IMG/VR virus record: IMGVR_UViG_3300044614_000912
Coordinates: 1 to 64,000 of that record
Strand: one strand, 5' to 3'
DNA length: 64,000 bases
From: a virus
Shown here: positions 1-64,000 of the stretch, one piece after another
Position numbering within the stretch: position 1 is the stretch's first letter
Layout of the letters: the number at the start of each line of letters is the position of its first letter
Program-made: the position numbers and the translations under genes
The notes under the pieces: model-generated
Seen by the model: only the letters and a program-made list of their open reading frames with translations
Databases searched by the model: none
Told to the model about the DNA's origin: nothing

Positions 1-2
1 AT

Positions 3-1268
3 CTTAGGGCCACAAGTAGCACAATAGACAAGCAAAATATTATTGAAGAATATTGCAATCACAGCGGTCCAGAGGCACATTTTGCTAAACAAATTCTACT
101 GTACACTTATCACCCACTGTGGCAATATAATGTCACAAGTGACAATCTAAAGAAAAAGAAAACTCTTCGTGGACAAAAGTACAATAACTTTTTTGAACTC
201 TTGAATGATCTTCAAGCAAGAGCTATTACGGGTCATGATGCCATTGGTGCCATTCATACATTTATTGACAAATATCCCGATAAAGAAGAGCTTATCTATT
301 GTATTATCGATAAAGATTTGAAGACCCGTGCTGGTGATAAGATTATCAACAAGGCTATCCCTGACCATATCCCAGAGTTTAGCGTTGCTTTGGCGGATAA
401 ATATAATCCAAGCATTGTAAAGTGGGAGGACGGTTGGTATGTTAGCAGAAAGATTGATGGTGCTAGATGTATTGGGATTGTTGACAGTCATGGCAATACT
501 ACCTTCTATTCCCGCACGGGAAAGGAATTTGATACTCTTGGCGTCGTTAGGGATGGTATTAAGGCTCTTAACATTACTAATGTAGTATTTGATGGTGAGC
601 TTTGTCTGGTGGATGAGTATGGTAACGAAGACTTTCAAGGTATTATGAAGCAACTTAAGAAAAAAGATCATACCATTCTCAACCCATGCTACAAGATATT
701 CGATATGATCAGTCATGACGAATTTTATTCTAAGCGTGGAGAATCTAATAAACCATTTGGACTTAGGTTCAACAATCTAATGATTACACTCAAGCGTAAT
801 TCAATCCCGTGCCTTAGTGCAGTTAACCAAGAACGCATTAAGAACGATGAGCATTTTGCTGAGTGGTGCGTTGAAGCTTCCCAAGGTGGATGGGAAGGAC
901 TAATGCTTCGTGCAGATGAGCCATATAAGGGCAAGCGTAGCAAAGATTTGCTAAAGTACAAAAGCTTTTTTGACGATGAATATACTGTTATTGATACTAA
1001 AATGGGTCCGTTTAGATATGTAAAAGATGGACAAGAAGTAGAAGAAACTATGCTTTCCAATGTGACAATCTCTCATAAAGGCTACAATGTAGATGTAGGG
1101 AGCGGTTTCACCATAGAGGAACGTCAAGCCTTTTTCAAGAATCCTAATCTTATTCTTGGAAAGACTATCACGGTTCAATACTTTGAAGAAACAAAAAATC
1201 AACAAGGAACAATCAGTTTACGATTCCCTACCTTCAAGGTATTGTACGGTGAAGAACGTGATATTTAA
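3..1268 (+). CDS. ATP-dependent DNA ligase, 5' end outside window
   Basis: Seals nicks in phage DNA during replication and repair. The frame is open from the first complete codon of the window with no good start, so the N-terminus lies outside. Counting from that codon, the adenylation motif KIDG (lysine about residue 150) sits in VSRKIDGARC, the catalytic lysine context of ATP-dependent ligases. Later come FDGELCL (motif III), EGLMLR (motif IV) and LLKYKSFFDDEY (motif V), followed by an OB-fold-like C-terminus. About 420 residues are visible, so most of a T4-type enzyme is present. The stop overlaps the next start by one base (TAATG). Family assignment is firm; subfamily is not. Confidence 0.93.
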   Translation, partial: LRATSSTIDKQNIIEEYCNHSGPEAHFAKQILLYTYHPLWQYNVTSDNLKKKKTLRGQKYNNFFELLNDLQARAITGHDAIGAIHTFIDKYPDKEELIYCIIDKDLKTRAGDKIINKAIPDHIPEFSVALADKYNPSIVKWEDGWYVSRKIDGARCIGIVDSHGNTTFYSRTGKEFDTLGVVRDGIKALNITNVVFDGELCLVDEYGNEDFQGIMKQLKKKDHTILNPCYKIFDMISHDEFYSKRGESNKPFGLRFNNLMITLKRNSIPCLSAVNQERIKNDEHFAEWCVEASQGGWEGLMLRADEPYKGKRSKDLLKYKSFFDDEYTVIDTKMGPFRYVKDGQEVEETMLSNVTISHKGYNVDVGSGFTIEERQAFFKNPNLILGKTITVQYFEETKNQQGTISLRFPTFKVLYGEERDI

Positions 1269-1654
1269 TGAAAAAATGCAGCAAATGCAAACAACTGCTA
1301 AACAAATCGAATTTTTCTCCATCAAGTGGTGGTAAATATTTAAGACCAGAATGTAAAGAGTGTGCTAGGAAATTAGCCAAAGAAAGAAAAGTATTGAGAG
1401 ACAAACACGGCGATCCACCAGAAGATTACCGATGTCCCATTTGTAATAAAACTAAGGAAGAATTGACAGGTACTGGTGGAAATGCTGGTATTTGGGTAGT
1501 TGATCATCATCATGAAAGTAATACATTTCGTGGTCATTTGTGTCATAATTGCAATAGGGGTATAGGAAATTTTAAGGACAATGTAGAAATATTGAATAGG
1601 GCATTGGAATACATTAACAATCATGCGAAGGATTTAGCAAATGAGTATCAATAA
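1268..1654 (+). CDS. Endonuclease VII-like (HNH/His-Me finger) nuclease
   Basis: Likely a zinc-binding nuclease of the recombination endonuclease VII family. T4 endonuclease VII resolves branched DNA before packaging. The 128-residue protein has an N-terminal CSKC/CKEC pair, then CPIC, a histidine-rich VVDHHHES core and HLCHNCNRGIGNFKDN, the usual arrangement of zinc knuckle, beta-beta-alpha-metal nuclease and second knuckle. It is translationally coupled to the ligase upstream. Such genes also occur as free-standing homing-type nucleases, so a mobile origin is possible; a resolvase role is inferred from family and neighbour only. Confidence 0.82.
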   Translation: MKKCSKCKQLLNKSNFSPSSGGKYLRPECKECARKLAKERKVLRDKHGDPPEDYRCPICNKTKEELTGTGGNAGIWVVDHHHESNTFRGHLCHNCNRGIGNFKDNVEILNRALEYINNHAKDLANEYQ

Positions 1655-1931
1655 AGTATCAAATCCAATTGAATTTCTAATAGAGTTTGCTTGGGCCAGC
1701 GGTGCGGATCAATTCACGGTTAATAACGCCAAAGACGAATTGAACAAAATGCGTCAAGAATTGACCGATTTAAAAGAAAATAGGTCGCACATCAATGTTG
1801 CATGGGTTAAGGTAAATGAACGCGGGGATTTTTATGATCCTAGACTTCAATTGAATCCATTTGAGACAGAAATAATTCCATTGTATGCGAATAAGGAAGA
1901 ACTAAAGAAGTTCCTTGACAAGAGCCGATGA
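1641..1931 (+). CDS. Hypothetical protein, coiled-coil N-terminus
   Basis: A 96-residue protein of unknown function, overlapping the end of the endonuclease gene by 14 bases. Residues about 24-48 (NAKDELNKMRQELTDLKENR) have heptad character and could form a short coiled coil. The second half (INVAWVKVNERGDFYDPRL) resembles small proteins often found in large phages. Its 3' end contains the -35 element of the promoter for the following tRNA genes. Confidence 0.7.
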   Translation: MSINKVSNPIEFLIEFAWASGADQFTVNNAKDELNKMRQELTDLKENRSHINVAWVKVNERGDFYDPRLQLNPFETEIIPLYANKEELKKFLDKSR

Positions 1932-1943
1932 TAGTGGTATAAT
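1915..1943 (+). promoter_or_regulatory. Sigma70-type promoter for tRNA cluster
   Basis: TTGACA (1915-1920) and TATAAT (1938-1943) separated by exactly 17 bases, a perfect match to the bacterial vegetative consensus, ten bases before tRNA-Leu. The spacer contains GCCGAT four bases after the -35, a block also found in the promoters at 14939 and 21776. Host RNA polymerase should use it, so the tRNAs are probably early transcripts. Confidence 0.85.
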
Positions 1944-1952
1944 GATAGAAAC

Positions 1953-2035
1953 GCCGCTGTGGTGGAATTGGCATACACATGGGACTTAAAATCCCACGCC
2001 GTTTAGGCTTGCGAGTTCAAGTCTCGCCAGCGGTA
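1953..2035 (+). tRNA. tRNA-Leu (anticodon UAA)
   Basis: Cloverleaf with acceptor GCCGCTG pairing CAGCGGT (one G-U pair), anticodon loop CTTAAAA giving UAA, a long variable arm as in class II tRNAs, and T arm GCGAGTTCAAGTCTCGC. The CCA end is not encoded. It would read UUA, a frequent codon in this AT-rich genome. First gene after the promoter at 1915. Confidence 0.93.
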
Positions 2036-2040
2036 TTTTT

Positions 2041-2112
2041 GGCCCCATAGTTAAATGGATATAATAAGTGACTTCTAATCTCTAGTTGTAGGTTCGATTC
2101 CTACTGGGGCTA
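2041..2112 (+). tRNA. tRNA-Arg (anticodon UCU)
   Basis: Acceptor GGCCCCA pairs TGGGGCT (one G-U), T arm GTAGG-TTCGATT-CCTAC, anticodon loop CTTCTAA giving UCU. The anticodon stem has one T-T mismatch. CCA is not encoded. It would read AGA, the dominant arginine codon in many genes here. It lies five bases after tRNA-Leu and is likely cotranscribed. Confidence 0.88.
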
Positions 2113-2143
2113 CTGGTTAATTTACTTTTTAAAAGGAGTTTAT

Positions 2144-2347
2144 ATGAAGAATGTAATTTGTGCAGTTGCAATCGCGGTTTTTTCTGCTACACTAGCCAGT
2201 GCTGATTGCGTTGGCGGCTCATGTAGCGTTGGTCCAGTTAGGAAGGCTGGAGCATCAGTTGTAAGCGTAACAAAGCGTATTGTAACAGCACCGGTACGTA
2301 TTACCAAGCGTGTTGTGGCTAATAGTCGAACACGGCGTTGTAACTGA
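2144..2347 (+). CDS. Small exported Cys/Gly/Ser-rich protein
   Basis: A 67-residue protein with a clear signal peptide (MKNVICAVAIAVFSATLASA, cleavage after ASA) and a mature part starting DCVGGSCSVGPVRK, then repeated basic Val/Arg segments (RIVTAPVRITKRVV). A strong AAAAGGAG ribosome site precedes the ATG. Function unknown. The GGSC plus RVV-rich composition recalls small secreted proteins of planctomycetes as I remember them; this is a hint about the host and not proof. It sits between tRNA genes in one transcript. Confidence 0.72.
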   Translation: MKNVICAVAIAVFSATLASADCVGGSCSVGPVRKAGASVVSVTKRIVTAPVRITKRVVANSRTRRCN

Positions 2348-2355
2348 TTTATGTC

Positions 2356-2396
2356 TAACGGTTTTGCGGATTCCGTTATATAAAATAAAATCCGCC
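2356..2396 (+). other. Possible H-type RNA pseudoknot
   Basis: Two interleaved helices: TAACGG (2356-2361) with CCGTTA (2373-2378), and GCGGATT (2366-2372) with AATCCGC (2389-2395). The order 5'-a b a' b' with no base between b and a', a four-base T loop and a ten-base A-rich loop is the geometry of an H-type pseudoknot. It lies between the 2144 gene and tRNA-Ser. Function unknown; it could be a processing, stability or termination element. Confidence 0.4.
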
Positions 2397-2401
2397 ACAA
2401 T

Positions 2402-2486
2402 GGAGGAATGGCAGAGCGGTTTAATGCACCGGTTTACTAAACCGACGATCTTAATTGATCCACAGGTTCGAATCCTGTTTCCTCCG
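2402..2486 (+). tRNA. tRNA-Ser, anticodon reads as ACU
   Basis: Acceptor GGAGGAA pairs TTCCTCC, T arm ACAGG-TTCGAAT-CCTGT, and a long variable arm (GATC paired with GATC) typical of tRNA-Ser. The anticodon loop is TTACTAA, giving ACU where bacterial serine tRNAs for AGY normally have GCU. The outermost anticodon-stem pair is a C-A mismatch. A34 in this box is rare in bacteria, so the wobble base may be modified or the tRNA may read mainly AGU. CCA is not encoded. Confidence 0.85.
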
Positions 2487-2501
2487 CTTTAGGATATACT
2501 T

Positions 2502-2654
2502 ATGAATGGCGAATTATTCTTCGATCTAATATGCTTTATCGTTATCTGCATATGCCTTCATCGCATAGCAGAGCTAAATAATAGACTTGAAATGAACATT
2601 ATTGTGGTTCAGAGTTTACAATCTAGAATAGATGAATTAGAGAAAAAGAAATGA
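2502..2654 (+). CDS. Small membrane protein with coiled-coil tail
   Basis: A 50-residue ORF beginning MNGELFFDLICFIVICICL: one N-terminal transmembrane segment followed by a charged helix (AELNNRLEMN...LQSRIDELEKKK) with heptad pattern. The stop overlaps the next start as ATGA, which supports real translation. Unknown function; such one-pass miniproteins are frequent in this phage. Confidence 0.6.
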   Translation: MNGELFFDLICFIVICICLHRIAELNNRLEMNIIVVQSLQSRIDELEKKK

Positions 2655-2905
2655 GTTCTAACGAACAAAGTAAGATTACAGCAACATTATCTCTTACTAA
2701 AGATCAGTGGGAATATATGGCTAGTCATATTATGAATGATCTGGCTATACTAGAAGTGGGATTAGGCCCACAAATAGGTAGAAATAGAATGACAGAGATC
2801 ATATTAAATGGACTTAAAATAGTAAATCAGATTAAAGACTCTACTGGAATTGATATTGATTTATCAAGCTGGGAACTTAGATATGGTGAAAATTATGCAA
2901 ACTAA
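2651..2905 (+). CDS. Hypothetical protein
   Basis: An 84-residue acidic protein starting MSSNEQSKITATLSLTKDQW. No recognised domain; predicted mostly helical. Coupled by ATGA to the membrane miniprotein upstream and overlapping the next gene, so part of the same early-type operon. Confidence 0.65.
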   Translation: MSSNEQSKITATLSLTKDQWEYMASHIMNDLAILEVGLGPQIGRNRMTEIILNGLKIVNQIKDSTGIDIDLSSWELRYGENYAN

Positions 2906-3077
2906 AACAACATATTTTGGACAACATTTTCTTTTATCTATCGTGAAGAATGGTAAAGATACTACTCTTATTCTTTCTAATAGCGACGAAACAAAAAATC
3001 ATGTTGTATTTACTGATAATTATGAACTAAAAGAATTAGCCGATTTTCTTTATAAGACTATTGGGGAAAAGAAATGA
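2895..3077 (+). CDS. Hypothetical protein
   Basis: Sixty residues from the ATG at 2895 (MQTKTTYFGQHF), chosen because GGTGA precedes it; an in-frame ATG at 2883 would add four residues. Alternating strands (LLSIVKNGKDTTLILSNSDE) then a helix ending DFLYKTIGEKK suggest a small alpha/beta fold. Overlaps the previous gene and ends in ATGA with the next. Function unknown. Confidence 0.6.
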   Translation: MQTKTTYFGQHFLLSIVKNGKDTTLILSNSDETKNHVVFTDNYELKELADFLYKTIGEKK

Positions 3078-3253
3078 AACCAACTCTGACTGAAGACATT
3101 GGCATTGCTATTTCATGTGTGCAAGATTATCTAGATACTATTGACCCTGTAGAAGAACAGGAACATTATGATACAATTCGCCTAAGAATTGAACGATTAA
3201 TGCAATTTTATTATCAACTGACAGGATTTGATCCTAATGGAGAAAAACAATGA
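3074..3253 (+). CDS. Hypothetical helical protein
   Basis: A 59-residue ORF (MKPTLTEDIGIAISCVQDYL...) with ATGA junctions at both ends, which strongly supports that it is a gene. Predicted two-helix protein, acidic. No homology recognised. Confidence 0.62.
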   Translation: MKPTLTEDIGIAISCVQDYLDTIDPVEEQEHYDTIRLRIERLMQFYYQLTGFDPNGEKQ

Positions 3254-3474
3254 ATAAACTTGTACTATATTTTGATCCTATTGAGATTGCTAGTCTTGGG
3301 AATCTTGGTCCATTTCCAGAATGTTTGATATTTAATAACTGGGCTGATGCTGCTGATTGGTTTAAGCGTCATGATTGTATTTATGAAGAAGATTTTAAAT
3401 TGACAGTTTTTACTATTAAGCGATATGGAAAAACTCTTAATGGTAAATATATGTGGGGAAAGGCTTTTCTATGA
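3250..3474 (+). CDS. Hypothetical protein
   Basis: Seventy-four residues, MNKLVLYFDPIEIASLGNL..., with aromatic-rich composition. ATGA overlap with both neighbours. No domain recognised; part of the run of small early-type genes. Confidence 0.62.
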   Translation: MNKLVLYFDPIEIASLGNLGPFPECLIFNNWADAADWFKRHDCIYEEDFKLTVFTIKRYGKTLNGKYMWGKAFL

Positions 3475-3716
3475 AAGTTTATGCTATAGTTTGTGAATAT
3501 GGTGCTGCGTCTATTTATGAGGGTATAGAAATGGTTTGTAAAACCTACAAGATCGCAGAGTCTCATTTTTTAAATGCTGACTTTGATGGGCGACCATATC
3601 GTATTATAGAAATGACTATGATGGATAAAATGTGGAAAGAGATTCCTAAAGCCCCTCAGTCAAGAAATTCTGAAACAAGACTATCACAGAAAAAGAAAAA
3701 AAATGCTAAAAATTAG
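3471..3716 (+). CDS. Hypothetical protein with basic tail
   Basis: Eighty-one residues from the ATG at 3471 (MKVYAIVCEYGAASIYEGIE), chosen for its ATGA overlap with the upstream stop. N-terminal alpha/beta part and a lysine-rich C-terminus (LSQKKKKNAKN) that could contact nucleic acid. Function unknown. Confidence 0.62.
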   Translation: MKVYAIVCEYGAASIYEGIEMVCKTYKIAESHFLNADFDGRPYRIIEMTMMDKMWKEIPKAPQSRNSETRLSQKKKKNAKN

Positions 3717-4449
3717 ATGGGATTATTGGTCTAATTCTAAATTGGCCGATTGGATTCGCGGAACCAAGAAACCTTACGCTTTACAGTGGGATGATTGGAA
3801 AAGTTGGCACAAAGAAGCCCAAGCTAAAAATCCTATTCGATACTGGATTAGCGAAACATTACTCAAGAAGCTCCAAGATATTGTATGCTTCCCATATGAC
3901 CTCTATCATACAGTAGAGGTATACATTCGTAATAGATTTATCGATAAATTACATTATCTCAAAACTGACCTAAAGCCGGGAGAGTATTACGATCTTGACA
4001 CAAGACTCCTACACGGTATAATGAATGAACTGGTAGACCATGTTGAGATAGAACTAGCACATGTTTATAAGTGCAATGACCATACAAAGTACAAATTTAA
4101 GAACGGACGATGCCCCGAAGCGGGATTAGATTATCTTGCATGGGCATGTTCTCTTGTTTATGATGAAAGTTATGGGATGCAACCGGACGATAAAGACTAT
4201 GGCAAACCCCTAGAACAAGCACTAAACGCTTACAAGATACGAAAAATATACAACTGGTGGAAGAACGAAAGACCAAACAGAATAAATCCTTACGATTACC
4301 AAGAGGTTGACGAAAACGATACGGCAGAAACTAAGAAACAAAAACAAAAGCGTATTAGCCAAGCCCACAAGATCGAAGAAAAGTATGACAACGAAGATAC
4401 AGAAATGCTAATCAAGCTTATTAAACTAAGACATTCACTTTGGACATAA
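3703..4449 (+). CDS. Conserved-type phage protein, unknown function
   Basis: A 248-residue soluble protein rich in Trp and Tyr at the N-terminus (IRWDYWSNSKLADWIRG) with a long charged helical C-terminus. It contains RNRFIDKLHYLKTDLKPGEYYDLDTRLLHG, which looks like a conserved block of hypothetical proteins in large phages, but no activity can be assigned. Overlaps the upstream gene by 14 bases. Confidence 0.75.
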   Translation: MLKIRWDYWSNSKLADWIRGTKKPYALQWDDWKSWHKEAQAKNPIRYWISETLLKKLQDIVCFPYDLYHTVEVYIRNRFIDKLHYLKTDLKPGEYYDLDTRLLHGIMNELVDHVEIELAHVYKCNDHTKYKFKNGRCPEAGLDYLAWACSLVYDESYGMQPDDKDYGKPLEQALNAYKIRKIYNWWKNERPNRINPYDYQEVDENDTAETKKQKQKRISQAHKIEEKYDNEDTEMLIKLIKLRHSLWT

Positions 4450-4452
4450 ATC

Positions 4453-4890
4453 ATGGATCAAGAACTACAAAATAAATTATATGAACAGTATCCAGACCTA
4501 TTCTCTAATAAAGATAAGGATATACGCACTAGCTGTATGGCATGGGGATGCGAATGTGGCAGCGGCTGGTACGATATCTTATCTTCTCTTTGCTGGATGA
4601 TAACTCAGCATGAGGAAAATGACAAATGGTATAGGGAATATCTTGAGAAAAATGATCCAGAGAAACTCAAAGAACTTCCAGAATACTTCCCCGTAAAATT
4701 TGATCAGATAAAGGAAAAATTTGGTGGACTAAGAGTATACTTTAGTGGTGGTGATAAATATGTTGAGGGTTTAGTAGCTATGGCAGGAGCATTAAGTTAT
4801 AAAACATGTGAAGCCTGCGGAAATAAAGGTAAGCCAAACGATGGTGGATGGATAACCACTCTTTGCGACAACTGTAGGTATAAAAAATGA
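4453..4890 (+). CDS. Conserved phage protein with C-terminal zinc-ribbon-like cysteines
   Basis: One hundred and forty-five residues. An N-terminal CECGSGWYDILSSLCWMI block and a central QIKEKFGGLRVYFSGGD block look like a conserved phage family of unknown role. The C-terminus has CEACGNKG...TLCDNCRYKK, four cysteines in CxxC pairs that probably bind zinc. Ends in ATGA with the next gene. No enzymatic motif seen. Confidence 0.78.
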   Translation: MDQELQNKLYEQYPDLFSNKDKDIRTSCMAWGCECGSGWYDILSSLCWMITQHEENDKWYREYLEKNDPEKLKELPEYFPVKFDQIKEKFGGLRVYFSGGDKYVEGLVAMAGALSYKTCEACGNKGKPNDGGWITTLCDNCRYKK

Positions 4891-5123
4891 GTTGGAATTA
4901 TCGTGTTGTTAAGAAAATAACCAAGATTCCTCTTGGAGAAACTGACATTACCTATGAAATTCACGATGTATATTATGATAAAAATCTAGATATTGTTAAT
5001 ATTGGCAAGATATCATTCCCAATGAGTGATGATGTTGAAGGATTACAATGGAATTTGAAAAGAATGTTGGAGGCTTGTAAAAAGCCGGTTATCGACTATA
5101 ATACTGGAGAAGAAGTGAATTAA
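4887..5123 (+). CDS. Hypothetical protein
   Basis: Seventy-eight residues starting MSWNYRVVKKITKIPLGETD; small beta-rich protein ending in a helix (LQWNLKRMLEACKKPVI). Proteins beginning MSWNYRVV occur in many genomes as uncharacterised ORFs. Coupled by ATGA to the zinc-ribbon protein upstream; last gene before a 108-base gap. Confidence 0.72.
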   Translation: MSWNYRVVKKITKIPLGETDITYEIHDVYYDKNLDIVNIGKISFPMSDDVEGLQWNLKRMLEACKKPVIDYNTGEEVN

Positions 5124-5231
5124 CACTCACCGCCGACTTGATCACCGGAGGTAACGTCCTTGACCTCTGTTTCCCGTATTTAGGGTTTCAACGTCAGATG
5201 ATTGGGGCGTTTTCAATACAAAGATAAACTT

Positions 5232-5459
5232 ATGAAAACTTGGCGACAAAAACAATTAGAATACATACAGCAGAAGTATGAAAGTTCTAAAAAATTAGCA
5301 GAAGAAATATGGCTACATGGTGATTATGAAGGAACGGCAAATGACTTTTACTATTTTCAGTGTGGATTCGTTGCTGGGCTAAACTATGAAAGCCAACAAA
5401 AGGCATTAGACTTTATAGAAAAATTGAACGAACTAGATCAAGAATTGGGGCTACAATGA
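5232..5459 (+). CDS. Hypothetical helical protein
   Basis: Seventy-five residues from the ATG at 5232 (MKTWRQKQLEYIQQKYESSK), preferred over an upstream in-frame TTG. Helical, with a central FYYFQCGFVAGLNYE hairpin. The 108-base gap upstream (5124-5231) is unusually G+C-rich and has small inverted repeats such as GAGGT/ACCTC but no gene. Ends in ATGA with the next gene. Confidence 0.65.
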   Translation: MKTWRQKQLEYIQQKYESSKKLAEEIWLHGDYEGTANDFYYFQCGFVAGLNYESQQKALDFIEKLNELDQELGLQ

Positions 5460-5752
5460 AGGGGCCATTAATTTATTATGAGATTAAGTATATGTATGGG
5501 ACTGATTTAAGTAGCACAAAATTAGCTGCTGAACTTAGAAAGTCTATACTAGAAGAAATTGATCTTGGGTTTAATGTTGAGATTGATTTCAAAGGAGTCC
5601 GTTCATTAAGTGGCGGTTGGACTAGAAACGCCTTTGGTGTTATTGTAAAAACTAAGGGAGAGGACTTTTTCAAGAGCCATATACTTTTAAGCAATATGAG
5701 TAAAGGTGTTAGAACCAGCGTACTAGAAGGTATTGGAGAAATGCTCGTATGA
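5456..5752 (+). CDS. STAS-like domain protein (DUF4325 type)
   Basis: Ninety-eight residues matching the STAS-like alternating protein family (DUF4325): VEIDFKGVRSLSGGWTRNAFG corresponds to the conserved DF-x-GV-x-S/T core, followed by GEDFFKSHILLSN. In bacteria these domains often follow histidine-kinase-like ATPases or act in signalling switches; here it is alone, without an adjacent kinase. Target in the phage cycle unknown. Confidence 0.7.
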   Translation: MKGPLIYYEIKYMYGTDLSSTKLAAELRKSILEEIDLGFNVEIDFKGVRSLSGGWTRNAFGVIVKTKGEDFFKSHILLSNMSKGVRTSVLEGIGEMLV

Positions 5753-5780
5753 AGAGGTTGTGGCTGATCGGAGGGATGGA

Positions 5781-6032
5781 ATGACCAGATATAAAATCTG
5801 CAAATTCGTTGATGGAAACGGATCAGAATGGTATCAGATAAAAAAGAAGGGTTGGTTCTTTTGGAGATACATTTCTGCCTATCCACAACTTAGTCGAAAA
5901 AAATATCCTATTAGATTCTATAATATGAATGAAATAAATCAACATATAAAACTTGATAGTCAAGTTCAGAAAGGTTTTCAAATTAAGAAATTAGAGTGTT
6001 TTGATTATGAACAACAAGAACTTAACAACTGA
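5781..6032 (+). CDS. Hypothetical protein
   Basis: Eighty-three residues from the ATG at 5781 (MTRYKICKFVDGNGSEWYQI), chosen because CGGAGGG lies just upstream. Beta-rich N-terminus with WYQIKKKGWFFWRY, then NEINQHI helix. Not recognised. Confidence 0.62.
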   Translation: MTRYKICKFVDGNGSEWYQIKKKGWFFWRYISAYPQLSRKKYPIRFYNMNEINQHIKLDSQVQKGFQIKKLECFDYEQQELNN

Positions 6033-6183
6033 ACAAAAGTTTGTTATATTCTGGCTTTATAATAGAGTATCAGAAAAGATACCGTCTAATCCTATCAAGG
6101 GTGGAAGTGATGATATTACAGTTAACGGAATTAATGTAACAGAAACCGTCAGAGATTTGCTCAAAGATAGATTGTTTGTATGA
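6007..6183 (+). CDS. Hypothetical protein
   Basis: Fifty-eight residues (MNNKNLTTEQKFVIFWLYNRV...), overlapping the upstream gene and ending in an ATGA junction. Small helical protein; function unknown. Confidence 0.55.
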   Translation: MNNKNLTTEQKFVIFWLYNRVSEKIPSNPIKGGSDDITVNGINVTETVRDLLKDRLFV

Positions 6184-6512
6184 CCAATAAAGAAAAACTA
6201 ATCAAAATCCGTAAGCTTCTTAAAGAAGCATATGATCATTACTTCAAATATAGTGATGGACATTGCAAGAGTGGAGAAGGACATATTAGTATAGATTTTG
6301 GAAATTACTGGAGCGATAAGAAATGTGAACTTAAGATAACAGGTGTATGTATTTATTCTTATGTTCTTGGGCCTTCACGGTCACACTATTTTGACACTCT
6401 TGACGAAGCACTAGAGACTGTGGTACAATGGCACAAGGATGAAATGAATACAGACTATAACGAGTATGGAGAACCGCAGATAGGTGGATATTTGGAGAAT
6501 CCAGATGCTTAG
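6180..6512 (+). CDS. Hypothetical protein
   Basis: One hundred and ten residues; helical N-terminus (LIKIRKLLKEAYDHYFKYSD) then a beta-rich part with HISIDFGNYW and YSYVLGPSRSHYFDTLDEALE. The latter resembles small uncharacterised phage proteins. Coupled to both neighbours. Confidence 0.65.
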   Translation: MTNKEKLIKIRKLLKEAYDHYFKYSDGHCKSGEGHISIDFGNYWSDKKCELKITGVCIYSYVLGPSRSHYFDTLDEALETVVQWHKDEMNTDYNEYGEPQIGGYLENPDA

Positions 6513-6723
6513 TTTTGAACAGTTCTTAAACAAAGTAGACGATACATATTATGCTCACCCATTTGAGTTAAGATACGGTCAAACAGTAATGAACGTACTA
6601 TATGAAGTTTGGCCCGAACAACACAAACAAATAATTGGTAGCGATTACGATTGTTTTTATGATGATGGCACAACAGAATCAACGCTAAAAGAATTGGAAA
6701 AACGATGGAAGGATTTACAGTAA
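6505..6723 (+). CDS. Hypothetical protein
   Basis: Seventy-two residues from the ATG at 6505 (MLSFEQFLNKVDDTYYAH). Residues LRYGQTVMNVLYEVWPEQ...IIGSDYDCFYDD look like small conserved phage proteins of unknown role. Overlaps the phosphoesterase start by 19 bases. Confidence 0.65.
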   Translation: MLSFEQFLNKVDDTYYAHPFELRYGQTVMNVLYEVWPEQHKQIIGSDYDCFYDDGTTESTLKELEKRWKDLQ

Positions 6724-7310
6724 TTGGTGATGTTCATGGCAAATATGAGCGTTATCATAGAATAGTTAGAAGGACAGAAGAAAATCCTCATACCATTCAG
6801 TTGGGCGATTTTGGTTTCAAGTATGATACTCTCGCCAATGTTGACTCAACAAAACATTTGATTATTCCCGGTAATCATGATAACTATGATACTTGCTATA
6901 ACTATCCCCATTTTTTAGGCGATTACGGATATACATCACTCAATGGAATAGAATTTTTCTATTACCGTGGAGCATATAGTATAGACAGAATTTATCGAAC
7001 GATAGGTATTGATTGGTGGGAAAATGAGCAAGTTGGAATCGAAGGATTTATGAAGGCGAGAGAATTATATCGCATGATTAAACCAAAGATTGTAATTACA
7101 CACGATTGTCCAGAGAATATTGCTCATCAAATGGTTCCAGATGGAGGAAGAGTATTTCAAAATAATACAACTTGGGCATTACAAGAATTACTCAATATCC
7201 ATGAACCAGATTTGTGGTTATTTGGACATTGGCATAAATCAAGAACTATTCAGCATGGTAAAACAAGGTTTATGTGTTTGAATGAACTAGAAACATATAA
7301 TATATGTTGA
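6705..7310 (+). CDS. Metallophosphoesterase (calcineurin-like)
   Basis: A 201-residue phosphoesterase. The metal-binding motifs are present in order: GDVHGK (DxH), QLGDFG (GDxx), IIPGNHDNYD (GNHD), VITHDCP and LFGHWHKS (GHxH). This is the minimal calcineurin-like fold used by protein phosphatases and 2',3'-cyclic or dinucleotide phosphodiesterases, like phage lambda phosphatase. Substrate cannot be told from sequence; regulating host protein phosphorylation or clearing nucleotide signals are both possible. Last gene before a 110-base gap. Confidence 0.88.
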   Translation: MEGFTVIGDVHGKYERYHRIVRRTEENPHTIQLGDFGFKYDTLANVDSTKHLIIPGNHDNYDTCYNYPHFLGDYGYTSLNGIEFFYYRGAYSIDRIYRTIGIDWWENEQVGIEGFMKARELYRMIKPKIVITHDCPENIAHQMVPDGGRVFQNNTTWALQELLNIHEPDLWLFGHWHKSRTIQHGKTRFMCLNELETYNIC

Positions 7311-7420
7311 GCCGATAGGTTAGGGTCGCGGGTATCCCTTTAATCAACTTCCGTAGAGTTTTAAGCCCAATTTTCTGTAATATTGAAAACGAGGCTAATT
7401 TTATTAAAGAAAGGTTACTT

Positions 7421-7579
7421 ATGAAGAGTGAAAGTTATTTTCTATTGGCAGCTTTTGGTAGTTTTGTTTTTAGCGTTACGCTGTGGTTCTTGGGAGATAC
7501 CGATGTAAATAAGCATCAAGCTATTTTTGTTGGTCTTTGGGTTCCTAGCATTCTCGCACTTGGGAATCTGGTGAAATGA
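7421..7579 (+). CDS. Small two-helix membrane protein
   Basis: Fifty-two residues with two predicted transmembrane helices (YFLLAAFGSFVFSVTLWFL and AIFVGLWVPSILALGNL). An AAAGAAAGG site precedes the ATG and the stop overlaps the next start as ATGA. Unknown function. The 110 bases upstream (7311-7420) hold no gene; they begin with GCCGATA, the block found in three promoters here, but I see no -10 element. Confidence 0.6.
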   Translation: MKSESYFLLAAFGSFVFSVTLWFLGDTDVNKHQAIFVGLWVPSILALGNLVK

Positions 7580-7716
7580 GTAATTTTGCCATCTTTGTTG
7601 TTGGCATAGTTGTAACCCTCATAACTGGTATGGGGGTTATAACCAGCCAAATATTTGTTGCCTATAATAGAAAGTCAAAAACTTATGATATCTCTGAGTC
7701 TATCCAAAATATTTGA
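7576..7716 (+). CDS. Small single-pass membrane protein
   Basis: Forty-six residues with an N-terminal transmembrane helix (FAIFVVGIVVTLITGMGVI) and a short polar tail. ATGA overlap with the membrane miniprotein upstream suggests they act as a pair. Function unknown. Confidence 0.58.
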   Translation: MSNFAIFVVGIVVTLITGMGVITSQIFVAYNRKSKTYDISESIQNI

Positions 7717-7782
7717 AATAAGTTTAGGAATTATAGTTGCACGAACAATAATATTTTTCTTGAAAAAGATGAATATACATAT

Positions 7783-8226
7783 ATGAAATATAGAACAAGT
7801 CCAGAGCGATATTCATTTTGGGAACAATGCGATAAGAGAAGTCTTGAAGAAGGTAGAATGAATCAAGAGACTTATGACATTATGAGAGAATATTGGCAAA
7901 AAGGTAAAGACAGGGATGCTATACCAACCAACGATCTGCCAGACCTAGAATATGAGTTGAGAACCAGTGACTATATCTATGATAAATGTATAAATTCAGA
8001 AGATTACTGTAGAGACTTATATGCTACACTATGCAACAATGAGTTTACCAAAGGTAGCAAAACATGTTCCTATACATGGAGAACAGTTGGTGGTATAATC
8101 GCCAATATACTAGAAAAGGGCGACTATATTGATTGGTACTGTTCTGGTAATGAAGGTTTTATAACAGAAGAAGTAAAACAAGACCTAGAAAATATGGGAT
8201 GGTTTGCGTATGAAAGCAATACTTGA
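7783..8226 (+). CDS. Hypothetical protein
   Basis: One hundred and forty-seven residues. The C-terminal half contains WRTVGGIIANILEKGDYIDW YCSG-type residues, a pattern I associate with uncharacterised phage and bacterial proteins, and ends in a helix (VKQDLENMGW). No catalytic signature recognised. Confidence 0.7.
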   Translation: MKYRTSPERYSFWEQCDKRSLEEGRMNQETYDIMREYWQKGKDRDAIPTNDLPDLEYELRTSDYIYDKCINSEDYCRDLYATLCNNEFTKGSKTCSYTWRTVGGIIANILEKGDYIDWYCSGNEGFITEEVKQDLENMGWFAYESNT

Positions 8227-8431
8227 ATTTAATTTGCCAGAAGAAGAATATGAATTCAATCGGGCTGTTCAGTCTAAAAATTTGAGCGGAGCCATGTTCG
8301 ATATTGAACAACAGCTTCGATCATGGTATAAATACGGACATGAATTCAAAGATGCGGATGAAGCCGTCAGAGAAATTAGAGATTATTTCTACAGAGTTAT
8401 AAACGAGTACAACATAACCATATTAGACTAG
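8210..8431 (+). CDS. Conserved phage protein of unknown function
   Basis: Seventy-three residues from the ATG at 8210 (MKAILEFNLPEEEYEFNRAV). This opening matches a very widespread family of small phage proteins starting MKAILEFNLPEE, which decides the start. Function unknown. Its stop codon abuts tRNA-Gly. Confidence 0.8.
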   Translation: MKAILEFNLPEEEYEFNRAVQSKNLSGAMFDIEQQLRSWYKYGHEFKDADEAVREIRDYFYRVINEYNITILD

Positions 8432-8504
8432 GCAGCAGTAACTCAATTGGCAGAGTACTAGATTTCCAATCTGGCTGTTGAGGGTTCGATTCCCTTCTGC
8501 TGCT
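8432..8504 (+). tRNA. tRNA-Gly (anticodon UCC)
   Basis: Acceptor GCAGCAG pairs CTGCTGC, anticodon stem CTAGA/TCTGG with loop TTTCCAA giving UCC, and T arm with TTCGATT. CCA is not encoded. It would read GGA, a common glycine codon in this phage. It starts directly after the stop of the upstream gene, so it must be processed from an mRNA. Confidence 0.92.
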
Positions 8505-8519
8505 TTATAAGGAGAATGT

Positions 8520-8777
8520 ATGAGAACTTTTAAACAGAAGACGGCACAAGTATTAGATAAAATTTATTGTGACATATGTTCTTCGTGTTGTAGTAATGAA
8601 TACGATCATGAATATGCCCTCATAGAAGCATCTTGGGGGTATTTCAGCAAACGCGACGGAGAAAAGCACGACATTCACATTTGTGAAAATTGTTTTGAAG
8701 ATTTATTAGCTTGGATGAAAAACAAAAGAAAAATTCATGGATACAAACCAGAATCCGATCCCCTCGCAGGAATATAG
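8520..8777 (+). CDS. Putative zinc-binding protein
   Basis: Eighty-five residues with CDICSSCC near residue 18 and ICENCFEDLL near residue 60, a paired CxxC arrangement around EASWGYFSKRDGEKHD. Similar small zinc-binding proteins are common in bacteria and phages and have no assigned function. TAAGGAG precedes the ATG. Confidence 0.75.
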   Translation: MRTFKQKTAQVLDKIYCDICSSCCSNEYDHEYALIEASWGYFSKRDGEKHDIHICENCFEDLLAWMKNKRKIHGYKPESDPLAGI

Positions 8778-8805
8778 GAAGCAGAATATAATTCTCAGGG
8801 AAGGA

Positions 8806-8964
8806 ATGATTGAATTGCATCATAATCCTATGATAACCAAAAGGTGTTTCAACGTTAGGGTTATAACTTATGATGGGTATGCTGATATGAACTTATCCGA
8901 AGGCGATCTATTGGAAATATGTAAAGGCATTTTAGATTTTATAGAGGTTAGGAAGAATGATTGA
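8806..8964 (+). CDS. Hypothetical small protein
   Basis: Fifty-two residues from the ATG at 8806 (MIELHHNPMITKRCF), chosen because AGGGAAGGA precedes it; an upstream in-frame ATG at 8737 would overlap the zinc-binding gene by 41 bases. Beta strands followed by a C-terminal helix (DLLEICKGILDFIEV). Function unknown. Confidence 0.58.
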   Translation: MIELHHNPMITKRCFNVRVITYDGYADMNLSEGDLLEICKGILDFIEVRKND

Positions 8965-9070
8965 AGACATAGTACTGAACAGTCGATATGTAATCATAGC
9001 GGCTCTTTTGGTATGGTATGGATTATACCTATATCTTGCAAAGGAGTATGGATACATAGACGAAGATTAA
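8957..9070 (+). CDS. Small membrane protein
   Basis: Thirty-seven residues with one transmembrane helix (YVIIAALLVWYGLYLYLA) and an acidic tail (YIDED). GGAAG lies just before the ATG and it overlaps the upstream gene by eight bases. Function unknown. Confidence 0.5.
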   Translation: MIEDIVLNSRYVIIAALLVWYGLYLYLAKEYGYIDED

Positions 9071-9075
9071 AATAA

Positions 9076-9085
9076 GTGTATAAAT
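9076..9085 (+). promoter_or_regulatory. Candidate phage late-type promoter
   Basis: GTGTATAAAT, close to the T4 late promoter core TATAAATA, lies 36 bases before the thioredoxin ATG in a 51-base gap. Three other gaps have the same GTGTATA core (9485, 12460, 26402). The gp55-like sigma at 25926 is the obvious reader. No -35 box is evident. Confidence 0.45.
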
Positions 9086-9121
9086 TTAAGGATGAATTAC
9101 ACCATAATAAGGAGATTTAGC

Positions 9122-9472
9122 ATGAATAATCGAAATATAGCAAGCGTCTTTTTACTCTCCTTTCTTATATCATTAGCAACAGTTTTCTCATATTCTCACG
9201 GTCAAGAAGAAAATCGACCAACACTCATAGTATTTTCCGCAGATTGGTGTAATGCCTGCAAGGTGGCAAAAAACGATATAAACAATGATCCTAATTTATC
9301 TGAGGTAGTTAAGAAATATTTCGTCGTAACGGCGAATTACGATGTTGACAAAGACTTGGTGGAAGGGTACAATGTTGACAGGATACCAACTTTTGTGGTT
9401 ATCAACAAGTTAACGGTGACAAAAAAAGTTGGATATAATGGACCAAAAGACTTAATCAAATTTTTAAAATAA
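9122..9472 (+). CDS. Exported thioredoxin-like protein
   Basis: One hundred and sixteen residues from the ATG at 9122, preceded by AAGGAGA. An N-terminal signal peptide or anchor (SVFLLSFLISLATVFSYSHG) leads to a thioredoxin fold with active site WCNAC (about residue 43) and cis-proline loop RIPTFVV. It should act in the periplasm or membrane as a disulfide reductase or isomerase. Possible partners are the cysteine-containing exported proteins of this phage (trypsin-like protease, 2144 product), which is inference. A likely late-type promoter precedes it. Confidence 0.85.
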   Translation: MNNRNIASVFLLSFLISLATVFSYSHGQEENRPTLIVFSADWCNACKVAKNDINNDPNLSEVVKKYFVVTANYDVDKDLVEGYNVDRIPTFVVINKLTVTKKVGYNGPKDLIKFLK

Positions 9473-9484
9473 TCCTTTTGAAGT

Positions 9485-9492
9485 GTGTATAT
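9485..9492 (+). promoter_or_regulatory. Candidate late-type promoter upstream of miniprotein and tmRNA
   Basis: GTGTATAT, the same core as at 9076, 12460 and 26402, in the 73-base gap before the gene at 9546. A small palindrome ACTGAT-AAG-ATCAGT follows at about 9512-9526. If used, it would also transcribe the tmRNA. Weakest of the four sites. Confidence 0.3.
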
Positions 9493-9545
9493 CTTATTAG
9501 CCCGCCAATTTACTGATAAGATCAGTCCCACCTAAAGGAAATATT

Positions 9546-9722
9546 ATGAAATACAGACTTTTGTTTATTTGTCTATTATCAGTTTTATTTGTTTCATTAA
9601 CAATGAATGTGATTCATTCAGAATCGTTATCTGCGACAAAAGAAAGTTTAAGAATATCTGATATGGTACAAAACAAAGTAATTAATGATTTGTATAACAG
9701 AATAACCGAATTAGAAAACTAA
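9546..9722 (+). CDS. Small exported or membrane protein
   Basis: Fifty-eight residues: N-terminal hydrophobic segment (LLFICLLSVLFVSLTM) followed by a polar helix ending LYNRITELEN. TAAAGGAA precedes the ATG. The stop codon ends one base before the 5' end of the tmRNA, so mRNA and tmRNA probably share a primary transcript. Function unknown. Confidence 0.58.
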   Translation: MKYRLLFICLLSVLFVSLTMNVIHSESLSATKESLRISDMVQNKVINDLYNRITELEN

Positions 9723-10077
9723 GGGGGCGTAACGGTATCGATTGGATATAGAAAATTATATTAGCAAGTAGTGGTTGATCGACCGGCCACTTTAAAAGTC
9801 GATTAAACGCTTTAACTGGCGAAACTCAGTTAGCTCTCGCTGCCTAATAAAAACGGGCAGTGACGGATTGCGATTGCGAATGAGGGTAGCGATCAAAAAT
9901 CCGTTGTCAAATCCCTCTGCACTTACAATGCCCAGCGGGTTGTAGGTTAAGAGCAGCTGGTAAGACATAGCAAATCTTGTTTGCTCTATAGCTATGTTTA
10001 ACTCATGAGCAAAATAAACTTGTAGAAGATGTAATTAGACATATCGCAAGACAGGGGTTCGACTCCCCTCGCCTCCA
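9723..10077 (+). ncRNA. ssrA: Transfer-messenger RNA (tmRNA)
   Basis: Phage-encoded ribosome-rescue RNA. The 5' end GGGGGCG pairs with the 3' end CGCCTCC (one G-U pair), T arm GGGG-TTCGACT-CCCC lies 5' of it, and the usual GGTATCGA segment follows the acceptor strand. An internal reading frame at 9809-9850 encodes a tag ending LALAA followed by TAATAA, exactly as in bacterial tmRNAs. With GCT at 9809 as resume codon the tag is ALTGETQLALAA. About 355 bases is a normal size. CCA is not encoded (CTA follows the discriminator). It would tag stalled polypeptides for proteolysis and recycle ribosomes, using host SmpB. Confidence 0.92.
9809..9850 (+). other. tmRNA tag-peptide reading frame
   Basis: Twelve codons from GCT reading ALTGETQLALAA and a double stop TAATAA. 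The resume codon is inferred: the frame is fixed by the LALAA end, an alanine codon is the usual first tag codon, and it follows TTAAAC. The C-terminal LALAA is the ClpXP-type degradation signal of bacterial tags. Confidence 0.75.
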
Positions 10078-10082
10078 CTATC

Positions 10083-10217
10083 ATGAATACCATAGTTACT
10101 AAACCGCTGTGTCCAAGAATTATTCATGATGAAACTACGGGACTAATCGTTTCTGTGGTTGGAATAGTATTGTGTTCTTTTGCTCTATATAGAATATTGA
10201 AATATTACAATAGTTGA
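10083..10217 (+). CDS. Small membrane protein
   Basis: Forty-four residues starting MNTIVTKPLCPRIIHDE with one transmembrane helix (LIVSVVGIVLCSFALYRIL) and a short basic end. Lies six bases after the tmRNA. Function unknown. Confidence 0.5.
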   Translation: MNTIVTKPLCPRIIHDETTGLIVSVVGIVLCSFALYRILKYYNS

Positions 10218-10228
10218 AAGGAAAATTT

Positions 10229-10486
10229 ATGAACCATATTACTGTTAGTTTTCTCCGTCATTGTGGATATAAGGTTGCTGTAAGGCATCACAGATTTCAT
10301 CATGGTGATGGAACGGTCAAGCCAAAGGGTGGCATGACAGAAATTATTATTGATAGCCCTCACGGCGAACACTTTGAGGGTCGAGCAAGATGCTGCCTAC
10401 AGGACAACTATGACAAAAAGCTTGGTATTAGAATTGCCCTTGGACGATCTGAGGTTACTAAGCATCTTTCTGTTGTGCCGCAGTGA
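10229..10486 (+). CDS. Hypothetical His-rich small protein
   Basis: Eighty-five residues from the ATG at 10229 (MNHITVSFLRHCGYKVAV), preceded by GAAAGGA. Histidine-rich (RHHRFHHGDG) with strand-like HEGRARCC-type segment; metal binding is possible but not shown. Its 3' end carries the -35 element of the next promoter. Confidence 0.62.
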   Translation: MNHITVSFLRHCGYKVAVRHHRFHHGDGTVKPKGGMTEIIIDSPHGEHFEGRARCCLQDNYDKKLGIRIALGRSEVTKHLSVVPQ

Positions 10487-10501
10487 TGACCAGACTATAA
10501 T
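10473..10501 (+). promoter_or_regulatory. Sigma70-type promoter
   Basis: TTGTGC (10473-10478), 17-base spacer, TATAAT (10496-10501). It starts in the end of the upstream gene and leads into a 104-base leader before the gene at 10591. The leader contains an inverted repeat (TCATGGT/ACCATGA, about 10552-10582) whose right arm touches the ribosome site. Confidence 0.6.
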
Positions 10502-10590
10502 AAGGTAGTTGTGGTGCCAAAAGTCAGCCGTGAGAATGGTGGACATTTGGAGTCATGGTAGAAATTAAACTTTAACCATGAGGTAAAACC

Positions 10591-10830
10591 ATGAAAACCT
10601 TATCTATTAATCATTGGAACAGACAGGAGTTACAGGATAAATACATAGATGCAATAATCGCTAACATGGATTTTATGCAAATAAGAAGCATGTTAAGAGA
10701 TTATCTGAATGAAGAAAAAAATCTTTATTCAAATGATGACTTGCGTGATGAGATATTATGTCGCAATTCCAATATCAAGAACGAAGTTGTTTCAAACGTT
10801 CCGTTCATTTATATGGAGGAGTTATCATGA
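10591..10830 (+). CDS. Hypothetical protein, paralogue of next gene
   Basis: Seventy-nine residues (MKTLSINHWNRQELQDKYID). Shares the pattern Y-x-D-x-I, a central MDF-x-x-I, +DY, EK and EI with the following gene, so the two look like a tandem duplication. Helical, no known function. Translationally coupled to the next gene by ATGA. Confidence 0.65.
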   Translation: MKTLSINHWNRQELQDKYIDAIIANMDFMQIRSMLRDYLNEEKNLYSNDDLRDEILCRNSNIKNEVVSNVPFIYMEELS

Positions 10831-11075
10831 GACATCTACATATTACATCTGACAACAAGCCCTACTTTGTAAGACGATATACAGATTACATAGTTTCTAG
10901 GATGGATAATCTTGAAATTATGGATTCGTTTAAGGATTACTTCTATAGAGAAAAAATTGGTTATCCAATAGAAACTTTAGAAGTAGAAATCAATAGATAT
11001 TGTCCAGAAATTCTTGACGATCATATCGCGGAAGAAGTTGTGGGAAAGGGGGTGGAATATGCCAAGAGTATTTAA
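10827..11075 (+). CDS. Hypothetical protein, paralogue of previous gene
   Basis: Eighty-two residues from the ATG at 10827 (MRHLHITSDNKPYFVRRYTD), preceded by GGAGGAG. The segments YTDYIVSRMDNLEIM, FKDYFYREK and LEVEINRYCPEIL line up with the upstream protein. Role unknown. Confidence 0.66.
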   Translation: MRHLHITSDNKPYFVRRYTDYIVSRMDNLEIMDSFKDYFYREKIGYPIETLEVEINRYCPEILDDHIAEEVVGKGVEYAKSI

Positions 11076-11301
11076 AAGACTCCTGACATTTGAGATAGAG
11101 GGTGAGATTTATGACGCTAACACAAAAGCAGAAGAAGTAATCAAAAACTATGACTTTCATTTCAAAGATTATGATGATGGTGGATCACACTCATTTTTAA
11201 CTTTGGAACATAAAGACCACATAGGAAAAATAACAAGAATATCAAACAGACCTAAAATTCAAAAAAGTAAAAAACCAGATACGGAATATTTCGTTATATG
11301 A
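11059..11301 (+). CDS. Hypothetical protein
   Basis: Eighty residues from the ATG at 11059 (MPRVFKRLLTFEIEGEIYD) after GGGGGTGG. Beta-rich, basic C-terminus (RPKIQKSKKPD). Overlaps the upstream gene and ends in ATGA with the next. Unknown. Confidence 0.6.
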   Translation: MPRVFKRLLTFEIEGEIYDANTKAEEVIKNYDFHFKDYDDGGSHSFLTLEHKDHIGKITRISNRPKIQKSKKPDTEYFVI

Positions 11302-11387
11302 GTAAGATGATTAGGCTGTTATTTTCAGCAGTATTAGGATACTTTATAGGATATCTCTTGGGTAGAACAATAGGAATATATTTCTGA
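11298..11387 (+). CDS. Glycine-zipper membrane miniprotein
   Basis: Twenty-nine residues, MSKMIRLLFSAVLGYFIGYL..., one transmembrane helix with small residues spaced as G-x3-G-x3-G (LGYFIGYLLGRTIG), a packing motif. Starts by ATGA and ends by TGATG overlap, which supports expression. Function unknown. Confidence 0.5.
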   Translation: MSKMIRLLFSAVLGYFIGYLLGRTIGIYF

Positions 11388-11698
11388 TGGAACCAGAATG
11401 GAATCATATAATTAATGAGGATGACGCAACTATGTTGGGATTACGACCAAGAATAAATTATTCCCACGATAAGTTTTTAAATATGCACTTCGGATGGCTA
11501 AAAAATAGAGTTTGGACTCTCAAGTTTAGTTTTGCTAATCGTGTATGCTATATTAGCGGTAAGTCTTTACGATATTGTTTGGCCTATCGCGGTAGAAAGC
11601 AAATTAGTGGATTACTAACGTCACACAAGACTCACAGTGATGATATTTGGATATCTCAATCAGAATATCTTAAGCTGATATCGTTAAATAAAGTATGA
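11387..11698 (+). CDS. Hypothetical protein
   Basis: One hundred and three residues, MEPEWNHIINEDDATMLGLRP..., basic and aromatic-rich, mostly beta. TGATG coupling to the membrane miniprotein upstream. No domain recognised. Confidence 0.62.
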   Translation: MEPEWNHIINEDDATMLGLRPRINYSHDKFLNMHFGWLKNRVWTLKFSFANRVCYISGKSLRYCLAYRGRKQISGLLTSHKTHSDDIWISQSEYLKLISLNKV

Positions 11699-11819
11699 GG
11701 TAAGCATGTTCTTTTGCTCCTACAATAAATTAATCAAACAATTGCGAAAGATGGATATGCGAACTATTCATCCAATCGCATTTCATAACTACTTAGTTCG
11801 TACAGAGAAAGGTGAAATA

Positions 11820-12113
11820 ATGGCTCTAGTATATAGTGTTACAGCCGCAGCACCAGTAGACGCTGATGTTGTTGAAAGAAGACTAACAGTAACAGTTAAT
11901 GGTGAAGAAAAAAGTAGTCAAGTCTACGCATCGGAAACTACAGCTTTTGGTGAGCTTTCGTTCGCCCAAAGCGATAATGTAGTTCTTACTCTAGTAGATG
12001 TAGATGACGCTGGAAATGTTAGCACCCCAGCAGTTCTTGAATTCGTAGCAGCAGACACAATTCCTCCAGTAGCACCCGGAGGATTGGGCGTTGCTCTAGT
12101 ACGAGAAGAATGA
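11820..12113 (+). CDS. Small Ig-like beta-sandwich protein
   Basis: Ninety-seven residues from the ATG at 11820 (MALVYSVTAAAPVDADVVER), preceded by GAAAGGTG. Alternating strands (RLTVTVNGEE, NVVLTLVDVDDAGNVSTPAVLEF) and an acidic, Thr/Val/Ala-rich composition suggest an immunoglobulin-like or fibronectin-like domain, as in small accessory virion proteins. The frame is open back to an ATG at 11706 with its own GAGG site, so a 135-residue form is possible. A strong terminator follows. Confidence 0.68.
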   Translation: MALVYSVTAAAPVDADVVERRLTVTVNGEEKSSQVYASETTAFGELSFAQSDNVVLTLVDVDDAGNVSTPAVLEFVAADTIPPVAPGGLGVALVREE

Positions 12114-12144
12114 TCTATAATTACTAAAAACACTCCATGTTTAG

Positions 12145-12173
12145 GGGGATAGTTAAAAGCTATCCCCTTTTTT
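12145..12173 (+). terminator. Rho-independent terminator
   Basis: GGGGATAG (12145-12152), seven-base loop, CTATCCCC (12160-12167), then TTTTTT. Perfect eight-base-pair stem and U tract; ends the transcript of the Ig-like gene. Confidence 0.92.
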
Positions 12174-12176
12174 ATT

Positions 12177-12371
12177 ATGAAACTATACTTTTCGTTAAAT
12201 CAAGCACTAGAGTGTGGTAAAGTTTGCCACTATTTGACCAAAGCTATTCATGAGCATTTAGAAACAAATGGCACTCTAGAAAATGCTGTGCTGATTATAG
12301 AGATTAAAGACTCTATTGAACATCAAACATTACCTAAATTGGAACATAATTATGATATTGAAACGCCTTAA
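12177..12371 (+). CDS. Hypothetical small protein
   Basis: Sixty-four residues (MKLYFSLNQALECGKVCHYL), starting just after the terminator with its ribosome site inside the U tract region. Helix-strand composition. Weak initiation context, so expression is uncertain. Confidence 0.5.
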   Translation: MKLYFSLNQALECGKVCHYLTKAIHEHLETNGTLENAVLIIEIKDSIEHQTLPKLEHNYDIETP

Positions 12372-12450
12372 TTTATTGCCTATTTTCATCATTTATTTTA
12401 TTGATCCACATAAGTATGGCATATTTAGCCATCTAGTATCTATAGGTTAA
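12352..12450 (+). CDS. Possible membrane miniprotein
   Basis: Thirty-two residues, MILKRLNLLPIFIIYFIDPH..., with a hydrophobic segment. Overlaps the end of the previous ORF. No good ribosome site; could be spurious. Confidence 0.3.
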   Translation: MILKRLNLLPIFIIYFIDPHKYGIFSHLVSIG

Positions 12451-12459
12451 TACAATAAA

Positions 12460-12469
12460 GTGTATATTA
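12460..12469 (+). promoter_or_regulatory. Candidate late-type promoter
   Basis: GTGTATATTA, the same GTGTATA core as at 9076, 9485 and 26402, 33 bases before the HNH nuclease ATG. It is followed at 12468-12492 by an imperfect hairpin (TATGAAGG/CTTTCATA). Confidence 0.4.
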
Positions 12470-12501
12470 TGAAGGTGCTTTAACTTTCATAAGAGTACAT
12501 T

Positions 12502-12849
12502 ATGTTTTGGCTATTTAAAAAACTTGGATATGGATATTCTACACGCTCTCCAAAATGGAGAGAGGTTAGGAAAAAACACCTAGAAAGTCAACCGTTTTGT
12601 CAAGCCTGTGGGCGAAAAGATGATTTGGAGGTTCATCATATAGAACCAGTACATAAAAATCCAGATAGAGAGCTTGATCCAAATAACTTGATTACCCTAT
12701 GCGGTAAAACGTGTCATCTAATATTTGGTCATTTAATGGATTATAAAAGCTGGAATGACGATGTAGTTTCTGACTGCGAATCTTATCTTTCAAAAATTCA
12801 GCAGAGGCCATACCATGAAAACAATCATAAAATTAGCTCTATTTTTTAG
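12502..12849 (+). CDS. HNH endonuclease
   Basis: One hundred and fifteen residues with the classical HNH core: CQACG (about residue 33), LEVHHIEPVH, DPNNLITLCGKTCH. The two cysteine pairs bind a structural zinc and HH provides the catalytic histidine. Small HNH proteins act as homing nucleases, restriction-like enzymes or packaging partners of terminase; no terminase is seen here, so a mobile or host-DNA-cutting role is possible. Its 3' end overlaps the start of the protease gene by 35 bases in another frame. Confidence 0.85.
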   Translation: MFWLFKKLGYGYSTRSPKWREVRKKHLESQPFCQACGRKDDLEVHHIEPVHKNPDRELDPNNLITLCGKTCHLIFGHLMDYKSWNDDVVSDCESYLSKIQQRPYHENNHKISSIF

Positions 12850-13609
12850 CTTATGTTTACCAGTGTGCTATTCCGGTACTATTGACCCAAATACTCCCGA
12901 CGAAAAATACGTTGAATTTGGCAAAGATTTCCACTATATTTATGAAATATGTGGAGTATATGAAAACGATGGATTATTTTGTGCATCCGCTGTCGCTATT
13001 GATCCCAATTGGGTTTTAACGGCGGCACATGTTGTTAAGGGTGCAAAGCTGTGCGTAGTTCATAAAGATGACAAAAAATATTTAGTTCATGTAATTATAC
13101 CACATAAAGATTTTAAAGAGAAAAATTATGGAGAAAACGATATAGCATTATGCTATATAGATGAAAAGCTAGATTTAAGTTTCTACCCCGAACTATACGA
13201 TAATGCCGATGAGGTTGGAAAAATATGCACCATATCTGGATATGGATTAACAGGAACGTTCAAAACTGGTAGTTCGTTTTCGGACGGCAAACGCAGAGCG
13301 GGTTCAAACAAAATAGAGTATATAGATAGAGATTTATTGATATGCACACCCTCTGTAGCAAATAAAACATCGCTAGAGTTTATCATTTGTCATGGAGATA
13401 GCGGTGGTGGCCTATTCATAGGCAATAAACTAGCGGGCATCAATTCATGCGTAATGGCTGATGATAAAAAACCAGATTCCACATATGGTGATGAATCTGG
13501 TCACACAAGAATAAGCAAATTTCTACCTTGGATCAGAGAAACAATGCAAAATAAGAGGCCAAACATAAAATCGGTTTTGGGGGTTGACAAATCATCGGAT
13601 ACGAAGTAG
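12815..13609 (+). CDS. Exported trypsin-like serine protease
   Basis: A 264-residue S1-family protease. A signal peptide (IIKLALFFSLCLPVCYSG) is followed by the triad: His in NWVLTAAHVVKG, Asp in GENDIALCYID, Ser in CHGDSGGGLFIG. Eight or so cysteines could form disulfides, fitting export to an oxidising compartment. It should cleave host envelope proteins or process exported phage proteins. Secreted trypsin homologues are unusual in phages. The promoter at 13584 lies in its 3' end. Confidence 0.9.
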   Translation: MKTIIKLALFFSLCLPVCYSGTIDPNTPDEKYVEFGKDFHYIYEICGVYENDGLFCASAVAIDPNWVLTAAHVVKGAKLCVVHKDDKKYLVHVIIPHKDFKEKNYGENDIALCYIDEKLDLSFYPELYDNADEVGKICTISGYGLTGTFKTGSSFSDGKRRAGSNKIEYIDRDLLICTPSVANKTSLEFIICHGDSGGGLFIGNKLAGINSCVMADDKKPDSTYGDESGHTRISKFLPWIRETMQNKRPNIKSVLGVDKSSDTK

Positions 13610-13612
13610 AAT
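13584..13612 (+). promoter_or_regulatory. Sigma70-type promoter
   Basis: TTGACA (13584-13589), 17-base spacer, TAGAAT (13607-13612), at the end of the protease gene and 33 bases before the next start. The spacer carries CGGAT rather than GCCGAT. Drives the 13645-14917 genes including thyX. Confidence 0.72.
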
Positions 13613-13644
13613 AGGTTGTTGAGAATTCCCTAGAGGACCAAGCA

Positions 13645-13986
13645 ATGAAACTTGAAGATGCAGAAAAGTTAGATAGTGGCGATATTGTTTATGATCCATT
13701 TGGATGCCCAGTAGTTATTTCATCTTGGGTTAGACATTTTAATGATATTGATGGATTATATTTTGGTACAATATCCACAGACCTCAAATTAACCACATAT
13801 CACTACAAAGAATTAGAACTAATTGATGAAGAAATGCTTTGTGACGAACACAAAAGCTATCTTGCTTGGATAAGGGAAGAAAAGAAACCCTTTACATTTG
13901 AAACCAAAGAAGCATATATACAAGGATATGCTGCGGGATTTTCTGCAAAACGTCAAAGAAACTCAGAGGAGCAACTTCAAAAATGA
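13645..13986 (+). CDS. Hypothetical protein
   Basis: One hundred and thirteen residues; N-terminal LDSGDIVYDPFGCPVVISS looks like a small SH3-like barrel, C-terminal helix FETKEAYIQGYAAGFSAKRQR resembles a motif seen in phage accessory proteins. Coupled to thyX by ATGA. Function unknown. Confidence 0.65.
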   Translation: MKLEDAEKLDSGDIVYDPFGCPVVISSWVRHFNDIDGLYFGTISTDLKLTTYHYKELELIDEEMLCDEHKSYLAWIREEKKPFTFETKEAYIQGYAAGFSAKRQRNSEEQLQK

Positions 13987-14618
13987 GCGTTAAATTGATC
14001 AGCATCACTCCCGACGCGGAACAGATGATGGCTTATTGTGCAAGGGTTAGCAACCCTAATAATCAGACCAATGAGAAATATGCGAAGCTTCTTAAGTATT
14101 GTATAGATCATGAGCATTGGTCAATATTTGAACAAGCTTTCATGACTGTTGAAATAGATACCACTAGGGGATTAGCCGCACAAATTCTTCGTCATAGAAG
14201 TTTTACCTTTCAAGAATTTAGTCAGAGATATGCTGACACAACGCTATTGGCACAAGAAATACCTACCTTTGAATTACGCCGTCAAGATACTAAAAATAGA
14301 CAAAATAGCATTAATGATATTTCTGATGAAATAAAAGTAAAATGGAATACTCAAGTAAGAGAACATTTTGCTAAAGCAAAAGCTATTTATGATGGTATGA
14401 TAGCAGATGGTGTAGCAAAAGAATGTGCAAGATTTATTCTTCCACTAGCAACCCCCACTAGGCTTTATATGAGTGGAACCGTTAGATCATGGATTCACTA
14501 CATAAATCTAAGATCGTCTAATGGAACACAAAAAGAACATATGGATATAGCAAATCAATGTAAGGATGTTTTTGTTTCTCAATTACCAACTGTTTCGGAG
14601 GCTTTAGGCTGGAAATGA
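13983..14618 (+). CDS. thyX: Flavin-dependent thymidylate synthase
   Basis: Makes dTMP from dUMP using methylene-tetrahydrofolate, FAD and NADPH. The ThyX signature RHR-x7-S-x-RY is present as RHRSFTFQEFSQRY (about residue 60), and the C-terminal block RSWIHYINLRSSNGTQKEHMDIA gives the substrate-binding arginines. At 211 residues it is of usual length. With dUTPase, dCMP deaminase, RNR and dNMP kinase in the same window it completes a dTTP supply route. Confidence 0.96.
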   Translation: MSVKLISITPDAEQMMAYCARVSNPNNQTNEKYAKLLKYCIDHEHWSIFEQAFMTVEIDTTRGLAAQILRHRSFTFQEFSQRYADTTLLAQEIPTFELRRQDTKNRQNSINDISDEIKVKWNTQVREHFAKAKAIYDGMIADGVAKECARFILPLATPTRLYMSGTVRSWIHYINLRSSNGTQKEHMDIANQCKDVFVSQLPTVSEALGWK

Positions 14619-14917
14619 AAATCGAACTTCAAATGTCTGAAAGTGATATTGTTCGCTCTATGAAAAATAATGAATACTCACCTATTCAACTTTTAGCAGC
14701 AAGATATTTCAAGGAAGATTCCCGCAATGTAGAAGCAAATTACGATAAAATTTTTATTTGGAACGATGATATCAATGATTACCATTCTTATAGATATTGC
14801 ACAGAAGATATCAACAATGTGAAAGATTTTCTAGATCAGTGGTACGATTACGTCGATGGTCATTTGGTTGATTTTGCTTTAGAACCGCTATTTTTCTGCG
14901 TAGAGCAGACACGCTAG
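14615..14917 (+). CDS. Hypothetical acidic protein
   Basis: One hundred residues (MKIELQMSESDIVRSMKNNE), acidic and tyrosine-rich, coupled by ATGA to thyX. No domain recognised. The rIIA promoter follows 22 bases after its stop. Confidence 0.65.
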   Translation: MKIELQMSESDIVRSMKNNEYSPIQLLAARYFKEDSRNVEANYDKIFIWNDDINDYHSYRYCTEDINNVKDFLDQWYDYVDGHLVDFALEPLFFCVEQTR

Positions 14918-14938
14918 AAAAATTTTTAAAGCTGCCGC

Positions 14939-14966
14939 TTGACACAGCCGATAACTGTGGTATACT
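14939..14966 (+). promoter_or_regulatory. Sigma70-type promoter for rIIA-rIIB
   Basis: TTGACA (14939-14944), 16-base spacer, TATACT (14961-14966), then GATAG. The spacer holds GCCGAT three to four bases after the -35, as at 1915 and 21776. The 46-base leader ends in a TAGGAG site. Confidence 0.82.
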
Positions 14967-15011
14967 GATAGCACATTCGACAATTAAGCACTTGTAGGAG
15001 ATTTTGCAATT

Positions 15012-17162
15012 ATGAAACTTCACGCTGGTACAAACGTTATTGAAAAGTCTGGTAACTTCGAAGAGTCTAAGTTTAGCATCGAAGCATCGTCCAAGGCTTT
15101 CTTCATCCTTTCTGACGGTCTTTATTCTAATAAAGTTCTCGCGGTTGTTCGTGAGCTTTCGACCAACGCTTACGATTCCCACGTTGATGCTGGCAAGCGT
15201 GACGTTGCTTTTGACGTTCACCTTCCCACTGTTCTGAATCCCGTTTTCTTTATTCGTGACTATGGCACTAGCATGGATCACGATAACTGTATGCAACTTT
15301 ATACTACGTATTTTCGTAGTACTCGCAACAATAGCAACGACGCTGTTGGTTGCCTTGGTCTTGGTAGCAAGGCTCCGTTTGCATATTCTGATAGCTTTAC
15401 TGTCGAAGCTTATCTTGATGGCAAGAAGCGTATCTACAATGCATATAAGAATGAGGACGGTAGCCCCGTTTTCTCTCTAATGCACGAAACAGAGACTGAT
15501 GAGCCGAATGGCATCAAGGTTTCTATTCAAGTCAATTCGAACGACGTTAATAGGTTTAATGTCGAGGCTACTAAAGTCTATGAGTTTTTCAAGGTCAAGC
15601 CTAATTTTGTTGGTGAGAAAGTTATCTTTAAGAAGATCGACAAAGTTCTCGCTGGCGACGGTTGGTACTTTGATGACAATGATCATTCTGCTAGCAATTT
15701 GATCATCATGGGTCAGATCGCATATCCTATTGATCATTTTCAGATCATGGGTGACGGCGACAATAAGGAAGCACGATTCATTCAGTATTCCGATGGTCTT
15801 CGCATCTTTGTGAATATCGGTGATGTTGACATTACCCCTAGTCGTGAGGCTCTGTCTTATAGCAAGGACACGAAGATCAATATCAAGAATATCGTGAATC
15901 GTATTGCCTCTGAGATTGCATCAAAGATTGAGGATCAAATCCAGAGCCAGCCTTCACTTTATAAGGCTCGCGTTAAGTATGTTCAGATTAGTGACCAGTG
16001 TTCTTCTATCAAGAATGCTATTGAATCGCTCCAGAAGTCGATCAGTTGGAATGGTCAAAAGCTGTTCGATAACATTATTAATGAGAGTGTTAATATCAAG
16101 GACAAGCTTTCACTCACGTTCCTCAATAAGTCTTACTATCGCAAGAAGGTCAATAGTTCAACAGATGTTGAGTTTATTAACTTCACGGGCGACATGAGGT
16201 TCTTTGTTGACGATTTGAATCGCGGTGGCTTGAGTCGAATCAAGAAACTTATGCGTGAAGAACACGGTGAACAAAAGTGCTATGTTTACAAGCTTAAGGA
16301 TGGAGAGACTGTTGACAACAACGCTTTGTATGATATACTTGGTGGAGCGACCAAGGATGATATTGTGCCGACTTCTAGTTTGCCCAAGATCACCTATGAT
16401 AGAACCAGTTCTGGCTCTGGTGATGGTCTTCCGCCTGTTCATATTCAAGTTTTTAACGAAGAAACTGGCCGATTTGAAGAGTGTAATATGAGTGTAAAGT
16501 ATGAGAATGCGTACTATTTCACTGAATCTAAGGGTAATATTACCATTGGATACAAGGATATGGATACTAGCCACATTGCAAATGCCCTTACTTATATGCA
16601 CAAGCATTATCCTGACGATGTTGATGGTATGACGTTCTACGCTGTTAAGCCATCTGTGATTAAGAATCGTAAGCTTGCAGAGCGTTCTAATTGGGGCGAT
16701 GCCGTTGATATTATGCGTACAGTTTTCAACAAGGCTGTTGCGAATCATAAGCAAGACATTATTGATTGCAACGTCCGATGCGGCCTGTCTGCTAACAGGA
16801 ATGAAAAGTTTGCGACTATCTTTAGTGCCACACAAACCGATAATGAGGCAAAGAGGATCGTCGCTGAGTATAATGAGCATGAGAAGCGTATGTCTTCTAT
16901 TCGACACGATATGGAGTTGGTTCGTGCCATGAGCAGCACTATTCCAAATTGTGATAGCGTTGATTTCTCTGGAATGAAGATCGATAACACGAAATTCTCC
17001 AAGAGGTTTGATGATGCTGTAAAGAAGTATCCTATGCTCAAGGTTATTGCTAACATGGGTTACTATGGTAATGTGGGTCAAAATGATGTTAAGATCGTTG
17101 CCGATTATATCGACACGATTGAGTCTGCTGAACATATGTCCAGCGTTCTGAGTTCTATGTGA
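15012..17162 (+). CDS. rIIA: rIIA-like protein (GHKL ATPase fold)
   Basis: A 716-residue homologue of T4 rIIA (about 725 residues). The GHKL ATP-binding motifs are visible: ELSTNAYDSHVDAG (N box), FFIRDYGTSMD (G1) and GCLGLGSKAPFAY (G2). T4 rIIA and rIIB are early membrane-associated proteins affecting lysis inhibition and needed to grow on lambda lysogens; the biochemical role is unsettled. Codon use differs from neighbours, with AAG, GAC and CGT favoured over AAA, GAT and AGA, suggesting strong expression or separate ancestry. Own promoter, paired with rIIB. Confidence 0.92.
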   Translation: MKLHAGTNVIEKSGNFEESKFSIEASSKAFFILSDGLYSNKVLAVVRELSTNAYDSHVDAGKRDVAFDVHLPTVLNPVFFIRDYGTSMDHDNCMQLYTTYFRSTRNNSNDAVGCLGLGSKAPFAYSDSFTVEAYLDGKKRIYNAYKNEDGSPVFSLMHETETDEPNGIKVSIQVNSNDVNRFNVEATKVYEFFKVKPNFVGEKVIFKKIDKVLAGDGWYFDDNDHSASNLIIMGQIAYPIDHFQIMGDGDNKEARFIQYSDGLRIFVNIGDVDITPSREALSYSKDTKINIKNIVNRIASEIASKIEDQIQSQPSLYKARVKYVQISDQCSSIKNAIESLQKSISWNGQKLFDNIINESVNIKDKLSLTFLNKSYYRKKVNSSTDVEFINFTGDMRFFVDDLNRGGLSRIKKLMREEHGEQKCYVYKLKDGETVDNNALYDILGGATKDDIVPTSSLPKITYDRTSSGSGDGLPPVHIQVFNEETGRFEECNMSVKYENAYYFTESKGNITIGYKDMDTSHIANALTYMHKHYPDDVDGMTFYAVKPSVIKNRKLAERSNWGDAVDIMRTVFNKAVANHKQDIIDCNVRCGLSANRNEKFATIFSATQTDNEAKRIVAEYNEHEKRMSSIRHDMELVRAMSSTIPNCDSVDFSGMKIDNTKFSKRFDDAVKKYPMLKVIANMGYYGNVGQNDVKIVADYIDTIESAEHMSSVLSSM

Positions 17163-17181
17163 ATAAACTAGGAGAATTATA

Positions 17182-18063
17182 ATGTCCAACAAGTATATTA
17201 TTGCAAATGACGGTACTGTTACTGCGATTGTTAGTGGTCAGACATATTGCTTTGGCAAGTCTCACCCTAATTATAACAAGCTGGTAAAGCATCTTAAGAA
17301 TAACAATGTCGAGCATTTTGAAGCTGCTTATGATATTGTTTCCCATGTGAATGCCTACTGTGAGGGTTATGTTAACTGCACAGATGGTTCGCTGTCTTGG
17401 GATGGTATCAAGATGCCAAACATGTTCACCAATACCATTATCGATATGGTTAAGCAGGGTTTCCCTTTTGAGCCGATGCTTAATTTCCTTGATAATCTGA
17501 GTCAGAATCCTTCTGATCATGCTGTTGTTGAACTCTTTGATTTCATGGAAAATAAGAACATGCCGATTACTTATGATGGTTGTTTCCTCGCCTACAAAGC
17601 TGTTCGTGAGGACTATCGTGATATTTATTCTGGCAAGTTCGATAACAGCGTAGGATCGGTTTGCCAAGTATCACGTAGCACTGTAGATAGTAATCGTGAT
17701 AACGGTTGTGGTCACGGTCTGCACGTTGGTGCAATTGATTATGCTAAGAGTTATGGTGGCATTGATCTTGATGACGAAGATAATGATGGTGGAAACCGTC
17801 TTATGATTTGCAAAGTCAATCCGCGTGATGTAGTTAGCGTTCCCAGCGATCATAAGTTCCAGAAGCTTCGCTGCTGCCGTTATGAAGTTGTGGCTGAATT
17901 CGATAGCGTTTTTGATAAGGTCGTTCATATGACCGATAGTGATATTGATCATGTTCAGCGTAAGCAGCGTAATCGTGAGTGGGTTGTTGAAGTGACTGCT
18001 AAGATTGACAAGATTAATGCTGTGCTGGCAAAGCGTCTTGGTCGAGAATTGGTTAGTGCGTGA
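17182..18063 (+). CDS. rIIB: rIIB-like protein
   Basis: A 293-residue homologue of T4 rIIB (312 residues), 19 bases after rIIA with an AGGAG site. Characteristic blocks are SWDGIKMPNMFTNTIIDMVKQG, LDNLSQNP and MPITYDGCFLAYKAVR, then a domain with CGHGLHVGA and RLMICKVNPRDVVSVP. It shares the G+C-richer codon use of rIIA, so the two moved and are expressed together. A terminator follows directly. Confidence 0.92.
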   Translation: MSNKYIIANDGTVTAIVSGQTYCFGKSHPNYNKLVKHLKNNNVEHFEAAYDIVSHVNAYCEGYVNCTDGSLSWDGIKMPNMFTNTIIDMVKQGFPFEPMLNFLDNLSQNPSDHAVVELFDFMENKNMPITYDGCFLAYKAVREDYRDIYSGKFDNSVGSVCQVSRSTVDSNRDNGCGHGLHVGAIDYAKSYGGIDLDDEDNDGGNRLMICKVNPRDVVSVPSDHKFQKLRCCRYEVVAEFDSVFDKVVHMTDSDIDHVQRKQRNREWVVEVTAKIDKINAVLAKRLGRELVSA

Positions 18064-18084
18064 TTGATTGAATGTGAGGTATAA

Positions 18085-18110
18085 CGGAGTGGGGCAACTC
18101 ACTCCGTTTT
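18085..18110 (+). terminator. Rho-independent terminator after rIIB
   Basis: CGGAGTG (18085-18091), eight-base loop, CACTCCG (18100-18106), TTTT. Seven-base-pair perfect stem, six bases before tRNA-Tyr. Confidence 0.85.
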
Positions 18111-18116
18111 ACTTTA

Positions 18117-18200
18117 GGTGGGTTTCCCGAGCGGTCAAAGGGGTCAGACTGTAAATCTGATGCATTTATAGCTTCGCTGGTTCGAATCCAGCACCCACCA
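18117..18200 (+). tRNA. tRNA-Tyr (anticodon GUA)
   Basis: Acceptor GGTGGGT pairs ACCCACC, anticodon stem TCAGA/TCTGA with loop CTGTAAA giving GUA, long variable arm, T arm CTGG-TTCGAAT-CCAG. The CCA end is not fully encoded beyond CCACCA overlap of the acceptor strand. It lies directly after the rIIB terminator and before the GMP reductase gene, so it depends on read-through or an unseen promoter. Confidence 0.94.
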
Positions 18201-18226
18201 TTGTTTTATGAATCAAAGGAATATCC

Positions 18227-19327
18227 ATGAAAATTGTAAATGATACTAAGTTAGATTTTGATGATGTCTTACTCGTTCCACAGAGATCGCAAGCCGCCTC
18301 AAGGGTCAGTGTGTTGGTCGATAGACAGTTTTCTTTCTATCACTCTAATCGCGTTTGGAATGGCGTTCCAATCATGGCAGCTAATATGGACACAACCGGA
18401 ACGTTTGATATGGCAAAAGCTTTAAACAAGTTTAATATGGTGACTTGTTTGCATAAGCATTATAAGGCAGAGGATTATGCCATGCATCTTGTCGATCCTA
18501 ATAACTACTGGTATAGTATGGGAATTCAGAAAGAAGAAATCTCTAAACTAATAGAGGTTTCTGACCGCTTACAATCTTTCCCAAATCTTTGCATAGATGT
18601 TGCCAATGGTTATACAGATAATTTTGTACATTTCTGTAGGGGTATTAGAGAAATAGTTGGTAAGCACCCAATCATTATGGCTGGTAATGTATGCACACCA
18701 GAAATGGTGCAAGAATTGATTCTTCACGGTGGAGTAGATATTGTTAAGGTTGGAATTGGTCCCGGTTCAGCATGTACAACAAGATTAAAAACTGGCGTTG
18801 GATATCCACAACTTTCTGCAATTGCCGAATGTTCTCATGCCGCACACGGATTAAAAAGTGGAGACAAGCACCTAGGATTGATTTGTGCGGACGGTGGATG
18901 TAGAACACCATCAGATGTTGTAAAGGCATTTGCGGCTAACACAGACTTCGTTATGCTTGGTGGAATGTTGGCTGGCACAGAGCAATGCGAAGGAGAATGG
19001 GAATACGAATATCGAATGAAGAGTGGCGGTTGGCAACCAATCGATCCTCAGTACGATGACGTAGAAAAGCGAAAAACAAAGTTAACATTTTATGGAATGA
19101 GTTCTCACAAGGCTCAAGAAAAATACGGTGGTATTAAAAATTATAGAGCAAGCGAAGGCAGAGTAGTGACTGTGCCTTACAAGGGCGATGCTTCTATAAT
19201 ATTACAGGACATATTAGGTGGCATTAGAAGTGCTTGTGCTTATGTTGGTGCATCTTCTCTTAAAGATTTGCCAAAATGTGCAGAGTTCATAAAAGTAAAT
19301 CGCGTTCATTTTGATAGGAGTGTTTGA
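18227..19327 (+). CDS. guaC: GMP reductase
   Basis: Converts GMP to IMP with NADPH. The 366-residue protein follows E. coli GuaC closely: DFDDVLLVPQRS start, VPIMAANMDTTGTFDMA, the catalytic loop GIGPGSACTTRLKTGVGYPQ with the active cysteine, CADGGCRTPSDV, FVMLGGMLAGTE, FYGMSSHKAQEKYGG and GGIRSACAYVGA. No CBS domains, and the GuaC-type features fit better than IMP dehydrogenase. A purine-interconversion enzyme is unusual in a phage; it may rebalance G and A nucleotides or feed base modification. TGATG coupling to the methyltransferase. Confidence 0.93.
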   Translation: MKIVNDTKLDFDDVLLVPQRSQAASRVSVLVDRQFSFYHSNRVWNGVPIMAANMDTTGTFDMAKALNKFNMVTCLHKHYKAEDYAMHLVDPNNYWYSMGIQKEEISKLIEVSDRLQSFPNLCIDVANGYTDNFVHFCRGIREIVGKHPIIMAGNVCTPEMVQELILHGGVDIVKVGIGPGSACTTRLKTGVGYPQLSAIAECSHAAHGLKSGDKHLGLICADGGCRTPSDVVKAFAANTDFVMLGGMLAGTEQCEGEWEYEYRMKSGGWQPIDPQYDDVEKRKTKLTFYGMSSHKAQEKYGGIKNYRASEGRVVTVPYKGDASIILQDILGGIRSACAYVGASSLKDLPKCAEFIKVNRVHFDRSV

Positions 19328-20028
19328 TGTTATCAGTTGAAGAAAAAAGAAATTTAGTTAATTCCTATAATGCTTGGTGGCACTCCATAGATTTTGGTGA
19401 TGGTATTATTTCAAATGGAGAAAAGGGTGGAGGACCATCTGTACATATTTCAGAAGTACAGTGGTTTCCAATAGATTTTTTCCAAAACAAACGTGTTCTT
19501 GATGTTGGTGCTTGGGATGGATACTATTCTTTTCACGCTGAACGCATGGGTGCATCAGAGGTCGTTGCTGTAGATAAGTTTGTCTGGACGGGCATGGCCG
19601 AACCCTCTAAAAATGGGTATCATAGATCAAAGAGAGGCTTTGATATTGCGAAAGAAGTATTACAATCAAGCGTAAAAAGTTACGTACTAAATGTTGAAGA
19701 AATGCATCCAGATATTTTGGGTAAATTTGATTCTATTATATACGCTGGAGTGTTCTATCATTTAAAGAATCCATATCAATCATTGGAGATACTAGATTCT
19801 TTATTGAATGAGAATGGTAGAATTATGCTAGAAACCCACATGTGTAATGTTGGTAATCCAATTCCATTAATGCAGTTTCATCCAAAAAACTCACTTAATA
19901 ATGATAAAACAAACTATTGGTCGCCAAATGGACAATGTTTAAAATTTATGTTTGAAGAGATAGGCAATTATACTGTTGAATCTTTAAATGAGGGTGGAAG
20001 AGGAACAATTGTTGTAAGGAAAAATTAA
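19327..20028 (+). CDS. SAM-dependent methyltransferase (CmoB-like)
   Basis: A 233-residue class I methyltransferase. The SAM-binding motif is VLDVGAWDGYYSF (about residue 57), then VVAVDKF (acidic end of strand 2) and FDSIIYAGVFYHLKNPYQ (motif IV to V). The overall pattern (WDGYYSFHAERMGA, HLKNP) resembles CmoB/DUF1698 methyltransferases that modify wobble uridine in tRNA, but other small-molecule substrates are possible. Start taken at the ATG at 19327, TGATG-coupled to guaC. Confidence 0.83.
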   Translation: MLSVEEKRNLVNSYNAWWHSIDFGDGIISNGEKGGGPSVHISEVQWFPIDFFQNKRVLDVGAWDGYYSFHAERMGASEVVAVDKFVWTGMAEPSKNGYHRSKRGFDIAKEVLQSSVKSYVLNVEEMHPDILGKFDSIIYAGVFYHLKNPYQSLEILDSLLNENGRIMLETHMCNVGNPIPLMQFHPKNSLNNDKTNYWSPNGQCLKFMFEEIGNYTVESLNEGGRGTIVVRKN

Positions 20029-20183
20029 TGGCTATACCTGCAATCATCATATCAACATTATGCTATGCCTTTACATGCATAAGTTGTTTGCATCAAGGTG
20101 ATAGACCTCACGGAGTAATGTGGGCCGGATACGTTTTTGCAAACTTAGGATTACTATGGTATGAGTTCACTAAAATCAAGTAA
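20028..20183 (+). CDS. Small two-helix membrane protein
   Basis: Fifty-one residues with two hydrophobic segments (IPAIIISTLCYAFTCISCL and VMWAGYVFANLGLLWYEF). Starts by TAATG overlap with the methyltransferase and overlaps the dCMP deaminase by 23 bases. Unknown function. Confidence 0.58.
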   Translation: MAIPAIIISTLCYAFTCISCLHQGDRPHGVMWAGYVFANLGLLWYEFTKIK

Positions 20184-20595
20184 GTGGGATTTAAGGTTTC
20201 TTGATTTATCGGAGTTTATTTCTAGTTGGTCAAAAGACCCATCAACTAAAGTTGGTGCTGTTATAACCGATAACAACAATCGGATTATATCAGTTGGATA
20301 TAATGGATTTCCTCAAGATATTGTTGACGATGGTAGGCTTGAAGACAGAGAAACAAAATACAAAATTATTGTTCATGGTGAAATGAATGCTATTCTATTT
20401 GCCAATAGATCACTACATAACTGTACACTTTATACCTATCCATTCATGCCTTGTCCTCGCTGTGCTGGCATGGTTATACAAACCGGTATCAAAAGAGTAG
20501 TATCATACAACCATATGCCAGAAAGGTGGGCAAATGAGTTTGAGGTTAGTCAACAACTATTTGAAGAGTCGGGGATAGAGTTAACTCTATATTAA
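20161..20595 (+). CDS. dCMP deaminase
   Basis: Deaminates dCMP to dUMP, the substrate of ThyX. Zinc site residues are visible: HGEMNAI (HAE-type, with the catalytic Glu) and PCPRCAG (PCxxC). The N-terminal block SSWSKDPSTKVGAVITD and GYNGFP match bacterial and T-even enzymes. At 144 residues it is slightly shorter than T4 Cd. Confidence 0.94.
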   Translation: MSSLKSSKWDLRFLDLSEFISSWSKDPSTKVGAVITDNNNRIISVGYNGFPQDIVDDGRLEDRETKYKIIVHGEMNAILFANRSLHNCTLYTYPFMPCPRCAGMVIQTGIKRVVSYNHMPERWANEFEVSQQLFEESGIELTLY

Positions 20596-20596
20596 C

Positions 20597-20803
20597 ATGC
20601 ATCAAGACGAAGAAATTAGAAACATGATTGAAGTCATTGATCACTGTATTCTAAATGACAAAAAAGAATTTTTAGCAAGCTTAATAATCAAAATACAGAA
20701 AGAATATAAAGAAATAGCAGAATTATCTACAGATGGGGAATATCAAGTAACTTGGACCCATAATGATTTATTAGACTATTTAACATATCAATACAAGAGA
20801 TAG
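20597..20803 (+). CDS. Hypothetical helical protein
   Basis: Sixty-eight residues (MHQDEEIRNMIEVIDHCILN), acidic, helical. Immediately follows dCMP deaminase. No domain recognised. Confidence 0.58.
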   Translation: MHQDEEIRNMIEVIDHCILNDKKEFLASLIIKIQKEYKEIAELSTDGEYQVTWTHNDLLDYLTYQYKR

Positions 20804-20850
20804 TGTTTTTTTAACCGCTAGTAGATATAACATTGAAACAGGAGATAAAA

Positions 20851-21027
20851 ATGTCAGTTGTAGAAATGGCTAAAGCCCACTTACAAAATGTTCACGCGAA
20901 AATAGAAGAGCTAAAAGCTCAGAAGCAGTTTATAGAGGAAGAAATTCAGAAGCTTTCTTTATACGTCGCCAAGGGTTTAGAGCAAATCGAAAATAGCGAA
21001 AAAGTTAGCACAGAGGAAAGCAAATAG
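20851..21027 (+). CDS. Small coiled-coil protein
   Basis: Fifty-eight residues from the ATG at 20851 (MSVVEMAKAHLQNVHAKIEE), chosen for the AGGAGA site. The whole protein is one long charged helix (KIEELKAQKQFIEEEIQKLSLYV) with heptads, likely oligomeric. The 47-base gap before it contains GTGTTTTTTTAAC, also seen before the SSB at 59490. Confidence 0.66.
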   Translation: MSVVEMAKAHLQNVHAKIEELKAQKQFIEEEIQKLSLYVAKGLEQIENSEKVSTEESK

Positions 21028-21036
21028 GAGACTAGT

Positions 21037-21354
21037 ATGATATACAGTGAATTTTTTAATCGTTTACAAAACCTTTCCAATGCATATCATTGGGACATTG
21101 AAAACAATAAGGTAACTGCGAAGATTCAGAGCGGTTACTTCAAGGGCTTCACATTAAATCCCATTACAGCTTTAGCTCACAAGGCTGGTTTCGGGTTTTT
21201 TAACAATACTAGAGAGGATACGGAGTTTGCCGCAAGACTATTAGGCATCCCTAGATCATTCGCTAGAAACGTTTATAGTGCCACTCTAGGTACTTATAAT
21301 CGTGGTAATACTCAGGTAGTTCGTGGTAAGATTCGTTCAGCACTGGAGGTATGA
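21037..21354 (+). CDS. Hypothetical protein
   Basis: One hundred and five residues with NPITALAHKAGFGFFNNTREDTEFAARLLGI, a repeated small-aromatic pattern, and a basic C-terminus. AGGAG-like site at 21028. Unknown; the position before an SSB suggests a DNA-related role, by context only. Confidence 0.65.
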   Translation: MIYSEFFNRLQNLSNAYHWDIENNKVTAKIQSGYFKGFTLNPITALAHKAGFGFFNNTREDTEFAARLLGIPRSFARNVYSATLGTYNRGNTQVVRGKIRSALEV

Positions 21355-21358
21355 TTGT

Positions 21359-21700
21359 ATGAATATTAATACATGGCTAGGTTGTGGCAGATTAACAAAG
21401 GATGCGGAACTCAGCGTTACCCAAAAGGGTACAACGATGGCAAAGTTTCGTATGGCGGTAAATGACCGTAGAAATGAAGACACCCTGTTTCTAAATGTTC
21501 TCTGCTTCGGTAAGATGGCAGAAGCATTAAAGGGACACCTTACTAGGGGACGATTAGTTGGCGTTCAAGGAAAGATCAAAATCGATGACTATCAGGATAA
21601 GGATGGCAACACGAAGAATTCGATATGCGTTATGGCTGACGAAATTTCTCTTGGTCCATCTAATACTGTAACAGAGACTTCAAAAGAGAAAACTGAATAG
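21359..21700 (+). CDS. ssb: Single-stranded DNA-binding protein (first copy)
   Basis: One hundred and thirteen residues from the ATG at 21359. An OB fold of bacterial SSB type: NTWLGCGRLTKDAELSVTQKG, AKFRMAVNDRRNEDTLFLNVLCFGKMAEAL, GRLVGVQGKIKIDDYQDKDGN. It lacks the long acidic tip of host SSB and ends in a short polar tail. Would coat ssDNA at forks. A second SSB-like gene lies at 59490. A strong terminator follows. Confidence 0.9.
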   Translation: MNINTWLGCGRLTKDAELSVTQKGTTMAKFRMAVNDRRNEDTLFLNVLCFGKMAEALKGHLTRGRLVGVQGKIKIDDYQDKDGNTKNSICVMADEISLGPSNTVTETSKEKTE

Positions 21701-21726
21701 TGCCAACAATTGATAGTAAGTAGAGA

Positions 21727-21764
21727 ATGGCCCGTTTGCAAGGAAGCAGCGGGCCATTTTTATT
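21727..21764 (+). terminator. Rho-independent terminator after ssb
   Basis: ATGGCCCG (21727-21734), loop, CGGGCCAT (21750-21757), then TTTTTATTT. Perfect eight-base-pair G+C-rich stem with U tract. Confidence 0.94.
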
Positions 21765-21775
21765 TATGTTCGCCC

Positions 21776-21803
21776 TTGACAACTGCCGATACCATTGTAT
21801 AAT
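21776..21803 (+). promoter_or_regulatory. Sigma70-type promoter
   Basis: TTGACA (21776-21781), 16-base spacer with GCCGATA, TATAAT (21798-21803), then GATGG. Twelve bases after the terminator's U tract; drives 21834 onward. Same architecture as 1915 and 14939. Confidence 0.88.
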
Positions 21804-21833
21804 GATGGTGTACAAACTCTCAAGGAGCAACTC

Positions 21834-22178
21834 ATGAATCCTCAACCCTCACCGATGCTTGGACACTTTTTTGCACTTGCTTTTATAGCATTTATCGTTT
21901 ATCACTTTGTCAAAGCTTACAATGATCCTACTAAGCATATTTCGCCTCAATCTATGGATTTGTTTACGTTTGGATATGTTGAGAACTCGCCTGTCTATAT
22001 CATAGACAAGAGCAAGAAAGACTTCAAATCCTCACAGCTTTTCAAAGATTGTGTTGATGCATTACATGCCTTGGGTATGAAGAAAACTCCTGCTAAAAAC
22101 AAAGCGATTGAGATTTTCAACAATGATCCGCAGCCCCAAAGCGTACAAGAATTTTTGGTTATGGCTCTTAGGAATTAA
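21834..22178 (+). CDS. Membrane-anchored hypothetical protein
   Basis: One hundred and fourteen residues from the ATG at 21834, with CAAGGAGC upstream. One N-terminal transmembrane helix (LGHFFALAFIAFIVYHFV) then a cytoplasmic-looking domain ending in FKDCVDALHALGMKKTPAKNKA, which resembles the C-terminal helix of small DNA-binding or RuvA-like folds. Function unknown. Confidence 0.68.
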   Translation: MNPQPSPMLGHFFALAFIAFIVYHFVKAYNDPTKHISPQSMDLFTFGYVENSPVYIIDKSKKDFKSSQLFKDCVDALHALGMKKTPAKNKAIEIFNNDPQPQSVQEFLVMALRN

Positions 22179-22179
22179 T

Positions 22180-22587
22180 ATGAATATAATTGATCAATCT
22201 ATGGATATCGCTCTAAGCCTATTACCTCAAGCTAAAGAAGATAGACAAACCAAAAACAAATTCTTTCATTTTGCATTTGCATACAAAAGAAATAAGCTTT
22301 TGGCAATTGGTCAGAATAATCCAGAAAAAACACACACTAAAGCTTTAATGTTGGCTAAAAGATTCAATACTGAACTTGAGTATCCACACTTTCATGCCGA
22401 AACAGATTTAATTTCCAGACTTTGGGGAAAATACTATATAGATAGTAGCCTCAGAATGGTTATAATAAGATTGAATAAGCGTGGAGAACTAAGGTGTAGT
22501 CAGCCGTGCAAAAGATGTCAAACAATTATAGAATCTCTTGGTATTAATAAGATATGGTGGAGCATAGATAATGGATTTAATCAATAA
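22180..22587 (+). CDS. Cytidine/deoxycytidylate deaminase-fold protein
   Basis: One hundred and thirty-five residues from the ATG at 22180. The deaminase zinc motifs are HAETDLISRL (HAE) and CSQPCKRC (PCxxC), in the usual order and spacing, with GQNNPEKTHTKA before them. Distinct from the canonical dCMP deaminase at 20161. Substrate unknown: a free nucleotide, a tRNA or a modified base. The next gene, a deoxyribosyltransferase-like protein, overlaps it by 17 bases. Confidence 0.82.
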   Translation: MNIIDQSMDIALSLLPQAKEDRQTKNKFFHFAFAYKRNKLLAIGQNNPEKTHTKALMLAKRFNTELEYPHFHAETDLISRLWGKYYIDSSLRMVIIRLNKRGELRCSQPCKRCQTIIESLGINKIWWSIDNGFNQ

Positions 22588-23113
22588 TCTTCGCGGCGTC
22601 AAAACCTATCTTGTTGGTGCTATGGATAGGGTACATGACGGTGGAGTAACTTGGAGACAAGAGTTAACACCAATTCTTAAAGACCTTGGTGTACGAGTTA
22701 TTGACCCATGTAAAAAGCCCATTCTGACCGTCAGAGAAGACGAGGAAACCAGATGGTGGATAGACTATTACAAAGAAACCGGACAATACGAAAAGATCAG
22801 AAAACATTTCTCATCTATCAGAAGTGCCGATTTAAGGTGTGTTGATATATCTGATTTTATCATCGCACACATAGACCTAGACGTTCACGCCTGTGGGACT
22901 TACGAAGAAATAGTAACAGCCAATAGGCAGAAAAAACCAGTTTTAGTATGGTGCAAGCAAGGAAAATCAAAAGCACCCAATTGGTTATTTTTTATGCTGC
23001 CACATGAATATATATTCTCTACAATAGAAGAAGTTGTAGACTATCTCAAATACATAGATCAAACAAAAAATATAGATACACTATCAAGATGGTTCTTTTT
23101 TAAGGAATTCTGA
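22571..23113 (+). CDS. Nucleoside 2-deoxyribosyltransferase-like protein
   Basis: One hundred and eighty residues of the NDT/DUF4406 type: TYLVGAMDRVHDGGVTWRQEL, LGVRVIDPCKK, then the acidic D-x-SDFIIAHIDLDVHACGTYEEI block with the catalytic-type Glu. Related enzymes swap or hydrolyse the base on deoxynucleosides or their phosphates. The overlap with a deaminase-fold gene suggests a two-step nucleotide reaction. Substrate not determinable. Confidence 0.78.
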   Translation: MDLINNLRGVKTYLVGAMDRVHDGGVTWRQELTPILKDLGVRVIDPCKKPILTVREDEETRWWIDYYKETGQYEKIRKHFSSIRSADLRCVDISDFIIAHIDLDVHACGTYEEIVTANRQKKPVLVWCKQGKSKAPNWLFFMLPHEYIFSTIEEVVDYLKYIDQTKNIDTLSRWFFFKEF

Positions 23114-24054
23114 TGAATACAAATTTTCCAGAAAATATATTCGATAGCCGACTTAAAAATCCACACATATATAAATATAAAGTGGATACGGGTTTACAAA
23201 TTGCTAAATCCAAAAAGATCGTTTTTGCCGGTATTTGTAGAAATGTAGAAGATACCATAGCACTAAATATTGAAAGAATGCACAAAACATCCAATATGTT
23301 CAAAGATTTCAGTATTTTTTTATACGAAAACGATTCTGAGGACAACACCGTTAGCATATTAGAATCATATCGTACAAAAACAAAATTAGAATTCTTATCT
23401 GAGAAAAGAGATGACAAAGATTATCGACGGTTGGTAGATGATGGAACAGACCCGTGGCATTTTGGAAGATGCAAGATATTAGCACAGTGTAGGAATAAAT
23501 ATCTTGATCACGTAATTTCACACTATGCAGATTATGATTATTTGTGCATATTAGACTTAGATATTAAGGGGGGCTGGTCATATACTGGTTTTCAGCATGG
23601 AATTTTTACCCTTGAATCTGATCCGAAAAATGCTTGCGTGTCAGCCTATGGAGTTTTAACAGAAGCAAACAATATAAAATTATTAGAAGATTGTGAGCCA
23701 GAAGACTACATTATGTATGATTCTTTAGCGTTCAGACCTTTTGGGAAACCCAGAGGTATTCATATTTTAAATACGCCTATGTTTAATAAAATAACATTTG
23801 ACCGTGGAGATCAACCATTAAAAGTTTCATCAAACTTTGGAGGTATGTCTATCTATCGACTACCACTTTTAAAAAATAAAAAATACGGTGCTAGACAATG
23901 GGAAGAGGGAGAAGTTGACCCGGATCACGTAATACTAAATGAACAATTGATCAATGAAGGATATAATATAATCCTTGATCCAAGTATGATAGTTTCATAT
24001 TCCGATCACAAATTTTCAAGGAACACCAATGATAAACTTATTAACACCTATTAA
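23113..24054 (+). CDS. Glycosyltransferase-like protein (GT-A fold)
   Basis: A 313-residue protein with IVFAGICRNVEDTI, FLYENDSEDNT and ICILDLDIKGGW, the last being a DxD-type metal/nucleotide-sugar motif. The pattern resembles ANP1-like and small GT2-type transferases. Acceptor unknown. It overlaps the GT4 gene downstream by 26 bases, so the two likely act on one glycan. Confidence 0.75.
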   Translation: MNTNFPENIFDSRLKNPHIYKYKVDTGLQIAKSKKIVFAGICRNVEDTIALNIERMHKTSNMFKDFSIFLYENDSEDNTVSILESYRTKTKLEFLSEKRDDKDYRRLVDDGTDPWHFGRCKILAQCRNKYLDHVISHYADYDYLCILDLDIKGGWSYTGFQHGIFTLESDPKNACVSAYGVLTEANNIKLLEDCEPEDYIMYDSLAFRPFGKPRGIHILNTPMFNKITFDRGDQPLKVSSNFGGMSIYRLPLLKNKKYGARQWEEGEVDPDHVILNEQLINEGYNIILDPSMIVSYSDHKFSRNTNDKLINTY

Positions 24055-25093
24055 TCAACTTGGTTATGGAGTCACCGGATTAAACATAACCAAAAGTCTT
24101 AGCAAAATTGCACCAGTGTCTTTATGGTGCATAGGGCAACCCCAAGTGACAAGCGAAGAAGATGCGAACATTATTCGTAGCTGTATATCAAGGGGTAGAT
24201 TAACAGATTTTGATGCTCCATGTATTAAAATATGGCATCAAAACGACATGACTCAATTTGTCGGTAGAGGCTTAAGAATTGGATTCCCAATCTTTGAATT
24301 AGATAAGTTTGACAAACTTGAACAACATCATCTTAGTTCTCTAGACAAAGTATTTGTTTGCTCAAATTGGGCAAAGGGAGTGATTTTAGAGAATCTATCT
24401 ATCGATGAAAATAAGATTTGCGTAATACCTCTAGGTGTAGATTTAAGTATTTTTGAGCCAGCAGAGTATGTTGACTCTAAAACTACTAGATTCTATAACT
24501 GCGGAAAATGGGAAATAAGAAAAGGACACGACGCTCTAGTAGAAATATTTAATAAAGCATTTGAAACTAATGATGACGTAGAATTAGTATTGATGTGTGA
24601 TAATCCATTTTATACTGAAAATGAGCAAAAAGAATGGGTAAGACTCTATAAAGAATCAAAACTGGGCAGTAAGATTTCTATTATCCCGCGACAGCCAACC
24701 CAAAAAGAAGTGTATACTATTATGAAACAATGCCATTGCGGCATATTTCCTTCTAGAGCAGAAGGGTGGAACTTAGAATTATTAGAAATGATGGCTTGTG
24801 GCAGGCCAGTTATAACAACAAATTATTCTGCTCATACTGAATTTTGCACAGATGCCAATTCTTATTTAGCACCAATCAGTGAGACAGAAGTTGCTTATGA
24901 TGGCAAATGGTTTCATGGTCAGGGTAATTGGGCCAAAATTGACTATAATACTATAGATTACATGGTCGAGTCAATGAGAAAAGTTTATAGATTGCATCAA
25001 GACAGAGCATTAGAACTAAATACTGTTGGTATTGAAACCTCTAAAAATTTTACATGGGAAAACTCAGCTAGAAAGATAACTAATGCTATTTGA
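24029..25093 (+). CDS. Glycosyltransferase, GT4/GT-B fold
   Basis: A 354-residue transferase. N-terminal NQLGYGVTGLNI loop, central VCSNWAKGVILENL and VIPLGVDLSIF, then GKWEIRKGHDALVEIF and the donor site FPSRAEGWNLELLEMMACGRPVITT with the E-x7-E type glutamates. Standard GT-B architecture. Sugar and acceptor are unknown. Confidence 0.87.
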   Translation: MINLLTPINQLGYGVTGLNITKSLSKIAPVSLWCIGQPQVTSEEDANIIRSCISRGRLTDFDAPCIKIWHQNDMTQFVGRGLRIGFPIFELDKFDKLEQHHLSSLDKVFVCSNWAKGVILENLSIDENKICVIPLGVDLSIFEPAEYVDSKTTRFYNCGKWEIRKGHDALVEIFNKAFETNDDVELVLMCDNPFYTENEQKEWVRLYKESKLGSKISIIPRQPTQKEVYTIMKQCHCGIFPSRAEGWNLELLEMMACGRPVITTNYSAHTEFCTDANSYLAPISETEVAYDGKWFHGQGNWAKIDYNTIDYMVESMRKVYRLHQDRALELNTVGIETSKNFTWENSARKITNAI

Positions 25094-25445
25094 ATTCTTT
25101 AGAAGAAAAGACAACCCGCCTAAAGAACCGGATGAGCCAGTATCAGCCTCTATATGTTATTATATGAAACCAGACGGTTCTGGACCATACATAAATATAC
25201 AACTGTCCGATTATGACGATGATTCTATCGCTAGTCTTTGTGAATTATTGGATACACTAGCAGAAGAAACTTGCTATATGGAAACTATAGAAATGATCAA
25301 GTCATCATTGATTAAAGATAATCAAGAAGAGTTACTAATCAAAATTTTCACACATATAAGCCGTCAAGTAAGAGAAAAAATACTCAATGGTCATAAGGAA
25401 AGTCTCAAAGACGAGCCTTGTATCAGACCATCCGACATGGTATAA
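25083..25445 (+). CDS. Hypothetical conserved-type phage protein
   Basis: One hundred and twenty residues, overlapping the glycosyltransferase by 11 bases. N-terminal Pro-rich segment, then ICYYMKPDGSGPYINIQLSDYDDDSIASL and a long helix (ETCYMETIEMIKSSL). This layout resembles uncharacterised proteins of large phages. The promoter at 25418 lies in its 3' end. Confidence 0.7.
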   Translation: MLFEFFRRKDNPPKEPDEPVSASICYYMKPDGSGPYINIQLSDYDDDSIASLCELLDTLAEETCYMETIEMIKSSLIKDNQEELLIKIFTHISRQVREKILNGHKESLKDEPCIRPSDMV

Positions 25446-25446
25446 T
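25418..25446 (+). promoter_or_regulatory. Sigma70-type promoter upstream of sigma factor operon
   Basis: TTGTAT (25418-25423), 17-base spacer ending CCGACATGG, TATAAT (25441-25446). Nineteen bases before the 25465 start. It would let host polymerase make the late sigma factor. Confidence 0.68.
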
Positions 25447-25464
25447 CACGCTGGAGTCACGATA

Positions 25465-25926
25465 ATGAGTAAAAATATCAAAAAGATTGGCTGGCAGAAG
25501 TACGAAGACTATCTTGAAAAACAGCTTACTTCACCCATGCTTACCAATATTATACAAAACATAGCCATGCAACATTTAGATAAATTAGGAGATATGGGGG
25601 AGGAACTAGAAGAAGAGGACGAAGACGAAGATGAGGATGATTACGATCTTTTCGACAAGAAGAAAAATATTATTAACTCCAGCCCTATGGTGCCGATAAC
25701 ACCACAGTTAATGGATGATGTTGCTATGTTGTCAAGCTTTGATTGCTGGCTTGGTCACACAAATTTTGATCTAACACACGGAATTAAAGATGTATTAAAC
25801 AAAGTTCCGGGTATTGAGGTCTTGAAAATCTGTAGCAGATACAGGTTTTTTGTTGGTATAGGACAAATGTTTGATTTTACAGAAGTTAGAAATGACATTG
25901 AAAAAGCTATTTTAGGAGATAACTAA
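25465..25926 (+). CDS. Hypothetical acidic protein
   Basis: One hundred and fifty-three residues from the ATG at 25465 (MSKNIKKIGWQKYEDYLEKQ) with a GGAGTC site. A strongly acidic stretch (EELEEEDEDEDEDDYDLFD, about residues 45-63) is followed by FDCWLGHTNFDLTHGIKDVLNKVPGIEVLKICSRY-type conserved residues. Start/stop overlap with the sigma gene. It may regulate or partner that sigma; this is context only. Confidence 0.7.
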   Translation: MSKNIKKIGWQKYEDYLEKQLTSPMLTNIIQNIAMQHLDKLGDMGEELEEEDEDEDEDDYDLFDKKKNIINSSPMVPITPQLMDDVAMLSSFDCWLGHTNFDLTHGIKDVLNKVPGIEVLKICSRYRFFVGIGQMFDFTEVRNDIEKAILGDN

Positions 25927-26399
25927 TGAATGATTTGAATACAAAGATTGAAGATGCTCTAAAAGACATAAATATTGTAAAGATAATGAACAAAGCGTCA
26001 CGTAGATTTAGTAATCAGCTAGACAAGGATACTATTAATTCTTGCCAGCTAAATGCTTTATGGAAAACGTTTTTGAATCATGAGCCATCAAAGGGTGCTA
26101 AGTTTACGACGTATCTCTATAATGGAGTTTTTATAGAGTGCATGAAGGAAATTAAGTTTGCTCAAAAAATGAATAGATTTGGTGGCAAATTGCACGACAA
26201 TATACCACAAAATAATGATCAATTTATGCTCGTAGACGTTCTGGATGAACTACATGACGAAACCGAAAAAGAGATGTTTTTAGATAGAATCGCTAACATG
26301 ACCATAGCAGAAATAGCCAAAAAGCATAATATGAATAGGGAAAGTACACGCAGAAAGATGCATAAAATCATGAAAAACATTCAGAAAAAATTCATTTGA
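25926..26399 (+). CDS. gp55-like late RNA polymerase sigma factor
   Basis: A 157-residue sigma70-family protein close in size to T4 gp55 (185). The region 2 helix is recognisable: INSCQLNALWKTFLNHEPSKGAKFTTYLY (compare the sigma GLW-KA-F-DPSKG-KFSTYA core). The C-terminal IANMTIAEIAKKHNMNRESTRRKMHKIMK is a region 4 helix-turn-helix. It should redirect host core polymerase to phage late promoters. A TATAAATA site starts six bases after its stop codon. Confidence 0.85.
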   Translation: MNDLNTKIEDALKDINIVKIMNKASRRFSNQLDKDTINSCQLNALWKTFLNHEPSKGAKFTTYLYNGVFIECMKEIKFAQKMNRFGGKLHDNIPQNNDQFMLVDVLDELHDETEKEMFLDRIANMTIAEIAKKHNMNRESTRRKMHKIMKNIQKKFI

Positions 26400-26401
26400 A
26401 T

Positions 26402-26412
26402 GTGTATAAATA
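26402..26412 (+). promoter_or_regulatory. Late promoter (TATAAATA)
   Basis: GTGTATAAATA contains TATAAATA at 26405-26412, identical to the T4 late promoter consensus, in the 80-base gap between the sigma gene and the structural gene at 26480. No -35 element, as expected for gp55-type initiation. Best of the four GTGTATA sites. Confidence 0.7.
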
Positions 26413-26479
26413 AGTAGGAACCGGACTTTAAAAGGATGTGGAATATGACATTTCTAACTAATTTCAATGGAGAAAATCT

Positions 26480-27106
26480 ATGTCAACCACAGCTGCAAAG
26501 TCCGGCGGCGGATCAAAAAAGAATAACGGTGGCACACTAGTAGCCGCTGGCAATGTTTCCGCTAGCGGCCCAATCGCCAACGTTTTAGACCTAGTAGAAG
26601 TTAATGCCGCTAAGAAAAGTTATGGCACAGTCGTTGTACAAGATACAAACGGCGGTGCTTCTAATGCTGACCCTCATGGTGTAACAAAGGCCAAGAGTTC
26701 TGGTACTTTTGCCTATACACCTGCTCCCGGTACAAATTATTTACTCAGAGCCGCTGGCGACAACGCCTCAAAGGTAAATAATTCAACTTCTACATTCTTA
26801 ACTATTCCCGGTGGAGTTACTGGTAAGAGTATCAACAAGACTGTATCAACTTACAGAATTGGTGCTTACGCTGACGCTGAATTCAACGTTTTAGCAGTTC
26901 CAAATGGAGATGTTGTTCCCGGTCGTACAAAGGGTACTAGTGCTGGTTCAGAAGCAAACTTTGTTAAGGCTGATGATGGCTCAACAGCCGCTACAGATGA
27001 TGCTGCTACACCAACAAGAAGCGTTCCCGGTGAATTAACCTATATGTTTGGCGCTAAAAATCCAGTTAGCACATCATATAAGGCCAAGAATAGTTACGAG
27101 TCTTGA
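26480..27106 (+). CDS. Probable abundant virion protein
   Basis: A 208-residue protein rich in Ala, Gly, Ser, Thr and Asn, without cysteine. Low-complexity Gly/Lys start (SGGGSKKNNGG), then beta-rich repeats such as SGTFAYTPAPGTNYLLRAAGD and STFLTIPGGVTGKS. A strong TGGAGA ribosome site, a late promoter just upstream and more regular codon use suggest high late expression. It could be a tail tube, decoration or fibre protein; no family recognised. A large hairpin follows. Confidence 0.65.
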   Translation: MSTTAAKSGGGSKKNNGGTLVAAGNVSASGPIANVLDLVEVNAAKKSYGTVVVQDTNGGASNADPHGVTKAKSSGTFAYTPAPGTNYLLRAAGDNASKVNNSTSTFLTIPGGVTGKSINKTVSTYRIGAYADAEFNVLAVPNGDVVPGRTKGTSAGSEANFVKADDGSTAATDDAATPTRSVPGELTYMFGAKNPVSTSYKAKNSYES

Positions 27107-27120
27107 TACGGTAATTATTT

Positions 27121-27159
27121 GGAATATGCCCTACAGCATGGGTTGTGGGGCATAATTCC
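27121..27159 (+). other. Long intercistronic hairpin
   Basis: GGAATATGCCCTACA (27121-27135) pairs with TGTGGGGCATAATTCC (27144-27159): fifteen pairs with one bulged A and one G-U, eight-base loop. No U tract follows, so it is more likely an mRNA 3'-end stabiliser or attenuator behind the structural gene than a full terminator. Confidence 0.7.
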
Positions 27160-27176
27160 ATTACTTTGGAGGTAAA

Positions 27177-27776
27177 ATGATAGACTTCAAAGACCCCGAA
27201 CATATAACATTAGTATTTAGTTTACTTGGTGGTTTAGGCACCTTCTGTAGTCTAATTTGGGTCAAAGCAATAAAGCCAATCATCAAGCTTCTTAAAAGTC
27301 AAGATGATCTCATCAACTCGTTGCAAGCAATAAAAAAAGAACTAACCACAAATGGTGGAAATAGTTTGAAAGATGCTGTTATAGATTTAAGAGTCACTAT
27401 AGGCAGAATGGAAACACGACAGAAAGTTATCGAACAAAGAACAAAAGCGGCTTTACATTATACTAAAGAAGCTCTTTTCGAAACTGATGATCACGGAAGA
27501 TTAGTCTGGACAAACTATAGCTTTTACGAATTAACTAGCGATTTAATAAATAGCGTCGATGGGTATGATTGGTTAAGTTATATCCACGAAGACGAAAGAG
27601 AAGAATTTTTTAGCGAATTCAAATCGTGCTTAGACATGAATAGAAAATTCGTTAAAATGACAAGAAACTGCGAGGACAAGGCCATAAAACTAATCGGTTT
27701 TCCGTATAAGATTAACGACAGTTCTCATGGTGGGTTTTTAATTAGTATCAGTATTTCAGACACAAAGGAGACTTAA
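27177..27776 (+). CDS. Membrane-anchored PAS-domain protein
   Basis: A 199-residue protein. Residues about 10-30 (LVFSLLGGLGTFCSLIWVKAI) form a transmembrane helix, followed by a coiled coil (IKLLKSQDDLINSLQAIKKEL...IGRMETRQKVIEQR) and a PAS-like domain (ALFETDDHGRLVWTNYSFYELTS...DWLSYIHEDEREEFFSEF). It may be a sensor or an assembly factor; PAS folds of unknown function occur in phage genomes. Two bases separate it from the holin-like gene, so a role in lysis timing is worth testing. Confidence 0.75.
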   Translation: MIDFKDPEHITLVFSLLGGLGTFCSLIWVKAIKPIIKLLKSQDDLINSLQAIKKELTTNGGNSLKDAVIDLRVTIGRMETRQKVIEQRTKAALHYTKEALFETDDHGRLVWTNYSFYELTSDLINSVDGYDWLSYIHEDEREEFFSEFKSCLDMNRKFVKMTRNCEDKAIKLIGFPYKINDSSHGGFLISISISDTKET

Positions 27777-27777
27777 C

Positions 27778-27999
27778 ATGAACAACTACGGTTCAAAATC
27801 TTTTGCTCTAAATGCATATGATTTAGTATCAGTTGGCAAAAATGCTCTATTAGTAGGATTAGCTGCTGTTTTAACATATGTCGGTGAAAATCTCGCAAAG
27901 ATTGATCTTGGCAATATGTCAGCTTTAATCGTTCCAGTAGTAGCAGTTGTCATCAATACTGTAGTCAAATGGGCAAGAGATAACACAAAGGATAAGTAA
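27778..27999 (+). CDS. Holin-like small membrane protein
   Basis: Seventy-three residues with two hydrophobic helices (VGKNALLVGLAAVLTYVG and SALIVPVVAVVINTVVKW) and a charged C-terminal tail (ARDNTKDK). Size, topology and position between a PAS/membrane protein and a protease fit a class II holin, but many small membrane proteins look like this. Confidence 0.5.
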   Translation: MNNYGSKSFALNAYDLVSVGKNALLVGLAAVLTYVGENLAKIDLGNMSALIVPVVAVVINTVVKWARDNTKDK

Positions 28000-28000
28000 T

Positions 28001-28918
28001 ATGTTTAAAACACCTAGAGATTTACTTAAAGCCTATAAAGACGGCTTTGTTGGATCATACTGTGACCCAAAAGATTTAGACAAATTACTTGGAGAGCTTC
28101 CACACCCATTATTCGGTGTGGCAGCACACGATTTGTTTGGCACTGGAAAGGGTAAACTAGCTTTACCTTTTAAGTCTTTATTACAGTTTGATCCAGCGTT
28201 TGGTCCATCAGAAAGACAGGTACAAGGCGATTGTGTTAGCCATGCAACTAGAAATGCTGTAGATGTGACCCGTAGTTGTGAAATATTAAACGGTGAACGA
28301 GAAGATTTCGTTGCCCGTGGAGCAACAGAGGGTATCTATGGTTCTAGAGGGCACGGCGGCGAGGGCATGACCTGTTCTGGTGCCGCACGATTTGTAAATC
28401 AAACGGGTGGAATATTATTACGACAAAAGTACGGCGACTACGATTTATCACAATACAGTGCCATTGGTGGTAAATGGGGCCGCTCTGGAGTTCCAGATGA
28501 ATTAGTTAAATATGCCCAAAAACATAAAGTTAAAACTATCAGCTTAATAAATACAATAGAACAAGCTAGAGATGCTATTGCTAATGGTTATTCTATTAGT
28601 GTTTGTAGTAATTCTGGATTCTCTTCAAGAAGAGATAAATATGGAGTAGCATCACGAAGTGGCTCTTGGAGTCACGCGATGGCTTGGATAGGTGTAGATG
28701 ATACACACGAAATTTATAATGAAACGCTATTCCTCATTCAGAATAGTTGGGGCGTATGGAATGGCGGTGAAAAACGTCATGATCAACCAGAAGGTAGTTT
28801 CTGGATAAGAGAACGCGATGCTGCTGAAATGTTAAATCAAAACGGTTCTTGGGTATTCAGCGATGTTGATGGATTCCCACCGCGAAAAGTAACTTGGACT
28901 TTAGATAAGGTGTTTTGA
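28001..28918 (+). CDS. Papain-like (C1-type) cysteine protease
   Basis: A 305-residue protein with the papain triad in order: Cys in RQVQGDCVSHATRNA (about residue 76), His in GSWSHAMAWIGVDD (about 226) and Asn in FLIQNSWGVWNGG (about 247). YGSRGHGGEGMTCSGAARFV also matches the fold. No signal peptide. Between a holin-like gene and tail-fibre genes it may degrade host envelope proteins during lysis, or be a virion protein. One-base overlap with both neighbours' style (TGATG to the next). Confidence 0.87.
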   Translation: MFKTPRDLLKAYKDGFVGSYCDPKDLDKLLGELPHPLFGVAAHDLFGTGKGKLALPFKSLLQFDPAFGPSERQVQGDCVSHATRNAVDVTRSCEILNGEREDFVARGATEGIYGSRGHGGEGMTCSGAARFVNQTGGILLRQKYGDYDLSQYSAIGGKWGRSGVPDELVKYAQKHKVKTISLINTIEQARDAIANGYSISVCSNSGFSSRRDKYGVASRSGSWSHAMAWIGVDDTHEIYNETLFLIQNSWGVWNGGEKRHDQPEGSFWIRERDAAEMLNQNGSWVFSDVDGFPPRKVTWTLDKVF

Positions 28919-31161
28919 TGCCAGAAAATGAACTAAATCCTTGTGATTCTCAAAAACAATTCTTGAAGATACAATTAAGAAGAGGAAATGAAACAGATTT
29001 CGTTTCTTATAATCCAGTTTTAGCTTCTGGTGAACCAGCCTTCGCTGTAGACACCAATATTCTTAAAATAGGTAATGGTATCGATACTTGGTCAGATTTA
29101 AGTCCAATTGGGTCTGGATCAACAGGGTCTGGAGGAGGACAAACATATGTATACAACCCTCTAGATAATAGAATTTTAACTAGCGACGGCAGCACATCTG
29201 GAATCAACGGTGAAAGCAATTTAACTTTTGATGGGACTTTATTAAATGTTAGCGGCAATTTAATTGCTCACAGTGGTACTTTTGATACAATCCAATTTGA
29301 CACAACGCCAGAAACGGTTGGTGGATATGGATCAATATTTTGGGATGATGGAGAAGGAATCTTACAAGAATATCTGAAGGGTGGCAATATTGCTTTATCT
29401 ATTGGTCAGGACTTAACCTCATTAGTCTATAATGCTGAAACCACAACATTAAATAAAGGTGAAGTTGTTTATATATTTGGCGCACAGGGGCAAAGAGTGT
29501 CTGTTAAAAGAGCATCTAGTGCATCAGACACAACATCAGCTAAAACATTTGGTATAGTAGCTGAAAATATATCAGCTGGTTCTGAAGGTTGGGTCATAAA
29601 TAGAGGCATCATTAGGGGAATAGACACTAATAGTTATAATGCTGGAGATATTTTATGGCTAGGAAATACCCCCGGAACATACACAACAACAAAGAATTAT
29701 GCCCCAGAACATCTTGTGTTTGTTGGCGTTGTTCTCAAAAAGAACTCTAGTTCGGGAAGAATATACGTCGCCATACAAAATGGTTATGAATTAGAAGAAC
29801 TTCACAATGTCGCTACAAATGGAGCTACTAACGGTCAATTTCTACAATACAACAGCGGCAGTGGACTATGGGTTCCAAGTTCTAGTGGAAATTTTTCAAC
29901 CCTTATTGCTAATAGTGGATTGTTCAAAACTATAGATATCGATGGTAATACTGGTAATGAAACTGGTAATACTCAATTATTTTTAAATGGGACCAATGGT
30001 AATAGAATTGATTTTAATGCTAGTGGAGTAGCAGCGCCAGCTTTTACAACAAATAGAAGTCTTGGTACTAAAATTGTTTTATCACCAAATGTTGCTTCTA
30101 ATCAAGTAGAATATGCATTAGGCATAGAAGCTGGAGCTATGTGGTTTTCTATACCCATATCTACATCTAGGGCTTTTAAATGGTATGCTGGAACGAATAA
30201 TATAGCAACATTATTTGGAAATGGAACGCTTAATATAGAGGGTACTACTAGTCAAATAAATGTAGATGATCTTAGATTAGATAACAATATTTTATCTATA
30301 GCCACAGCAAACACAGATTTAATAGTTAGTCCAAATGGGGCTGGTGCATTATTAGCAGACACTAGCGGAAATACTAGAGGTATTTATAGCAATGACTTTC
30401 AAAGAGTCAGAACTTCTGTTTCGGGAGTGGCGGCTGGAACCTATAGCGTTATAGGTGGAGGGTCCGATAATCGTACCGCTAATAGTTATTCAACCGTTGT
30501 TGGTGGACAAACTAATATAGCTACCGGTAATTGGTCAACAGTATGCGGAGGTGACTTAAATAATGCTACCGGTAGTAGATCAGTTATTTGCGGTGGTACT
30601 TCCAATACAGCGTCAGCCACATCTTCATCTATAGGGGGTGGATCAAATAACATCGCCAACGGAGTATATTCATTCGTGCCGGGAGGATTTAGAGGAAAAG
30701 CCACTAGGCAGGGAGAATTAAGTCACGCTGCTGGCTTATTTAATAGTGCCGGTGATGCCCAGCACACTATCCTAATTGGTAGAAGATTAACCACGGATGA
30801 CACTCAACAAATATTGACCCTCAATGGATCAACTCCAGCAGCAGATAATATTTTCTCTATTCCTGCACAAACATGTTGGGCTTTTGATATCAAATTAAGT
30901 GCTTACAACGTAACGAATCATCAAGGCGGATGGTGGACATTTAGGGGAGGAATTAGACGAAATAATGCTAATTCAACAGTTTTGATAGGAACCGTAGTAG
31001 CAAGTAGTGGTGTTGAAAGTAGTATAGCAACATCTATAGCTGATGTTGTTGCTGATGATACCAATGAAGCATTAGAAATAAGAATAACTGGTGTTGCTGG
31101 CAAAAATATTCGTTGGGTAGGAGTTGTAGATTTTAGTCAAGTTAGTTATGGCACACCATAA
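28918..31161 (+). CDS. Tail fibre-like protein with RRG module and head-type repeats
   Basis: A 747-residue protein from the ATG at 28918. N-terminal FLKIQLRRGNETDFVSYNP...LASGEPAFAVDTNILKIGNG is the attachment module found at the start of many fibres and tropism determinants. A Gly/Ser/Asn-rich shaft follows. Near residues 500-570 are YadA/Hep_Hag-like repeats (VIGGGSDN, VVGGQTN, VCGGDLNN, VICGGTSN, SIGGGSNN). The C-terminus is a beta-sandwich-like domain (DIKLSAYNV...WTFRGGIRR). Probable receptor-binding or baseplate-attached fibre. Confidence 0.83.
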   Translation: MPENELNPCDSQKQFLKIQLRRGNETDFVSYNPVLASGEPAFAVDTNILKIGNGIDTWSDLSPIGSGSTGSGGGQTYVYNPLDNRILTSDGSTSGINGESNLTFDGTLLNVSGNLIAHSGTFDTIQFDTTPETVGGYGSIFWDDGEGILQEYLKGGNIALSIGQDLTSLVYNAETTTLNKGEVVYIFGAQGQRVSVKRASSASDTTSAKTFGIVAENISAGSEGWVINRGIIRGIDTNSYNAGDILWLGNTPGTYTTTKNYAPEHLVFVGVVLKKNSSSGRIYVAIQNGYELEELHNVATNGATNGQFLQYNSGSGLWVPSSSGNFSTLIANSGLFKTIDIDGNTGNETGNTQLFLNGTNGNRIDFNASGVAAPAFTTNRSLGTKIVLSPNVASNQVEYALGIEAGAMWFSIPISTSRAFKWYAGTNNIATLFGNGTLNIEGTTSQINVDDLRLDNNILSIATANTDLIVSPNGAGALLADTSGNTRGIYSNDFQRVRTSVSGVAAGTYSVIGGGSDNRTANSYSTVVGGQTNIATGNWSTVCGGDLNNATGSRSVICGGTSNTASATSSSIGGGSNNIANGVYSFVPGGFRGKATRQGELSHAAGLFNSAGDAQHTILIGRRLTTDDTQQILTLNGSTPAADNIFSIPAQTCWAFDIKLSAYNVTNHQGGWWTFRGGIRRNNANSTVLIGTVVASSGVESSIATSIADVVADDTNEALEIRITGVAGKNIRWVGVVDFSQVSYGTP

Positions 31162-31175
31162 TATAGGAGAAAATA

Positions 31176-31520
31176 ATGAGTATATTAAACAATGAATCAA
31201 TAAATCAACCGCAGCCAGCAGAATTAGCTGCCCAAAGATTGATACAAATCACTAGACATACTTATCAACAAATGGTAAACGCCTTCAATCAAGGGTCTGA
31301 AATATTCTGGCGTAATGGAAACGGTGCGTCCCCATCAGATATATCTTCTGCATTAGGAACAAATGCTAAAGAAATATTTGAACTACACTATGCTATCGGT
31401 ACATTAATAGGCAGCGTGAGTCCAGAAAGCATTCAAGAAGGATTATCATTAGTTGGTCAATTTACCATAAATGAAGATGGTACAGTCACAGTTATTGAAT
31501 CTAATACACCAACCGAATAG
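31176..31520 (+). CDS. Tail-fibre-associated hypothetical protein
   Basis: One hundred and fourteen residues (MSILNNESINQPQPAELAAQ) with ITRHTYQQMVNAFNQGSEIFWRN, PSDISSALGTNAKEIFELHY and a C-terminal TVTVIES tail. The block FW-N...P-DI-ALGT-A-E-F is common in small proteins of phage tail-fibre clusters. Likely a fibre chaperone or small virion protein. Confidence 0.7.
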   Translation: MSILNNESINQPQPAELAAQRLIQITRHTYQQMVNAFNQGSEIFWRNGNGASPSDISSALGTNAKEIFELHYAIGTLIGSVSPESIQEGLSLVGQFTINEDGTVTVIESNTPTE

Positions 31521-31599
31521 CATAATTGTGTGCTGCTAAAACTAGCTAGATACAGTATAATCAATATTGGATCACCATAAATTACGAAAGGATCAAATA

Positions 31600-32007
31600 A
31601 TGATTATCAATCAGATCAACTTAAACGACGCTCTTGGTATATTAATCAAAAATGATACATTTTATACCCGTTTAACAACTGATTTTCCAGATATTTTAGC
31701 GGACCTAACCACATTCAAAACTAATCCTAATTGCACATGCAGAGGTAGAGTTGTAAAGTATTTTTCAGACAAACTAAACGAAGACCCCAATCTATTAGAC
31801 AAATATGTGGATAATCCGCAGGATTTGCAAAACCAGATAGCAATAATTCAAAATCAAAGAATTCAAAACAATTATGCTGGCAAAGTATTCACAGTAGATA
31901 AGGGTGAAGAAGCTTGGCTAGCATTCTCCCAAACATTATCTGGTAAGATGTATAGAACATTTTCAATAGTAGACAATGGAGAAAACCTTACCGTTTATCT
32001 ACTATGA
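31600..32007 (+). CDS. Hypothetical protein of the tail cluster
   Basis: One hundred and thirty-five residues from the ATG at 31600, after GAAAGGATC. Helical N-terminus, NCTCRGRVVKYFSDKL block, and a strand-rich end (SGKMYRTFSIVDNGENLTVYLL). The 79-base gap before it holds a TATAAT at 31556-31561 without a matching -35. Coupled by ATGA to the next gene. Confidence 0.63.
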   Translation: MIINQINLNDALGILIKNDTFYTRLTTDFPDILADLTTFKTNPNCTCRGRVVKYFSDKLNEDPNLLDKYVDNPQDLQNQIAIIQNQRIQNNYAGKVFTVDKGEEAWLAFSQTLSGKMYRTFSIVDNGENLTVYLL

Positions 32008-32291
32008 CCGAATTATTGACCTATTTAATATGCTGTTTAGGTGTATCTTATGGATGGAGCGACACAGAAGCTAGTCGCCCTATAAGAAATCAAATAGCAA
32101 AATTACCTTATATTAATAAACCCTTATTATGCCACGAATGTTCTAGCTTTTGGATCAGCTTATTACTTAGCGTATTTATCAATCCATTGGAATCATACTG
32201 TTGTCCAGTAGTTAGCAATGTGTTGAGTGCTTTCTGTGGATTCTTCGTTAACTTATATTTCACAAGAAAACAGATAATACCATACCTATAA
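32004..32291 (+). CDS. Membrane protein with CHECSSFW motif
   Basis: Ninety-five residues with about three hydrophobic helices (LLTYLICCLGVSYGW, FWISLLLSVFIN, VVSNVLSAFCGFFVNLYF). The LLCHECSSFW motif is like that of DUF1360-type small membrane proteins, where a CxxC-FW segment follows the first helix. Function unknown. Confidence 0.62.
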   Translation: MTELLTYLICCLGVSYGWSDTEASRPIRNQIAKLPYINKPLLCHECSSFWISLLLSVFINPLESYCCPVVSNVLSAFCGFFVNLYFTRKQIIPYL

Positions 32292-32301
32292 GGAGACTAA
32301 C

Positions 32302-32526
32302 ATGGCGATAACAACAGTAGATGTAGTAACAAATGTGGTGAGTGGCAATGAATCCCAAAAAACTGGCACAGTAGTGGTATGCTGCCAAAGAACGGGTACA
32401 TTTGATACTATCAACCCAACATACGAAAAGAATATATCTTATAATACCCTAGAAGACAGATATACCGATAGATTTGATGATGTAACATACTACACCGTTG
32501 GCACTAACACAATAGTAGGTGGTTAA
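32302..32526 (+). CDS. Small hypothetical virion-cluster protein
   Basis: Seventy-four residues, MAITTVDVVTNVVSGNESQK..., Thr/Val-rich and strand-forming, with AAGGAGA upstream. The stop directly abuts the next gene's ATG. Probably a small accessory of the adjacent fibre. Confidence 0.6.
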   Translation: MAITTVDVVTNVVSGNESQKTGTVVVCCQRTGTFDTINPTYEKNISYNTLEDRYTDRFDDVTYYTVGTNTIVGG

Positions 32527-34233
32527 ATGAGTATTAAACGAATAAAAGACTTTCCAGATGGAAGCGGTTCATTGTCCAATGACGATATTATGTTATTTAT
32601 GGATAGCCCATCTGGTAGTGGAGTTACTAAAAAAATCAGTCTTAGTCAATTAGCTACTGTTATCGGCGGTGGAGGTGGAAGTTCATTTGATCAAGATTTG
32701 AATACAACAGATACCCCTACATTTGTTGGTGTAAATCTATCAAACGGAACCACTCTAGCTCAAGGAACTTTTGACAACTCAACTGGTGGTCAAAGTGGTA
32801 TCAGTTTGAATTGTTATGTTGGCTATGAGTTGAATTGGCAAGGCGGTCATTTAAAAAGTACCACTGATGGAGGCTCAACAGCAGCTAACATTTGGTGTGA
32901 TTCTTCATTAGAATTTCCCGGCGTCGGGACTTCTAACATGGAAGTCGGTGCCAAAGGATTAACTTTTCCAGACGGAAGCATCCAAGTAACATCTAGCGAT
33001 CCTATGACAAAAGGACCACAACAAAACCCACTTGGCATGGCCCGAATTGTAACAATTAGCACTAGCGAATTTGTTGCATACGTAAAATCTACAACCGGAT
33101 ATATTGGTGTCCGCTCATGGGATGGAACTTTTACTCTATTTGGCGACGGTTCCGACATTACTCATTACATTACATTAAGTATTCCATTAGAAGGTAGCTG
33201 GAGTGGTCCTTCTCCTAAAGAAATTTTTATTTGGAGTACTGATAGTAGCGGTCTAAGCCAAGACGGCGACTTAACATGGATAAATGTTAGCAATTCAAAT
33301 AATAAGGTTACTGCTCTAGACATTAGTGGCTTGAATGCACTTACTAATTTATATTGCGCTAATAACCTTCTCACATCGCTCAATCTCAGCGGATTGACAG
33401 CGCTTACTCGTCTAGAATGCAATAATAATTTTCTTACCGCATTGGATATTAGCGGTCTGACAGCATTAGATACTGTATTTTGTTATAACAACTCAATTAT
33501 TACTAGATTGAATGCGAAGGGAGCCACATCGCTGACCCATTTGCGTTGTTATAATAATTCCATCACATCGTTAGAACTTAGCGGAACAGCTTTAGAAATT
33601 CTATTGACCGATAGTAATGCCCTTGTCGAGTTAGATGTTAGTGAATTAACAACATTAGAGCAATTGTCATGTAATAATAATTCTCTTACCTCATTAAATG
33701 TAAGCGGATTAACATCACTAGGTTATTTAGACTGTTCTAATAATTCTCTCGCCACACTGAATGTCGGTGGATTGACAGTATTAGGTATTTTAAATTGCTC
33801 TAACAATTCCATTACTACATTGAATGTTAGTGGATTAACGTCACTAAGTAACTTAAATTGTTCAGATAATTCAATAACATCTATAAATGCAAGCGGGGCA
33901 ACTTCATTGAGTAGTCTAAATTGTGCTAATAATTTTATCGTTTCTCTAGACGTTAGCGGATTTACAGCGTTAACGACTCTATATTGTTCGGATAATTCCC
34001 TTACTTCGTTACGTGCTACTGGTGTTGCACTTGGAGGGTCTTCGGGCTATACATATGGATTGATTTATGGAGGAGATATAAGCGATAATTCTTTATCTGC
34101 GGGAGCTTTGAATCAATTCTATTCCGACCTTGCTTCAAGTGCTGGCTTTTTGAATGTTGCTAACAATCCCGGTACAAGTAGTGATAACCCCACTATTGCA
34201 ACAGCCAAGGGTTATACTGTCTACGGAAGTTAA
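32527..34233 (+). CDS. Leucine-rich-repeat tail protein
   Basis: A 568-residue protein. The N-terminal DFPDGSGSLSNDDIMLFMDS...TKKISLSQL module is shared with the protein at 35143 and probably attaches it to the tail. Residues about 60-230 are shaft-like with FPDGSIQVTSSD. Residues about 265-500 hold eleven leucine-rich repeats of about 21 residues each, of the form LxCxNNSLTxLxxSGLTxL, as in bacterial surface LRRs. LRRs usually bind proteins, so this is a likely host-recognition element. Confidence 0.87.
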   Translation: MSIKRIKDFPDGSGSLSNDDIMLFMDSPSGSGVTKKISLSQLATVIGGGGGSSFDQDLNTTDTPTFVGVNLSNGTTLAQGTFDNSTGGQSGISLNCYVGYELNWQGGHLKSTTDGGSTAANIWCDSSLEFPGVGTSNMEVGAKGLTFPDGSIQVTSSDPMTKGPQQNPLGMARIVTISTSEFVAYVKSTTGYIGVRSWDGTFTLFGDGSDITHYITLSIPLEGSWSGPSPKEIFIWSTDSSGLSQDGDLTWINVSNSNNKVTALDISGLNALTNLYCANNLLTSLNLSGLTALTRLECNNNFLTALDISGLTALDTVFCYNNSIITRLNAKGATSLTHLRCYNNSITSLELSGTALEILLTDSNALVELDVSELTTLEQLSCNNNSLTSLNVSGLTSLGYLDCSNNSLATLNVGGLTVLGILNCSNNSITTLNVSGLTSLSNLNCSDNSITSINASGATSLSSLNCANNFIVSLDVSGFTALTTLYCSDNSLTSLRATGVALGGSSGYTYGLIYGGDISDNSLSAGALNQFYSDLASSAGFLNVANNPGTSSDNPTIATAKGYTVYGS

Positions 34234-34260
34234 TCATTACAACAAATGGAGTCTATATTT

Positions 34261-35121
34261 ATGTATTTTATTACACCACTTTATTCTGTTGCATTTAATG
34301 CAAAAGTAGCTTCTAGTACATTATCACGCGCTATTATCGCCACATTTTATCCAGAACAAGAATCGACAATTCAAAACGCTGCTTATCCTGCGGGAAAAGG
34401 ACCGGACAATACTCAGGCTCATTGGCTTTGCCCACGCGAAGAAAAACCTAGCAAGCCAATAGTTCTTATAATTCGAAATCCAATTTCACGTTTTTGCTCT
34501 GCAATGGCAGAGGCAGGCTTAACTGATGTTAATGCCGTTTTGAATGCACTTGAACAAGATAAAGAAATTAAATTTCGAAAAGTATCTCGCAAAATACGAA
34601 CAGACGTTCATTTTAAACATCAATTCACATTTGCTCAACCTTCCGCGAAGGTTTTTAAATTGGAAGACCTTAATTCAGCTGCGGCTTATATTGGTTTAAC
34701 ATTACCTCTTCCCGTTATTAATGAGGCGTCCGAAGAAAAACCCACACTAACTCCAGAACAAGAATCCAGAGTAATAGCTTATTATTCTGAAGATCAATCT
34801 CTTTATGAAGCTATTCCAAATAATGGCATGGACTACACTTATGTTCCTCCATCGCCAGAGCCAATTATTTTACCCGTACCTCAAAGCATCACAGCAACCC
34901 AAATTCGCCTTTGGTTGATACGTAATGGAATAACAATGGGACAAATTACCGATGCTATTTCTGCCATTGTTGATTCTCAAACAAGATCAGAAGCAGAAGT
35001 ATTGTGGGAATATGCGCCGTATGTTGAAAGAACAAATCCGCTCGTAGCACTTATCGCGTCTAACTTCAGCATGGATAATGATACAATTGATCAAGCGTTC
35101 CGAGAGGCTGCTAAATTATAA
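34261..35121 (+). CDS. Sulfotransferase-like domain fused to a phage tail module
   Basis: A 286-residue protein from the ATG at 34261 (MYFITPLYSVAFNAKVASST). NAKVASSTLSRA fits the 5'-PAPS-binding loop, PIVLIIRNPISRFCSAM the 3'-phosphate R-x-S motif, and DVHFKHQFTFAQ the H-x2-Q segment of sulfotransferase family 2. The C-terminal part from about residue 207 (PQSITATQIRLWLIRNGI...VLWEYAPYVERTNPLVALI) is a module I know from phage tail proteins. It could sulfate a glycan or be a degenerate fold reused as a virion part. Confidence 0.72.
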   Translation: MYFITPLYSVAFNAKVASSTLSRAIIATFYPEQESTIQNAAYPAGKGPDNTQAHWLCPREEKPSKPIVLIIRNPISRFCSAMAEAGLTDVNAVLNALEQDKEIKFRKVSRKIRTDVHFKHQFTFAQPSAKVFKLEDLNSAAAYIGLTLPLPVINEASEEKPTLTPEQESRVIAYYSEDQSLYEAIPNNGMDYTYVPPSPEPIILPVPQSITATQIRLWLIRNGITMGQITDAISAIVDSQTRSEAEVLWEYAPYVERTNPLVALIASNFSMDNDTIDQAFREAAKL

Positions 35122-35142
35122 AATCTAATTAAAAGGTATTTT

Positions 35143-35814
35143 ATGGCTAATGTAATTAAAATAACCGAACTCCCATCAGCAACATCTATAACTAGCGATG
35201 ATCTATTAGTTATAGTTGATAGTGGTAATCCATATGTAACAAAAAAGATTAGTTGGAAAGACATTGATTCTCCACAAGATGGGATCATTTATGGAAGAAA
35301 AGATGGCAATTGGATTGATATGACTAGCCCCGCTAATTTACAAATCAGAAGAGGGACGGCGGCAGAAGTGGGAGCAATCACCCCGCTACAGGGTGAACCA
35401 GTATGGAAAACCGATGAAAAGTCATTAGTTGTTGGAGATGGTCAGACCGCTGGAGGAATTGTTGTCGGCCCAAAGGCAGCAAAAACAATTTTAAATTTGA
35501 GTGGATTTACAAATGCAACAATACCAATAACTACTACTATACCTCCCGATATAATAAGGCTATCAGCAACATTTCCATTCGATTTATGGGCAATAACTGC
35601 CCCAAATGCTTGTTATGAAATATTATTAATAAATGTTGGCTCTGTAACAGTAACAATAAAACATCATACGGCAACTTATGGGGGAAACCCAGCCTTTACA
35701 CCTATTGCTGTAGATCGAATTATTACACCAAATGGTTCCAATTACACGCTAGCCGCAGCGTATTCTGTTAGATTAATATACGATACTGTTACTCAGAGAT
35801 GGAGAATAACTTGA
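35143..35814 (+). CDS. Tail fibre-like protein with two attachment modules
   Basis: A 223-residue protein. N-terminal ITELPSATSITSDDLLVIVDS...TKKISWKDI matches the first module of the LRR protein; LQIRRGTAAEVGAITPLQGEPVWKTDEKSLVVGDG matches the RRG module of the fibre at 28918. The C-terminus is strand-rich (NVGSVTVTIKHHTATYG). Combining both modules in one protein suggests modular exchange. Probable baseplate or fibre adaptor. Confidence 0.78.
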   Translation: MANVIKITELPSATSITSDDLLVIVDSGNPYVTKKISWKDIDSPQDGIIYGRKDGNWIDMTSPANLQIRRGTAAEVGAITPLQGEPVWKTDEKSLVVGDGQTAGGIVVGPKAAKTILNLSGFTNATIPITTTIPPDIIRLSATFPFDLWAITAPNACYEILLINVGSVTVTIKHHTATYGGNPAFTPIAVDRIITPNGSNYTLAAAYSVRLIYDTVTQRWRIT

Positions 35815-37049
35815 TGGCTGTGCTTGATGCTGTAAATCATCCAATAAATTGTGGTTTAGCAAACTCTACCTTTACTAGACAATTTGAGAAACAAACTATC
35901 TCAAATAGGTCTTTTGATATAGAGGCCATAGAAAAAAAACGAATTACCTCTGCTGGTTCATCTTCTACCATAACTGTAAATGATAAATCAGTTTTACGAA
36001 ATGTTAGCACAGCATATGTAACTGATTTCATTGTGAAACTCATAAATAGAATACCATCTAATAATACTATAACTTTCTCTTCGGATAATCCCACAGTCTT
36101 GTCGCACCCTGTAGAATCTAATATCGACACACAAATTGCTACCTATCAATCAAATGGAAATTGCACATTAAGAGTTACTTCTAATAATGGCGAGGTATCA
36201 TTAATTAATGTCACTACATCTAGCGCATCGTCTGCAACGGTTGATACCTTTTTAAATTGGGTAACAAATTCTTTAGCTTTGCATTGTGAGCAGCAAATAG
36301 ATTCTCGTTTATCTGGCGATATGACAGTTTATTCATCGCAGGATTCTATCAACGGTAACACTTTTATACGTAATCAAAATTGTTGGATTAGTGATATAGA
36401 TTTAACTTGTATTTCTCCTTGGAATAGTACAGGTCGAAACACTATGGGTGGCACTTTGATCAGTCGTAGACATGTTTTATTTTGCGAACATCTTAACTTT
36501 CGTCCAGAAATCGGAGCTACTATTAAATTTGTAACTTCTGACAATACTGTTATATCTCGCACAATTACAAACAGATTGACACACCCATCTTATGTTCCAT
36601 ACTATCCAGATATCTGCATAGGAGTATTAGATTCTGATGTTCCCTTATCAATTTCTTTTGCTAAAGTCCTTCCATCAAATTGGCGAACATATTTACCTTC
36701 CCTTTCAACATCTTCTAGTATACCCGTTTTAAGACTAAATCAAAACGAAAGGGCAAGTGTGGCAAATTGGCGAGGTTCATTCGGCAATTTGGGGTCATTT
36801 TTTTTACAATACCCATCTTCTACCTTGAGACAATCATACTATGAAAACATAATCACGGGGGATTCGGGTAATCCGGTCTTATTAATAATTGATGGAGATT
36901 TGGTAGTTCTTGGAACATTTACTTCTGGAGGTGCTGGCGGCGGAACTCTAGTAAGTGACCACATAACTGCTATTAATACTATGATGACTACTTTGGGTGG
37001 CGGTTATCAACTCACACAAATCGATCTTTCTAGTTTCAACTCATATTAA
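35814..37049 (+). CDS. Chymotrypsin-like protease in the tail cluster
   Basis: A 411-residue protein from the ATG at 35814, chosen for its TGATG overlap. N-terminal ~180 residues are strand-rich and unknown. The protease part shows GTLISRRHVLFCEHL (His), YYPDICIGVLD (Asp) and ENIITGDSGNPVLLI (GDSG serine), with LVVLGTFTSGGAGGG after it. No signal peptide, so it is probably carried on the virion and cleaves host surface or phage proteins. It differs in layout from the exported protease at 12815. Confidence 0.78.
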   Translation: MAVLDAVNHPINCGLANSTFTRQFEKQTISNRSFDIEAIEKKRITSAGSSSTITVNDKSVLRNVSTAYVTDFIVKLINRIPSNNTITFSSDNPTVLSHPVESNIDTQIATYQSNGNCTLRVTSNNGEVSLINVTTSSASSATVDTFLNWVTNSLALHCEQQIDSRLSGDMTVYSSQDSINGNTFIRNQNCWISDIDLTCISPWNSTGRNTMGGTLISRRHVLFCEHLNFRPEIGATIKFVTSDNTVISRTITNRLTHPSYVPYYPDICIGVLDSDVPLSISFAKVLPSNWRTYLPSLSTSSSIPVLRLNQNERASVANWRGSFGNLGSFFLQYPSSTLRQSYYENIITGDSGNPVLLIIDGDLVVLGTFTSGGAGGGTLVSDHITAINTMMTTLGGGYQLTQIDLSSFNSY

Positions 37050-37061
37050 GGGTAAATTACA

Positions 37062-37388
37062 ATGAAAAAATATATGCTATTATTAGTACTGATATTAACT
37101 GGATGCTCAAATAATATGTTTTGTGTCAATCCAGAAGATATAACTAATATGTACTCTTCTTATGTAAACGAATGGCAAGAAAAGGCAAAAACATCATTTG
37201 ATAAAGCGGAAGCCGAGGTCTTCGTTATTAAACCCAAGCCAGACGATGTTGTTGGTCCAAATCCAGATGTATCAAAGTGCGTTTGTAAAGGCACTGGTAT
37301 AATAGTACAGGGAGATGGACACAAAACACCATGCCCGTTTCATCACAAAGGCGATATTCCATCGCAAAAACTTCCTGTTAGAAAATGA
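37062..37388 (+). CDS. Small lipoprotein with CxC zinc-like motif
   Basis: One hundred and eight residues with a lipoprotein signal (MKKYMLLLVLILTGC, lipobox LTGC), helical middle, and a C-terminal CVCKGTGIIVQGDGHKTPCPFHH segment whose cysteines and histidines may bind metal. It should be outer- or inner-membrane anchored. A spanin-type role is possible because membrane proteins follow, but there is no direct evidence. Confidence 0.72.
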   Translation: MKKYMLLLVLILTGCSNNMFCVNPEDITNMYSSYVNEWQEKAKTSFDKAEAEVFVIKPKPDDVVGPNPDVSKCVCKGTGIIVQGDGHKTPCPFHHKGDIPSQKLPVRK

Positions 37389-37397
37389 GAGGATAAA

Positions 37398-37688
37398 ATG
37401 TCAATTAATTATTTGATTTACGGATTATTAGCCATAGGATGTTTAACTATTTTATCAAACTTTCTTGATGCTAAATGGATTATAGCCAAGCTTTTTGCTA
37501 AAAAGATAAAACCACTCGCAGTATCAAAAGACTCAACGAGTAAAGAAGCAGATTTTTTACATATCATTTCTCTATGGTATCAATTAAAAGAACAATGCGA
37601 CCGATGCAAATTAAAAATAGCATCAGAGAAACTAGATGAGGTTTTTCCTCTACTAAATGGAGTGCTAGATGATGAACAAGATATTTAA
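37398..37688 (+). CDS. Single-pass membrane protein
   Basis: Ninety-six residues, N-terminal transmembrane helix (YLIYGLLAIGCLTILSNFL), then a soluble helical part with two cysteines (EQCDRCKLK). Overlaps the next gene by 20 bases. Envelope role unknown. Confidence 0.65.
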   Translation: MSINYLIYGLLAIGCLTILSNFLDAKWIIAKLFAKKIKPLAVSKDSTSKEADFLHIISLWYQLKEQCDRCKLKIASEKLDEVFPLLNGVLDDEQDI

Positions 37689-38136
37689 TATTAGAACAGC
37701 TATAGGTTTAGCTTGTATTATTGCTGCATTAGTATTAGCGTACAAGCCGTCAATAGGTCCACGCCCAATAGAAAATGATCTGTCGGTTTTAAACATAGAA
37801 AAACCGTCTGATGATATTCTACAAATTGTAACCCCTATGGCTCAAGCAATTACTGATCCAACAGACAAAGCCAAGTTGGCAATTTTTAATCAAGAATTCT
37901 CAACAAGACTTCTTAAATATGATACCGATATACAAAAACTTAATGATGTTTATGTTCTAGCGGCCTCAACTTTTTTTGAAGACTCATTAAAAAATAAGTA
38001 TGATAACTTAGACACAAATATTATCAAGCTTATTGAACTAGTTACTACAGACGAAAATCATACGATTACTCCAGAAGAGAAAGAAAAAATCTCAAAGAAT
38101 TTTCTAGGATTCTCTTGGGCTTTAATTTACAGGTAA
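37669..38136 (+). CDS. Membrane-anchored hypothetical protein
   Basis: One hundred and fifty-five residues; transmembrane helix near residues 10-25 (AIGLACIIAALVLAYKP) and a helical periplasmic-type domain (PMAQAITDPTDKAKLAIFNQE...). A second ATG three bases in (37672) may be used. Part of the envelope gene set 37062-38770. Confidence 0.65.
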   Translation: MMNKIFNIRTAIGLACIIAALVLAYKPSIGPRPIENDLSVLNIEKPSDDILQIVTPMAQAITDPTDKAKLAIFNQEFSTRLLKYDTDIQKLNDVYVLAASTFFEDSLKNKYDNLDTNIIKLIELVTTDENHTITPEEKEKISKNFLGFSWALIYR

Positions 38137-38140
38137 AACT

Positions 38141-38770
38141 ATGAAAATACAGATTCAACAAATCAGAGATATAATAGATTCCATATTTTCTAACTCTGGT
38201 TATAACATAAAGAATCTAAATCTACAATTCCCACACCCTCTGGATATGAAAATAACCAGAAACAATGAGGATATTACATTAACCTTTACGCAGTCTATGC
38301 CAAAGGTGACATGGAAGAAATTCATCTCTTTGTCTGCTAGAATTATTGGTATCACGCTTGGAGAAACCGGTGGAGTTCTAAAATTAAAATATTTACCAGA
38401 TATAACGTTTTCTTATGATGATTCATCAACAGAACAATTATTTGGTAAGTCATATAATTTTTACGACATAGAAGAAGATATCTATTCAGAATATGAGGAT
38501 GAAGAAAGTCGCATCGTGGCAAAAAAGTGCTTGCACTATGCGTCTGAATGGGCTACAATAGCAAGTCAAGGATGTGATTTTGCTTCCGCAACTCCTATCA
38601 CAAGAAGAAAGCTCAAAAAAGATTGCAAACAGTTTGTAATGGATAACATCAAAAATGATCCAGAAATTCAAGCTGGATCGGTTATCCTAACATTTTTGTT
38701 TTTCTATGTTGTTCTTCCTGTGATTTTGAAGTTTATACTTGAAAGGCTATTCAAAAAGCTTTTCAACTGA
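38141..38770 (+). CDS. Hypothetical protein with C-terminal membrane anchor
   Basis: Two hundred and nine residues; soluble strand-rich N-terminus, acidic middle (DIEEDIYSEYEDEESR), cysteines at CLHYASEWATIASQGC, and a C-terminal transmembrane helix (VILTFLFFYVVLPVILKFIL) with a basic end. Tail-anchored topology. No family recognised. Confidence 0.66.
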   Translation: MKIQIQQIRDIIDSIFSNSGYNIKNLNLQFPHPLDMKITRNNEDITLTFTQSMPKVTWKKFISLSARIIGITLGETGGVLKLKYLPDITFSYDDSSTEQLFGKSYNFYDIEEDIYSEYEDEESRIVAKKCLHYASEWATIASQGCDFASATPITRRKLKKDCKQFVMDNIKNDPEIQAGSVILTFLFFYVVLPVILKFILERLFKKLFN

Positions 38771-38811
38771 TATTGATTTCGACAAAACAATTTATTTAGA
38801 GGGGATACTAT

Positions 38812-41040
38812 ATGCAGGTTCAGAAGAGGAACGGCAGTCTTGAGGCATATACCGTAGAAAAGATTCATAAGGTAGTAGAGTGGGCGATTAGTGGTATAAA
38901 TAATGTTTCTTGGTCAGATATTGAAATGAATGCCAAGCTCTCTCTAAGAGATGGCATAACCACTCAAGAGATTCATCAGATTTTAATCAAGTCTGCTAAT
39001 GATCTTACTTCTCCTAGCAAGCCCAACTATCAGTATGTTGCGTCAAGACTCTTAAACATGTCTCTTCGCAAAGACCTATGGGAAAAGTACGATAACCCGC
39101 CATCACTTTACAGTCATATCTCTTCAAATATAGAGGATGGCATATACGACGAAACCCTATTAACAAAGTGGAGCAAATCTGATATAGAGAAAATCGAACA
39201 GGCCATTGATCACGACAGAGATTACCTATTTACCTACGCTGGATTGCAGCAACTAATAGATAAATATCTTGTAAAAAATAGGTCAACGGGCAAAATATAT
39301 GAAACCCCACAATTTGCATACATCTGTATTGCACTATCTTTATTTAACACAATTGAAGAAGTTGAAGAAGCATATGAATGTTTTTCTACATTCAAGATCA
39401 ATCTACCCACCCCAATCATGGCTGGCGTAAGAACTAAAATTAAACAATTTGCCAGTTGCGTTCTCGTAGATGTTGAGGATGATTTAGGCTCTATCTTTTC
39501 TAGCGTTCATGCCGTGGGAAAGTATACAGCAAGAAGGGCTGGAATTGGACTAAATATTGGGAGAATACGACCTATCAATTCAAGTATTCGCGGCGGTGAA
39601 GTAATACACACCGGTCTTATCCCATACTTAAAGATATTTGAGTCTACCGTAAAGGCCACAAGTCAAAATGGAATTCGTGGAGGATCAGCGACGGTTCACA
39701 TTCCCTTTTGGCACTATGAGATAGAAGATATTGTGGCATTAAAGAATAATGCAGGAACAGACGATAATAGAGTAAGAAAGCTCGACTATTCCGTTCAATT
39801 CAATAAGCTATTCTATGAACGTCTAATTAAGAATGAGGATATTACCCTATTCAGTCCAGAAGAAACTGGTGGGCTGTATAGTTCAATGAATGACAATGAA
39901 GACTTCAAAAAGCTTTATGAAAAGTATGAAAATAGCAGATACGTAAAGATGAAGAAAAAGATTAGTGCCAGAAAGTTAGCAGAAATCTTTGCCAAGGAAA
40001 GACTAGAAACTGGTCGCATTTATGTTATGAATATTGATAATGCCAATGAGCATGGCTCTTGGTCAGTTCCTGTCTATATGAGCAATCTATGTCAAGAAAT
40101 TATTCATCCGACAATACCCATTCATTCCATTGATGATCCAAACGGAGAAATTGGTATTTGTATTTTGTCTGCTTTAAATCTATTAGAGCTAGAATCCGAC
40201 GATGATATAGAGCAAGCTTGTTCAATTGCAGTAAGAACGTTGGAATCAATTATTGACTACCAAGATTATCCTGTTCTTGCTGGAGAAAACTTTACAAAAA
40301 ATAGAAGATCGTTAGGTATCGGCATTACTAATTTTGCTGGATACTTGGCGAAGAACAAATTAAAATATGATGATCCAGAGACTCTCAAATTAGTTCATGA
40401 GACTATGGAAAAAATACAATGGCATTTACTCAACGAATCTTGCAAATTAGCAGAAAAATTGGGTCCATGCAATAAGTTTGCGGAAACAAAATATGCCAAT
40501 GGCTTGCTACCAATAGATTGGTACAAAAAAACAGTTGACGAACTTGTGACCCCGCAGTATACTATGGATTGGGAGAGTCTAAGGCAGAGAATATCAAAGC
40601 ATGGGCTAAGACACTCTACCCTTACTGCCATCATGCCTTGTGAATCTTCTAGCGTCATTCAGAATAGCACTAATGGAATAGAACCAGTAAGAAGCCTTAT
40701 GTCATATAAGAAGGCAAAAAACGGAGTTCTAAAACAGCTAGTGCCAAATTATGCCTCTAGAAAAAACTATTATACCCTAGCGTGGGAAATGGAAGACAAC
40801 AAGGCGATTTTAAATATTTGTGCGGTCTTGCAGAAATTTGTCGATATGAGTATTAGCGTCAATCTATATTACAATTATTCCCATTATCCTGACGGCAATA
40901 TTCCGTTGAGTATTTTGATCAAAGATCAAATTTACGGGTATAAATATGGTGTGAAGAACTTTTATTACTGCAATACTCCTGACGGTGACGGTCAAACAGA
41001 AAAGTCTTCGGGTTGTGAATCCGGTTCTTGTGCAATATAA
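38812..41040 (+). CDS. nrdA: Class Ia ribonucleotide reductase, large subunit
   Basis: Reduces NDPs to dNDPs with NrdB. The 742-residue protein has an N-terminal ATP cone (VQKRNGSLEAYTVEKIHKVV), active-site cysteines in FASCVLVDVEDD, MSNLCQEIIHP (NxCxE) and GICILSALNL, the SATVHIPFWHYEIED loop and PCESSSVIQNSTNGIEPV. The C-terminal redox pair is CESGSC. GAGGGG ribosome site upstream. Intact, unlike the split nrdA of some T4-like phages. Confidence 0.96.
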   Translation: MQVQKRNGSLEAYTVEKIHKVVEWAISGINNVSWSDIEMNAKLSLRDGITTQEIHQILIKSANDLTSPSKPNYQYVASRLLNMSLRKDLWEKYDNPPSLYSHISSNIEDGIYDETLLTKWSKSDIEKIEQAIDHDRDYLFTYAGLQQLIDKYLVKNRSTGKIYETPQFAYICIALSLFNTIEEVEEAYECFSTFKINLPTPIMAGVRTKIKQFASCVLVDVEDDLGSIFSSVHAVGKYTARRAGIGLNIGRIRPINSSIRGGEVIHTGLIPYLKIFESTVKATSQNGIRGGSATVHIPFWHYEIEDIVALKNNAGTDDNRVRKLDYSVQFNKLFYERLIKNEDITLFSPEETGGLYSSMNDNEDFKKLYEKYENSRYVKMKKKISARKLAEIFAKERLETGRIYVMNIDNANEHGSWSVPVYMSNLCQEIIHPTIPIHSIDDPNGEIGICILSALNLLELESDDDIEQACSIAVRTLESIIDYQDYPVLAGENFTKNRRSLGIGITNFAGYLAKNKLKYDDPETLKLVHETMEKIQWHLLNESCKLAEKLGPCNKFAETKYANGLLPIDWYKKTVDELVTPQYTMDWESLRQRISKHGLRHSTLTAIMPCESSSVIQNSTNGIEPVRSLMSYKKAKNGVLKQLVPNYASRKNYYTLAWEMEDNKAILNICAVLQKFVDMSISVNLYYNYSHYPDGNIPLSILIKDQIYGYKYGVKNFYYCNTPDGDGQTEKSSGCESGSCAI

Positions 41041-41049
41041 GGAGTACAT

Positions 41050-42129
41050 ATGAAAACAATACTAAATAAGCATAACGTTGATTACTTGGCACAACCCCTT
41101 TTCTTGGGAGAAGACCTGTCCCTACAGAGATATGACAAGTTCAAATATCCTGTATTCTTTGATTTATACAAAAAACAGCTAGAATTCTTTTGGAGGCCAG
41201 AAGAAATAGAGCTGAAGAAAGATCGTAACGATTTCAAAAATGACGATGTAATGTCAGAAAATGAGCGTTTCATCTTTACATCCAATTTAAAATACCAAAC
41301 AATGATGGATAGCGTAATCTGTCGTGGAGTTCCTACGCTAACAGAATATGTTTCTAATCCAGAATTAGAAGCATGTATGAACGTATGGCAATTCTTTGAA
41401 CAAATTCATAGCTACAGTTACACATATATCATCAAGAACGTTTATAGCAATCCAAGCGAAATATTAGATAGCTGCTTAACAGATAAAGAAATTCTAAAAC
41501 GAGCCAATGTGGCTATCAAAGAATATAACGCCCTGAGAGAAATAGGACATTCCGGCAAGCTTAAAGACATTAAAAAGCAGATTTACCTAACTCTCGTAAG
41601 CGTTAATATACTTGAAGCTGTTCGTTTTTATGTCTCTTTTATTTGTGCATTTGCATTTGCTGAAAATAAGAAAATGATAGGCAATGCCGATATTATTAAA
41701 TTGATCAAACGTGATGAGGCTTTACATCTTTATAATACCCAAGAGATTCTTAAGATTTTACATACCAATCCAGACGAAGGATTTGTAAAGATCGCAGAAG
41801 AGTGCCAAGAAGATGCGGTGAAAATGTTTGAATCAGCCGCTACAGAGGAAAAGGCTTGGTCAGAATATCTCTTTAAAGATGGGTCAATTATTGGCTTAAA
41901 TGAAAAGGTCATGGCCGACTATATAGATTGGCTTTGTATGACCAGAAGAAAAAATATTGGCCTACCATATGATAAGGGTTGCAGAAATCCCATCGCTGGA
42001 TGGACCGATCCTTGGATGAATAGTGAGTCTGTACAGGTAGCACCGCAGGAACACGAAATTACTTCATACAAAATTGGTGCTAGCAAGAACGATCTTGAAG
42101 ATACTGACTTTGGAGGAATCGAACTATGA
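41050..42129 (+). CDS. nrdB: Class Ia ribonucleotide reductase, small subunit
   Basis: Provides the tyrosyl radical for NrdA. The 359-residue protein shows the di-iron ligands in ENERFIFTSNLKYQ, FFEQIHSYSYTYI (ExxH), VRFYVSFICAFAFAE and KRDEALHL (ExxH). C-terminal acidic tail with DTDFGGIEL fits the NrdA-binding peptide. Ten bases after nrdA with AAGGAG; TGA/ATG overlap with the dUTPase. Confidence 0.95.
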   Translation: MKTILNKHNVDYLAQPLFLGEDLSLQRYDKFKYPVFFDLYKKQLEFFWRPEEIELKKDRNDFKNDDVMSENERFIFTSNLKYQTMMDSVICRGVPTLTEYVSNPELEACMNVWQFFEQIHSYSYTYIIKNVYSNPSEILDSCLTDKEILKRANVAIKEYNALREIGHSGKLKDIKKQIYLTLVSVNILEAVRFYVSFICAFAFAENKKMIGNADIIKLIKRDEALHLYNTQEILKILHTNPDEGFVKIAEECQEDAVKMFESAATEEKAWSEYLFKDGSIIGLNEKVMADYIDWLCMTRRKNIGLPYDKGCRNPIAGWTDPWMNSESVQVAPQEHEITSYKIGASKNDLEDTDFGGIEL

Positions 42130-42557
42130 CAACAAGCACCGTGAAGGTTGTGTTACTCAACGAATTGGCAAAAATGCCAACAAAAACAAATCTTACTGAT
42201 GCCGGATTTGATTTATACTCAATTATTAACACCGTCATCCCATCAAAACAACGCAAGACTGTCAGCACCGGAATATCGCTAGAAATGCCAGAACATTTTG
42301 CTGGTTTAATTTGGCCTAGATCGGGCCTATCTGTTAAACAAGGTATAGATGTTCTAGCAGGAGTAGTGGATAGCGGATATAGAGGAGAAATAATGGTTTG
42401 TTTATACAACACTTCTGACGAAAATGTTACTATAAACACCGGGGATAGAATCGCTCAGATTATATTCCAAGAGGTTCCTCGCGTACTTATGGAGGTCCAT
42501 GACTCGTTAGGTTCCTCGCAACGAGGAGACAACGGCTTTGGCAGCAGCGGAAAATAA
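42126..42557 (+). CDS. dut: dUTPase
   Basis: Hydrolyses dUTP to dUMP, preventing uracil incorporation and feeding ThyX. All five trimeric-dUTPase motifs are visible: DAGFDLYS (I), PRSGLSVKQGIDVLAGVVDSGYRGE (II-III, catalytic Asp), NTGDRIAQIIF (IV) and RGDNGFGSSGK (V). 143 residues. Coupled to nrdB and overlapping phoH by 20 bases. Confidence 0.96.
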   Translation: MTTSTVKVVLLNELAKMPTKTNLTDAGFDLYSIINTVIPSKQRKTVSTGISLEMPEHFAGLIWPRSGLSVKQGIDVLAGVVDSGYRGEIMVCLYNTSDENVTINTGDRIAQIIFQEVPRVLMEVHDSLGSSQRGDNGFGSSGK

Positions 42558-43224
42558 CAACTCGAAAAAAAATAAGAAAGCTAGAAATAGAAATCAACCA
42601 AAAGAAAATGTTCTCGTAGCAAAGACAGAAAACCAAAAAACATATATCAGATCAATAGTAGAAAATGATATCACATTTTGTACTGGACCGTCTGGAACCG
42701 GTAAATCTTTTATAGCTGCCGGTATTGCCGCTGAACATCTTGTAAAAGATAAGATTGAGACTATAATAGTAACAAGGCCATTAATTTGTACTGGTAAAGA
42801 TATCGGATCATTACCCGGAGAATTGAATGAAAAGATTAAACCATATTTACAACCAATGGAAGAGAATTTAAAATACTTTCTTGGAAGAGATAAGTTTGGA
42901 TTATATTTCAATACCAGACGCATCAAATTTGAACCCCTAGAAACAATGCGTGGTGCAACATTTCATAATGCTTACATGATTCTTGATGAAGCACAGAATT
43001 GTACATTAGAACAGATAAAAATGTTTATTACGCGAATGGGTGAAAATTCCAAAGTCATTATCAACGGAGATACCAAACAGACTGATCTTTACAATAATAC
43101 CGGTTTATCATATTGCTTGAATAAACTCAGTGATATAAATGGTATCGGTATTTGCGAGTTAGGATATAGTGATATTCAAAGAAATGGAATATTAGGAGCT
43201 GTATTACACGCTTTAGAATCTTGA
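42538..43224 (+). CDS. phoH: PhoH-like ATPase
   Basis: A 228-residue P-loop ATPase of the PhoH family, common in marine and freshwater phages. Walker A GPSGTGKSF, VTRPLICTGKDIGSLPGELNEKI, Walker B AYMILDEAQNCT and NGDTKQTDL are diagnostic. Proposed roles are RNA helicase-like metabolism or phosphate stress; unproven. No ATG fits: the start is most likely the TTG at 42538, after GAGGAG. Confidence 0.92.
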   Translation: MAAAENNNSKKNKKARNRNQPKENVLVAKTENQKTYIRSIVENDITFCTGPSGTGKSFIAAGIAAEHLVKDKIETIIVTRPLICTGKDIGSLPGELNEKIKPYLQPMEENLKYFLGRDKFGLYFNTRRIKFEPLETMRGATFHNAYMILDEAQNCTLEQIKMFITRMGENSKVIINGDTKQTDLYNNTGLSYCLNKLSDINGIGICELGYSDIQRNGILGAVLHALES

Positions 43225-43231
43225 GGACAAA

Positions 43232-43585
43232 ATGTTATATGATTATAGGTGCGACAATTGTTCGCACGAATTAAAGGATGTTTATCAGTCTATCAAAGAT
43301 AATGCTCTCACGGAGTGTCCTGCTTGTGGAAAGGACACTCTGTGTAGAGTAATATATGGTGGACTAGGATCGTTTATGAAGGAAGCCAAGACTATAGGCC
43401 AGTTAGCAGATAAAAATTGGTCAAAGATGGGTTCTTATCAAAAATCAGAAATAGAACACGAACGCAAGTCTCAACAAAAAGAAGAAGCTTCGCCCTTCTC
43501 TTCCTTTGGCAATGCTTCAAGAAAAGAAATTGGCAAAATGACACCGGCTCAAAAAAAGAAATATATTATCACAGGTGAAAAATGA
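43232..43585 (+). CDS. FmdB-family zinc-ribbon protein
   Basis: One hundred and seventeen residues with the FmdB/CxxC-SSSS zinc ribbon at the N-terminus: YDYRCDNCSHELKDV and ECPACGKDTLCRVIYGG. Charged helical C-terminus. Such ribbons are often called putative regulators; in phages they may contact nucleic acid or polymerase. ATGA junction to the next gene. Confidence 0.83.
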   Translation: MLYDYRCDNCSHELKDVYQSIKDNALTECPACGKDTLCRVIYGGLGSFMKEAKTIGQLADKNWSKMGSYQKSEIEHERKSQQKEEASPFSSFGNASRKEIGKMTPAQKKKYIITGEK

Positions 43586-43923
43586 AGTTTATTCAGTCTC
43601 ATTTGGATGTTGAAAACAATAAAACATCTACTCAGAATCTTTTTGACGATAAGGGAAATCCACTCAATGACGAGAAAGATAGGGTTTGGGCTAAGAATCT
43701 AGTAATAGATTTAGGGCACAATCAGCATCAGCATCAATATTTTATCCGCACGTATAACAATATCCCTCTTGACCCTATGGGTCCAGAAGCTGGTAGAGAT
43801 ATTTGGAGAAGAACAGAACTCAAGTCTGTATCTCAGAAAACCTTTGACTATTATATGTTATATCTAAGGTCAAAGAATGGACTTTATATGACAAGGGCAC
43901 AAAGGAGTTTTATCAATGGCTAG
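43582..43923 (+). CDS. Hypothetical conserved-type protein
   Basis: One hundred and thirteen residues with a His/Gln-rich GHNQHQHQYFIRTYNNIPLDP segment and DIWRRTELKSVSQKTFDYYMLYL. The pattern suggests a phage-specific family of unknown function. Overlaps neighbours at both ends. Confidence 0.66.
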   Translation: MKFIQSHLDVENNKTSTQNLFDDKGNPLNDEKDRVWAKNLVIDLGHNQHQHQYFIRTYNNIPLDPMGPEAGRDIWRRTELKSVSQKTFDYYMLYLRSKNGLYMTRAQRSFING

Positions 43924-44221
43924 TAAACGAGGACCGCTTAGTAAGGCAGAAACATTTTATATCGAAGAACATGTAAAGATGGGCCAAGATATTACAACTA
44001 TAGCCACAGATTTAGATAGGCCAGCAAAGTCAATAGAAAAATGTGTTGCTAAAGCTCAAAAAGAAAATGCACCAAAAGGATTAACGGCGTCTGATCAGTT
44101 TATTCGTAAGAATGGTGCTGTAATTATGACAGAGAATGCATCCACTATTAGTGACGCACGAAGAAAATCTACTGCAAATAAGCGCAGTACTAGCTGCGTA
44201 ATTAAAATAAAAGATGACTAA
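43916..44221 (+). CDS. Putative helix-turn-helix protein
   Basis: One hundred and one residues, basic. The N-terminal LSKAETFYIEEHVKMGQDITTIATDLDRPAKSIEKCVAKA looks like a homeodomain-like helix-turn-helix, followed by a low-complexity basic tail. Could bind DNA as a regulator. AAGGAG upstream. Confidence 0.62.
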   Translation: MASKRGPLSKAETFYIEEHVKMGQDITTIATDLDRPAKSIEKCVAKAQKENAPKGLTASDQFIRKNGAVIMTENASTISDARRKSTANKRSTSCVIKIKDD

Positions 44222-44843
44222 GCTAGAGCTAAGTAATATTACTCTTGTTTGTGCAACCTCGGACAAAATAAAAGAAACTTTAAAAGCTATTGAAATTTGT
44301 ACGAATTATGCAAACTTCGATAAAATCATACTTTTTTCAGATATTGATACAGAATACACTATAACAATTGACAAATTAAATTCCACGTTAGAATATAACA
44401 AATTTGTATATTATGAATTGCCCAAATACATCGATACTGAGTTTATTCTTAGCATTCAATGGGATGGATTTATAATTAATCCTCTGGCATGGACAGATGA
44501 ATTTTTGCAATATGATTACATTGGGGCACCTTGGCCTTGGAACCAACTTTGTGGGAATAGTGGTTTTTGTCTAAAAAGCCAAAAGTTCTTAGAGTCACAA
44601 AAAATATTATCGCAACAATATGATTTAGAGAATGATGATGTTCATGGACACCACGGATTGCACGATGATGTTATGCTATGTATAAAGTTACGTGATCAGT
44701 TTACCGAACTGGGATGCAAATATGCTACTCCAGAAGTAGGCTATAAATTTTCAACAGAATATGGTGTATATGATGAACATAAATCTTTTGGATTTCATGA
44801 CTTTAGACAACAACCACAATTTAGACACTTAATTTACGGATAA
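44214..44843 (+). CDS. DUF5672-type glycosyltransferase-like protein
   Basis: A 209-residue protein with IQWDGFIINPLAWTDEFLQYDYIGAPWPW and GNSGFCLKSQKFLES, the DUF5672 signature found beside glycan genes and related to GT-A folds. HDDVMLCIKLRDQFTELGCKYATPE is the end of the domain. Probable sugar transferase; acceptor unknown. Stands alone among replication-type genes. Confidence 0.76.
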   Translation: MTKLELSNITLVCATSDKIKETLKAIEICTNYANFDKIILFSDIDTEYTITIDKLNSTLEYNKFVYYELPKYIDTEFILSIQWDGFIINPLAWTDEFLQYDYIGAPWPWNQLCGNSGFCLKSQKFLESQKILSQQYDLENDDVHGHHGLHDDVMLCIKLRDQFTELGCKYATPEVGYKFSTEYGVYDEHKSFGFHDFRQQPQFRHLIYG

Positions 44844-44847
44844 AAAT

Positions 44848-45276
44848 ATGATTACTTCTTATGAGGCTTGGTTAGAAGAATATAGAAAAGATAAGTATAA
44901 GATATGGATTAGAGTAACCTTATCTAATGGGGCCGACGTTTATTTGCCAGAACATAAAGATTGGTTAAAACTTAAAATATATTGCGAAGAAAATAAACTT
45001 GGTATCACAAGTGTTGGATTACAGTATCGTTCTCATTCAGTGGGGGTTGATACATCCGATGCCGATGGTGTATACTTGGTTCGATCCCTTGTTGGAGTAA
45101 TGGGAGAAAATAGCAGAAATACTATAACGATTGGTAAACTGTACGGAACCGACGTTCATAAAACGCTATGGATTACTCCAGAATTGATTGAAGAAACTAA
45201 AGAAATTACGAACGTTGACGAATGCTTTAAGGAAGCGTTGATATTGAATTATGAAGAAAAAACCGGAACTATTTAA
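44848..45276 (+). CDS. Hypothetical protein
   Basis: One hundred and forty-two residues; MITSYEAWLEEYRKDKYKIW, strand-rich with GVYLVRSLVGVMGENSRNTITIGKLYG. No domain recognised. Overlaps the next gene by 26 bases. Confidence 0.63.
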   Translation: MITSYEAWLEEYRKDKYKIWIRVTLSNGADVYLPEHKDWLKLKIYCEENKLGITSVGLQYRSHSVGVDTSDADGVYLVRSLVGVMGENSRNTITIGKLYGTDVHKTLWITPELIEETKEITNVDECFKEALILNYEEKTGTI

Positions 45277-45760
45277 TAAAAATTTTCAAAAGCAATGGTC
45301 TGAAACTCATAAATACAAGCATATTCATACTGGCGAATACTGTACTTTTGAGGCGTATGTTGCAGAGTATATTGTGTTGCGAAGATCAGAAAAGTTGAAT
45401 TTGGGGAAGCCATCTTATAAATTTTGGACCAAGGGTGATCCTCTACACTGGCTTTGGAAAAAGCAATATGGTGCCGCTATCCAACTTAAAAAGAAATATA
45501 GCGAAGAAGCTATATTGAGTGCTATCAAATCTAAGGATTTTGATGGCCTTTTGGTTCTAGGCGTTCAGAATGGCAGAGGATACAAAGTTAACCCTCTAGC
45601 AGAAAAAGTGATTCAAAAGCACCAGAAACTTCTAGAAGAGTCTCAGCAGAAAATTGAAGTCAATATGAATGTTGAAACGGAAGAAAAACAGATTGAGACA
45701 AGATCGACGCAGAGCTATAATACAAAAAGGACTACCATGAACCAGTTGAGGAACCTATGA
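45251..45760 (+). CDS. Hypothetical basic protein upstream of uvsX
   Basis: One hundred and sixty-nine residues, basic and lysine-rich (GDPLHWLWKKQYGAAIQLKKKYSEE), with a winged-helix-like section KSKDFDGLLVLGVQNGRGYKVNPLAEKVIQKH and a low-complexity tail. Start/stop overlap with the recombinase gene. A DNA-binding or recombination mediator role is possible from position only. Confidence 0.65.
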   Translation: MKKKPELFNKNFQKQWSETHKYKHIHTGEYCTFEAYVAEYIVLRRSEKLNLGKPSYKFWTKGDPLHWLWKKQYGAAIQLKKKYSEEAILSAIKSKDFDGLLVLGVQNGRGYKVNPLAEKVIQKHQKLLEESQQKIEVNMNVETEEKQIETRSTQSYNTKRTTMNQLRNL

Positions 45761-46863
45761 GTAAGACAAAAAAGGCAAGTACGAAGTTTGCAGAAGACAG
45801 TGTAAGCAGTTCAATTGTTAGCAAGTATGGCGACGTTGTTCGCAGTGGTACGGAAGTACTAGACAATATCAATAGCTTATCTGTAGTTGGCGTATCGCCA
45901 GCACTAGATATCGCTTTAGGTGGAGGGTTACGCGAAGGTTCAGTCGTTGTAATGACGGGTGATCCAAAGAGCGGGAAAACAACAACTGCTTTACATTTTG
46001 CATCAAAATGTCAACAACTTGGTAAGCGTGTCATCTATGTAAACACTGAGGGTAGACTATCTAAACAAAACTTTGATGGTATCAAAGGATTACAGCCAGA
46101 TAATATTTTGATTATAGAGTCAACCGATGAAAGAGTATTATCTGCGGAAGACTTCTTGAATATCATAGAGTTTTATATCAATAATGATCCCGGCTCCTTG
46201 ATTATAGCGGACTCTCTTTCAAATATGGTTCCGGCGTGTGAATTAGAAGGAGAAGTTCGCACCGGTGTTAGAAATGCACTCCCAAGGCTCTTGTCCATGT
46301 TCTTCAAAAGAATCAGCGGAACCCTCATGAAGAACAAGACTATTTTAATATGCATCACACACAACATTGCCAACACTGGAGGTTCCCCATACGCACCACA
46401 AAAGATGGCAGATTGTGGAAATATGTTGCAATATCAAGCTGGAACAAATATGATTATAACCCATCGTGGTAAATGGCAAGTTCCAAAAGATACCGGTCCT
46501 CACGTTGGTCAGATTGCTAATTGGGTAATTAAAACTTCTAATGCTGGAGGCAGACCAAATAGCACAGCGGAAAGCTGGATTAAATATGGCATTGGAATAG
46601 ACGAAGCACAAGAAATCATACAGATTGCATGTGAGTTCAGATTGATTAAAGCTGCTGGAGCGTGGTATACGATACAATGTGCTGTAGATGAAGCAGATAA
46701 TCCTGTTGTTGCAAAGGTTCTAGAAAGCAATAGCATAAACAAAACTCCAGATGAAATAGAGAGATTTTTCAAGTTTCAAGGCATCAACAATGTGGCAGAG
46801 TTTATCAACAATAATCCATCTATTGCTAGCTTCCTGTATCAGAAAATAAAGGAGTTGCATTGA
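45757..46863 (+). CDS. uvsX: UvsX/RecA-like recombinase
   Basis: A 368-residue strand-exchange ATPase. Walker A GDPKSGKTTT, VIYVNTEGRLSKQNFDGIKG, Walker B SLIIADSLSNM and ICITHNIANTGGSPY follow the RecA/UvsX core; PALDIALGGGLREG is the conserved N-terminal loop. It should drive recombination-dependent replication and repair. TAATG-type coupling to neighbours. Confidence 0.92.
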   Translation: MSKTKKASTKFAEDSVSSSIVSKYGDVVRSGTEVLDNINSLSVVGVSPALDIALGGGLREGSVVVMTGDPKSGKTTTALHFASKCQQLGKRVIYVNTEGRLSKQNFDGIKGLQPDNILIIESTDERVLSAEDFLNIIEFYINNDPGSLIIADSLSNMVPACELEGEVRTGVRNALPRLLSMFFKRISGTLMKNKTILICITHNIANTGGSPYAPQKMADCGNMLQYQAGTNMIITHRGKWQVPKDTGPHVGQIANWVIKTSNAGGRPNSTAESWIKYGIGIDEAQEIIQIACEFRLIKAAGAWYTIQCAVDEADNPVVAKVLESNSINKTPDEIERFFKFQGINNVAEFINNNPSIASFLYQKIKELH

Positions 46864-47282
46864 AAGTTACTGGCATCAATGGTAAAGAATATGTATGGAA
46901 TCTTACTGGATATGATGTTTTTAACGACGATAAGCGTAAAAGATCAAAGTTTCATGTTAGAGCAAGGGGACTATTAAAAGAACTATTTAATAGCTATAGA
47001 ATACTAGAAGAAGTAAAACTACCGGGAAGTACAGAGTTACACAGAAAATCTGTACTGTACCTTGACTTTTACATCCCTTCGATTAAACTAGCCATAGAAG
47101 TTCATGGGCAACAGCATTATGAATTTTGCCCATTTTTTCACAAGAGCAAAGCGGATTTTTTGAAGGGAAAAGCTAGGGATGAAGATAAAATAGCTTGGTG
47201 CGAATTGAACGATATACGACTTGTAACTCTAAAATATACAGAAAGTGATGATGAGTGGCGACAAAGAATTAAAAGCATCTGA
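46860..47282 (+). CDS. PD-(D/E)XK-type endonuclease (DUF559/Vsr-like)
   Basis: One hundred and forty residues. YLDFYIPSIKLAIEVHGQQHYEF carries the D-x-n-E-x-(H/K) core of DUF559/Vsr-like nucleases, with His in place of the usual Lys, and KARDEDKIAWCELNDIRLVTLKY matches the following helix and strand. Small nucleases of this kind serve repair or host-DNA degradation; specificity is unknown. Confidence 0.74.
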   Translation: MKVTGINGKEYVWNLTGYDVFNDDKRKRSKFHVRARGLLKELFNSYRILEEVKLPGSTELHRKSVLYLDFYIPSIKLAIEVHGQQHYEFCPFFHKSKADFLKGKARDEDKIAWCELNDIRLVTLKYTESDDEWRQRIKSI

Positions 47283-47727
47283 TAGACTAGCAGAACATCT
47301 TGAGTCTATCAACAACTATATAAATAGCACTAATACGAAGTTCTCTTCTTTTAGAGAAGAGTATCTATTAGTGTCAGACTTATCAATGGATCAACTCAGA
47401 AAGTTGACTCAGCAAGAATTATTCGATGCCGCATATTTAATGTATGGATATGCCACATATATTCAAGACGAAATTAATAAAAACAAGGTTGCTTTAAGTT
47501 GGTGCCATGATCAAATGGAAAAGCTCATTGTAAAACATAATCAAGATTTCAGTCAGTATACAAAACATGAATCCAAAAAACATATTTTGTCACAAAACAA
47601 TTCATATGCAGCGGCTTTGGAAAACATGAGGGAAGTTGCAGAGGCCAGACTTAATTTATTAGATGGTAAGGTTTATGAATTAAAAAGAAAGGCAGACATT
47701 CTGCTAGAGAAAGGAAAACGACAATGA
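47251..47727 (+). CDS. Hypothetical helical protein
   Basis: One hundred and fifty-eight residues from the ATG at 47251 (an adjacent ATG at 47248 is possible). Almost entirely helical with coiled-coil stretches (ENMREVAEARLNLLDGKVYELKRKADILLEKG). Between recombinase and helicase genes, it may be a helicase loader or structural adaptor, by context only. Confidence 0.64.
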   Translation: MSGDKELKASDRLAEHLESINNYINSTNTKFSSFREEYLLVSDLSMDQLRKLTQQELFDAAYLMYGYATYIQDEINKNKVALSWCHDQMEKLIVKHNQDFSQYTKHESKKHILSQNNSYAAALENMREVAEARLNLLDGKVYELKRKADILLEKGKRQ

Positions 47728-48131
47728 CCGATTTTAATGATTTCATCGCATCGTTAACTGATGAACAAAAAGCTAAATTTATGGCTGCTTTGTCGCAAAA
47801 TACAACCAAGCCAGCCACTCCAGCACCAGAAACCAAAACTCAATCACGACAGAGTTCTGTCACTGTCGGTGATAACTTTATAGTTACAAAGACAGAAGAA
47901 ACTTCATCAAATAGTAGGAGAAGAGAACCCGTGAGAGCCAAGAAGAATCAGTGGACTGACGAAGGGGAATTTAGAGATATTGAAACTAATTATGGCGAAA
48001 AAACCCCAAGAAACAGACCACCACAAAAGAAGGTAGACGTTGAATGTAGCGTATGCGGGCGATCATTTAAAACAGACCCAAGATATGTTTATGGAGAATA
48101 TCATCGTTGCAGCAAGTGTGTTGGACGATAA
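47724..48131 (+). CDS. Hypothetical protein with C-terminal zinc finger
   Basis: One hundred and thirty-five residues; helical N-terminus (NDFIASLTDEQKAKFMAAL), long low-complexity Ser/Thr/Pro/Arg linker, and VECSVCGRSFKTDPRYVYGEYHRCSKCVG, a CxxC-n-CxxC zinc ribbon at the end. Likely a DNA- or protein-binding accessory of the helicase next door. Confidence 0.7.
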   Translation: MTDFNDFIASLTDEQKAKFMAALSQNTTKPATPAPETKTQSRQSSVTVGDNFIVTKTEETSSNSRRREPVRAKKNQWTDEGEFRDIETNYGEKTPRNRPPQKKVDVECSVCGRSFKTDPRYVYGEYHRCSKCVGR

Positions 48132-48134
48132 ATT

Positions 48135-49595
48135 ATGGATAGTAAACTAACAGACATAGGAGCAGAACGTGCGGTTTTAGCTGGCGTTATGCAGCACGGA
48201 ATAGATGGATATGTTTCTATATCCGATCTTGTTACCGTTGATTCATTTGGACATGCTAATAATCAAGTTTTGTTCAAGTGCATAGACAAGGTTATCTCTA
48301 ATGAACAAAAGATAGATATACCAGCTTTATTGTCTGCGGCTTCACAGCTAAATCTATATGATTCTATCAACACCCCACAAGAGTTAAAGTATATCAAGTC
48401 TTTGTTTGATTTTCCAATTAGCAAAGAGAATATTTTTAGTTTTGCTATACAACTCAAGAAGTTTGAATTTGCTCGTAAGATTAAGAAGCTTACAGCCAAA
48501 ATCCACAAGGATATTGATGATGTAACAGGATCAGAGTCTATTAATGATATTATTCAGATACTAGAAAATCCCGTTACAGAATTCTTGAGAGAAGATGACG
48601 GTGCCGAAAATCCTGAGAAAATAGGCAAGGATATAAAACAATATGTTGAATTTCTAGAAAATAATAAGTGCGATATTATAGGTATTCCTACCGGCTTTAC
48701 TAGATTTGATGAAGCAATTGGTGGAGGATTAAGGCGAAAGTGCGTCGATTTGATCGCTGCTAGGCCAAAGGTTGGTAAAAGCGTTTTTGGTGATAATGTT
48801 GCTCTTAACGTAGCAAGCAAGGGATACCCAGTTCTTATGCTTGATACAGAAATGAGTAAAGAAGACCACCTAAACAGACTACTAGCAAATATTAGCGGTG
48901 TGCCAATTAATGAAATAGCAACTGGTAGATTTATTGACGATGAAGAAAAACATCAAAAGATTCTAGAAGCTATGAGCAAGCTAGAAAGCTTACCATATAG
49001 TTATATTAGCGTGGCTGGCAAACCATTCGAACAAATCTTGAATCTGATTAAACGATGGGTCATGCAAGAAGTCAAAACCGATGAAAATGGTAAAACTAAC
49101 GATTGTTTAATCATATATGACTATCTCAAGCTTATGTCATCAAGTTCGATCACAAATAATATTCAAGAATATCAAGCACTAGGATTTCAAATCACATCAT
49201 TGCATAACCTATGTGTTAAGCTAGATATCCCATGTTTGTCATTTGTACAGTTAAATCGTGATGGCATTACCAAAGAAAGTACAGACGCTGTTAGCGGTTC
49301 TGACAGACTAATTTGGTTATGTACATCATTCAGCATTTTCAAAATTAAATCGCCAGAAGAATTGGCAGAAGATGGTCCAAATGCTGGAAATAGAAAACTA
49401 GTACCTATTGTTGCTAGGCATGGTTCCGGCATGGATGATGGAGATTATATTAATATGTTGATGCAAGGTTCTCATTCTAAATTACGAGAACTCAAAACAA
49501 GAAATGAGTTTAAGAATCAACCAGTTGGTGATACTGGATTAGTTGACAATGAAACGCTAGACAAGTTGAAGAATGATGGACTTACAGAAGATTAA
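48135..49595 (+). CDS. Replicative DNA helicase, DnaB family
   Basis: A 486-residue DnaB-type helicase. N-terminal domain (GAERAVLAGVMQHG...VLFKCIDKVIS), then GIPTGFTRFDEAIGGGLRRKCVDLIAARPKVGKSVF (H1/Walker A), LMLDTEMSKEDHLNRLLANISGV (H1a), Walker B CLIIYDYLKLM and the VQLNRDG...SDRLIWLC region. Should unwind duplex at forks with the primase encoded immediately downstream. Confidence 0.94.
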   Translation: MDSKLTDIGAERAVLAGVMQHGIDGYVSISDLVTVDSFGHANNQVLFKCIDKVISNEQKIDIPALLSAASQLNLYDSINTPQELKYIKSLFDFPISKENIFSFAIQLKKFEFARKIKKLTAKIHKDIDDVTGSESINDIIQILENPVTEFLREDDGAENPEKIGKDIKQYVEFLENNKCDIIGIPTGFTRFDEAIGGGLRRKCVDLIAARPKVGKSVFGDNVALNVASKGYPVLMLDTEMSKEDHLNRLLANISGVPINEIATGRFIDDEEKHQKILEAMSKLESLPYSYISVAGKPFEQILNLIKRWVMQEVKTDENGKTNDCLIIYDYLKLMSSSSITNNIQEYQALGFQITSLHNLCVKLDIPCLSFVQLNRDGITKESTDAVSGSDRLIWLCTSFSIFKIKSPEELAEDGPNAGNRKLVPIVARHGSGMDDGDYINMLMQGSHSKLRELKTRNEFKNQPVGDTGLVDNETLDKLKNDGLTED

Positions 49596-50601
49596 AGAAA
49601 AGCTAAATAGTAAAGCAACTGACGTATTTGATAAACTGGGCATGAAATATGAAGTGTTCGGTGACAACATATATTCTACTTGCCCCGTACACGATTCTAG
49701 CGACAACCCTAGGGCTTTTTCGTTTTCTATCGATAAAGGTATATGGAAGTGCTGGACAAGAGATTGTCAACATCAATATCGGAATGATATTTTTGGTTTA
49801 ATACGTGGAGCATTGTCAAATAAAGAAGGCGAGGACGTTGGATTCTCTCAAGCATTGAAGTGGGCGTGTGGACTACTAGATGTTAGAAGAACAACGACTC
49901 CAGAACCATCACAGCAAGTTACTTATTGCGATGAGTTTAGTAAGCTTGTAGATATGATTAATGAGGAGGTTGTATCCAAAAAATCCATCAAGCCAATTGA
50001 ATTAGACAATATTTCTTGCCCCTCGCAATATTTTCTTGGCAGGAATTTTAAAGAAGAAACGCTCAAGCATTTTGGTGTAGGAGATTGTCATACCCCAACA
50101 TCGAAGATGAACGATAGGGCGGTGATACCTATTCACGATGAAGATGGTAAAAACATAGTCGCTATTATAGGTAGAACGATAAAAGAATATAAGATGCCGA
50201 AGTTCTTAATTTATCCAAAAGGATTCAACAAGGGTGATTTTCTATACAACTATCATAGGGCTATCGAACATGTTTGTAATACTAAAACTCTGTTCTTAGT
50301 AGAGGGGCAGGGCGATGTTTGGCGTTTATATGAAGCCGGTATTTATAATGCAATGAGCCTGTTTGGAAAAAGTTTAAGTAGAGAGCAAGAAAACAAATTA
50401 CACAAAATGCCTCTCACGCATATAATAGTATTAACCGATAATGACCAAGCTGGTAGGGAATCAAAGATACAATTGCAGAGACAATTGAGCAGAATGTACA
50501 CACTAACATTTCCCAAACTATCTACCAAAGACGTTGGGGAAATGACCATAACTCAAATTCAAGAAAAACTGTTGCCACAAATCAAAGGATTCAATACATG
50601 A
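49573..50601 (+). CDS. DnaG-type primase
   Basis: A 342-residue primase, smaller than host DnaG (about 580). N-terminal CHC2-type zinc site in YSTCPVHDSSDNPR and WKCWTRDCQHQ, TOPRIM catalytic residues in LFLVEGQGDVWRLYEAG and IVLTDNDQAGRES. The helicase-binding C-terminal domain of DnaG seems absent. ATG at 49573 or 49576. Overlaps the helicase gene by 23 bases, typical of a helicase-primase pair. Confidence 0.9.
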   Translation: MMDLQKIKEKLNSKATDVFDKLGMKYEVFGDNIYSTCPVHDSSDNPRAFSFSIDKGIWKCWTRDCQHQYRNDIFGLIRGALSNKEGEDVGFSQALKWACGLLDVRRTTTPEPSQQVTYCDEFSKLVDMINEEVVSKKSIKPIELDNISCPSQYFLGRNFKEETLKHFGVGDCHTPTSKMNDRAVIPIHDEDGKNIVAIIGRTIKEYKMPKFLIYPKGFNKGDFLYNYHRAIEHVCNTKTLFLVEGQGDVWRLYEAGIYNAMSLFGKSLSREQENKLHKMPLTHIIVLTDNDQAGRESKIQLQRQLSRMYTLTFPKLSTKDVGEMTITQIQEKLLPQIKGFNT

Positions 50602-51335
50602 AAATCATAGGAATATCTGGTAAGAAGCAGTCTGGAAAAAACACTGTTGCCAATTATATCAATGGTGACGTTCTTCATCGTAAAGATATGGTCAAAGATT
50701 TTTATATTGATGAGAATGGAAAACTCGTTGTTAAAACCACAGACTCCAATGGAGAATTAGGATTTGGAGAGTTTGACGTTACCAGAAAAGACATTGATTT
50801 TATTGAATATGCACAGATAGAATTGTGGCCTTATATCAAAGTCTATCATTTTGCTGATCCACTCAAGGAAATGGCTATTAATCTTTTTGGGTTGAATCCT
50901 AACCATGTATATGGCAATGATGACGATAAGAATCAACTGACAAATATTGAATGGGATTCTTTGCCAAACAACGATAACAAAACTGGATTGATGACAGTAA
51001 GAGAGTTTTTAGAGTATTTTGGCACAAAGATTATTAGAAAGATTAAGAACAATGCTTGGAGTAAGTATTCTCTTAACAGAATTTTAGCTGAACAATCTCA
51101 GATAGCAATAGTTCCAGATGTTAGATTTCCCAACGAGGTCGAAGCAATCAAGGACGCTGGCGGCATTGTCATTAGATTAACAAGAAACGTATTTGATAGT
51201 AAAGCAGAGCCAGAGGTAGCATTAGATGAAAACAACTTTGATTGGAGTAACTTTGATCTTATATTAGATAATAGCAACACTACTCTGGATGGACTGTGCG
51301 AAGAACTTAAAAACAATACTTGGATATGGAGATAA
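50598..51335 (+). CDS. Deoxynucleoside monophosphate kinase
   Basis: Phosphorylates dNMPs to dNDPs, like T4 gene 1. 245 residues with P-loop GISGKKQSGKNTV, IKVYHFADPLKEMAINLFGL, MTVREFLEYFGTKIIRK and IVPDVRFPNEVEAIKDAGGIVIRL. Directly complements ThyX, dCMP deaminase and dUTPase of the same phage. ATGA coupling to the primase. Confidence 0.88.
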   Translation: MKIIGISGKKQSGKNTVANYINGDVLHRKDMVKDFYIDENGKLVVKTTDSNGELGFGEFDVTRKDIDFIEYAQIELWPYIKVYHFADPLKEMAINLFGLNPNHVYGNDDDKNQLTNIEWDSLPNNDNKTGLMTVREFLEYFGTKIIRKIKNNAWSKYSLNRILAEQSQIAIVPDVRFPNEVEAIKDAGGIVIRLTRNVFDSKAEPEVALDENNFDWSNFDLILDNSNTTLDGLCEELKNNTWIWR

Positions 51336-51336
51336 T

Positions 51337-52356
51337 ATGCTAGTTACTTATATTAGATCATCAAGTTACAACAATTATTCGTATTGCCAGATGCAATACT
51401 TTATTACTTATGTTTTGGGTCATCAGCCCGACAGTGGTAAAAAAGCAGAATTAGGCACTATAGTTCACAAGGTAATGGAGGTACTAGCTAAACTTAAGAA
51501 GTTTAATCAAGACAATCCGAGTAAAAATAAACTCGTTATAACCGATGATGCTATAGGTAAAGTAGAAGCTAAAAAATCTGAACTATTTACAGATGATTTT
51601 GTCAAAGAAATTATACAGCGAAGTTTTTCATTTTATACGTCGGACTCCAAGCATAATTTCACAAAGGGCGATCATAATGGATGTTCCGAATTAGTATGGA
51701 ATACATTAGCGTATAACGATGGTCAATTTGATCCACGGCATCGTAAGATTGTAGCGGCAGAGCCACATTTTGATATACCAATTGATGAGGATTGGGCATT
51801 TTATGAATACCAGATTAATGGTCAAACTGTCAAGGGTCAATTAGCTATAAAAGGTACTATAGACCTTGTGACAGAATCCTCAGAGGGTATTATAGAGGTT
51901 ATTGATTGGAAAACGGGCCGAAGGCTAGATTGGGCTACTGGCGAAGAAAAGACATATGATAAGTTATGTTCAGACCCTCAATTACTGCTTTATAATTATG
52001 CTATTTCTAAGCTTTTTCCAGACTATAAGCAGGCTATTATGAGCATCTTTTTTATCAAGGACGGTGGACCATTTTCTATGTGTTTTGACAAGCAAGATGA
52101 GCAAAAGTTTCTAAAAATGCTCAAAAACAAGTTTGAAGATATCAAAAATAATACTACTCCACAGCCCATTTCTCAAAATAGGGAGAATTGGAAATGCACC
52201 AAACTGTGCCACTATTGCAAGAACAACTGGCCGGGAACAGACCAAAATATGTGTATATACATAGAGAATAGCCTTAAAAACAACGGAATGGAGCAAACTA
52301 TTAAGGATTGCACCAGAAAAGGCTTTGACATCGGTTTCTATTCCGCTCCGGGTTAA
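51337..52356 (+). CDS. Cas4/AddB-like PD-(D/E)XK nuclease with Fe-S type cysteines
   Basis: A 339-residue nuclease from the ATG at 51337 with GGAGATA upstream. Motifs: GTIVHKVME (His), IKGTIDLVTES (Asp), VIDWKTGRR (D-x-K) and QLLLYNYA. One cysteine near the N-terminus (NYSYCQMQYF) and three near the C-terminus (CTKLCHYC...MC) fit the four-cysteine iron-sulfur layout of Cas4 and AddB. It probably resects DNA ends for UvsX. No CRISPR array is present, so a CRISPR role is not supported. Confidence 0.85.
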   Translation: MLVTYIRSSSYNNYSYCQMQYFITYVLGHQPDSGKKAELGTIVHKVMEVLAKLKKFNQDNPSKNKLVITDDAIGKVEAKKSELFTDDFVKEIIQRSFSFYTSDSKHNFTKGDHNGCSELVWNTLAYNDGQFDPRHRKIVAAEPHFDIPIDEDWAFYEYQINGQTVKGQLAIKGTIDLVTESSEGIIEVIDWKTGRRLDWATGEEKTYDKLCSDPQLLLYNYAISKLFPDYKQAIMSIFFIKDGGPFSMCFDKQDEQKFLKMLKNKFEDIKNNTTPQPISQNRENWKCTKLCHYCKNNWPGTDQNMCIYIENSLKNNGMEQTIKDCTRKGFDIGFYSAPG

Positions 52357-52358
52357 TC

Positions 52359-53210
52359 ATGGATAAATTACTAACTATTGCTATGGCGACCTATGATGAT
52401 TATGATGGGGTATTTTTCTCCGTACAATCATTAAGAATTTATCACGAAATCTGCAAAACTGATGCTGTTCAGTTTGTATTATTAGATGGTAATCCCAATA
52501 GTGAACATGGCAAAGCCTGTAAAAGCTTCATTGAAAATCACGCCCGTGGTAAGTATATACCATACGATGGCGTTCCAAGTTCTTTTAATAAATACAAAAC
52601 GGTAGATTACGCTGATGGTAAATACATACTAATAATGGATTGCCACGTATTATTAGAGCCACAGGCGATATCAGCACTAATAAATTATTTTGCTAATAAT
52701 CCTAATTGCAAAAATTTGGTACAAGGTCCGTTATGGTATGATGATTTATTCAACATATCCACCCACTTTGATCAAAAGTGGAGTGGAGATATGTATGGAA
52801 CGTGGCAGACGAATAGGGTCGCATACGACGCTGGAGAACCGTTTGAAATAGAAATGCAAGGCATGGGCTTGCTAGCCTTTGAGAAATCTGCTTGGCAAGG
52901 TATAAGCCCTAATTTTAAAGGGTTTGGTGCAGAAGAGGGATATATAGCAGCAAAATTTAGACAATGGGGTGGAAAGAATATATGCTTACCACAACTCAAA
53001 TGGAATCATCGTTTTGGCAGACCAAACGGCGTAAAATATCCTTTGATATTAGAAGATAGAATTTGGAACTATTTTGTGGGCTGGCTAGAAATCACCAAAG
53101 ACCCAAATCATCAAATGATATCAGACATAAAGAAATATTTCTCTGAAAGAATCCCCGCTAGCAGCGTGGATAATATTCTACAAGCTGCTATACAACAAAC
53201 ACTTAATTAG
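52359..53210 (+). CDS. Family 2 glycosyltransferase (GalNAc-transferase-like)
   Basis: A 283-residue GT-A enzyme. TIAMATYDDYDGVFFSVQSL, FVLLDGNPNSEHG, YILIMDCHVLLEP (DxH in the DxD position) and PFEIEMQGMGLLAFEKSAWQG...FKGFGAEEGYIAAKFRQWGG are the nucleotide-sugar and acceptor parts seen in polypeptide GalNAc-transferase-like enzymes. It may glycosylate a phage or host protein. Located among replication genes. Confidence 0.86.
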   Translation: MDKLLTIAMATYDDYDGVFFSVQSLRIYHEICKTDAVQFVLLDGNPNSEHGKACKSFIENHARGKYIPYDGVPSSFNKYKTVDYADGKYILIMDCHVLLEPQAISALINYFANNPNCKNLVQGPLWYDDLFNISTHFDQKWSGDMYGTWQTNRVAYDAGEPFEIEMQGMGLLAFEKSAWQGISPNFKGFGAEEGYIAAKFRQWGGKNICLPQLKWNHRFGRPNGVKYPLILEDRIWNYFVGWLEITKDPNHQMISDIKKYFSERIPASSVDNILQAAIQQTLN

Positions 53211-53221
53211 AGGAGATAACA

Positions 53222-54253
53222 ATGCCAATCCCATCACGAAAAAAGAATGAAGAAAAAGACTCTTTTGTATCTCGCTGTATGAGCAATGAAACGATGAAAA
53301 AAGAATATCCAGATGAGAAACAAAGAGTTGCTATCTGCATCGGTCAAGCCACAGCAGATTGTGATTGCATAGAAACTGCTGACTACGAATTACAGATGGA
53401 AGCTGGATATGCAGAGGAATTGACAGAAGAGAACTTTTATGTTCCATCAGCAGCAGAGTATGAAGATTTTGGCGAAGAAACAGAAGAATGGGACATTGCT
53501 GGCGAAAAACCCGGATTGTGGGAAAATATTAGAAAAAAGAAAGAAAGATTAGGTAAGAAATATAAGCCAGCTAAACCCGGTGATCCAGATAGGCCCGATC
53601 CCAAGTCTTGGAAAAAGGCTCAATCTGATGGCGGTGACGCTATGGCATTAGAACAAATTCAAAAAATGCACGATCAACTTATGGAAATCGTAATGAAACT
53701 TAAGGGAATGGAATTATCTGTTGAATTCCAAGATTGGACAAAGGACATGATTTCTAAAGCAGAAATTTATGTTCAAAATGTCTATGATTTTGTTAAGTAT
53801 TATGAACCCGGTAAGTACGAAGATGAATATACGGGCGAAGAGGAAGAAGAAGAAGAAGAAGAAGATACAGAGCAAGAGGATACAGAAGAACCAGAAATGG
53901 AATATGGCGAATATGAATACAAAGACCCACAAACCGGTGAAATCTATACATATAATCGTAGAGGATACTACGAAAAAGACGGGCGAGTTTTGATTTATAT
54001 GGGCAAAGCAGAAGAATATCAAGGCCGAAAGGTTACACTAAATAAACCATTTAGAACTCCTAGTGGGCCAAAGAAGTTCGCTGTATATGTAAAAAATGAA
54101 AGCGGCAATGTGGTCATTGTTCGTTTTGGCGATCCAAACATGAAGATCAAAAAGAATATTCCAGAACGAAGAAAGAGTTTCAGAGCAAGACATAATTGCG
54201 ATAATCCGGGTCCAAAATGGAAAGCTAGATATTGGGCCTGTAAGAGTTGGTGA
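53222..54253 (+). CDS. Phage protein with MPIPS...SFVSRCM and FRARH modules
   Basis: A 343-residue protein built of known phage modules. The N-terminus MPIPSRKKNEEKDSFVSRCM, then DEKQRVAICIGQA, is a motif found in phage capsid/prohead-associated proteins. An acidic run of about twenty Glu (near residue 205) sits in the middle. The C-terminal KKFAVYVKNESGNVVIVRFGDP and FRARHNCDNPGPKWKARYWACKSW is a conserved module of virion-related proteins. The exact role (scaffold, core or protease substrate) is unclear. Confidence 0.72.
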   Translation: MPIPSRKKNEEKDSFVSRCMSNETMKKEYPDEKQRVAICIGQATADCDCIETADYELQMEAGYAEELTEENFYVPSAAEYEDFGEETEEWDIAGEKPGLWENIRKKKERLGKKYKPAKPGDPDRPDPKSWKKAQSDGGDAMALEQIQKMHDQLMEIVMKLKGMELSVEFQDWTKDMISKAEIYVQNVYDFVKYYEPGKYEDEYTGEEEEEEEEEDTEQEDTEEPEMEYGEYEYKDPQTGEIYTYNRRGYYEKDGRVLIYMGKAEEYQGRKVTLNKPFRTPSGPKKFAVYVKNESGNVVIVRFGDPNMKIKKNIPERRKSFRARHNCDNPGPKWKARYWACKSW

Positions 54254-54254
54254 T

Positions 54255-54485
54255 ATGCAATTAAGAGAAAAATGGAAAAACCATTTATCAAATAATGACA
54301 TGACTTACCGTGAGCATTGGGAGTTCGCGGTAGGTCATGGATTACTATGTTTAGAAGCAGGATTATTGTTAATTATTCATGGATTTTTACCATGCTTTTT
54401 TGAACGAACTGGTTCATTTTTAGTGCGGAAACTCAAAAAATCTTTCGATATTCATAGACAAGAGATAACTCAAAATAGGAGATAA
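54255..54485 (+). CDS. DUF6356-type small membrane protein
   Basis: Seventy-six residues: MTYREHWEFAVGHGLLCLEAGLLLIIHGFLPCFF...TGSFLVRKLKKSF matches small proteins of the DUF6356 type, with one or two hydrophobic helices. Function unknown. The next gene follows three bases later after TAGGAGA. Confidence 0.72.
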   Translation: MQLREKWKNHLSNNDMTYREHWEFAVGHGLLCLEAGLLLIIHGFLPCFFERTGSFLVRKLKKSFDIHRQEITQNRR

Positions 54486-54488
54486 TTG

Positions 54489-55010
54489 ATGGACAAGATT
54501 AAAAATTTACTTCAAGATAAAACTGAATCACAAGTTGTTGAAGGATATTCCAATCAGCAAGTCATTGACTTAATCAAACAATCACTAAATGTTCACTGGC
54601 AACAATGCACAGCACTAACAGCACAAGCCGTTCATTTAGAGCGATGGGGATATACGAAATTAGCTAATATCATTAAAGCAGATGCTGAACAAGAGCATGA
54701 ACATGCCGCTATTAATATCGCTAGGCTAGAATTTTTCGATGTAGATTATCAGCCTATTACAATTTCTCAACCCGCGTGGACTAGACACAACATGGTTGCT
54801 ATGCTACAATATAATTTAGACTCTGTAAGACAAGCGGCTACTGTAGAAAGAGCCACAATTGTAGCCGCAAGAGCGGTTGGCGATGAAATGACTGCTAATT
54901 CTATGATTCCTCTTCTTCAAGGTAGTGAAGATGGTATCAAACTTTACGAAGCCTATTTAAAGATGATTGAAGAAATGGGATTAGACAATTTTCTATCTAT
55001 TCAAGTTTAA
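54489..55010 (+). CDS. Bacterioferritin-like protein, ferroxidase site degraded
   Basis: A 173-residue four-helix-bundle protein from the ATG at 54489. It aligns by eye with bacterioferritin: WGYTKLANIIKADAEQEHEHA with [21 protein letters not shown], and the C-terminal MGLDNFLSIQV with MGLQNYLQAQI. The E-x-x-H pair (E51/H54 in E. coli) is kept, but E18 appears as His, E94 as Val and the E127/H130 positions as Ser and Gly. It may bind metal without normal ferroxidase activity, or be reused for another role. A terminator follows. Confidence 0.76.
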   Translation: MDKIKNLLQDKTESQVVEGYSNQQVIDLIKQSLNVHWQQCTALTAQAVHLERWGYTKLANIIKADAEQEHEHAAINIARLEFFDVDYQPITISQPAWTRHNMVAMLQYNLDSVRQAATVERATIVAARAVGDEMTANSMIPLLQGSEDGIKLYEAYLKMIEEMGLDNFLSIQV

Positions 55011-55029
55011 TTGATTTTTAAGCACAGAG

Positions 55030-55064
55030 AACATTGATGGGTTCAAGCCCATCAGTGTTTTCTT
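55030..55064 (+). terminator. Rho-independent terminator
   Basis: AACATTGATGGG (55030-55041), six-base loop, CCCATCAGTGTT (55048-55059) with one G-U pair, then TTCTT. Strong twelve-base-pair stem ending the upstream operon. Confidence 0.87.
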
Positions 55065-55077
55065 GCGTGTTGAGCGT

Positions 55078-55083
55078 TATAAT
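55078..55083 (+). promoter_or_regulatory. Possible -10 element before split polymerase operon
   Basis: TATAAT fourteen bases after the terminator and 33 bases before the dnaE-N ATG. The -35 position falls in the terminator stem and is poor (TGTTTT at 16-base spacing). A promoter is expected here because the terminator lies upstream. Confidence 0.4.
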
Positions 55084-55115
55084 ACTTTGATTGAGTCTCT
55101 AGTTGCGAGGATAAT

Positions 55116-56720
55116 ATGTCTTGGTTCCCTTTGAAAAATTACACACACTATAGTCTATTAAAGGGCTATTCTAAGCCCGACGAATTAGCTGCAAAATGCA
55201 AGGCTAACGGTTATAAGGCGTGTGGTATCTGTGATTATAAAACTATTTCTGGCTCTGTTGCTTTCTTTCAAGCTTGTAAAAAAGCTGGCATAAAGCCAAT
55301 CATAGGTTGCTCGTTCGATAACTTTGCTTTATTTGCTAAGAACAAATCTGGATGGCATGACTTAATAGAACTAGTATCATCACTAGATGATAATGATAAT
55401 GTGCCAGATGCTACACTCTCAAAAGTTCTTAAGAGAGATAATCTAATTAAGCTTTCTGACGCTCCTTCAAAGTCTATGCCTATTAGTTACTATACTAATA
55501 GAGAGGACGCAAAGCTACACAGAATATTGCTTTGTTCAGATATGAAAACAACCTTGCCGAAGGTTCTAAAAAGCATTAAGAGCGATAAAGCTGAACTATC
55601 CAAAGATCACGCCGATAAAGTAAAGTATTTTTTGAATGATGCTCTTTATGTCTTTAGTAATGATGAATCGAAAGATTTACCGCATGATGAATTAGATAAG
55701 ATTTATTCACAGTGTGAAGATTATGATATTCTTAATAAGCCAATGCTTCCTAAATTTGAGTGTCCCAACGGTCAAACAGAAGAAGATTATCTAAAAGAAC
55801 TTTGTAGGGATGGCTGGAAGAATCTATTGATGGCAAAGGGTAAGGTGTCAAAGGATGAAGATAAGCAGAAATATCTTGATAGATTCAAAGAAGAGTTTGA
55901 TGTTATTAAGGATGCTAATCTATTCGGATATTTCCTCATTGTGCGAGATATCATTAATTATGTGAACAATCAAGGCTGGCTTTCTGGTCCCGGTCGAGGA
56001 TCAGCGGCTGGGTGTTTAATCTCTTATCTTGTAGGTATTACCAAGATCGATCCGCTAGAATTTGACCTTCTGTTCGCAAGATTCTACAACGCTGGCAGAA
56101 ACAGTGCCGATCATATATCTCTACCAGATATTGATATGGACGTTCCCGGCAAACATAGGGATGCAATCATCGGATATATCAAAGATAAATACGGACATGA
56201 TCGCGTTAGCCAAATGTTAACGTTCGGAAGACTTCAAGGGAAGAGTGCCATTAAGGAAGTATTGCGAATTAATGAAGCCTGCTCTTTTGCAGAGATGAAT
56301 GCTATAAGTAACTGTATTCCAGATGAGGCTAAGATTTCTGATCAATTGGCAGAAATGGATGATGAAGACCGATCCATCATCAGATGGGCATTGATTAATA
56401 ATGCCGATGAACTACGAGACTTTTGCAGGATAAATGATAACGGAGAACTGGAAGGAGAATACGCAGACTATTTCGATCAAGCTATCAAGATAGAGGGTAC
56501 ATTTAAAACACAGGGTAAACATGCTGCTGGAGTAGTTATTTCAGCAGAACCATTGTGTAAAGTCTGCCCCATGGTAAAACAAAAGGGTTCTCACGAAAAG
56601 ATTGCCGGTTTAGAAATGACTGACCTAGAAGCACTAGGACATGTAAAATTCGATGTGCTAGGTATCAATTTGCTAGATAAGATTATGAAGATACAGGAGT
56701 TGCAGCATGATACAGTTTGA
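55116..56720 (+). CDS. DNA polymerase III alpha, N-terminal part (PHP, palm, thumb)
   Basis: First half of a split C-family polymerase, 534 residues. PHP-type start: THYSLLKGYSKPDELAAKCK, ICDYKTISGSVAFFQACKK, GIKPIIGC. Palm: WLSGPGRGSAAGCLISYLVGI and LPDIDMDV, which holds two catalytic aspartates, then FGRLQGKSAIKEVLRI. The third catalytic Asp is in KFDVLGINLLDKIMKIQEL, only about 20 residues before the stop, and the fingers are missing. They are encoded separately at 57863. The stop overlaps the next gene by 14 bases. Confidence 0.93.
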   Translation: MSWFPLKNYTHYSLLKGYSKPDELAAKCKANGYKACGICDYKTISGSVAFFQACKKAGIKPIIGCSFDNFALFAKNKSGWHDLIELVSSLDDNDNVPDATLSKVLKRDNLIKLSDAPSKSMPISYYTNREDAKLHRILLCSDMKTTLPKVLKSIKSDKAELSKDHADKVKYFLNDALYVFSNDESKDLPHDELDKIYSQCEDYDILNKPMLPKFECPNGQTEEDYLKELCRDGWKNLLMAKGKVSKDEDKQKYLDRFKEEFDVIKDANLFGYFLIVRDIINYVNNQGWLSGPGRGSAAGCLISYLVGITKIDPLEFDLLFARFYNAGRNSADHISLPDIDMDVPGKHRDAIIGYIKDKYGHDRVSQMLTFGRLQGKSAIKEVLRINEACSFAEMNAISNCIPDEAKISDQLAEMDDEDRSIIRWALINNADELRDFCRINDNGELEGEYADYFDQAIKIEGTFKTQGKHAAGVVISAEPLCKVCPMVKQKGSHEKIAGLEMTDLEALGHVKFDVLGINLLDKIMKIQELQHDTV

Positions 56721-57192
56721 AGTTACTCAAGACATAATGGATACGGCAATCTCTAAAGCCAAAGAAATGGGAGAGTTGAATAATTCTATCACTATGGGCG
56801 ATGGTAATCTGGCTGGATTTATTGGAGAAGAAATAGTGTGCAGATTTATCAAAGGAACCACAGAAAATACATATGATTATGACATAGTTCGTAACGGTCA
56901 AACATATGACGTTAAAACCAAAAGATGCACTAGTCCACCAAAGCCATTTTATGATTGTTCTGTAGCGGCTTTTAACGTAAAACAGAAGTGTGATAAATAC
57001 GTATTCGTGAGGGTACAGTATAAAAATAATACATACGGACCAGCATGGATTTTAGGATGCAAAGACAAGGCAGAGTATTTCAAGAAAGCGAAAAAGTTAA
57101 ACAAGGGAGAAGTTGATCCTAGCAATAATTTTATTGTAAAAGCTGATTGCTATAATATGAGTATTAACGAATTAGACGCACTGGAGGTTTGA
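56707..57192 (+). CDS. PD-(D/E)XK-fold nuclease-like protein inside the split polymerase
   Basis: One hundred and sixty-one residues. GNLAGFIGEEIVCRFI (Glu) and YDYDIVRNGQTYDVKTKR (D-x-n-D-x-K) give the restriction-endonuclease-type core; FNVKQKCDKYVFVRV follows as the third strand. It sits between the two halves of dnaE, so it may derive from a homing nuclease, but it now overlaps the upstream gene tightly and abuts the exonuclease. Could also process DNA at the fork. Confidence 0.72.
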   Translation: MIQFEVTQDIMDTAISKAKEMGELNNSITMGDGNLAGFIGEEIVCRFIKGTTENTYDYDIVRNGQTYDVKTKRCTSPPKPFYDCSVAAFNVKQKCDKYVFVRVQYKNNTYGPAWILGCKDKAEYFKKAKKLNKGEVDPSNNFIVKADCYNMSINELDALEV

Positions 57193-57873
57193 ATGGCTAA
57201 TAGAGATTTTATTATATTCGATTTTGAAACAGGTTCAAGGAATCCGCATAGAACGCAACCAACACAAATTGCTGCATTAGCATTGGATGGTAGGAATCTA
57301 GCGGTAAAGGGGCAATTCAACAGTGAGATTCAGCCTATATTTGACGATGAAAAAGCTATTTCTCTTGGTCTTGACCCGATAGAAGATGAGGCATTAAAGA
57401 TCACCAACAAAACTAGGGATCAATTATCATCAGCACCATCGCTAAAGTCGGTTTGGTCTAAGTTCACAAAGTTTGTTTCACAATACAATTGGAAAGGCGA
57501 TGCGTTCTTTAATCCTATACCGGTTGGTTTCAACATCATAGGATTCGACTTAATTATCATTGATAGGCTGTGTAAAGAATATGGCCCATATGATGATGAA
57601 CGTAGACAGCAAAAATTATTTAGCAAGGTCTATAAGATTGATATTATGGACAATATATTTACGTGGACAGAAAGTGATCCATCTGTTAGGTCTATCAGCA
57701 TGGACTCATTAAGAGAACGAATGGGACTTAGTAGTGATGGGGCACACGACGCTCTACAAGACGTTAAAGATGAGGCAAATATATTCATCAAACTACTAAA
57801 GACGCACAGAGCGGTATATCAAAACGTTAATTTTGACAAAGCATTTGCAAGCGGGGAATTGTATGTTAAATGA
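57193..57873 (+). CDS. DnaQ-like DEDDh 3'-5' exonuclease
   Basis: Proofreading-type exonuclease, 226 residues. FIIFDFETGSR (Exo I, D and E), PVGFNIIGFDLIIIDRL (Exo II, Asp) and DGAHDALQDVKDEANIF (Exo III, H-x4-D) are all present, so it should be active. Encoded between the two polymerase pieces, it is the obvious epsilon-like partner. ATG immediately after the nuclease stop; its end overlaps the dnaE-C start by 11 bases. Confidence 0.92.
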   Translation: MANRDFIIFDFETGSRNPHRTQPTQIAALALDGRNLAVKGQFNSEIQPIFDDEKAISLGLDPIEDEALKITNKTRDQLSSAPSLKSVWSKFTKFVSQYNWKGDAFFNPIPVGFNIIGFDLIIIDRLCKEYGPYDDERRQQKLFSKVYKIDIMDNIFTWTESDPSVRSISMDSLRERMGLSSDGAHDALQDVKDEANIFIKLLKTHRAVYQNVNFDKAFASGELYVK

Positions 57874-59434
57874 TTTGGATTATAACGATAAGGCCACTTG
57901 GCAACTATTCGCAGAGGGTAAAACTAAGGGTATTTTCCAACTAGAAAGTAATCTTGGTAAATCTTGGGCTAAGAAGTTAGCACCAACCAATATCGAAGAA
58001 TTGTCGGCGCTTATCGCTATTATCCGACCGGGAACGCTCAAGGCTTATGTCGATGGTAAAAGCATGACGCAACACTATGTTGATAGAAAGCACGGGCGAG
58101 AAGAAGTCACGTATCTTCATCCCGCCCTAGAAGACGTTCTCAAAACAACGTATGGCGTTCTTGTGTATCAAGAACAGTCCATGCGTATAGCAGAAAAGAT
58201 TGCCGGATTTAATCTTCAAGAGGCAGACGTTCTTCGTAAAGCTATTGGCAAGAAAAAGGCTGATCTTATGAATGAAGTTAAAAAGTCTTTTATTGCTGGG
58301 GCTGAACGTGTAGGCATAGTCACCAAGGAAGAGGCAGAGCAAATATTCGGATGGATTGAGAAATCGTCTAGATATGCTTTCAACAAGTCACATAGCGTTT
58401 CATATGCGGTTTGTTCATATTGGAGTGCATACTTTAAGGCGCATAATACTTTAGAATTCTTTTTGTCATATCTCTATTATGCTAATGAAAAGCAAGACCC
58501 TCATCAAGAAATATATGAGCTAATATCTGAGGCAAAACTATTTGACATTCAAGTTAAGACCCCAAGCTTGGCTAATTTTGATACCAAGTTCAATATTCAA
58601 AAGAACAAGATATTTTTTGGAATTAAGGATATCAAATCTCTTACCGGTAAAACGGGCGATAAATTGATAGAGGCTATAGGAACATCAGAAAAAGAACTTG
58701 GCAAGAATATTACTAAGTTTACATGGTTAGAAATTCTGCTATTTCTTAGTCCTTTAGTTAGTTCAACAGCGTTTAAGGCACTGGCTTCCATAGGATTCTT
58801 TAGGGGTTTTGCGGATAAAATTACTAGAAATAAAGCCCTATATGACTATGATATTTTTAAGACCTTAACCAAGGCAGAACAAACGTGGATTCAAACCCAT
58901 TACAAAGATAAGAACTGGGGTTCATTTATTGAATGCTTGAAAGACCTAGCACCAACTAAGAAAGAGGGCGGTGGTACAAGCAAAGTTGATAGAAAACAAG
59001 CTATAGAAAATGAAATTCAGCTTTTAATCAATCCGCCATATGACCTAGAAGACGATCCAGCATGGGTTATAGATCAAGAAGTCAAATTCTTAGGTTGTCC
59101 AGTTAGTATGACAAAAGTTGAAACATCAGATACATCCGCTGCTAATACCACATGTAAAGAAATTGTGAATGGTAAAAGGGGCAAAGACTTATGTATAGTA
59201 GCAAACGTACAGCGTGTTTCGGAATACAAAATAACCAAGGGTGAATCCAAGGGGCAAATGATGGCCTTTTTAACAATAGAGGACGATACTTGTATGCTAG
59301 ATAGCGTAATTGTTTTCCCTAAAGTAAAAGAAAAGTACAAGTATGTCTTATATGAAGGTAATAATTTGATATTTTGTGGCTCAGTTGGTGAAAATGATAA
59401 TTCGTTTATAGTAAACCAAATACATGAAGTTTGA
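57863..59434 (+). CDS. DNA polymerase III alpha, C-terminal part (fingers, OB)
   Basis: Second half of the split polymerase, 523 residues from the ATG at 57863 (MLNDLDYNDKATWQLFAEGK) after GGGGAA. Fingers motifs: GIFQLESNLGKSWAKKL, IAIIRPGTLKAYVDG, TTYGVLVYQEQSMRIAEKIAGF, VLRKAIGKKKADLM and SSRYAFNKSHSVSYAV. The C-terminus (LCIVANVQRVSEYKITKGES, TIEDDTCMLDSVIVFP) is an OB fold. It begins where the N-terminal piece ends; no intein sequence is seen at either end. Confidence 0.93.
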   Translation: MLNDLDYNDKATWQLFAEGKTKGIFQLESNLGKSWAKKLAPTNIEELSALIAIIRPGTLKAYVDGKSMTQHYVDRKHGREEVTYLHPALEDVLKTTYGVLVYQEQSMRIAEKIAGFNLQEADVLRKAIGKKKADLMNEVKKSFIAGAERVGIVTKEEAEQIFGWIEKSSRYAFNKSHSVSYAVCSYWSAYFKAHNTLEFFLSYLYYANEKQDPHQEIYELISEAKLFDIQVKTPSLANFDTKFNIQKNKIFFGIKDIKSLTGKTGDKLIEAIGTSEKELGKNITKFTWLEILLFLSPLVSSTAFKALASIGFFRGFADKITRNKALYDYDIFKTLTKAEQTWIQTHYKDKNWGSFIECLKDLAPTKKEGGGTSKVDRKQAIENEIQLLINPPYDLEDDPAWVIDQEVKFLGCPVSMTKVETSDTSAANTTCKEIVNGKRGKDLCIVANVQRVSEYKITKGESKGQMMAFLTIEDDTCMLDSVIVFPKVKEKYKYVLYEGNNLIFCGSVGENDNSFIVNQIHEV

Positions 59435-59489
59435 GTGTGTTTTTTTAACATGTTCTTGCTAACATATTAGGATCAAGGAGATTAGATAC

Positions 59490-59801
59490 ATGAATATGTG
59501 TTCTTTTACTGGATATTTGGTAGAAAATCCAAGAATATCCGTTATTGACGATGTTGTAAAAGCAGAATTTATGATGGTGGTTTATACTTATCGTAGAACT
59601 AAAAGTGGCGAGAAGAATAGAATACCAACATATCTATATTGTGAAGCGTGGCACACCGGTGCCGAGACTCTAGAAAAGTATGCTACTAAAGGTACTAAAT
59701 TAAACGTATTAGCGTCAGCTAAAAATGTTTCCAAGGATAATCGATCAGTGATTTTCAGAATCAATGAGTTCGATTTTTGTCATCAAGACTTTGAAGACTA
59801 A
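59490..59801 (+). CDS. Single-stranded DNA-binding protein-like (second copy)
   Basis: One hundred and three residues, OB fold: MCSFTGYLVENPRISVIDDVVKAEFMMVVYTYRR, TYLYCEAWHTGAETLEKYATKGTKLNV. Similar to bacterial SSB but diverged and lacking an acidic tail. Follows the polymerase operon with AAGGAGA. The upstream gap contains GTGTTTTTTTAAC, as before 20851. Two SSBs suggest distinct roles in replication and recombination. Confidence 0.8.
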   Translation: MNMCSFTGYLVENPRISVIDDVVKAEFMMVVYTYRRTKSGEKNRIPTYLYCEAWHTGAETLEKYATKGTKLNVLASAKNVSKDNRSVIFRINEFDFCHQDFED

Positions 59802-59803
59802 TA

Positions 59804-61465
59804 ATGAGAAAAAAACGAATATTATTCTGTAGCGAAGCTACATTTTTAAATACTGGTTATGCTACATACACCAGAGAAATTCTAAACTATTTGCACAGCA
59901 CTGGCAAATATGAATTGGCAGAATTAGCAGCATATGGCGAAAGGAATGACCCTAGAGCGTCCAACATACCTTGGAAGTTTTATGGCGTTGTACCTCCGAA
60001 GGATGCATCAGAAGAAGAAAAGGCACAGTATGCCAATAATCCATTAGCACAATTTGGCGAATGGATATTTGAGCCTGTCTGCCTAGATTTTCAGCCAGAT
60101 ATAGTCTGCGATATACGAGACTTCTGGATGTTAGATTTTGCTGAAAGATCACCATATAGGAAGTTCTTCAAGTGGTGTATTATGCCTACGGTTGACGCTA
60201 GACCACAGGCTAGACAGTGGATATCAACGTATGAATCAGCCGACGCCTGCCTTACATATTCAGAATGGGCTGGAGAAGTTCTAAAAGAACAATCTGGCGG
60301 TAAAATCAAATATCTTGGTATTGCACCGCCATCCGCTCATGCTGCTTATCAACCAATAGAAGATAAAGCTGGACTAAGAGCAGCACTTGGTATTGATCCA
60401 GATGCCAAAATTATTGGCACAGTAATGCGAAATCAAAGACGCAAACTGTACCCAGATTTATTCCAAGCTTTTAGAATTCTTTTAGATACAGTCGAAGATA
60501 GCTCCAATTACTATCTATATTGTCATACTAGTTATCCAGATTTAGGATGGGATATTCCAGAATTATTACAAGAATATCGACTATCTTCTAAGGTTCTATT
60601 TACTTACATGTGCGGTCAAACCAATAGACCGTTCGTGTCCTTATTTAAGGGTGCTATTACGCAATCTCCGTATACTGGACAATATGGGGCTTCTCTATCA
60701 AATGTTAAAAATGGCGTAGAGTATGAAGACCTATCAAAGATAATCAATCTATTCGATATATACGTTCAGTATGCAAACTGTGAGGGGTTCGGTCTACCTC
60801 AAGTAGAGGCAGCGGCTTGTGGAATACCCGTAATGTCTACTGACTATTCTGCTATGGAAAGTGTTGTAAGAAATCTTGGCGGTATACCCATCAAGCCAAA
60901 AGCTCTATACAAAGAATTAGAAACTGGCTGTTTAAGAGCGGTTCCAGACAATGAACTGGCGGCACAAAAGCTCATTGAATTTTTTAATAAGCCTAGCGGC
61001 ATTAGAAAAAGGATAGGTTTTGAGACTAGACAATCATTTCTAAAGCATTACCAGTGGGACAAGAGCGGAAAGGCTTGGGAGGATTATTTTGATAGCGTAG
61101 ATATTTTACCAGAAGATTTGACATGGAAATCTCCACCTAGAATATTTACTCCAGAACCAAAGCCAGAACAATTACCACCAAATGTTAGTCATAAAGATTT
61201 AGCAAGATGGCTTATTACAAAAGTTTTATGTGAGCCAGATAAAGTTAATAGCTTTATGGAGGCTAGGCTAATCAGAGACTTGATGTATAAAGCCACAACA
61301 TCTACAACCGGTGGAATGTATTTTAATGAAAGTTCGGCGGCGTTTGATGGCAAACAAGGTAGAATGCCATTTGATCTAAACACAGCGTATCAGCATATGT
61401 CTAATCTATGTCAAAGAAGAAATTTTTGGGAACACAAAAGAGCAGAGGCATTTAAACTCATATGA
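59804..61465 (+). CDS. Glycosyltransferase, GT4/GT-B fold, long form
   Basis: A 553-residue transferase. N-terminal RILFCSEATFLNTGYATYTREIL, central LTYSEWAGEVLKEQSGGKIKYLG, IGTVMRNQRRKLYPDLFQAF and donor site YANCEGFGLPQVEAAACGIPVMSTDYSAM. A C-terminal extension (about residues 440-553) is extra relative to typical GT4 enzymes. First of three transferases in a row at the right edge; ATGA coupling to the next. Confidence 0.88.
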   Translation: MRKKRILFCSEATFLNTGYATYTREILNYLHSTGKYELAELAAYGERNDPRASNIPWKFYGVVPPKDASEEEKAQYANNPLAQFGEWIFEPVCLDFQPDIVCDIRDFWMLDFAERSPYRKFFKWCIMPTVDARPQARQWISTYESADACLTYSEWAGEVLKEQSGGKIKYLGIAPPSAHAAYQPIEDKAGLRAALGIDPDAKIIGTVMRNQRRKLYPDLFQAFRILLDTVEDSSNYYLYCHTSYPDLGWDIPELLQEYRLSSKVLFTYMCGQTNRPFVSLFKGAITQSPYTGQYGASLSNVKNGVEYEDLSKIINLFDIYVQYANCEGFGLPQVEAAACGIPVMSTDYSAMESVVRNLGGIPIKPKALYKELETGCLRAVPDNELAAQKLIEFFNKPSGIRKRIGFETRQSFLKHYQWDKSGKAWEDYFDSVDILPEDLTWKSPPRIFTPEPKPEQLPPNVSHKDLARWLITKVLCEPDKVNSFMEARLIRDLMYKATTSTTGGMYFNESSAAFDGKQGRMPFDLNTAYQHMSNLCQRRNFWEHKRAEAFKLI

Positions 61466-62577
61466 AAACATTATTCATAGGACATTACAAAGAAGGTAGC
61501 GGTTGGTCGCATGGAGCGATTGATACGTTATTAGCAGCACAATCTGCTGGAATTGATATTGTAGCTAGAAATATTAAACTAACAAATTATCAACCAGAAA
61601 TCGATAAGAGAATTATTCAGTTAGAAAATAAGTCTCTACAGAACATAGAGTGCTGCATACAAAATGTTTTGCCTCATCATATCGTTGGTACTCAAAAGTT
61701 CAAAAAGAATATTGCTTATTTCGTGGGTGAATCAAATACTCTTAGATATAACAATTGGTTGAATCATCTGAAATTAGTAGATGAGGTTTGGGTGCCTAAT
61801 GTATCCTTACAGGAATCACTTCTATCTGATGGAATCAAAAGAGTTCGCGTCATACCATATGCTTGTGATATTACCAAGTATTCAAGGGTTAAGCACGGTA
61901 TAAACTTTGGACCGCATGAGCATAAATTCAAATTCTACTATATTGGCGATCTAAATGATCGTAAAAATATAGAGTCTATTATACGCGCTTTTCATAGTGA
62001 ATTTTATCATTTTGAACCAGTAAGTTTGATACTCAAAGTAAAGAAATTTGGTATCAATCCAAAGGACTTATTTCAGCATGTTACCAATATTTGTTCAAGC
62101 ATTAAGAAAGAACTAAGAATATATGGTGATATCAATCAATACCATAAAGAACTCATCATTTGTGACGATCTATCAGATGATCAAATTTTAGCCATGCATC
62201 ATTCGTGTAATTGTTTTGTGGCACCTTCCCACGGTGAAGGATGGTCTATACCAGCTTTTGATGCTATGAGCTTTGGCAAAACCCCCATTTGTAGTAATGA
62301 AGGTGGTCCTAGAGAATTCATCGATATTCAGAACAAGAATACCGGATGCCTTATTAATGGGATTTATTCTGTCTGCAATCACTCTGATCCTGCACTTCCC
62401 GGCTTATTTACTGGCAGAGAAGAATGGTTTGTACCAAGTGAAAGTGAAATCAAAAAAGCTATGAGATTTTATTACGAGAATAAAGATTCTATCAACAGAT
62501 CAGAAGGAATCAAAAGGGCGGAAGAATTCTCTCATAGCAATGTAGGACAAAAGATTAAGGAAGCAATCAATGATTAA
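61462..62577 (+). CDS. Glycosyltransferase, GT4/GT-B fold
   Basis: A 371-residue transferase: LFIGHYKEGSGWSHGAIDTL, IAYFVGESNTLRYNNW, WVPNVSLQESLLSDGIKRVRVIPYACD, FYYIGDLNDRKNIESIIRAF and donor site PSHGEGWSIPAFDAMSFGKTPICSNEGG. Overlaps both neighbours (ATGA upstream, eight bases downstream). Confidence 0.88.
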   Translation: MKTLFIGHYKEGSGWSHGAIDTLLAAQSAGIDIVARNIKLTNYQPEIDKRIIQLENKSLQNIECCIQNVLPHHIVGTQKFKKNIAYFVGESNTLRYNNWLNHLKLVDEVWVPNVSLQESLLSDGIKRVRVIPYACDITKYSRVKHGINFGPHEHKFKFYYIGDLNDRKNIESIIRAFHSEFYHFEPVSLILKVKKFGINPKDLFQHVTNICSSIKKELRIYGDINQYHKELIICDDLSDDQILAMHHSCNCFVAPSHGEGWSIPAFDAMSFGKTPICSNEGGPREFIDIQNKNTGCLINGIYSVCNHSDPALPGLFTGREEWFVPSESEIKKAMRFYYENKDSINRSEGIKRAEEFSHSNVGQKIKEAIND

Positions 62578-63568
62578 TAATTCAGTAGAGCGATTAATTA
62601 ATATCGCAAATAAGCAAAAGCCAGAAAAGTACAACATCCTTACTTTTCCAACGCATGAAAGATATGAAACTCAGTTGTGCAAAACTGGGCATAATTTCTA
62701 TTCATTTCATTTGCCTAATTTAAAGAAGTGGGATTCTTCTCAAATTGCCACGCCTCCTAATTATCATATTTTACCAGAATCGCATATTTGTGATTTCATA
62801 GGATATGACTTCATACTTGTACAAAGCAAATACTGGCAGTACCAAGCTGCTCAACAAATTAATCAGCAATTAAATATACCAATTATCTGTTTGGAGCATA
62901 CATTACCAACTCCGCAAACCCTTAGTAAAGATCAAATACAATCAATGATAAACATGGTTGGTCATGTTAATGTGTTTATATCCAAGTTTTCAATGGACGC
63001 TTGGAAGATCAAATATAACACTGTTGTTATTCATCATGGCATTGATTCAGAAACATTTAAGCCAAATGGTGAGCAAAAGCAGGATTATGTCCTTACTGTA
63101 GCGAATGATTTTGTAAACAGAGACTATTGTTTAAATTATAATGGGTGGCAAAGAGTAACAAATAAACTCAAAACAAAACTAGTTGGAGACACAAAGGGAT
63201 TATCAAAATCAGCATCTTCGACAGAAGAACTTGTTAAGGAATATAATGTTTGCGGTGTGTATTTCAATAGTTCAACACTAAGCCCTATACCAACATCTTT
63301 ATTAGAGGCAATGAGTTGCGGATGTGCAGTTGTATCAACGGCAACATGTATGATACCAGAAATTATACAGAATGGCGTAAATGGTTTTATCTCTAATGAT
63401 GAACAAGAGTTGGAAGCATATCTCAATCAAATACTAAAAGATAAAGAACTTCAAAAAACCCTAGGAGAAAATGCCAGAAAGACCATCCTAGAAAGGTTTT
63501 CAGAGGATACATTTATTAATAAGTGGAATGAAATTTTCGACATAACATATGAGGTTTCAATACGATGA
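62570..63568 (+). CDS. Glycosyltransferase, GT4-like
   Basis: A 332-residue transferase with a shorter N-terminal domain. VFISKFSMDAWKI, VVIHHGIDSETFKPNGEQ and the donor site LSPIPTSLLEAMSCGCAVVSTATCMIPEII, then NGFISNDEQELEAYLNQIL. ATGA coupling to the last gene. The run of three suggests stepwise building of one glycan. Confidence 0.87.
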   Translation: MINNSVERLINIANKQKPEKYNILTFPTHERYETQLCKTGHNFYSFHLPNLKKWDSSQIATPPNYHILPESHICDFIGYDFILVQSKYWQYQAAQQINQQLNIPIICLEHTLPTPQTLSKDQIQSMINMVGHVNVFISKFSMDAWKIKYNTVVIHHGIDSETFKPNGEQKQDYVLTVANDFVNRDYCLNYNGWQRVTNKLKTKLVGDTKGLSKSASSTEELVKEYNVCGVYFNSSTLSPIPTSLLEAMSCGCAVVSTATCMIPEIIQNGVNGFISNDEQELEAYLNQILKDKELQKTLGENARKTILERFSEDTFINKWNEIFDITYEVSIR

Positions 63569-63993
63569 ACGTTTACATTACTGAAAATATTGATAAAGTT
63601 ATTGACGGGTATACGATGATCCCGATCATATATGGAAAAATAGATTTGGGGCAAGTTTCCAATAATGCTGCACAATCTATAGTAGCAATAGATGCTCTAG
63701 ATAGTATTCCAGTACAATTTTTGAATACTTTTCTTGATGATGTAAAAAGTAAGATGAGATTCAATAGTCAACTAGTTCTAGGCGGAACAGAACTTACCGT
63801 TATTTCTAGAGATGTGATGCTAGGCAATCTAAATACTCAGAAATACAATGAATTGATTTTTTCTAAGCGTGGTATTTACAATGTAAGCGATATTGTAAGC
63901 TTATTGCAAGATAAGGGTTTATTGGTTAACAAGTCTATCATAAAAGGATATAACTATGAAATCTCAGCCACAAGACCGCAGATTGCAAACTAG
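63565..63993 (+). CDS. Methyltransferase-like protein, truncated core
   Basis: One hundred and forty-two residues. IDLGQVSNNAAQSIVAIDALDSIP, KSKMRFNSQLVLGGTELTVISRDVMLGNL and YNVSDIVSLLQDKGLLVNKSIIKGYNYEISATRP match a family of small class I methyltransferase-like proteins placed next to phage glycosyltransferases, as I remember it. The N-terminal SAM-binding Gly-rich loop seems missing, so activity is uncertain. Complete at 63993, seven bases before the window end. Confidence 0.6.
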   Translation: MNVYITENIDKVIDGYTMIPIIYGKIDLGQVSNNAAQSIVAIDALDSIPVQFLNTFLDDVKSKMRFNSQLVLGGTELTVISRDVMLGNLNTQKYNELIFSKRGIYNVSDIVSLLQDKGLLVNKSIIKGYNYEISATRPQIAN

Positions 63994-64000
63994 TTGTAAG

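Follow-up and report, generated by a model that had tools for sequence, protein, structure and literature searches.

The window, that is, the whole stretch of 64,000 nucleotides that was analysed, is the first 64 kb of a 132,557-base IMG/VR virus record and not of a bacterial chromosome, and it carries at 9723-10077 on the plus strand a complete canonical one-piece tmRNA (ssrA) gene with a mature length of 355 nt without CCA. Using cmscan, RF00023 was matched at 9723-10080 over the full model (1-374) with 121.8 bits and E=4.6e-47, which exceeds the curated cut-off of 47 bits, and ARAGORN called the gene at 9723-10078 with the tag GETQLALAA followed by two stops. The ends given by both programs include extra trailing bases; the exact gene runs from G1 to the discriminator A73. 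An earlier note that was made from the letters alone had placed a 355-base tmRNA here, and its boundaries proved exact to the base. The parts that it had described were also found: the matched tRNA-like ends form a 7-bp acceptor stem (GGGGGCG/CGCCUCC) with G3-U70, the TTCGACT T loop is present in the sequence, the internal frame that was said to end in LALAA-TAATAA reads GETQLALAA and then TAATAA, and the five accompanying tRNAs are Leu-TAA, Arg-TCT, Ser-ACT, Gly-TCC and Tyr-GTA. The match is collinear with the model; the permuted, two-piece order, in which the 3' domain precedes the 5' domain, was not found. The parts of the gene and the features before it are:

9092..9472, plus strand: thioredoxin-like gene (PF00085, E=1.8e-9), which stands directly before the tmRNA in several relatives
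9546..9722, plus strand: ORF of 58 aa with AAAGGA before it; its TAA ends at the base before tmRNA G1
9723..9729, plus strand: acceptor stem, 5' strand GGGGGCG, 7/7 pairs with 10070-10076; carries G3 of the G3-U70 alanine identity pair
9745..9768, plus strand: helix 2, 5' side (9745-9749, 9754-9761 and 9764-9768), with its partner at 10019-10045
9770..9806, plus strand: pseudoknot 1, with H3 (9770-9774/9787-9791) and H4 (9775-9783/9798-9806)
9818..9850, plus strand: tag reading frame GGC GAA ACT CAG TTA GCT CTC GCT GCC TAA TAA (GETQLALAA and two stops)
9837..9863, plus strand: helix 5, which overlaps the tag end; 97.7% of cells paired
9864..9917, plus strand: pseudoknot 2 (H6a, H6b and H7); H6a and H7 100% paired, with double changes
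9922..9960, plus strand: pseudoknot 3 (H8 and H9), with covariation
9963..10013, plus strand: pseudoknot 4 (H10 and H11), with covariation
10053..10069, plus strand: T arm AGGGG-TTCGACT-CCCCT, with double changes at all five pairs across homologues
10070..10077, plus strand: acceptor stem, 3' strand CGCCUCC, and discriminator A73

The genome letters after A73 are CTA, and CCA is not encoded for the tmRNA or for any of the five tRNA genes. Therefore, the CCA of the tmRNA must be added post-transcriptionally and its maturation would depend on host enzymes. The tRNA-Ser at 2402-2487 has the anticodon ACT, whose A34 is unusual for a serine tRNA. PHROGs matches in the record comprise RIIA, RIIB, both subunits of ribonucleotide reductase, a DnaB-like helicase, a DnaE-type DNA polymerase, an ATP-dependent DNA ligase and thymidylate synthase, and further along, the terminase large subunit and a weak match to the major head protein. 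The integrase families Phage_integrase (PF00589) and Recombinase (PF07508) had no match in the 132,557 bases. SmpB was also not found in the record, which is possibly incomplete, while the same search was positive in 10 of 14 control genomes; rescue would thus be expected to use the SmpB, AlaRS and proteases of the host.

Selection on the RNA

The four-pseudoknot structure was drawn by hand on the window sequence and its 97 pairs were scored on 48 distinct phage homologues; drawing the structure on one of the aligned sequences introduces a somewhat favourable bias, but the margin was very large. Among the base-pair cells, 95.2% were paired compared to 82.1% after shuffling and 36-48% after sliding, and changes on both sides were found at 74 of the 97 pairs compared to 41 in the shuffled data. 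None of 500 shuffles reached the observed value on any measure. The pseudoknot helices were each 86-100% paired and all had double changes (in pseudoknot 1, H3 was paired in 100% and H4 in 98.4% of the cells). The gene that the earlier note had proposed therefore also holds as a structure, since RF00023 fits its full length and all four pseudoknots covary.

The features on which charging and tagging depend were retained even where the surrounding sequence changed. G3-U70 was kept in all 48 aligned homologues and across nine acceptor stems (GGGGGCG, GGGTGCG, GGGCGAT, GGGCGAG, GGGGGTG, GGGGGTA, GGGCTGG, GGGGACG and GGGCCGA) in 68 distinct full-length phage genes that came from a profile search, the ends of which were fitted for pairing with no extra weight on the G-U pair. 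Left out of this set as a tenth, misfit row was a different, short tmRNA of about 264 nt on another viral contig (L093:3310-3573; RF00023 71.5 bits), which has the predicted tag AKTFAQAA. Among the homologues, codons 6-9 of the tag (ALAA) show synonymous changes only, while codons 2-3 change the amino acid. The same was seen in relatives that were recruited through their DNA ligase, without regard to tmRNA: all 36 distinct full-length genes had G3-U70 and 7/7 acceptor pairs, distributed over eight acceptor stems, two of which were absent from the first set, and all their tags end in ALAA behind variable fronts (GTNQ, GETQ, GEVT, GEVST, GNTQ, GKTQ, GVNQ, GANQ, GKTS and others). Taken from the alignments, these patterns support the view that selection maintains the tmRNA as an RNA that can be charged and can tag.

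A minority of the homologues have T loops that depart from TTCGANT (GGCAGAA, GGCAGTA and TGCAAAT in L012, L022, L030, L054 and L049), although their T stems are still paired. ARAGORN misses some homologues with variant tags or T loops; L008, L012 and L015, which appeared to be tmRNA-less in the ARAGORN results, were ruled out as such because Rfam detects a tmRNA in them. In another relative (L311:7696-8676), about 590 bases break up the gene within the pseudoknot 1 linker; they encode an Endonuclease VII-type protein (PF02945, E=2.2e-19) and are bounded by a perfect 17-base inverted repeat (TTTGGTGTTTCTTTAAA/TTTAAAGAAACACCAAA). The pseudoknot and tag sequences flanking the insert look intact, and it could be a mobile endonuclease gene that is tolerated in a loop.

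Distribution among related phages and known tmRNAs

An exact 24-mer spanning the resume codon was found in 52 viral contigs, the degenerate tag in 73 and a 17-mer from pseudoknot 1 in 64, a few of which were unrelated sequence. Genes homologous to those of the window genome were found at 105 of 106 tmRNA-bearing loci. Since the 24-mer and tag scans favour genes with this tag, prevalence was measured on loci for which the DNA ligase served as bait. Its relatives were found in 372 contig stretches, 80 loci were kept, and the 39 loci that extend 4 kb or more upstream of the ligase were regarded as informative. The tmRNA was present in 36 of these 39, usually 1-4 kb before the ligase. Three lack it. 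One of them, L253, is closely related to the window phage; there the tmRNA follows the ligase at a distance of about 8.5 kb, a position that falls beyond the visible stretch of L253. The other two, L259 and L265, have wide flanks and no tmRNA in the stretch seen. Judging from these loci, the tmRNA is nearly universal in this uncultured phage clade. The rarity of tmRNA genes in phages that the earlier note had emphasised thus stands for phages at large, in which 402 of 18,146 genomes, about 2.3%, carry ssrA (PMC9004378), but not for the present clade.

Phage tmRNAs are already known, and the present gene adds one from an uncultured clade. Complete ssrA genes, in some cases with many tRNA genes, are also described for the mycobacteriophages Bxz1, Cali and Wildcat, Bacillus phage G (ssrA in mycobacteriophages and phage G, PMC4131195) and the Streptomyces BE2 phages; the present phage belongs to a different lineage. 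Bradyrhizobium phages carry ssrA as well (PMC12656738), and in huge phages, both ssrA and SmpB were found (PMC7162821). The methylophage Melnitz and pelagiphages (PMC9004378) share with the present phage an aquatic phage ssrA inside a phage operon, but the tmRNA of Melnitz is permuted, two-piece and riboswitch-linked, whereas the present one is one-piece and no riboswitch was found in the Rfam scan of the window. A search with the whole tmRNA against 50,697 phage records gave no match over 80% of its length. Among cultured phages, blastn with the tmRNA region and tblastn with the tail, RIIA, polymerase, terminase, head and ligase proteins gave either no match or only distant relatives, all of them below 60% identity for most of their length.

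With the one-piece bacterial tmRNA of RF00023, the gene shares the position of the tag frame, G3-U70, the T arm, four pseudoknots in the standard order and an ALAA-ended tag. It differs in being virus-borne, in not encoding CCA and in its tag, the pattern of which was found in only one genome among 84,980 from prokaryotes. This is a Chloroflexota MAG, and the match in it is a real chromosomal tmRNA (L068/L136) that has the identical tag GETQLALAA and is similar around the tag and helix 5; unlike the phage gene, it is chromosomal, GC-rich, encodes CCA and lies near an SmpB-like ORF. Other Chloroflexota tags are alike (GDTQLALAA, GNKQLALAA and GEPQLALAA), while the Chloroflexota tmRNAs that are closest by profile score carry a different tag. 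A Chloroflexota host is not claimed from the tag, as only Chloroflexota were sampled and the phage tmRNA genes form their own clade (support 0.87). No host was derived from ThyX either: it shares 70-73% identity with cyanophage proteins, but this gene is often exchanged.

Phage tmRNAs are usually treated as occasional curiosities, but nearly every member of this clade that was examined has kept the gene. Together with the selection on charging and tagging, this near-universal retention suggests that these infections have a constant need for rescue or for the degron tag and that the gene is not a passenger. Neither the clade-wide retention nor the stop-codon junction that is considered below was found described in the limited literature that was searched.

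Proposed role and the stop-codon junction

Trans-translation is well established and forms the basis for the steps that are proposed here. We consider it probable, at roughly 0.8, that the phage encodes a working, chargeable one-piece tmRNA that performs ordinary trans-translation with host partners, because of the Rfam and ARAGORN matches, the covariation, the retention of G3-U70 and ALAA, the clade-wide presence and the absence of an integrase match. The tmRNA would be excised from a polycistronic phage transcript with RNase P making its 5' end, receive CCA, be alanylated by the host AlaRS and bind host SmpB and EF-Tu. It would then enter ribosomes that have stalled on broken mRNAs during infection and free them, appending AGETQLALAA, in which the leading Ala comes from the charged tmRNA and the ALAA end would be read as a degron by host ClpXP-type proteases. 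Overall, this would add rescue capacity and keep ribosomes free for phage translation. The candidate needs, which sequence does not separate, are stalling due to mRNA decay, as the earlier note had suggested, anticodon nucleases, an exhausted host tmRNA and amino-acid recycling. The growth of lambda immP22 in E. coli requires tmRNA, as cited in PMC12656738.

The same chemistry could also serve directed proteolysis, in which host proteins are given the phage tag and their amino acids are recycled, as was proposed for Melnitz (PMC9004378). The retention of ALAA while the front of the tag drifts is consistent with such a role, but since it shares its chemistry with rescue, sequence cannot tell the two apart, and no phage protease adaptor was identified; we regard it as rather unlikely.

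Another reading is raised by the position of the gene. Of 94 distinct contexts, 49 have an upstream ORF (minimum length 40 codons) whose stop codon finishes no more than 1 nt away from the tmRNA start: in 21 the two abut, in 22 G1 doubles as the G of TAG and in six the stop falls one base short. Random positions give the same junction in 1.5%, and the tRNAs in the same loci, many of which are one or two genes seen repeatedly, have it in 2 of 90 contexts. ORFs homologous to the 58-aa ORF of the window are placed alike in other phages, and the upstream ORFs span several unrelated families, including the thioredoxin-like gene (12/13) and an RLxELEN-type ORF (10/11). No terminator-like site was found and promoter-like matches were no more frequent than in shuffles, and hence the tmRNA is most likely cut out of a polycistronic RNA. 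RNase P is the known enzyme of tmRNA 5' processing (PMC3985003); if it cuts at G1, the upstream message would stop right after its stop codon or lack the last base of that codon.

The tmRNA might be wired to the preceding gene, its maturation leaving an end-stop or non-stop message upstream, so that, by analogy with E. coli ArfA, the upstream product would itself be a tmRNA substrate that is held low when rescue is plentiful. The frequency of the junction and the diversity of the ORFs favour this, but tight packing is general in this phage, in which many protein genes overlap, so that the junction may reflect gene packing and only compaction; moreover, the TAA in the window stays intact after the cut at G1, and 45 of the 94 contexts are not fused. 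We consider such wiring, which could operate on top of ordinary rescue, improbable. If true, every tmRNA produced would come with an upstream mRNA of the non-stop or end-stop kind, and the infection would have an inbuilt feedback like that of ArfA, by which rescue capacity is sensed; the recurrent junction is a bench-testable hint of a new kind of rescue-linked regulation.

It is very unlikely that the RNA acts as an inhibitor or decoy, i.e., that it titrates SmpB or replaces the host tmRNA and so redirects host rescue. This idea was discussed for the tmRNA of phage DS6A, which has only the tRNA-like domain, and a molecule of this kind is inhibitory to tmRNA, possibly because it titrates SmpB (Mao et al. 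2009, as cited in PMC4131195). The phage record without SmpB would fit; however, a decoy needs neither the ALAA codons nor G3-U70, both of which were kept in 36/36 ligase-recruited homologues. Finally, although tmRNA genes serve as phage integration sites (PMC3203893) and ssrA fragments occur in prophages (PMC9004378), a remnant, be it a piece of host ssrA from an attachment site or transduction or a decaying passenger, is scarcely credible, as the gene is of full length with an intact tag and is no partial copy beside an integrase, every helix has compensatory changes, which refutes it in practice, G3-U70 was kept in all 36 relatives recruited without regard to tmRNA, no integrase family matched and the gene is retained across the clade. 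The suggestion of the earlier note that the tmRNA is phage-borne and not a prophage-like host copy agrees with its place in a virus record and its retention in many related phage contigs.

The preferred reading thus remains ordinary trans-translation with the help of host partners. Among other features that were seen, a stretch of about 10 kb at L003:1-10742 (about 82.5-93.2 kb of the genome), with large genes in blocks on both sides, has no complete ORF of at least 100 aa on either strand; it may hold one or more very long or open-ended genes that are truncated by the ends of the piece, or else numerous small genes. The DnaE-like DNA polymerase is split over two ORFs at 55116-59434 of the window, which cover positions 246-613 and 623-1055 of PHROG 405 with two small ORFs between them, and an intron, intein or homing endonuclease insertion is possible. 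At 12815-13609 and 18227-19327, the window encodes a trypsin-like protease (PF00089) and an IMP dehydrogenase/GMP reductase (PF00478), both of which are conserved in relatives.

Follow-up and report, generated by a model that had tools for sequence, protein, structure and literature searches.

A C-family DNA polymerase encoded in separate palm and fingers genes around a DnaQ-like exonuclease gene across a phage clade, and its probable assembly without splicing

The stretch of DNA analyzed here (the window, 64,000 nucleotides) belongs to a 132,557-bp record of an uncultivated phage. On its + strand a DnaB-like helicase, a primase, a dNMP kinase, a PD-(D/E)XK exonuclease and a few other genes lead, in that order, to the N-terminal half (N-half) of a DnaE-type polymerase, whose C-terminal half (C-half) is encoded separately downstream. 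The features of the locus are as follows.

55116..56720, + strand: N-half of the DnaE-type polymerase, PHP, thumb and palm, 534 aa (Pfam, PDB alignment, AF2/Foldseek)
56127-56129 (D338), 56133-56135 (D340) and 56652-56654 (D513), + strand: codons of the catalytic aspartates of the N-half (sequence)
56667..56720, + strand: end of the N-half, where a terminal helix (residues 518-533) follows the catalytic strand and the stop codon closes the ORF (sequence, model secondary structure, tail-length survey)
56707..57192, + strand: accessory ORF, 161 aa; motifs resembling PD-(D/E)XK (GE...YDYDI...D/E-V-K-T-K) were seen by eye
57193..57873, + strand: DnaQ/RNase T-like 3'-5' exonuclease, 226 aa (PF00929, PHROG 192, DEDDh motifs)
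57863..59434, + strand: C-half of the DnaE-type polymerase, fingers, helical/HhH region and OB, 523 aa (PF17657, PDB alignment, AF2/Foldseek)
59490..59801, + strand: SSB (PF00436, 7.9e-6), the next gene in nearly every relative (synteny)

Two overlapping coding genes, those for the exonuclease and the 161-aa product, fill the 1.1-kb gap between the halves; both were missed by a preliminary description of this DNA, although its coordinates for the two polymerase genes were right. The C-half gene begins at an ATG (57863) inside the end of the exonuclease gene, the two sharing 11 nt; a TTG at 57833 is an alternative start.

The domain assignments first proposed for the two products agree well with our searches. 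The N-half matches the PHP domain (PF02811) and the whole of DNA_pol3_alpha (PF07733, 1-260/260), and its D338, D340 and D513 are invariant in the family. The C-half matches the fingers domain (PF17657, 22-164/166) from its own position 22, and its fingers and OB match NF004226 over 584-1052. Against PHROG 405, a full-length phage DnaE, the N-half match stops at 613 and the C-half covers 623-1055. Single-chain AF2 models of the N-half (pLDDT 87.5, pTM 0.86; Foldseek to DnaE chains with E down to 5.5e-32) and of the C-half (pLDDT 83.7; about 540 columns, E 3.5e-22) match complementary parts of the same DnaE structures. The least confident stretches of the C-half model are residues 60-81 and 171-175, the latter in the FNKSH region, and from their place in the fingers these are plausibly the faces that would contact the palm. 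By every sequence feature tested the pair is a C-family polymerase, except that it consists of two chains.

Alignment with E. coli DnaE in the PDB carries the N-half to residue 564, with 12 further residues beyond, and sets residue 7 of the C-half at residue 591; the C-half aligns with Taq DnaE from 648. The break falls in the palm-to-fingers linker, at about E. coli DnaE residues 577-584, in an exposed stretch after the last catalytic strand of the palm. The N-half stops 21 residues past the third catalytic aspartate, mostly as one terminal helix in the AlphaFold model, and the C-half starts a few residues ahead of the first fingers helix. The claim that nothing is lost at the junction holds in comparison with the intact DnaE of a Moorella phage, which has the same linker length as the concatenated halves, with zero residues absent; relative to E. 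coli DnaE about 8 linker residues are absent.

The constant occupant of the gap in the window clade is the exonuclease, not an endonuclease. It matches PF00929 (2.5e-11) and PHROG 192 ('DNA polymerase exonuclease subunit') and carries the DEDDh motifs FDFETGS and HDALQDVKD, and this DnaQ-like protein is a candidate proofreading subunit. The E. coli proofreading subunit docks on the PHP domain (PMC3919608), and the PHP of the window subclade is shortened with degraded metal-ligand motifs (kept in the L048-type and L130-type subclades); taken together, these observations lead us to expect a separate proofreader. The exonuclease and C-half genes overlap in 76/139 loci, and in loci with no accessory gene each of the three genes (N-half, exonuclease, C-half) runs a few bases into the next.

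The 161-aa ORF is not part of the polymerase. It has zero matches in Pfam, PHROG and the PDB, and its homologues are found at the same junction in L038, L119, L120, L123 and L129 but lie upstream of the N-half in the L130 clade; others come from unrelated phages. As a cause of the split it was rejected, being absent from most relatives and present elsewhere. Extra genes vary at both junctions and include, besides this ORF, HNH-like genes, endonuclease VII-like genes, FkbM methyltransferases and other, unassigned ORFs. Junction genes resembling HNH or endonuclease VII enzymes occur in L012, L016, L022, L047 and L050, with a remnant in L044, and a conserved 60-aa ORF sits at the junction in the L048-type subclade.

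A gene in two pieces might still yield one protein, if a hidden split intein, a group I or II intron or trans-splicing rejoined the halves after transcription or translation. This family does host such elements: the N-half of five relatives (L032, L034, L053, L061 and L065) has a second break, at GPGRG/SAAG, made by a split intein (in L061, TIGR01445 at 1e-9 and Intein_splicing at 9.8e-10), some with a nuclease-like ORF between the pieces, and Jayan and SPbeta-like phages apparently carry introns in the same gene at the PDIDMD site. The recognition of those split inteins also means that inteins are detectable in this family when present, and at the palm-fingers break we find none. The end region of the N-half has a conserved G-I-x-x-L-D-K-x-M and lacks intein residues; beyond the catalytic aspartate, N-half tails are only 18-41 residues long in 151 sequences, too short for an intein N-domain; and the signature HN before C/S/T occurs in 0/156 C-half heads (20-62 residues long). 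A Rfam scan of 54800-59900 returned no relevant match, and no intron near the junction, at E<=5. Moreover, the gap is full of coding genes, and the direct overlaps in loci without an extra gene leave no room for an intron. Rejoining is therefore highly unlikely. The original observation of no intein residues at the break holds across about 150 sequences, and the distinction from the cyanobacterial site is right: FNKSHS lies intact about 170 residues inside the C-half.

The arrangement is neither an accident of one contig nor peculiar to this phage. Among loci found by searching viral contigs and contigs of GTDB genomes, and counted when all three genes were present, the order N-half, exonuclease, C-half was found in 219/219 (158 distinct C-half sequences), with no fusion of any two of the three; the same arrangement at so many homologous loci excludes chance. 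An assembly artefact was rejected on the grounds that the split is common to about 200 contigs and MAG contigs; the selection and the co-variation given below also speak against one. In our trees a branch with SH-aLRT 99-100 separates all split sequences of the clade from the intact DnaE of phages and bacteria, which gives the split a single origin, and the trait is fixed within the window clade. Relative to the nearest relative, L082, dN/dS is 0.043 for the N-half, 0.015 for the C-half and 0.011 for the exonuclease, whose dS is near saturation; on these ratios both halves appear to be under strong purifying selection. Pairwise distances across 62 genomes correlate closely (N-C 0.927, N-exonuclease 0.933, C-exonuclease 0.957), values that shared descent alone can give and that do not prove contact. 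In 11 related records of 132-167 kb there is exactly one palm and one fingers match each, and no PolA, PolB or second or intact C-family polymerase, an absence that is suggestive, the completeness of these records not being established. These records also show no beta clamp, so processivity must come from the host clamp or from an unrecognised protein.

We therefore favor, at a probability of about 0.85, a replicative C-family polymerase composed of two non-covalently assembled chains and an exonuclease proofreader, and we infer its assembly, its activity, the role of the exonuclease and the coupling of the genes from the features above. An alpha-N chain (PHP, thumb and palm, with the three catalytic aspartates) would assemble with an alpha-C chain (fingers, helical region and OB), and the DnaQ-type exonuclease would be the third member of the core and perform proofreading, though it could act elsewhere than in the polymerase core, and the shortened PHP of the window subclade, with its degraded motifs, counts against this reading. 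In many relatives neighbours among the three cistrons touch or share bases; translation from one message is therefore probably coupled, which would favor co-assembly. The preliminary description had arrived at a two-subunit polymerase assembling without splicing; the three findings that it named as refuting (intein-like ends, a sequencing artefact, another intact polymerase) were each looked for, and none refuted it, but it was incomplete in that the core probably comprises three cistrons and is not unique to this phage.

Two other accounts of the function deserve mention. Split genes often mark pseudogenes, and the degraded PHP metal-ligand motifs of the window subclade might likewise be taken as a sign that the polymerase is decaying while the phage replicates with that of its host. 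We consider this very improbable, given the purifying selection on both halves, the invariant catalytic residues, reading frames that stay open in about 219 loci, an order with the exonuclease and SSB that is kept, and the long history of the split. It is equally improbable that the halves act as enzymes in their own right, the palm protein for instance being primase-like or a terminal transferase and the fingers-OB protein binding DNA. They are distinct proteins, each predicted to fold confidently alone; however, C-family catalysis requires the fingers for the incoming nucleotide, the full set of polymerase residues is kept across both halves, and the halves are never apart in the loci examined.

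The same linker is broken in other phages as well. L329, a deeper relative, has the same break, and its gap holds an RNase HII gene together with an ORF of 110 aa. Rossellomorea phage phiT1 (PV767480), isolated and complete, encodes gp20 (573 aa) and gp18 (469 aa) on either side of a break at this linker, with a 49-aa ORF and no exonuclease between them and no PolA or PolB in its genome; each product is annotated only as 'DNA polymerase III subunit alpha'. As phiT1 groups in our tree with the Moorella, KLEB27-3 and Curly phages, all unbroken there, the palm-fingers linker has been cut at least twice, in one case in a viable isolate.

A further clade, found with L330, has its dnaE cut between PHP and palm, giving a degenerate PHP protein, a DnaQ exonuclease and an 860-aa palm-fingers-OB protein. 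The exonuclease gene lies in the gap in 72/72 scorable loci (a handful more distant, or lacking one gene in the stretch, were left unscored), and in two loci of this clade PHP and exonuclease share one ORF. The five records of this clade that were tested have one palm each and no PolA or PolB. The window clade, L329 and the PHP-break clade form one group (SH-aLRT 99) that contains no intact dnaE, the placement of L329 beside the window clade being weaker (SH-aLRT 76). The preliminary description was right about the split in the window; it missed both this sister clade with its other break and the split inteins elsewhere in the N-half of relatives.

It is possible that a broad assemblage of phages took its C-family replicase apart repeatedly, the cuts falling between palm and fingers or between PHP and palm and the proofreading exonuclease cistron coming to lie inside each time, giving an obligate heterotrimer (alpha-N/exonuclease/alpha-C, or PHP/exonuclease/Pol) in which the exonuclease perhaps braces the pieces; for this joint proposal we would offer somewhat short of even odds. 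The exonucleases of the window and PHP-break clades share only weak similarity (23%), which is compatible both with one insertion that moved and with two separate ones. As to how the split arose, a homing endonuclease may have invaded an intact dnaE, the exonuclease being a passenger inserted later or alongside it and the two-chain state tolerated rather than useful. The recurrence of extra genes at both junctions, several of them HNH- or endonuclease VII-like and one a remnant, fits such a history, as does the HNH gene that interrupts dnaE nearby in KLEB27-3; in T4-like phages, seg and mob insertions have split gp43 and nrdA (PMC2988022). Yet the constant occupant is an exonuclease, phiT1 has its short ORF alone in the gap, and L329 has RNase HII and its 110-aa ORF. 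We regard a mobile-element origin as tentative, with chances nearer one-third than one-half. It concerns origin, not function, and is compatible with a two-chain polymerase.

Split phage polymerases are already known as a kind, and the window system is a variant of it. In its domain order, catalytic residues and linker position the polymerase resembles intact DnaE/PolIII alpha (E. coli DnaE1, Taq DnaE, Moorella phage MTATph1; 25-36% identity), but the known DnaE members examined are single polypeptides whereas all 219 loci here have separate ORFs, and the C-half stops at the OB fold, without the tau-binding C-terminal domain of the E. coli type. The cyanobacterial split DnaE (Ssp/Npu) likewise occupies two genes; protein trans-splicing joins its parts within the fingers, at Y/CFNKS, whereas the window break lies about 170 residues upstream of that site and has no intein. 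In fractured genes a host gene is divided by a split intein with an endonuclease gene between the parts. Other genes lie inside the divided gene there as in the window, but split inteins are needed there and none is present here; the relatives broken at GPGRG/S are exactly of the fractured-gene type, unlike the window break. Genes interrupted by group I or II introns carry a catalytic RNA at the junction, and Rfam detects none in 54800-59900.

The closest precedents are likewise phage polymerases in two pieces. The halves of the family B polymerase gp43A/gp43B of Aeromonas phage 25 co-purify and polymerise DNA (PMC2988022). Like the window polymerase, the split gp43 of Aeromonas phages 25 and 44RR is replicative and inteinless; it differs in being family B and sporadic, with an endonuclease gene or an untranslated spacer in the gap, where ours is family C and clade-wide with an exonuclease. 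Group 2.2 jumbo phages encode a minimal split Pol III alpha, without PHP and in distant genes, that accompanies PolB (Iyer et al. 2021, PMC7824862). There too the C-family catalytic region is in two stand-alone proteins predicted to reassemble; in the window the full PHP-to-OB enzyme is encoded in adjacent genes and is the sole recognised polymerase. The gp20/gp18 pair of phiT1 shares the linker, the lack of an intein and the lack of PolA and PolB, and its origin is independent by the tree. A survey of about 2000 bacterial genomes found dnaE divided by split intein only, besides occasional frameshifted copies (PMC3919608), and the passages searched in a survey of 947 PolC proteins from phages, published in 2024, do not mention a split polymerase (PMC11348598). 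In our search for split phage DnaE, which covered few subscription papers, gp43A/B and the jumbo-phage minimal Pol III were the only precedents.

Replicative polymerases are usually thought to require one continuous catalytic core, and the polymerase on which hundreds of phage genomes appear to rely is a C-family enzyme with palm and fingers in separate proteins. These breaks mark naturally occurring points, open to test, at which a C-family polymerase is split; they offer possibly a two-component replicase for biotechnology, and the position of the proofreader's gene hints at an order of assembly. The host on which phiT1 was isolated can be cultured, which already makes the split accessible to tests. 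In automated annotation these genes would pass for two polymerases or for gene fragments.

Several look-alikes were set aside as different breaks. In the two-ORF polymerase of Staphylococcus phage CF9 the break falls in the thumb and resembles a frameshift; the Jayan and SPbeta-like genes break at PDIDMD and look like introns; and KLEB27-3 is broken after FQIE, where its HNH gene lies. Many of the top-scoring INPHARED entries named 'Bacteriophage sp.' (MT83xxxx) look like fragments of bacterial chromosomes and were not counted among the phages; one of them, MT836213, has metabolic neighbour genes. L075 used as the sole query matched itself alone. An apparent split in L199 is probably due to the TGA=Trp code of Mycoplasmataceae.

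The polymerase gene dnaE is also cut at other places or with other genes in the gap; the loci concerned, and those of the 161-aa family, are as follows (L-numbers are sequence handles).

L330 3373-7560 and L336-L415: dnaE cut at PHP/palm, large related phage clade
L327 3489-6771 (PV767480 9714-12996): split dnaE of phiT1, a cultured Rossellomorea phage
L329 3099-7533: split dnaE of a deep relative, break as in the window
L032 5100-5660: split intein in the N-half, at GPGRG/SAAG
L034 4370-5620: the same
L061 5020-6360: the same
L065 5050-6400: the same
L053 5850-6320: the same
Window 56707-57192; L244; L245: 161-aa PD-(D/E)XK-like family

In the L330 clade the PHP protein, a DnaQ exonuclease and the palm-fingers-OB protein are encoded by separate cistrons (72/72 scorable loci), and a single ORF holds PHP and exonuclease in L346 and L347. 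The dnaE of phiT1 is independently split at the same palm/fingers linker as in the window, with a 49-aa ORF in the gap; in L329 RNase HII and a 110-aa ORF take the place of the exonuclease. The five intein-bearing relatives carry dnaE as three coding pieces, separated by the intein within the N-half (PHP-thumb-palm) and by the palm/fingers break. In some of them a nuclease-like ORF lies between the two intein halves, a fractured-gene layout.

The C-half (fingers-OB) of one subclade (L048, L050, L063, L075, L246-L325) starts with a Cys-containing head of ~30 residues (YxCGCxF...IxLDC) that is absent from intact DnaE; a similar CxC head is found in L329. It is possible that this head is a metal-binding docking element enabled by the split. 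At the other end of the polymerase, PHP is shortened in the window's subclade (window 55116-55460) and its metal-ligand motifs are degraded to LKNYTHYS and CDYKTI, while L048-type and L130-type relatives retain LHxHS/LHLHT and TDHG.

The 161-aa family occurs at the window's junction. Its gene lies upstream of the N-half in L130-clade members, and unrelated phages carry it too (Ruegeria phage RpAliso, MW202701).

DUF1559 prepilin-like proteins are known mainly from Planctomycetes. Such a gene and a ThyX-like gene lie between exonuclease and C-half in L062 (4277-7766) and L064 (5293-7754), a hint as to the host. The MAGs that contain split-clade members L148 (VFHP01000007), L149, L151 and L174 bear the names SAR202, Chitinophagia, Flavobacteriales and Alphaproteobacteria, which may reflect either hosts or mis-binning.

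Elsewhere, the window encodes a phage tmRNA (9723-10078; tag GETQLALAA), five tRNAs, an IMP dehydrogenase-like protein (18227-19327), a leucine-rich-repeat protein (32527-34233) and a ferritin-like protein (54486-55010).
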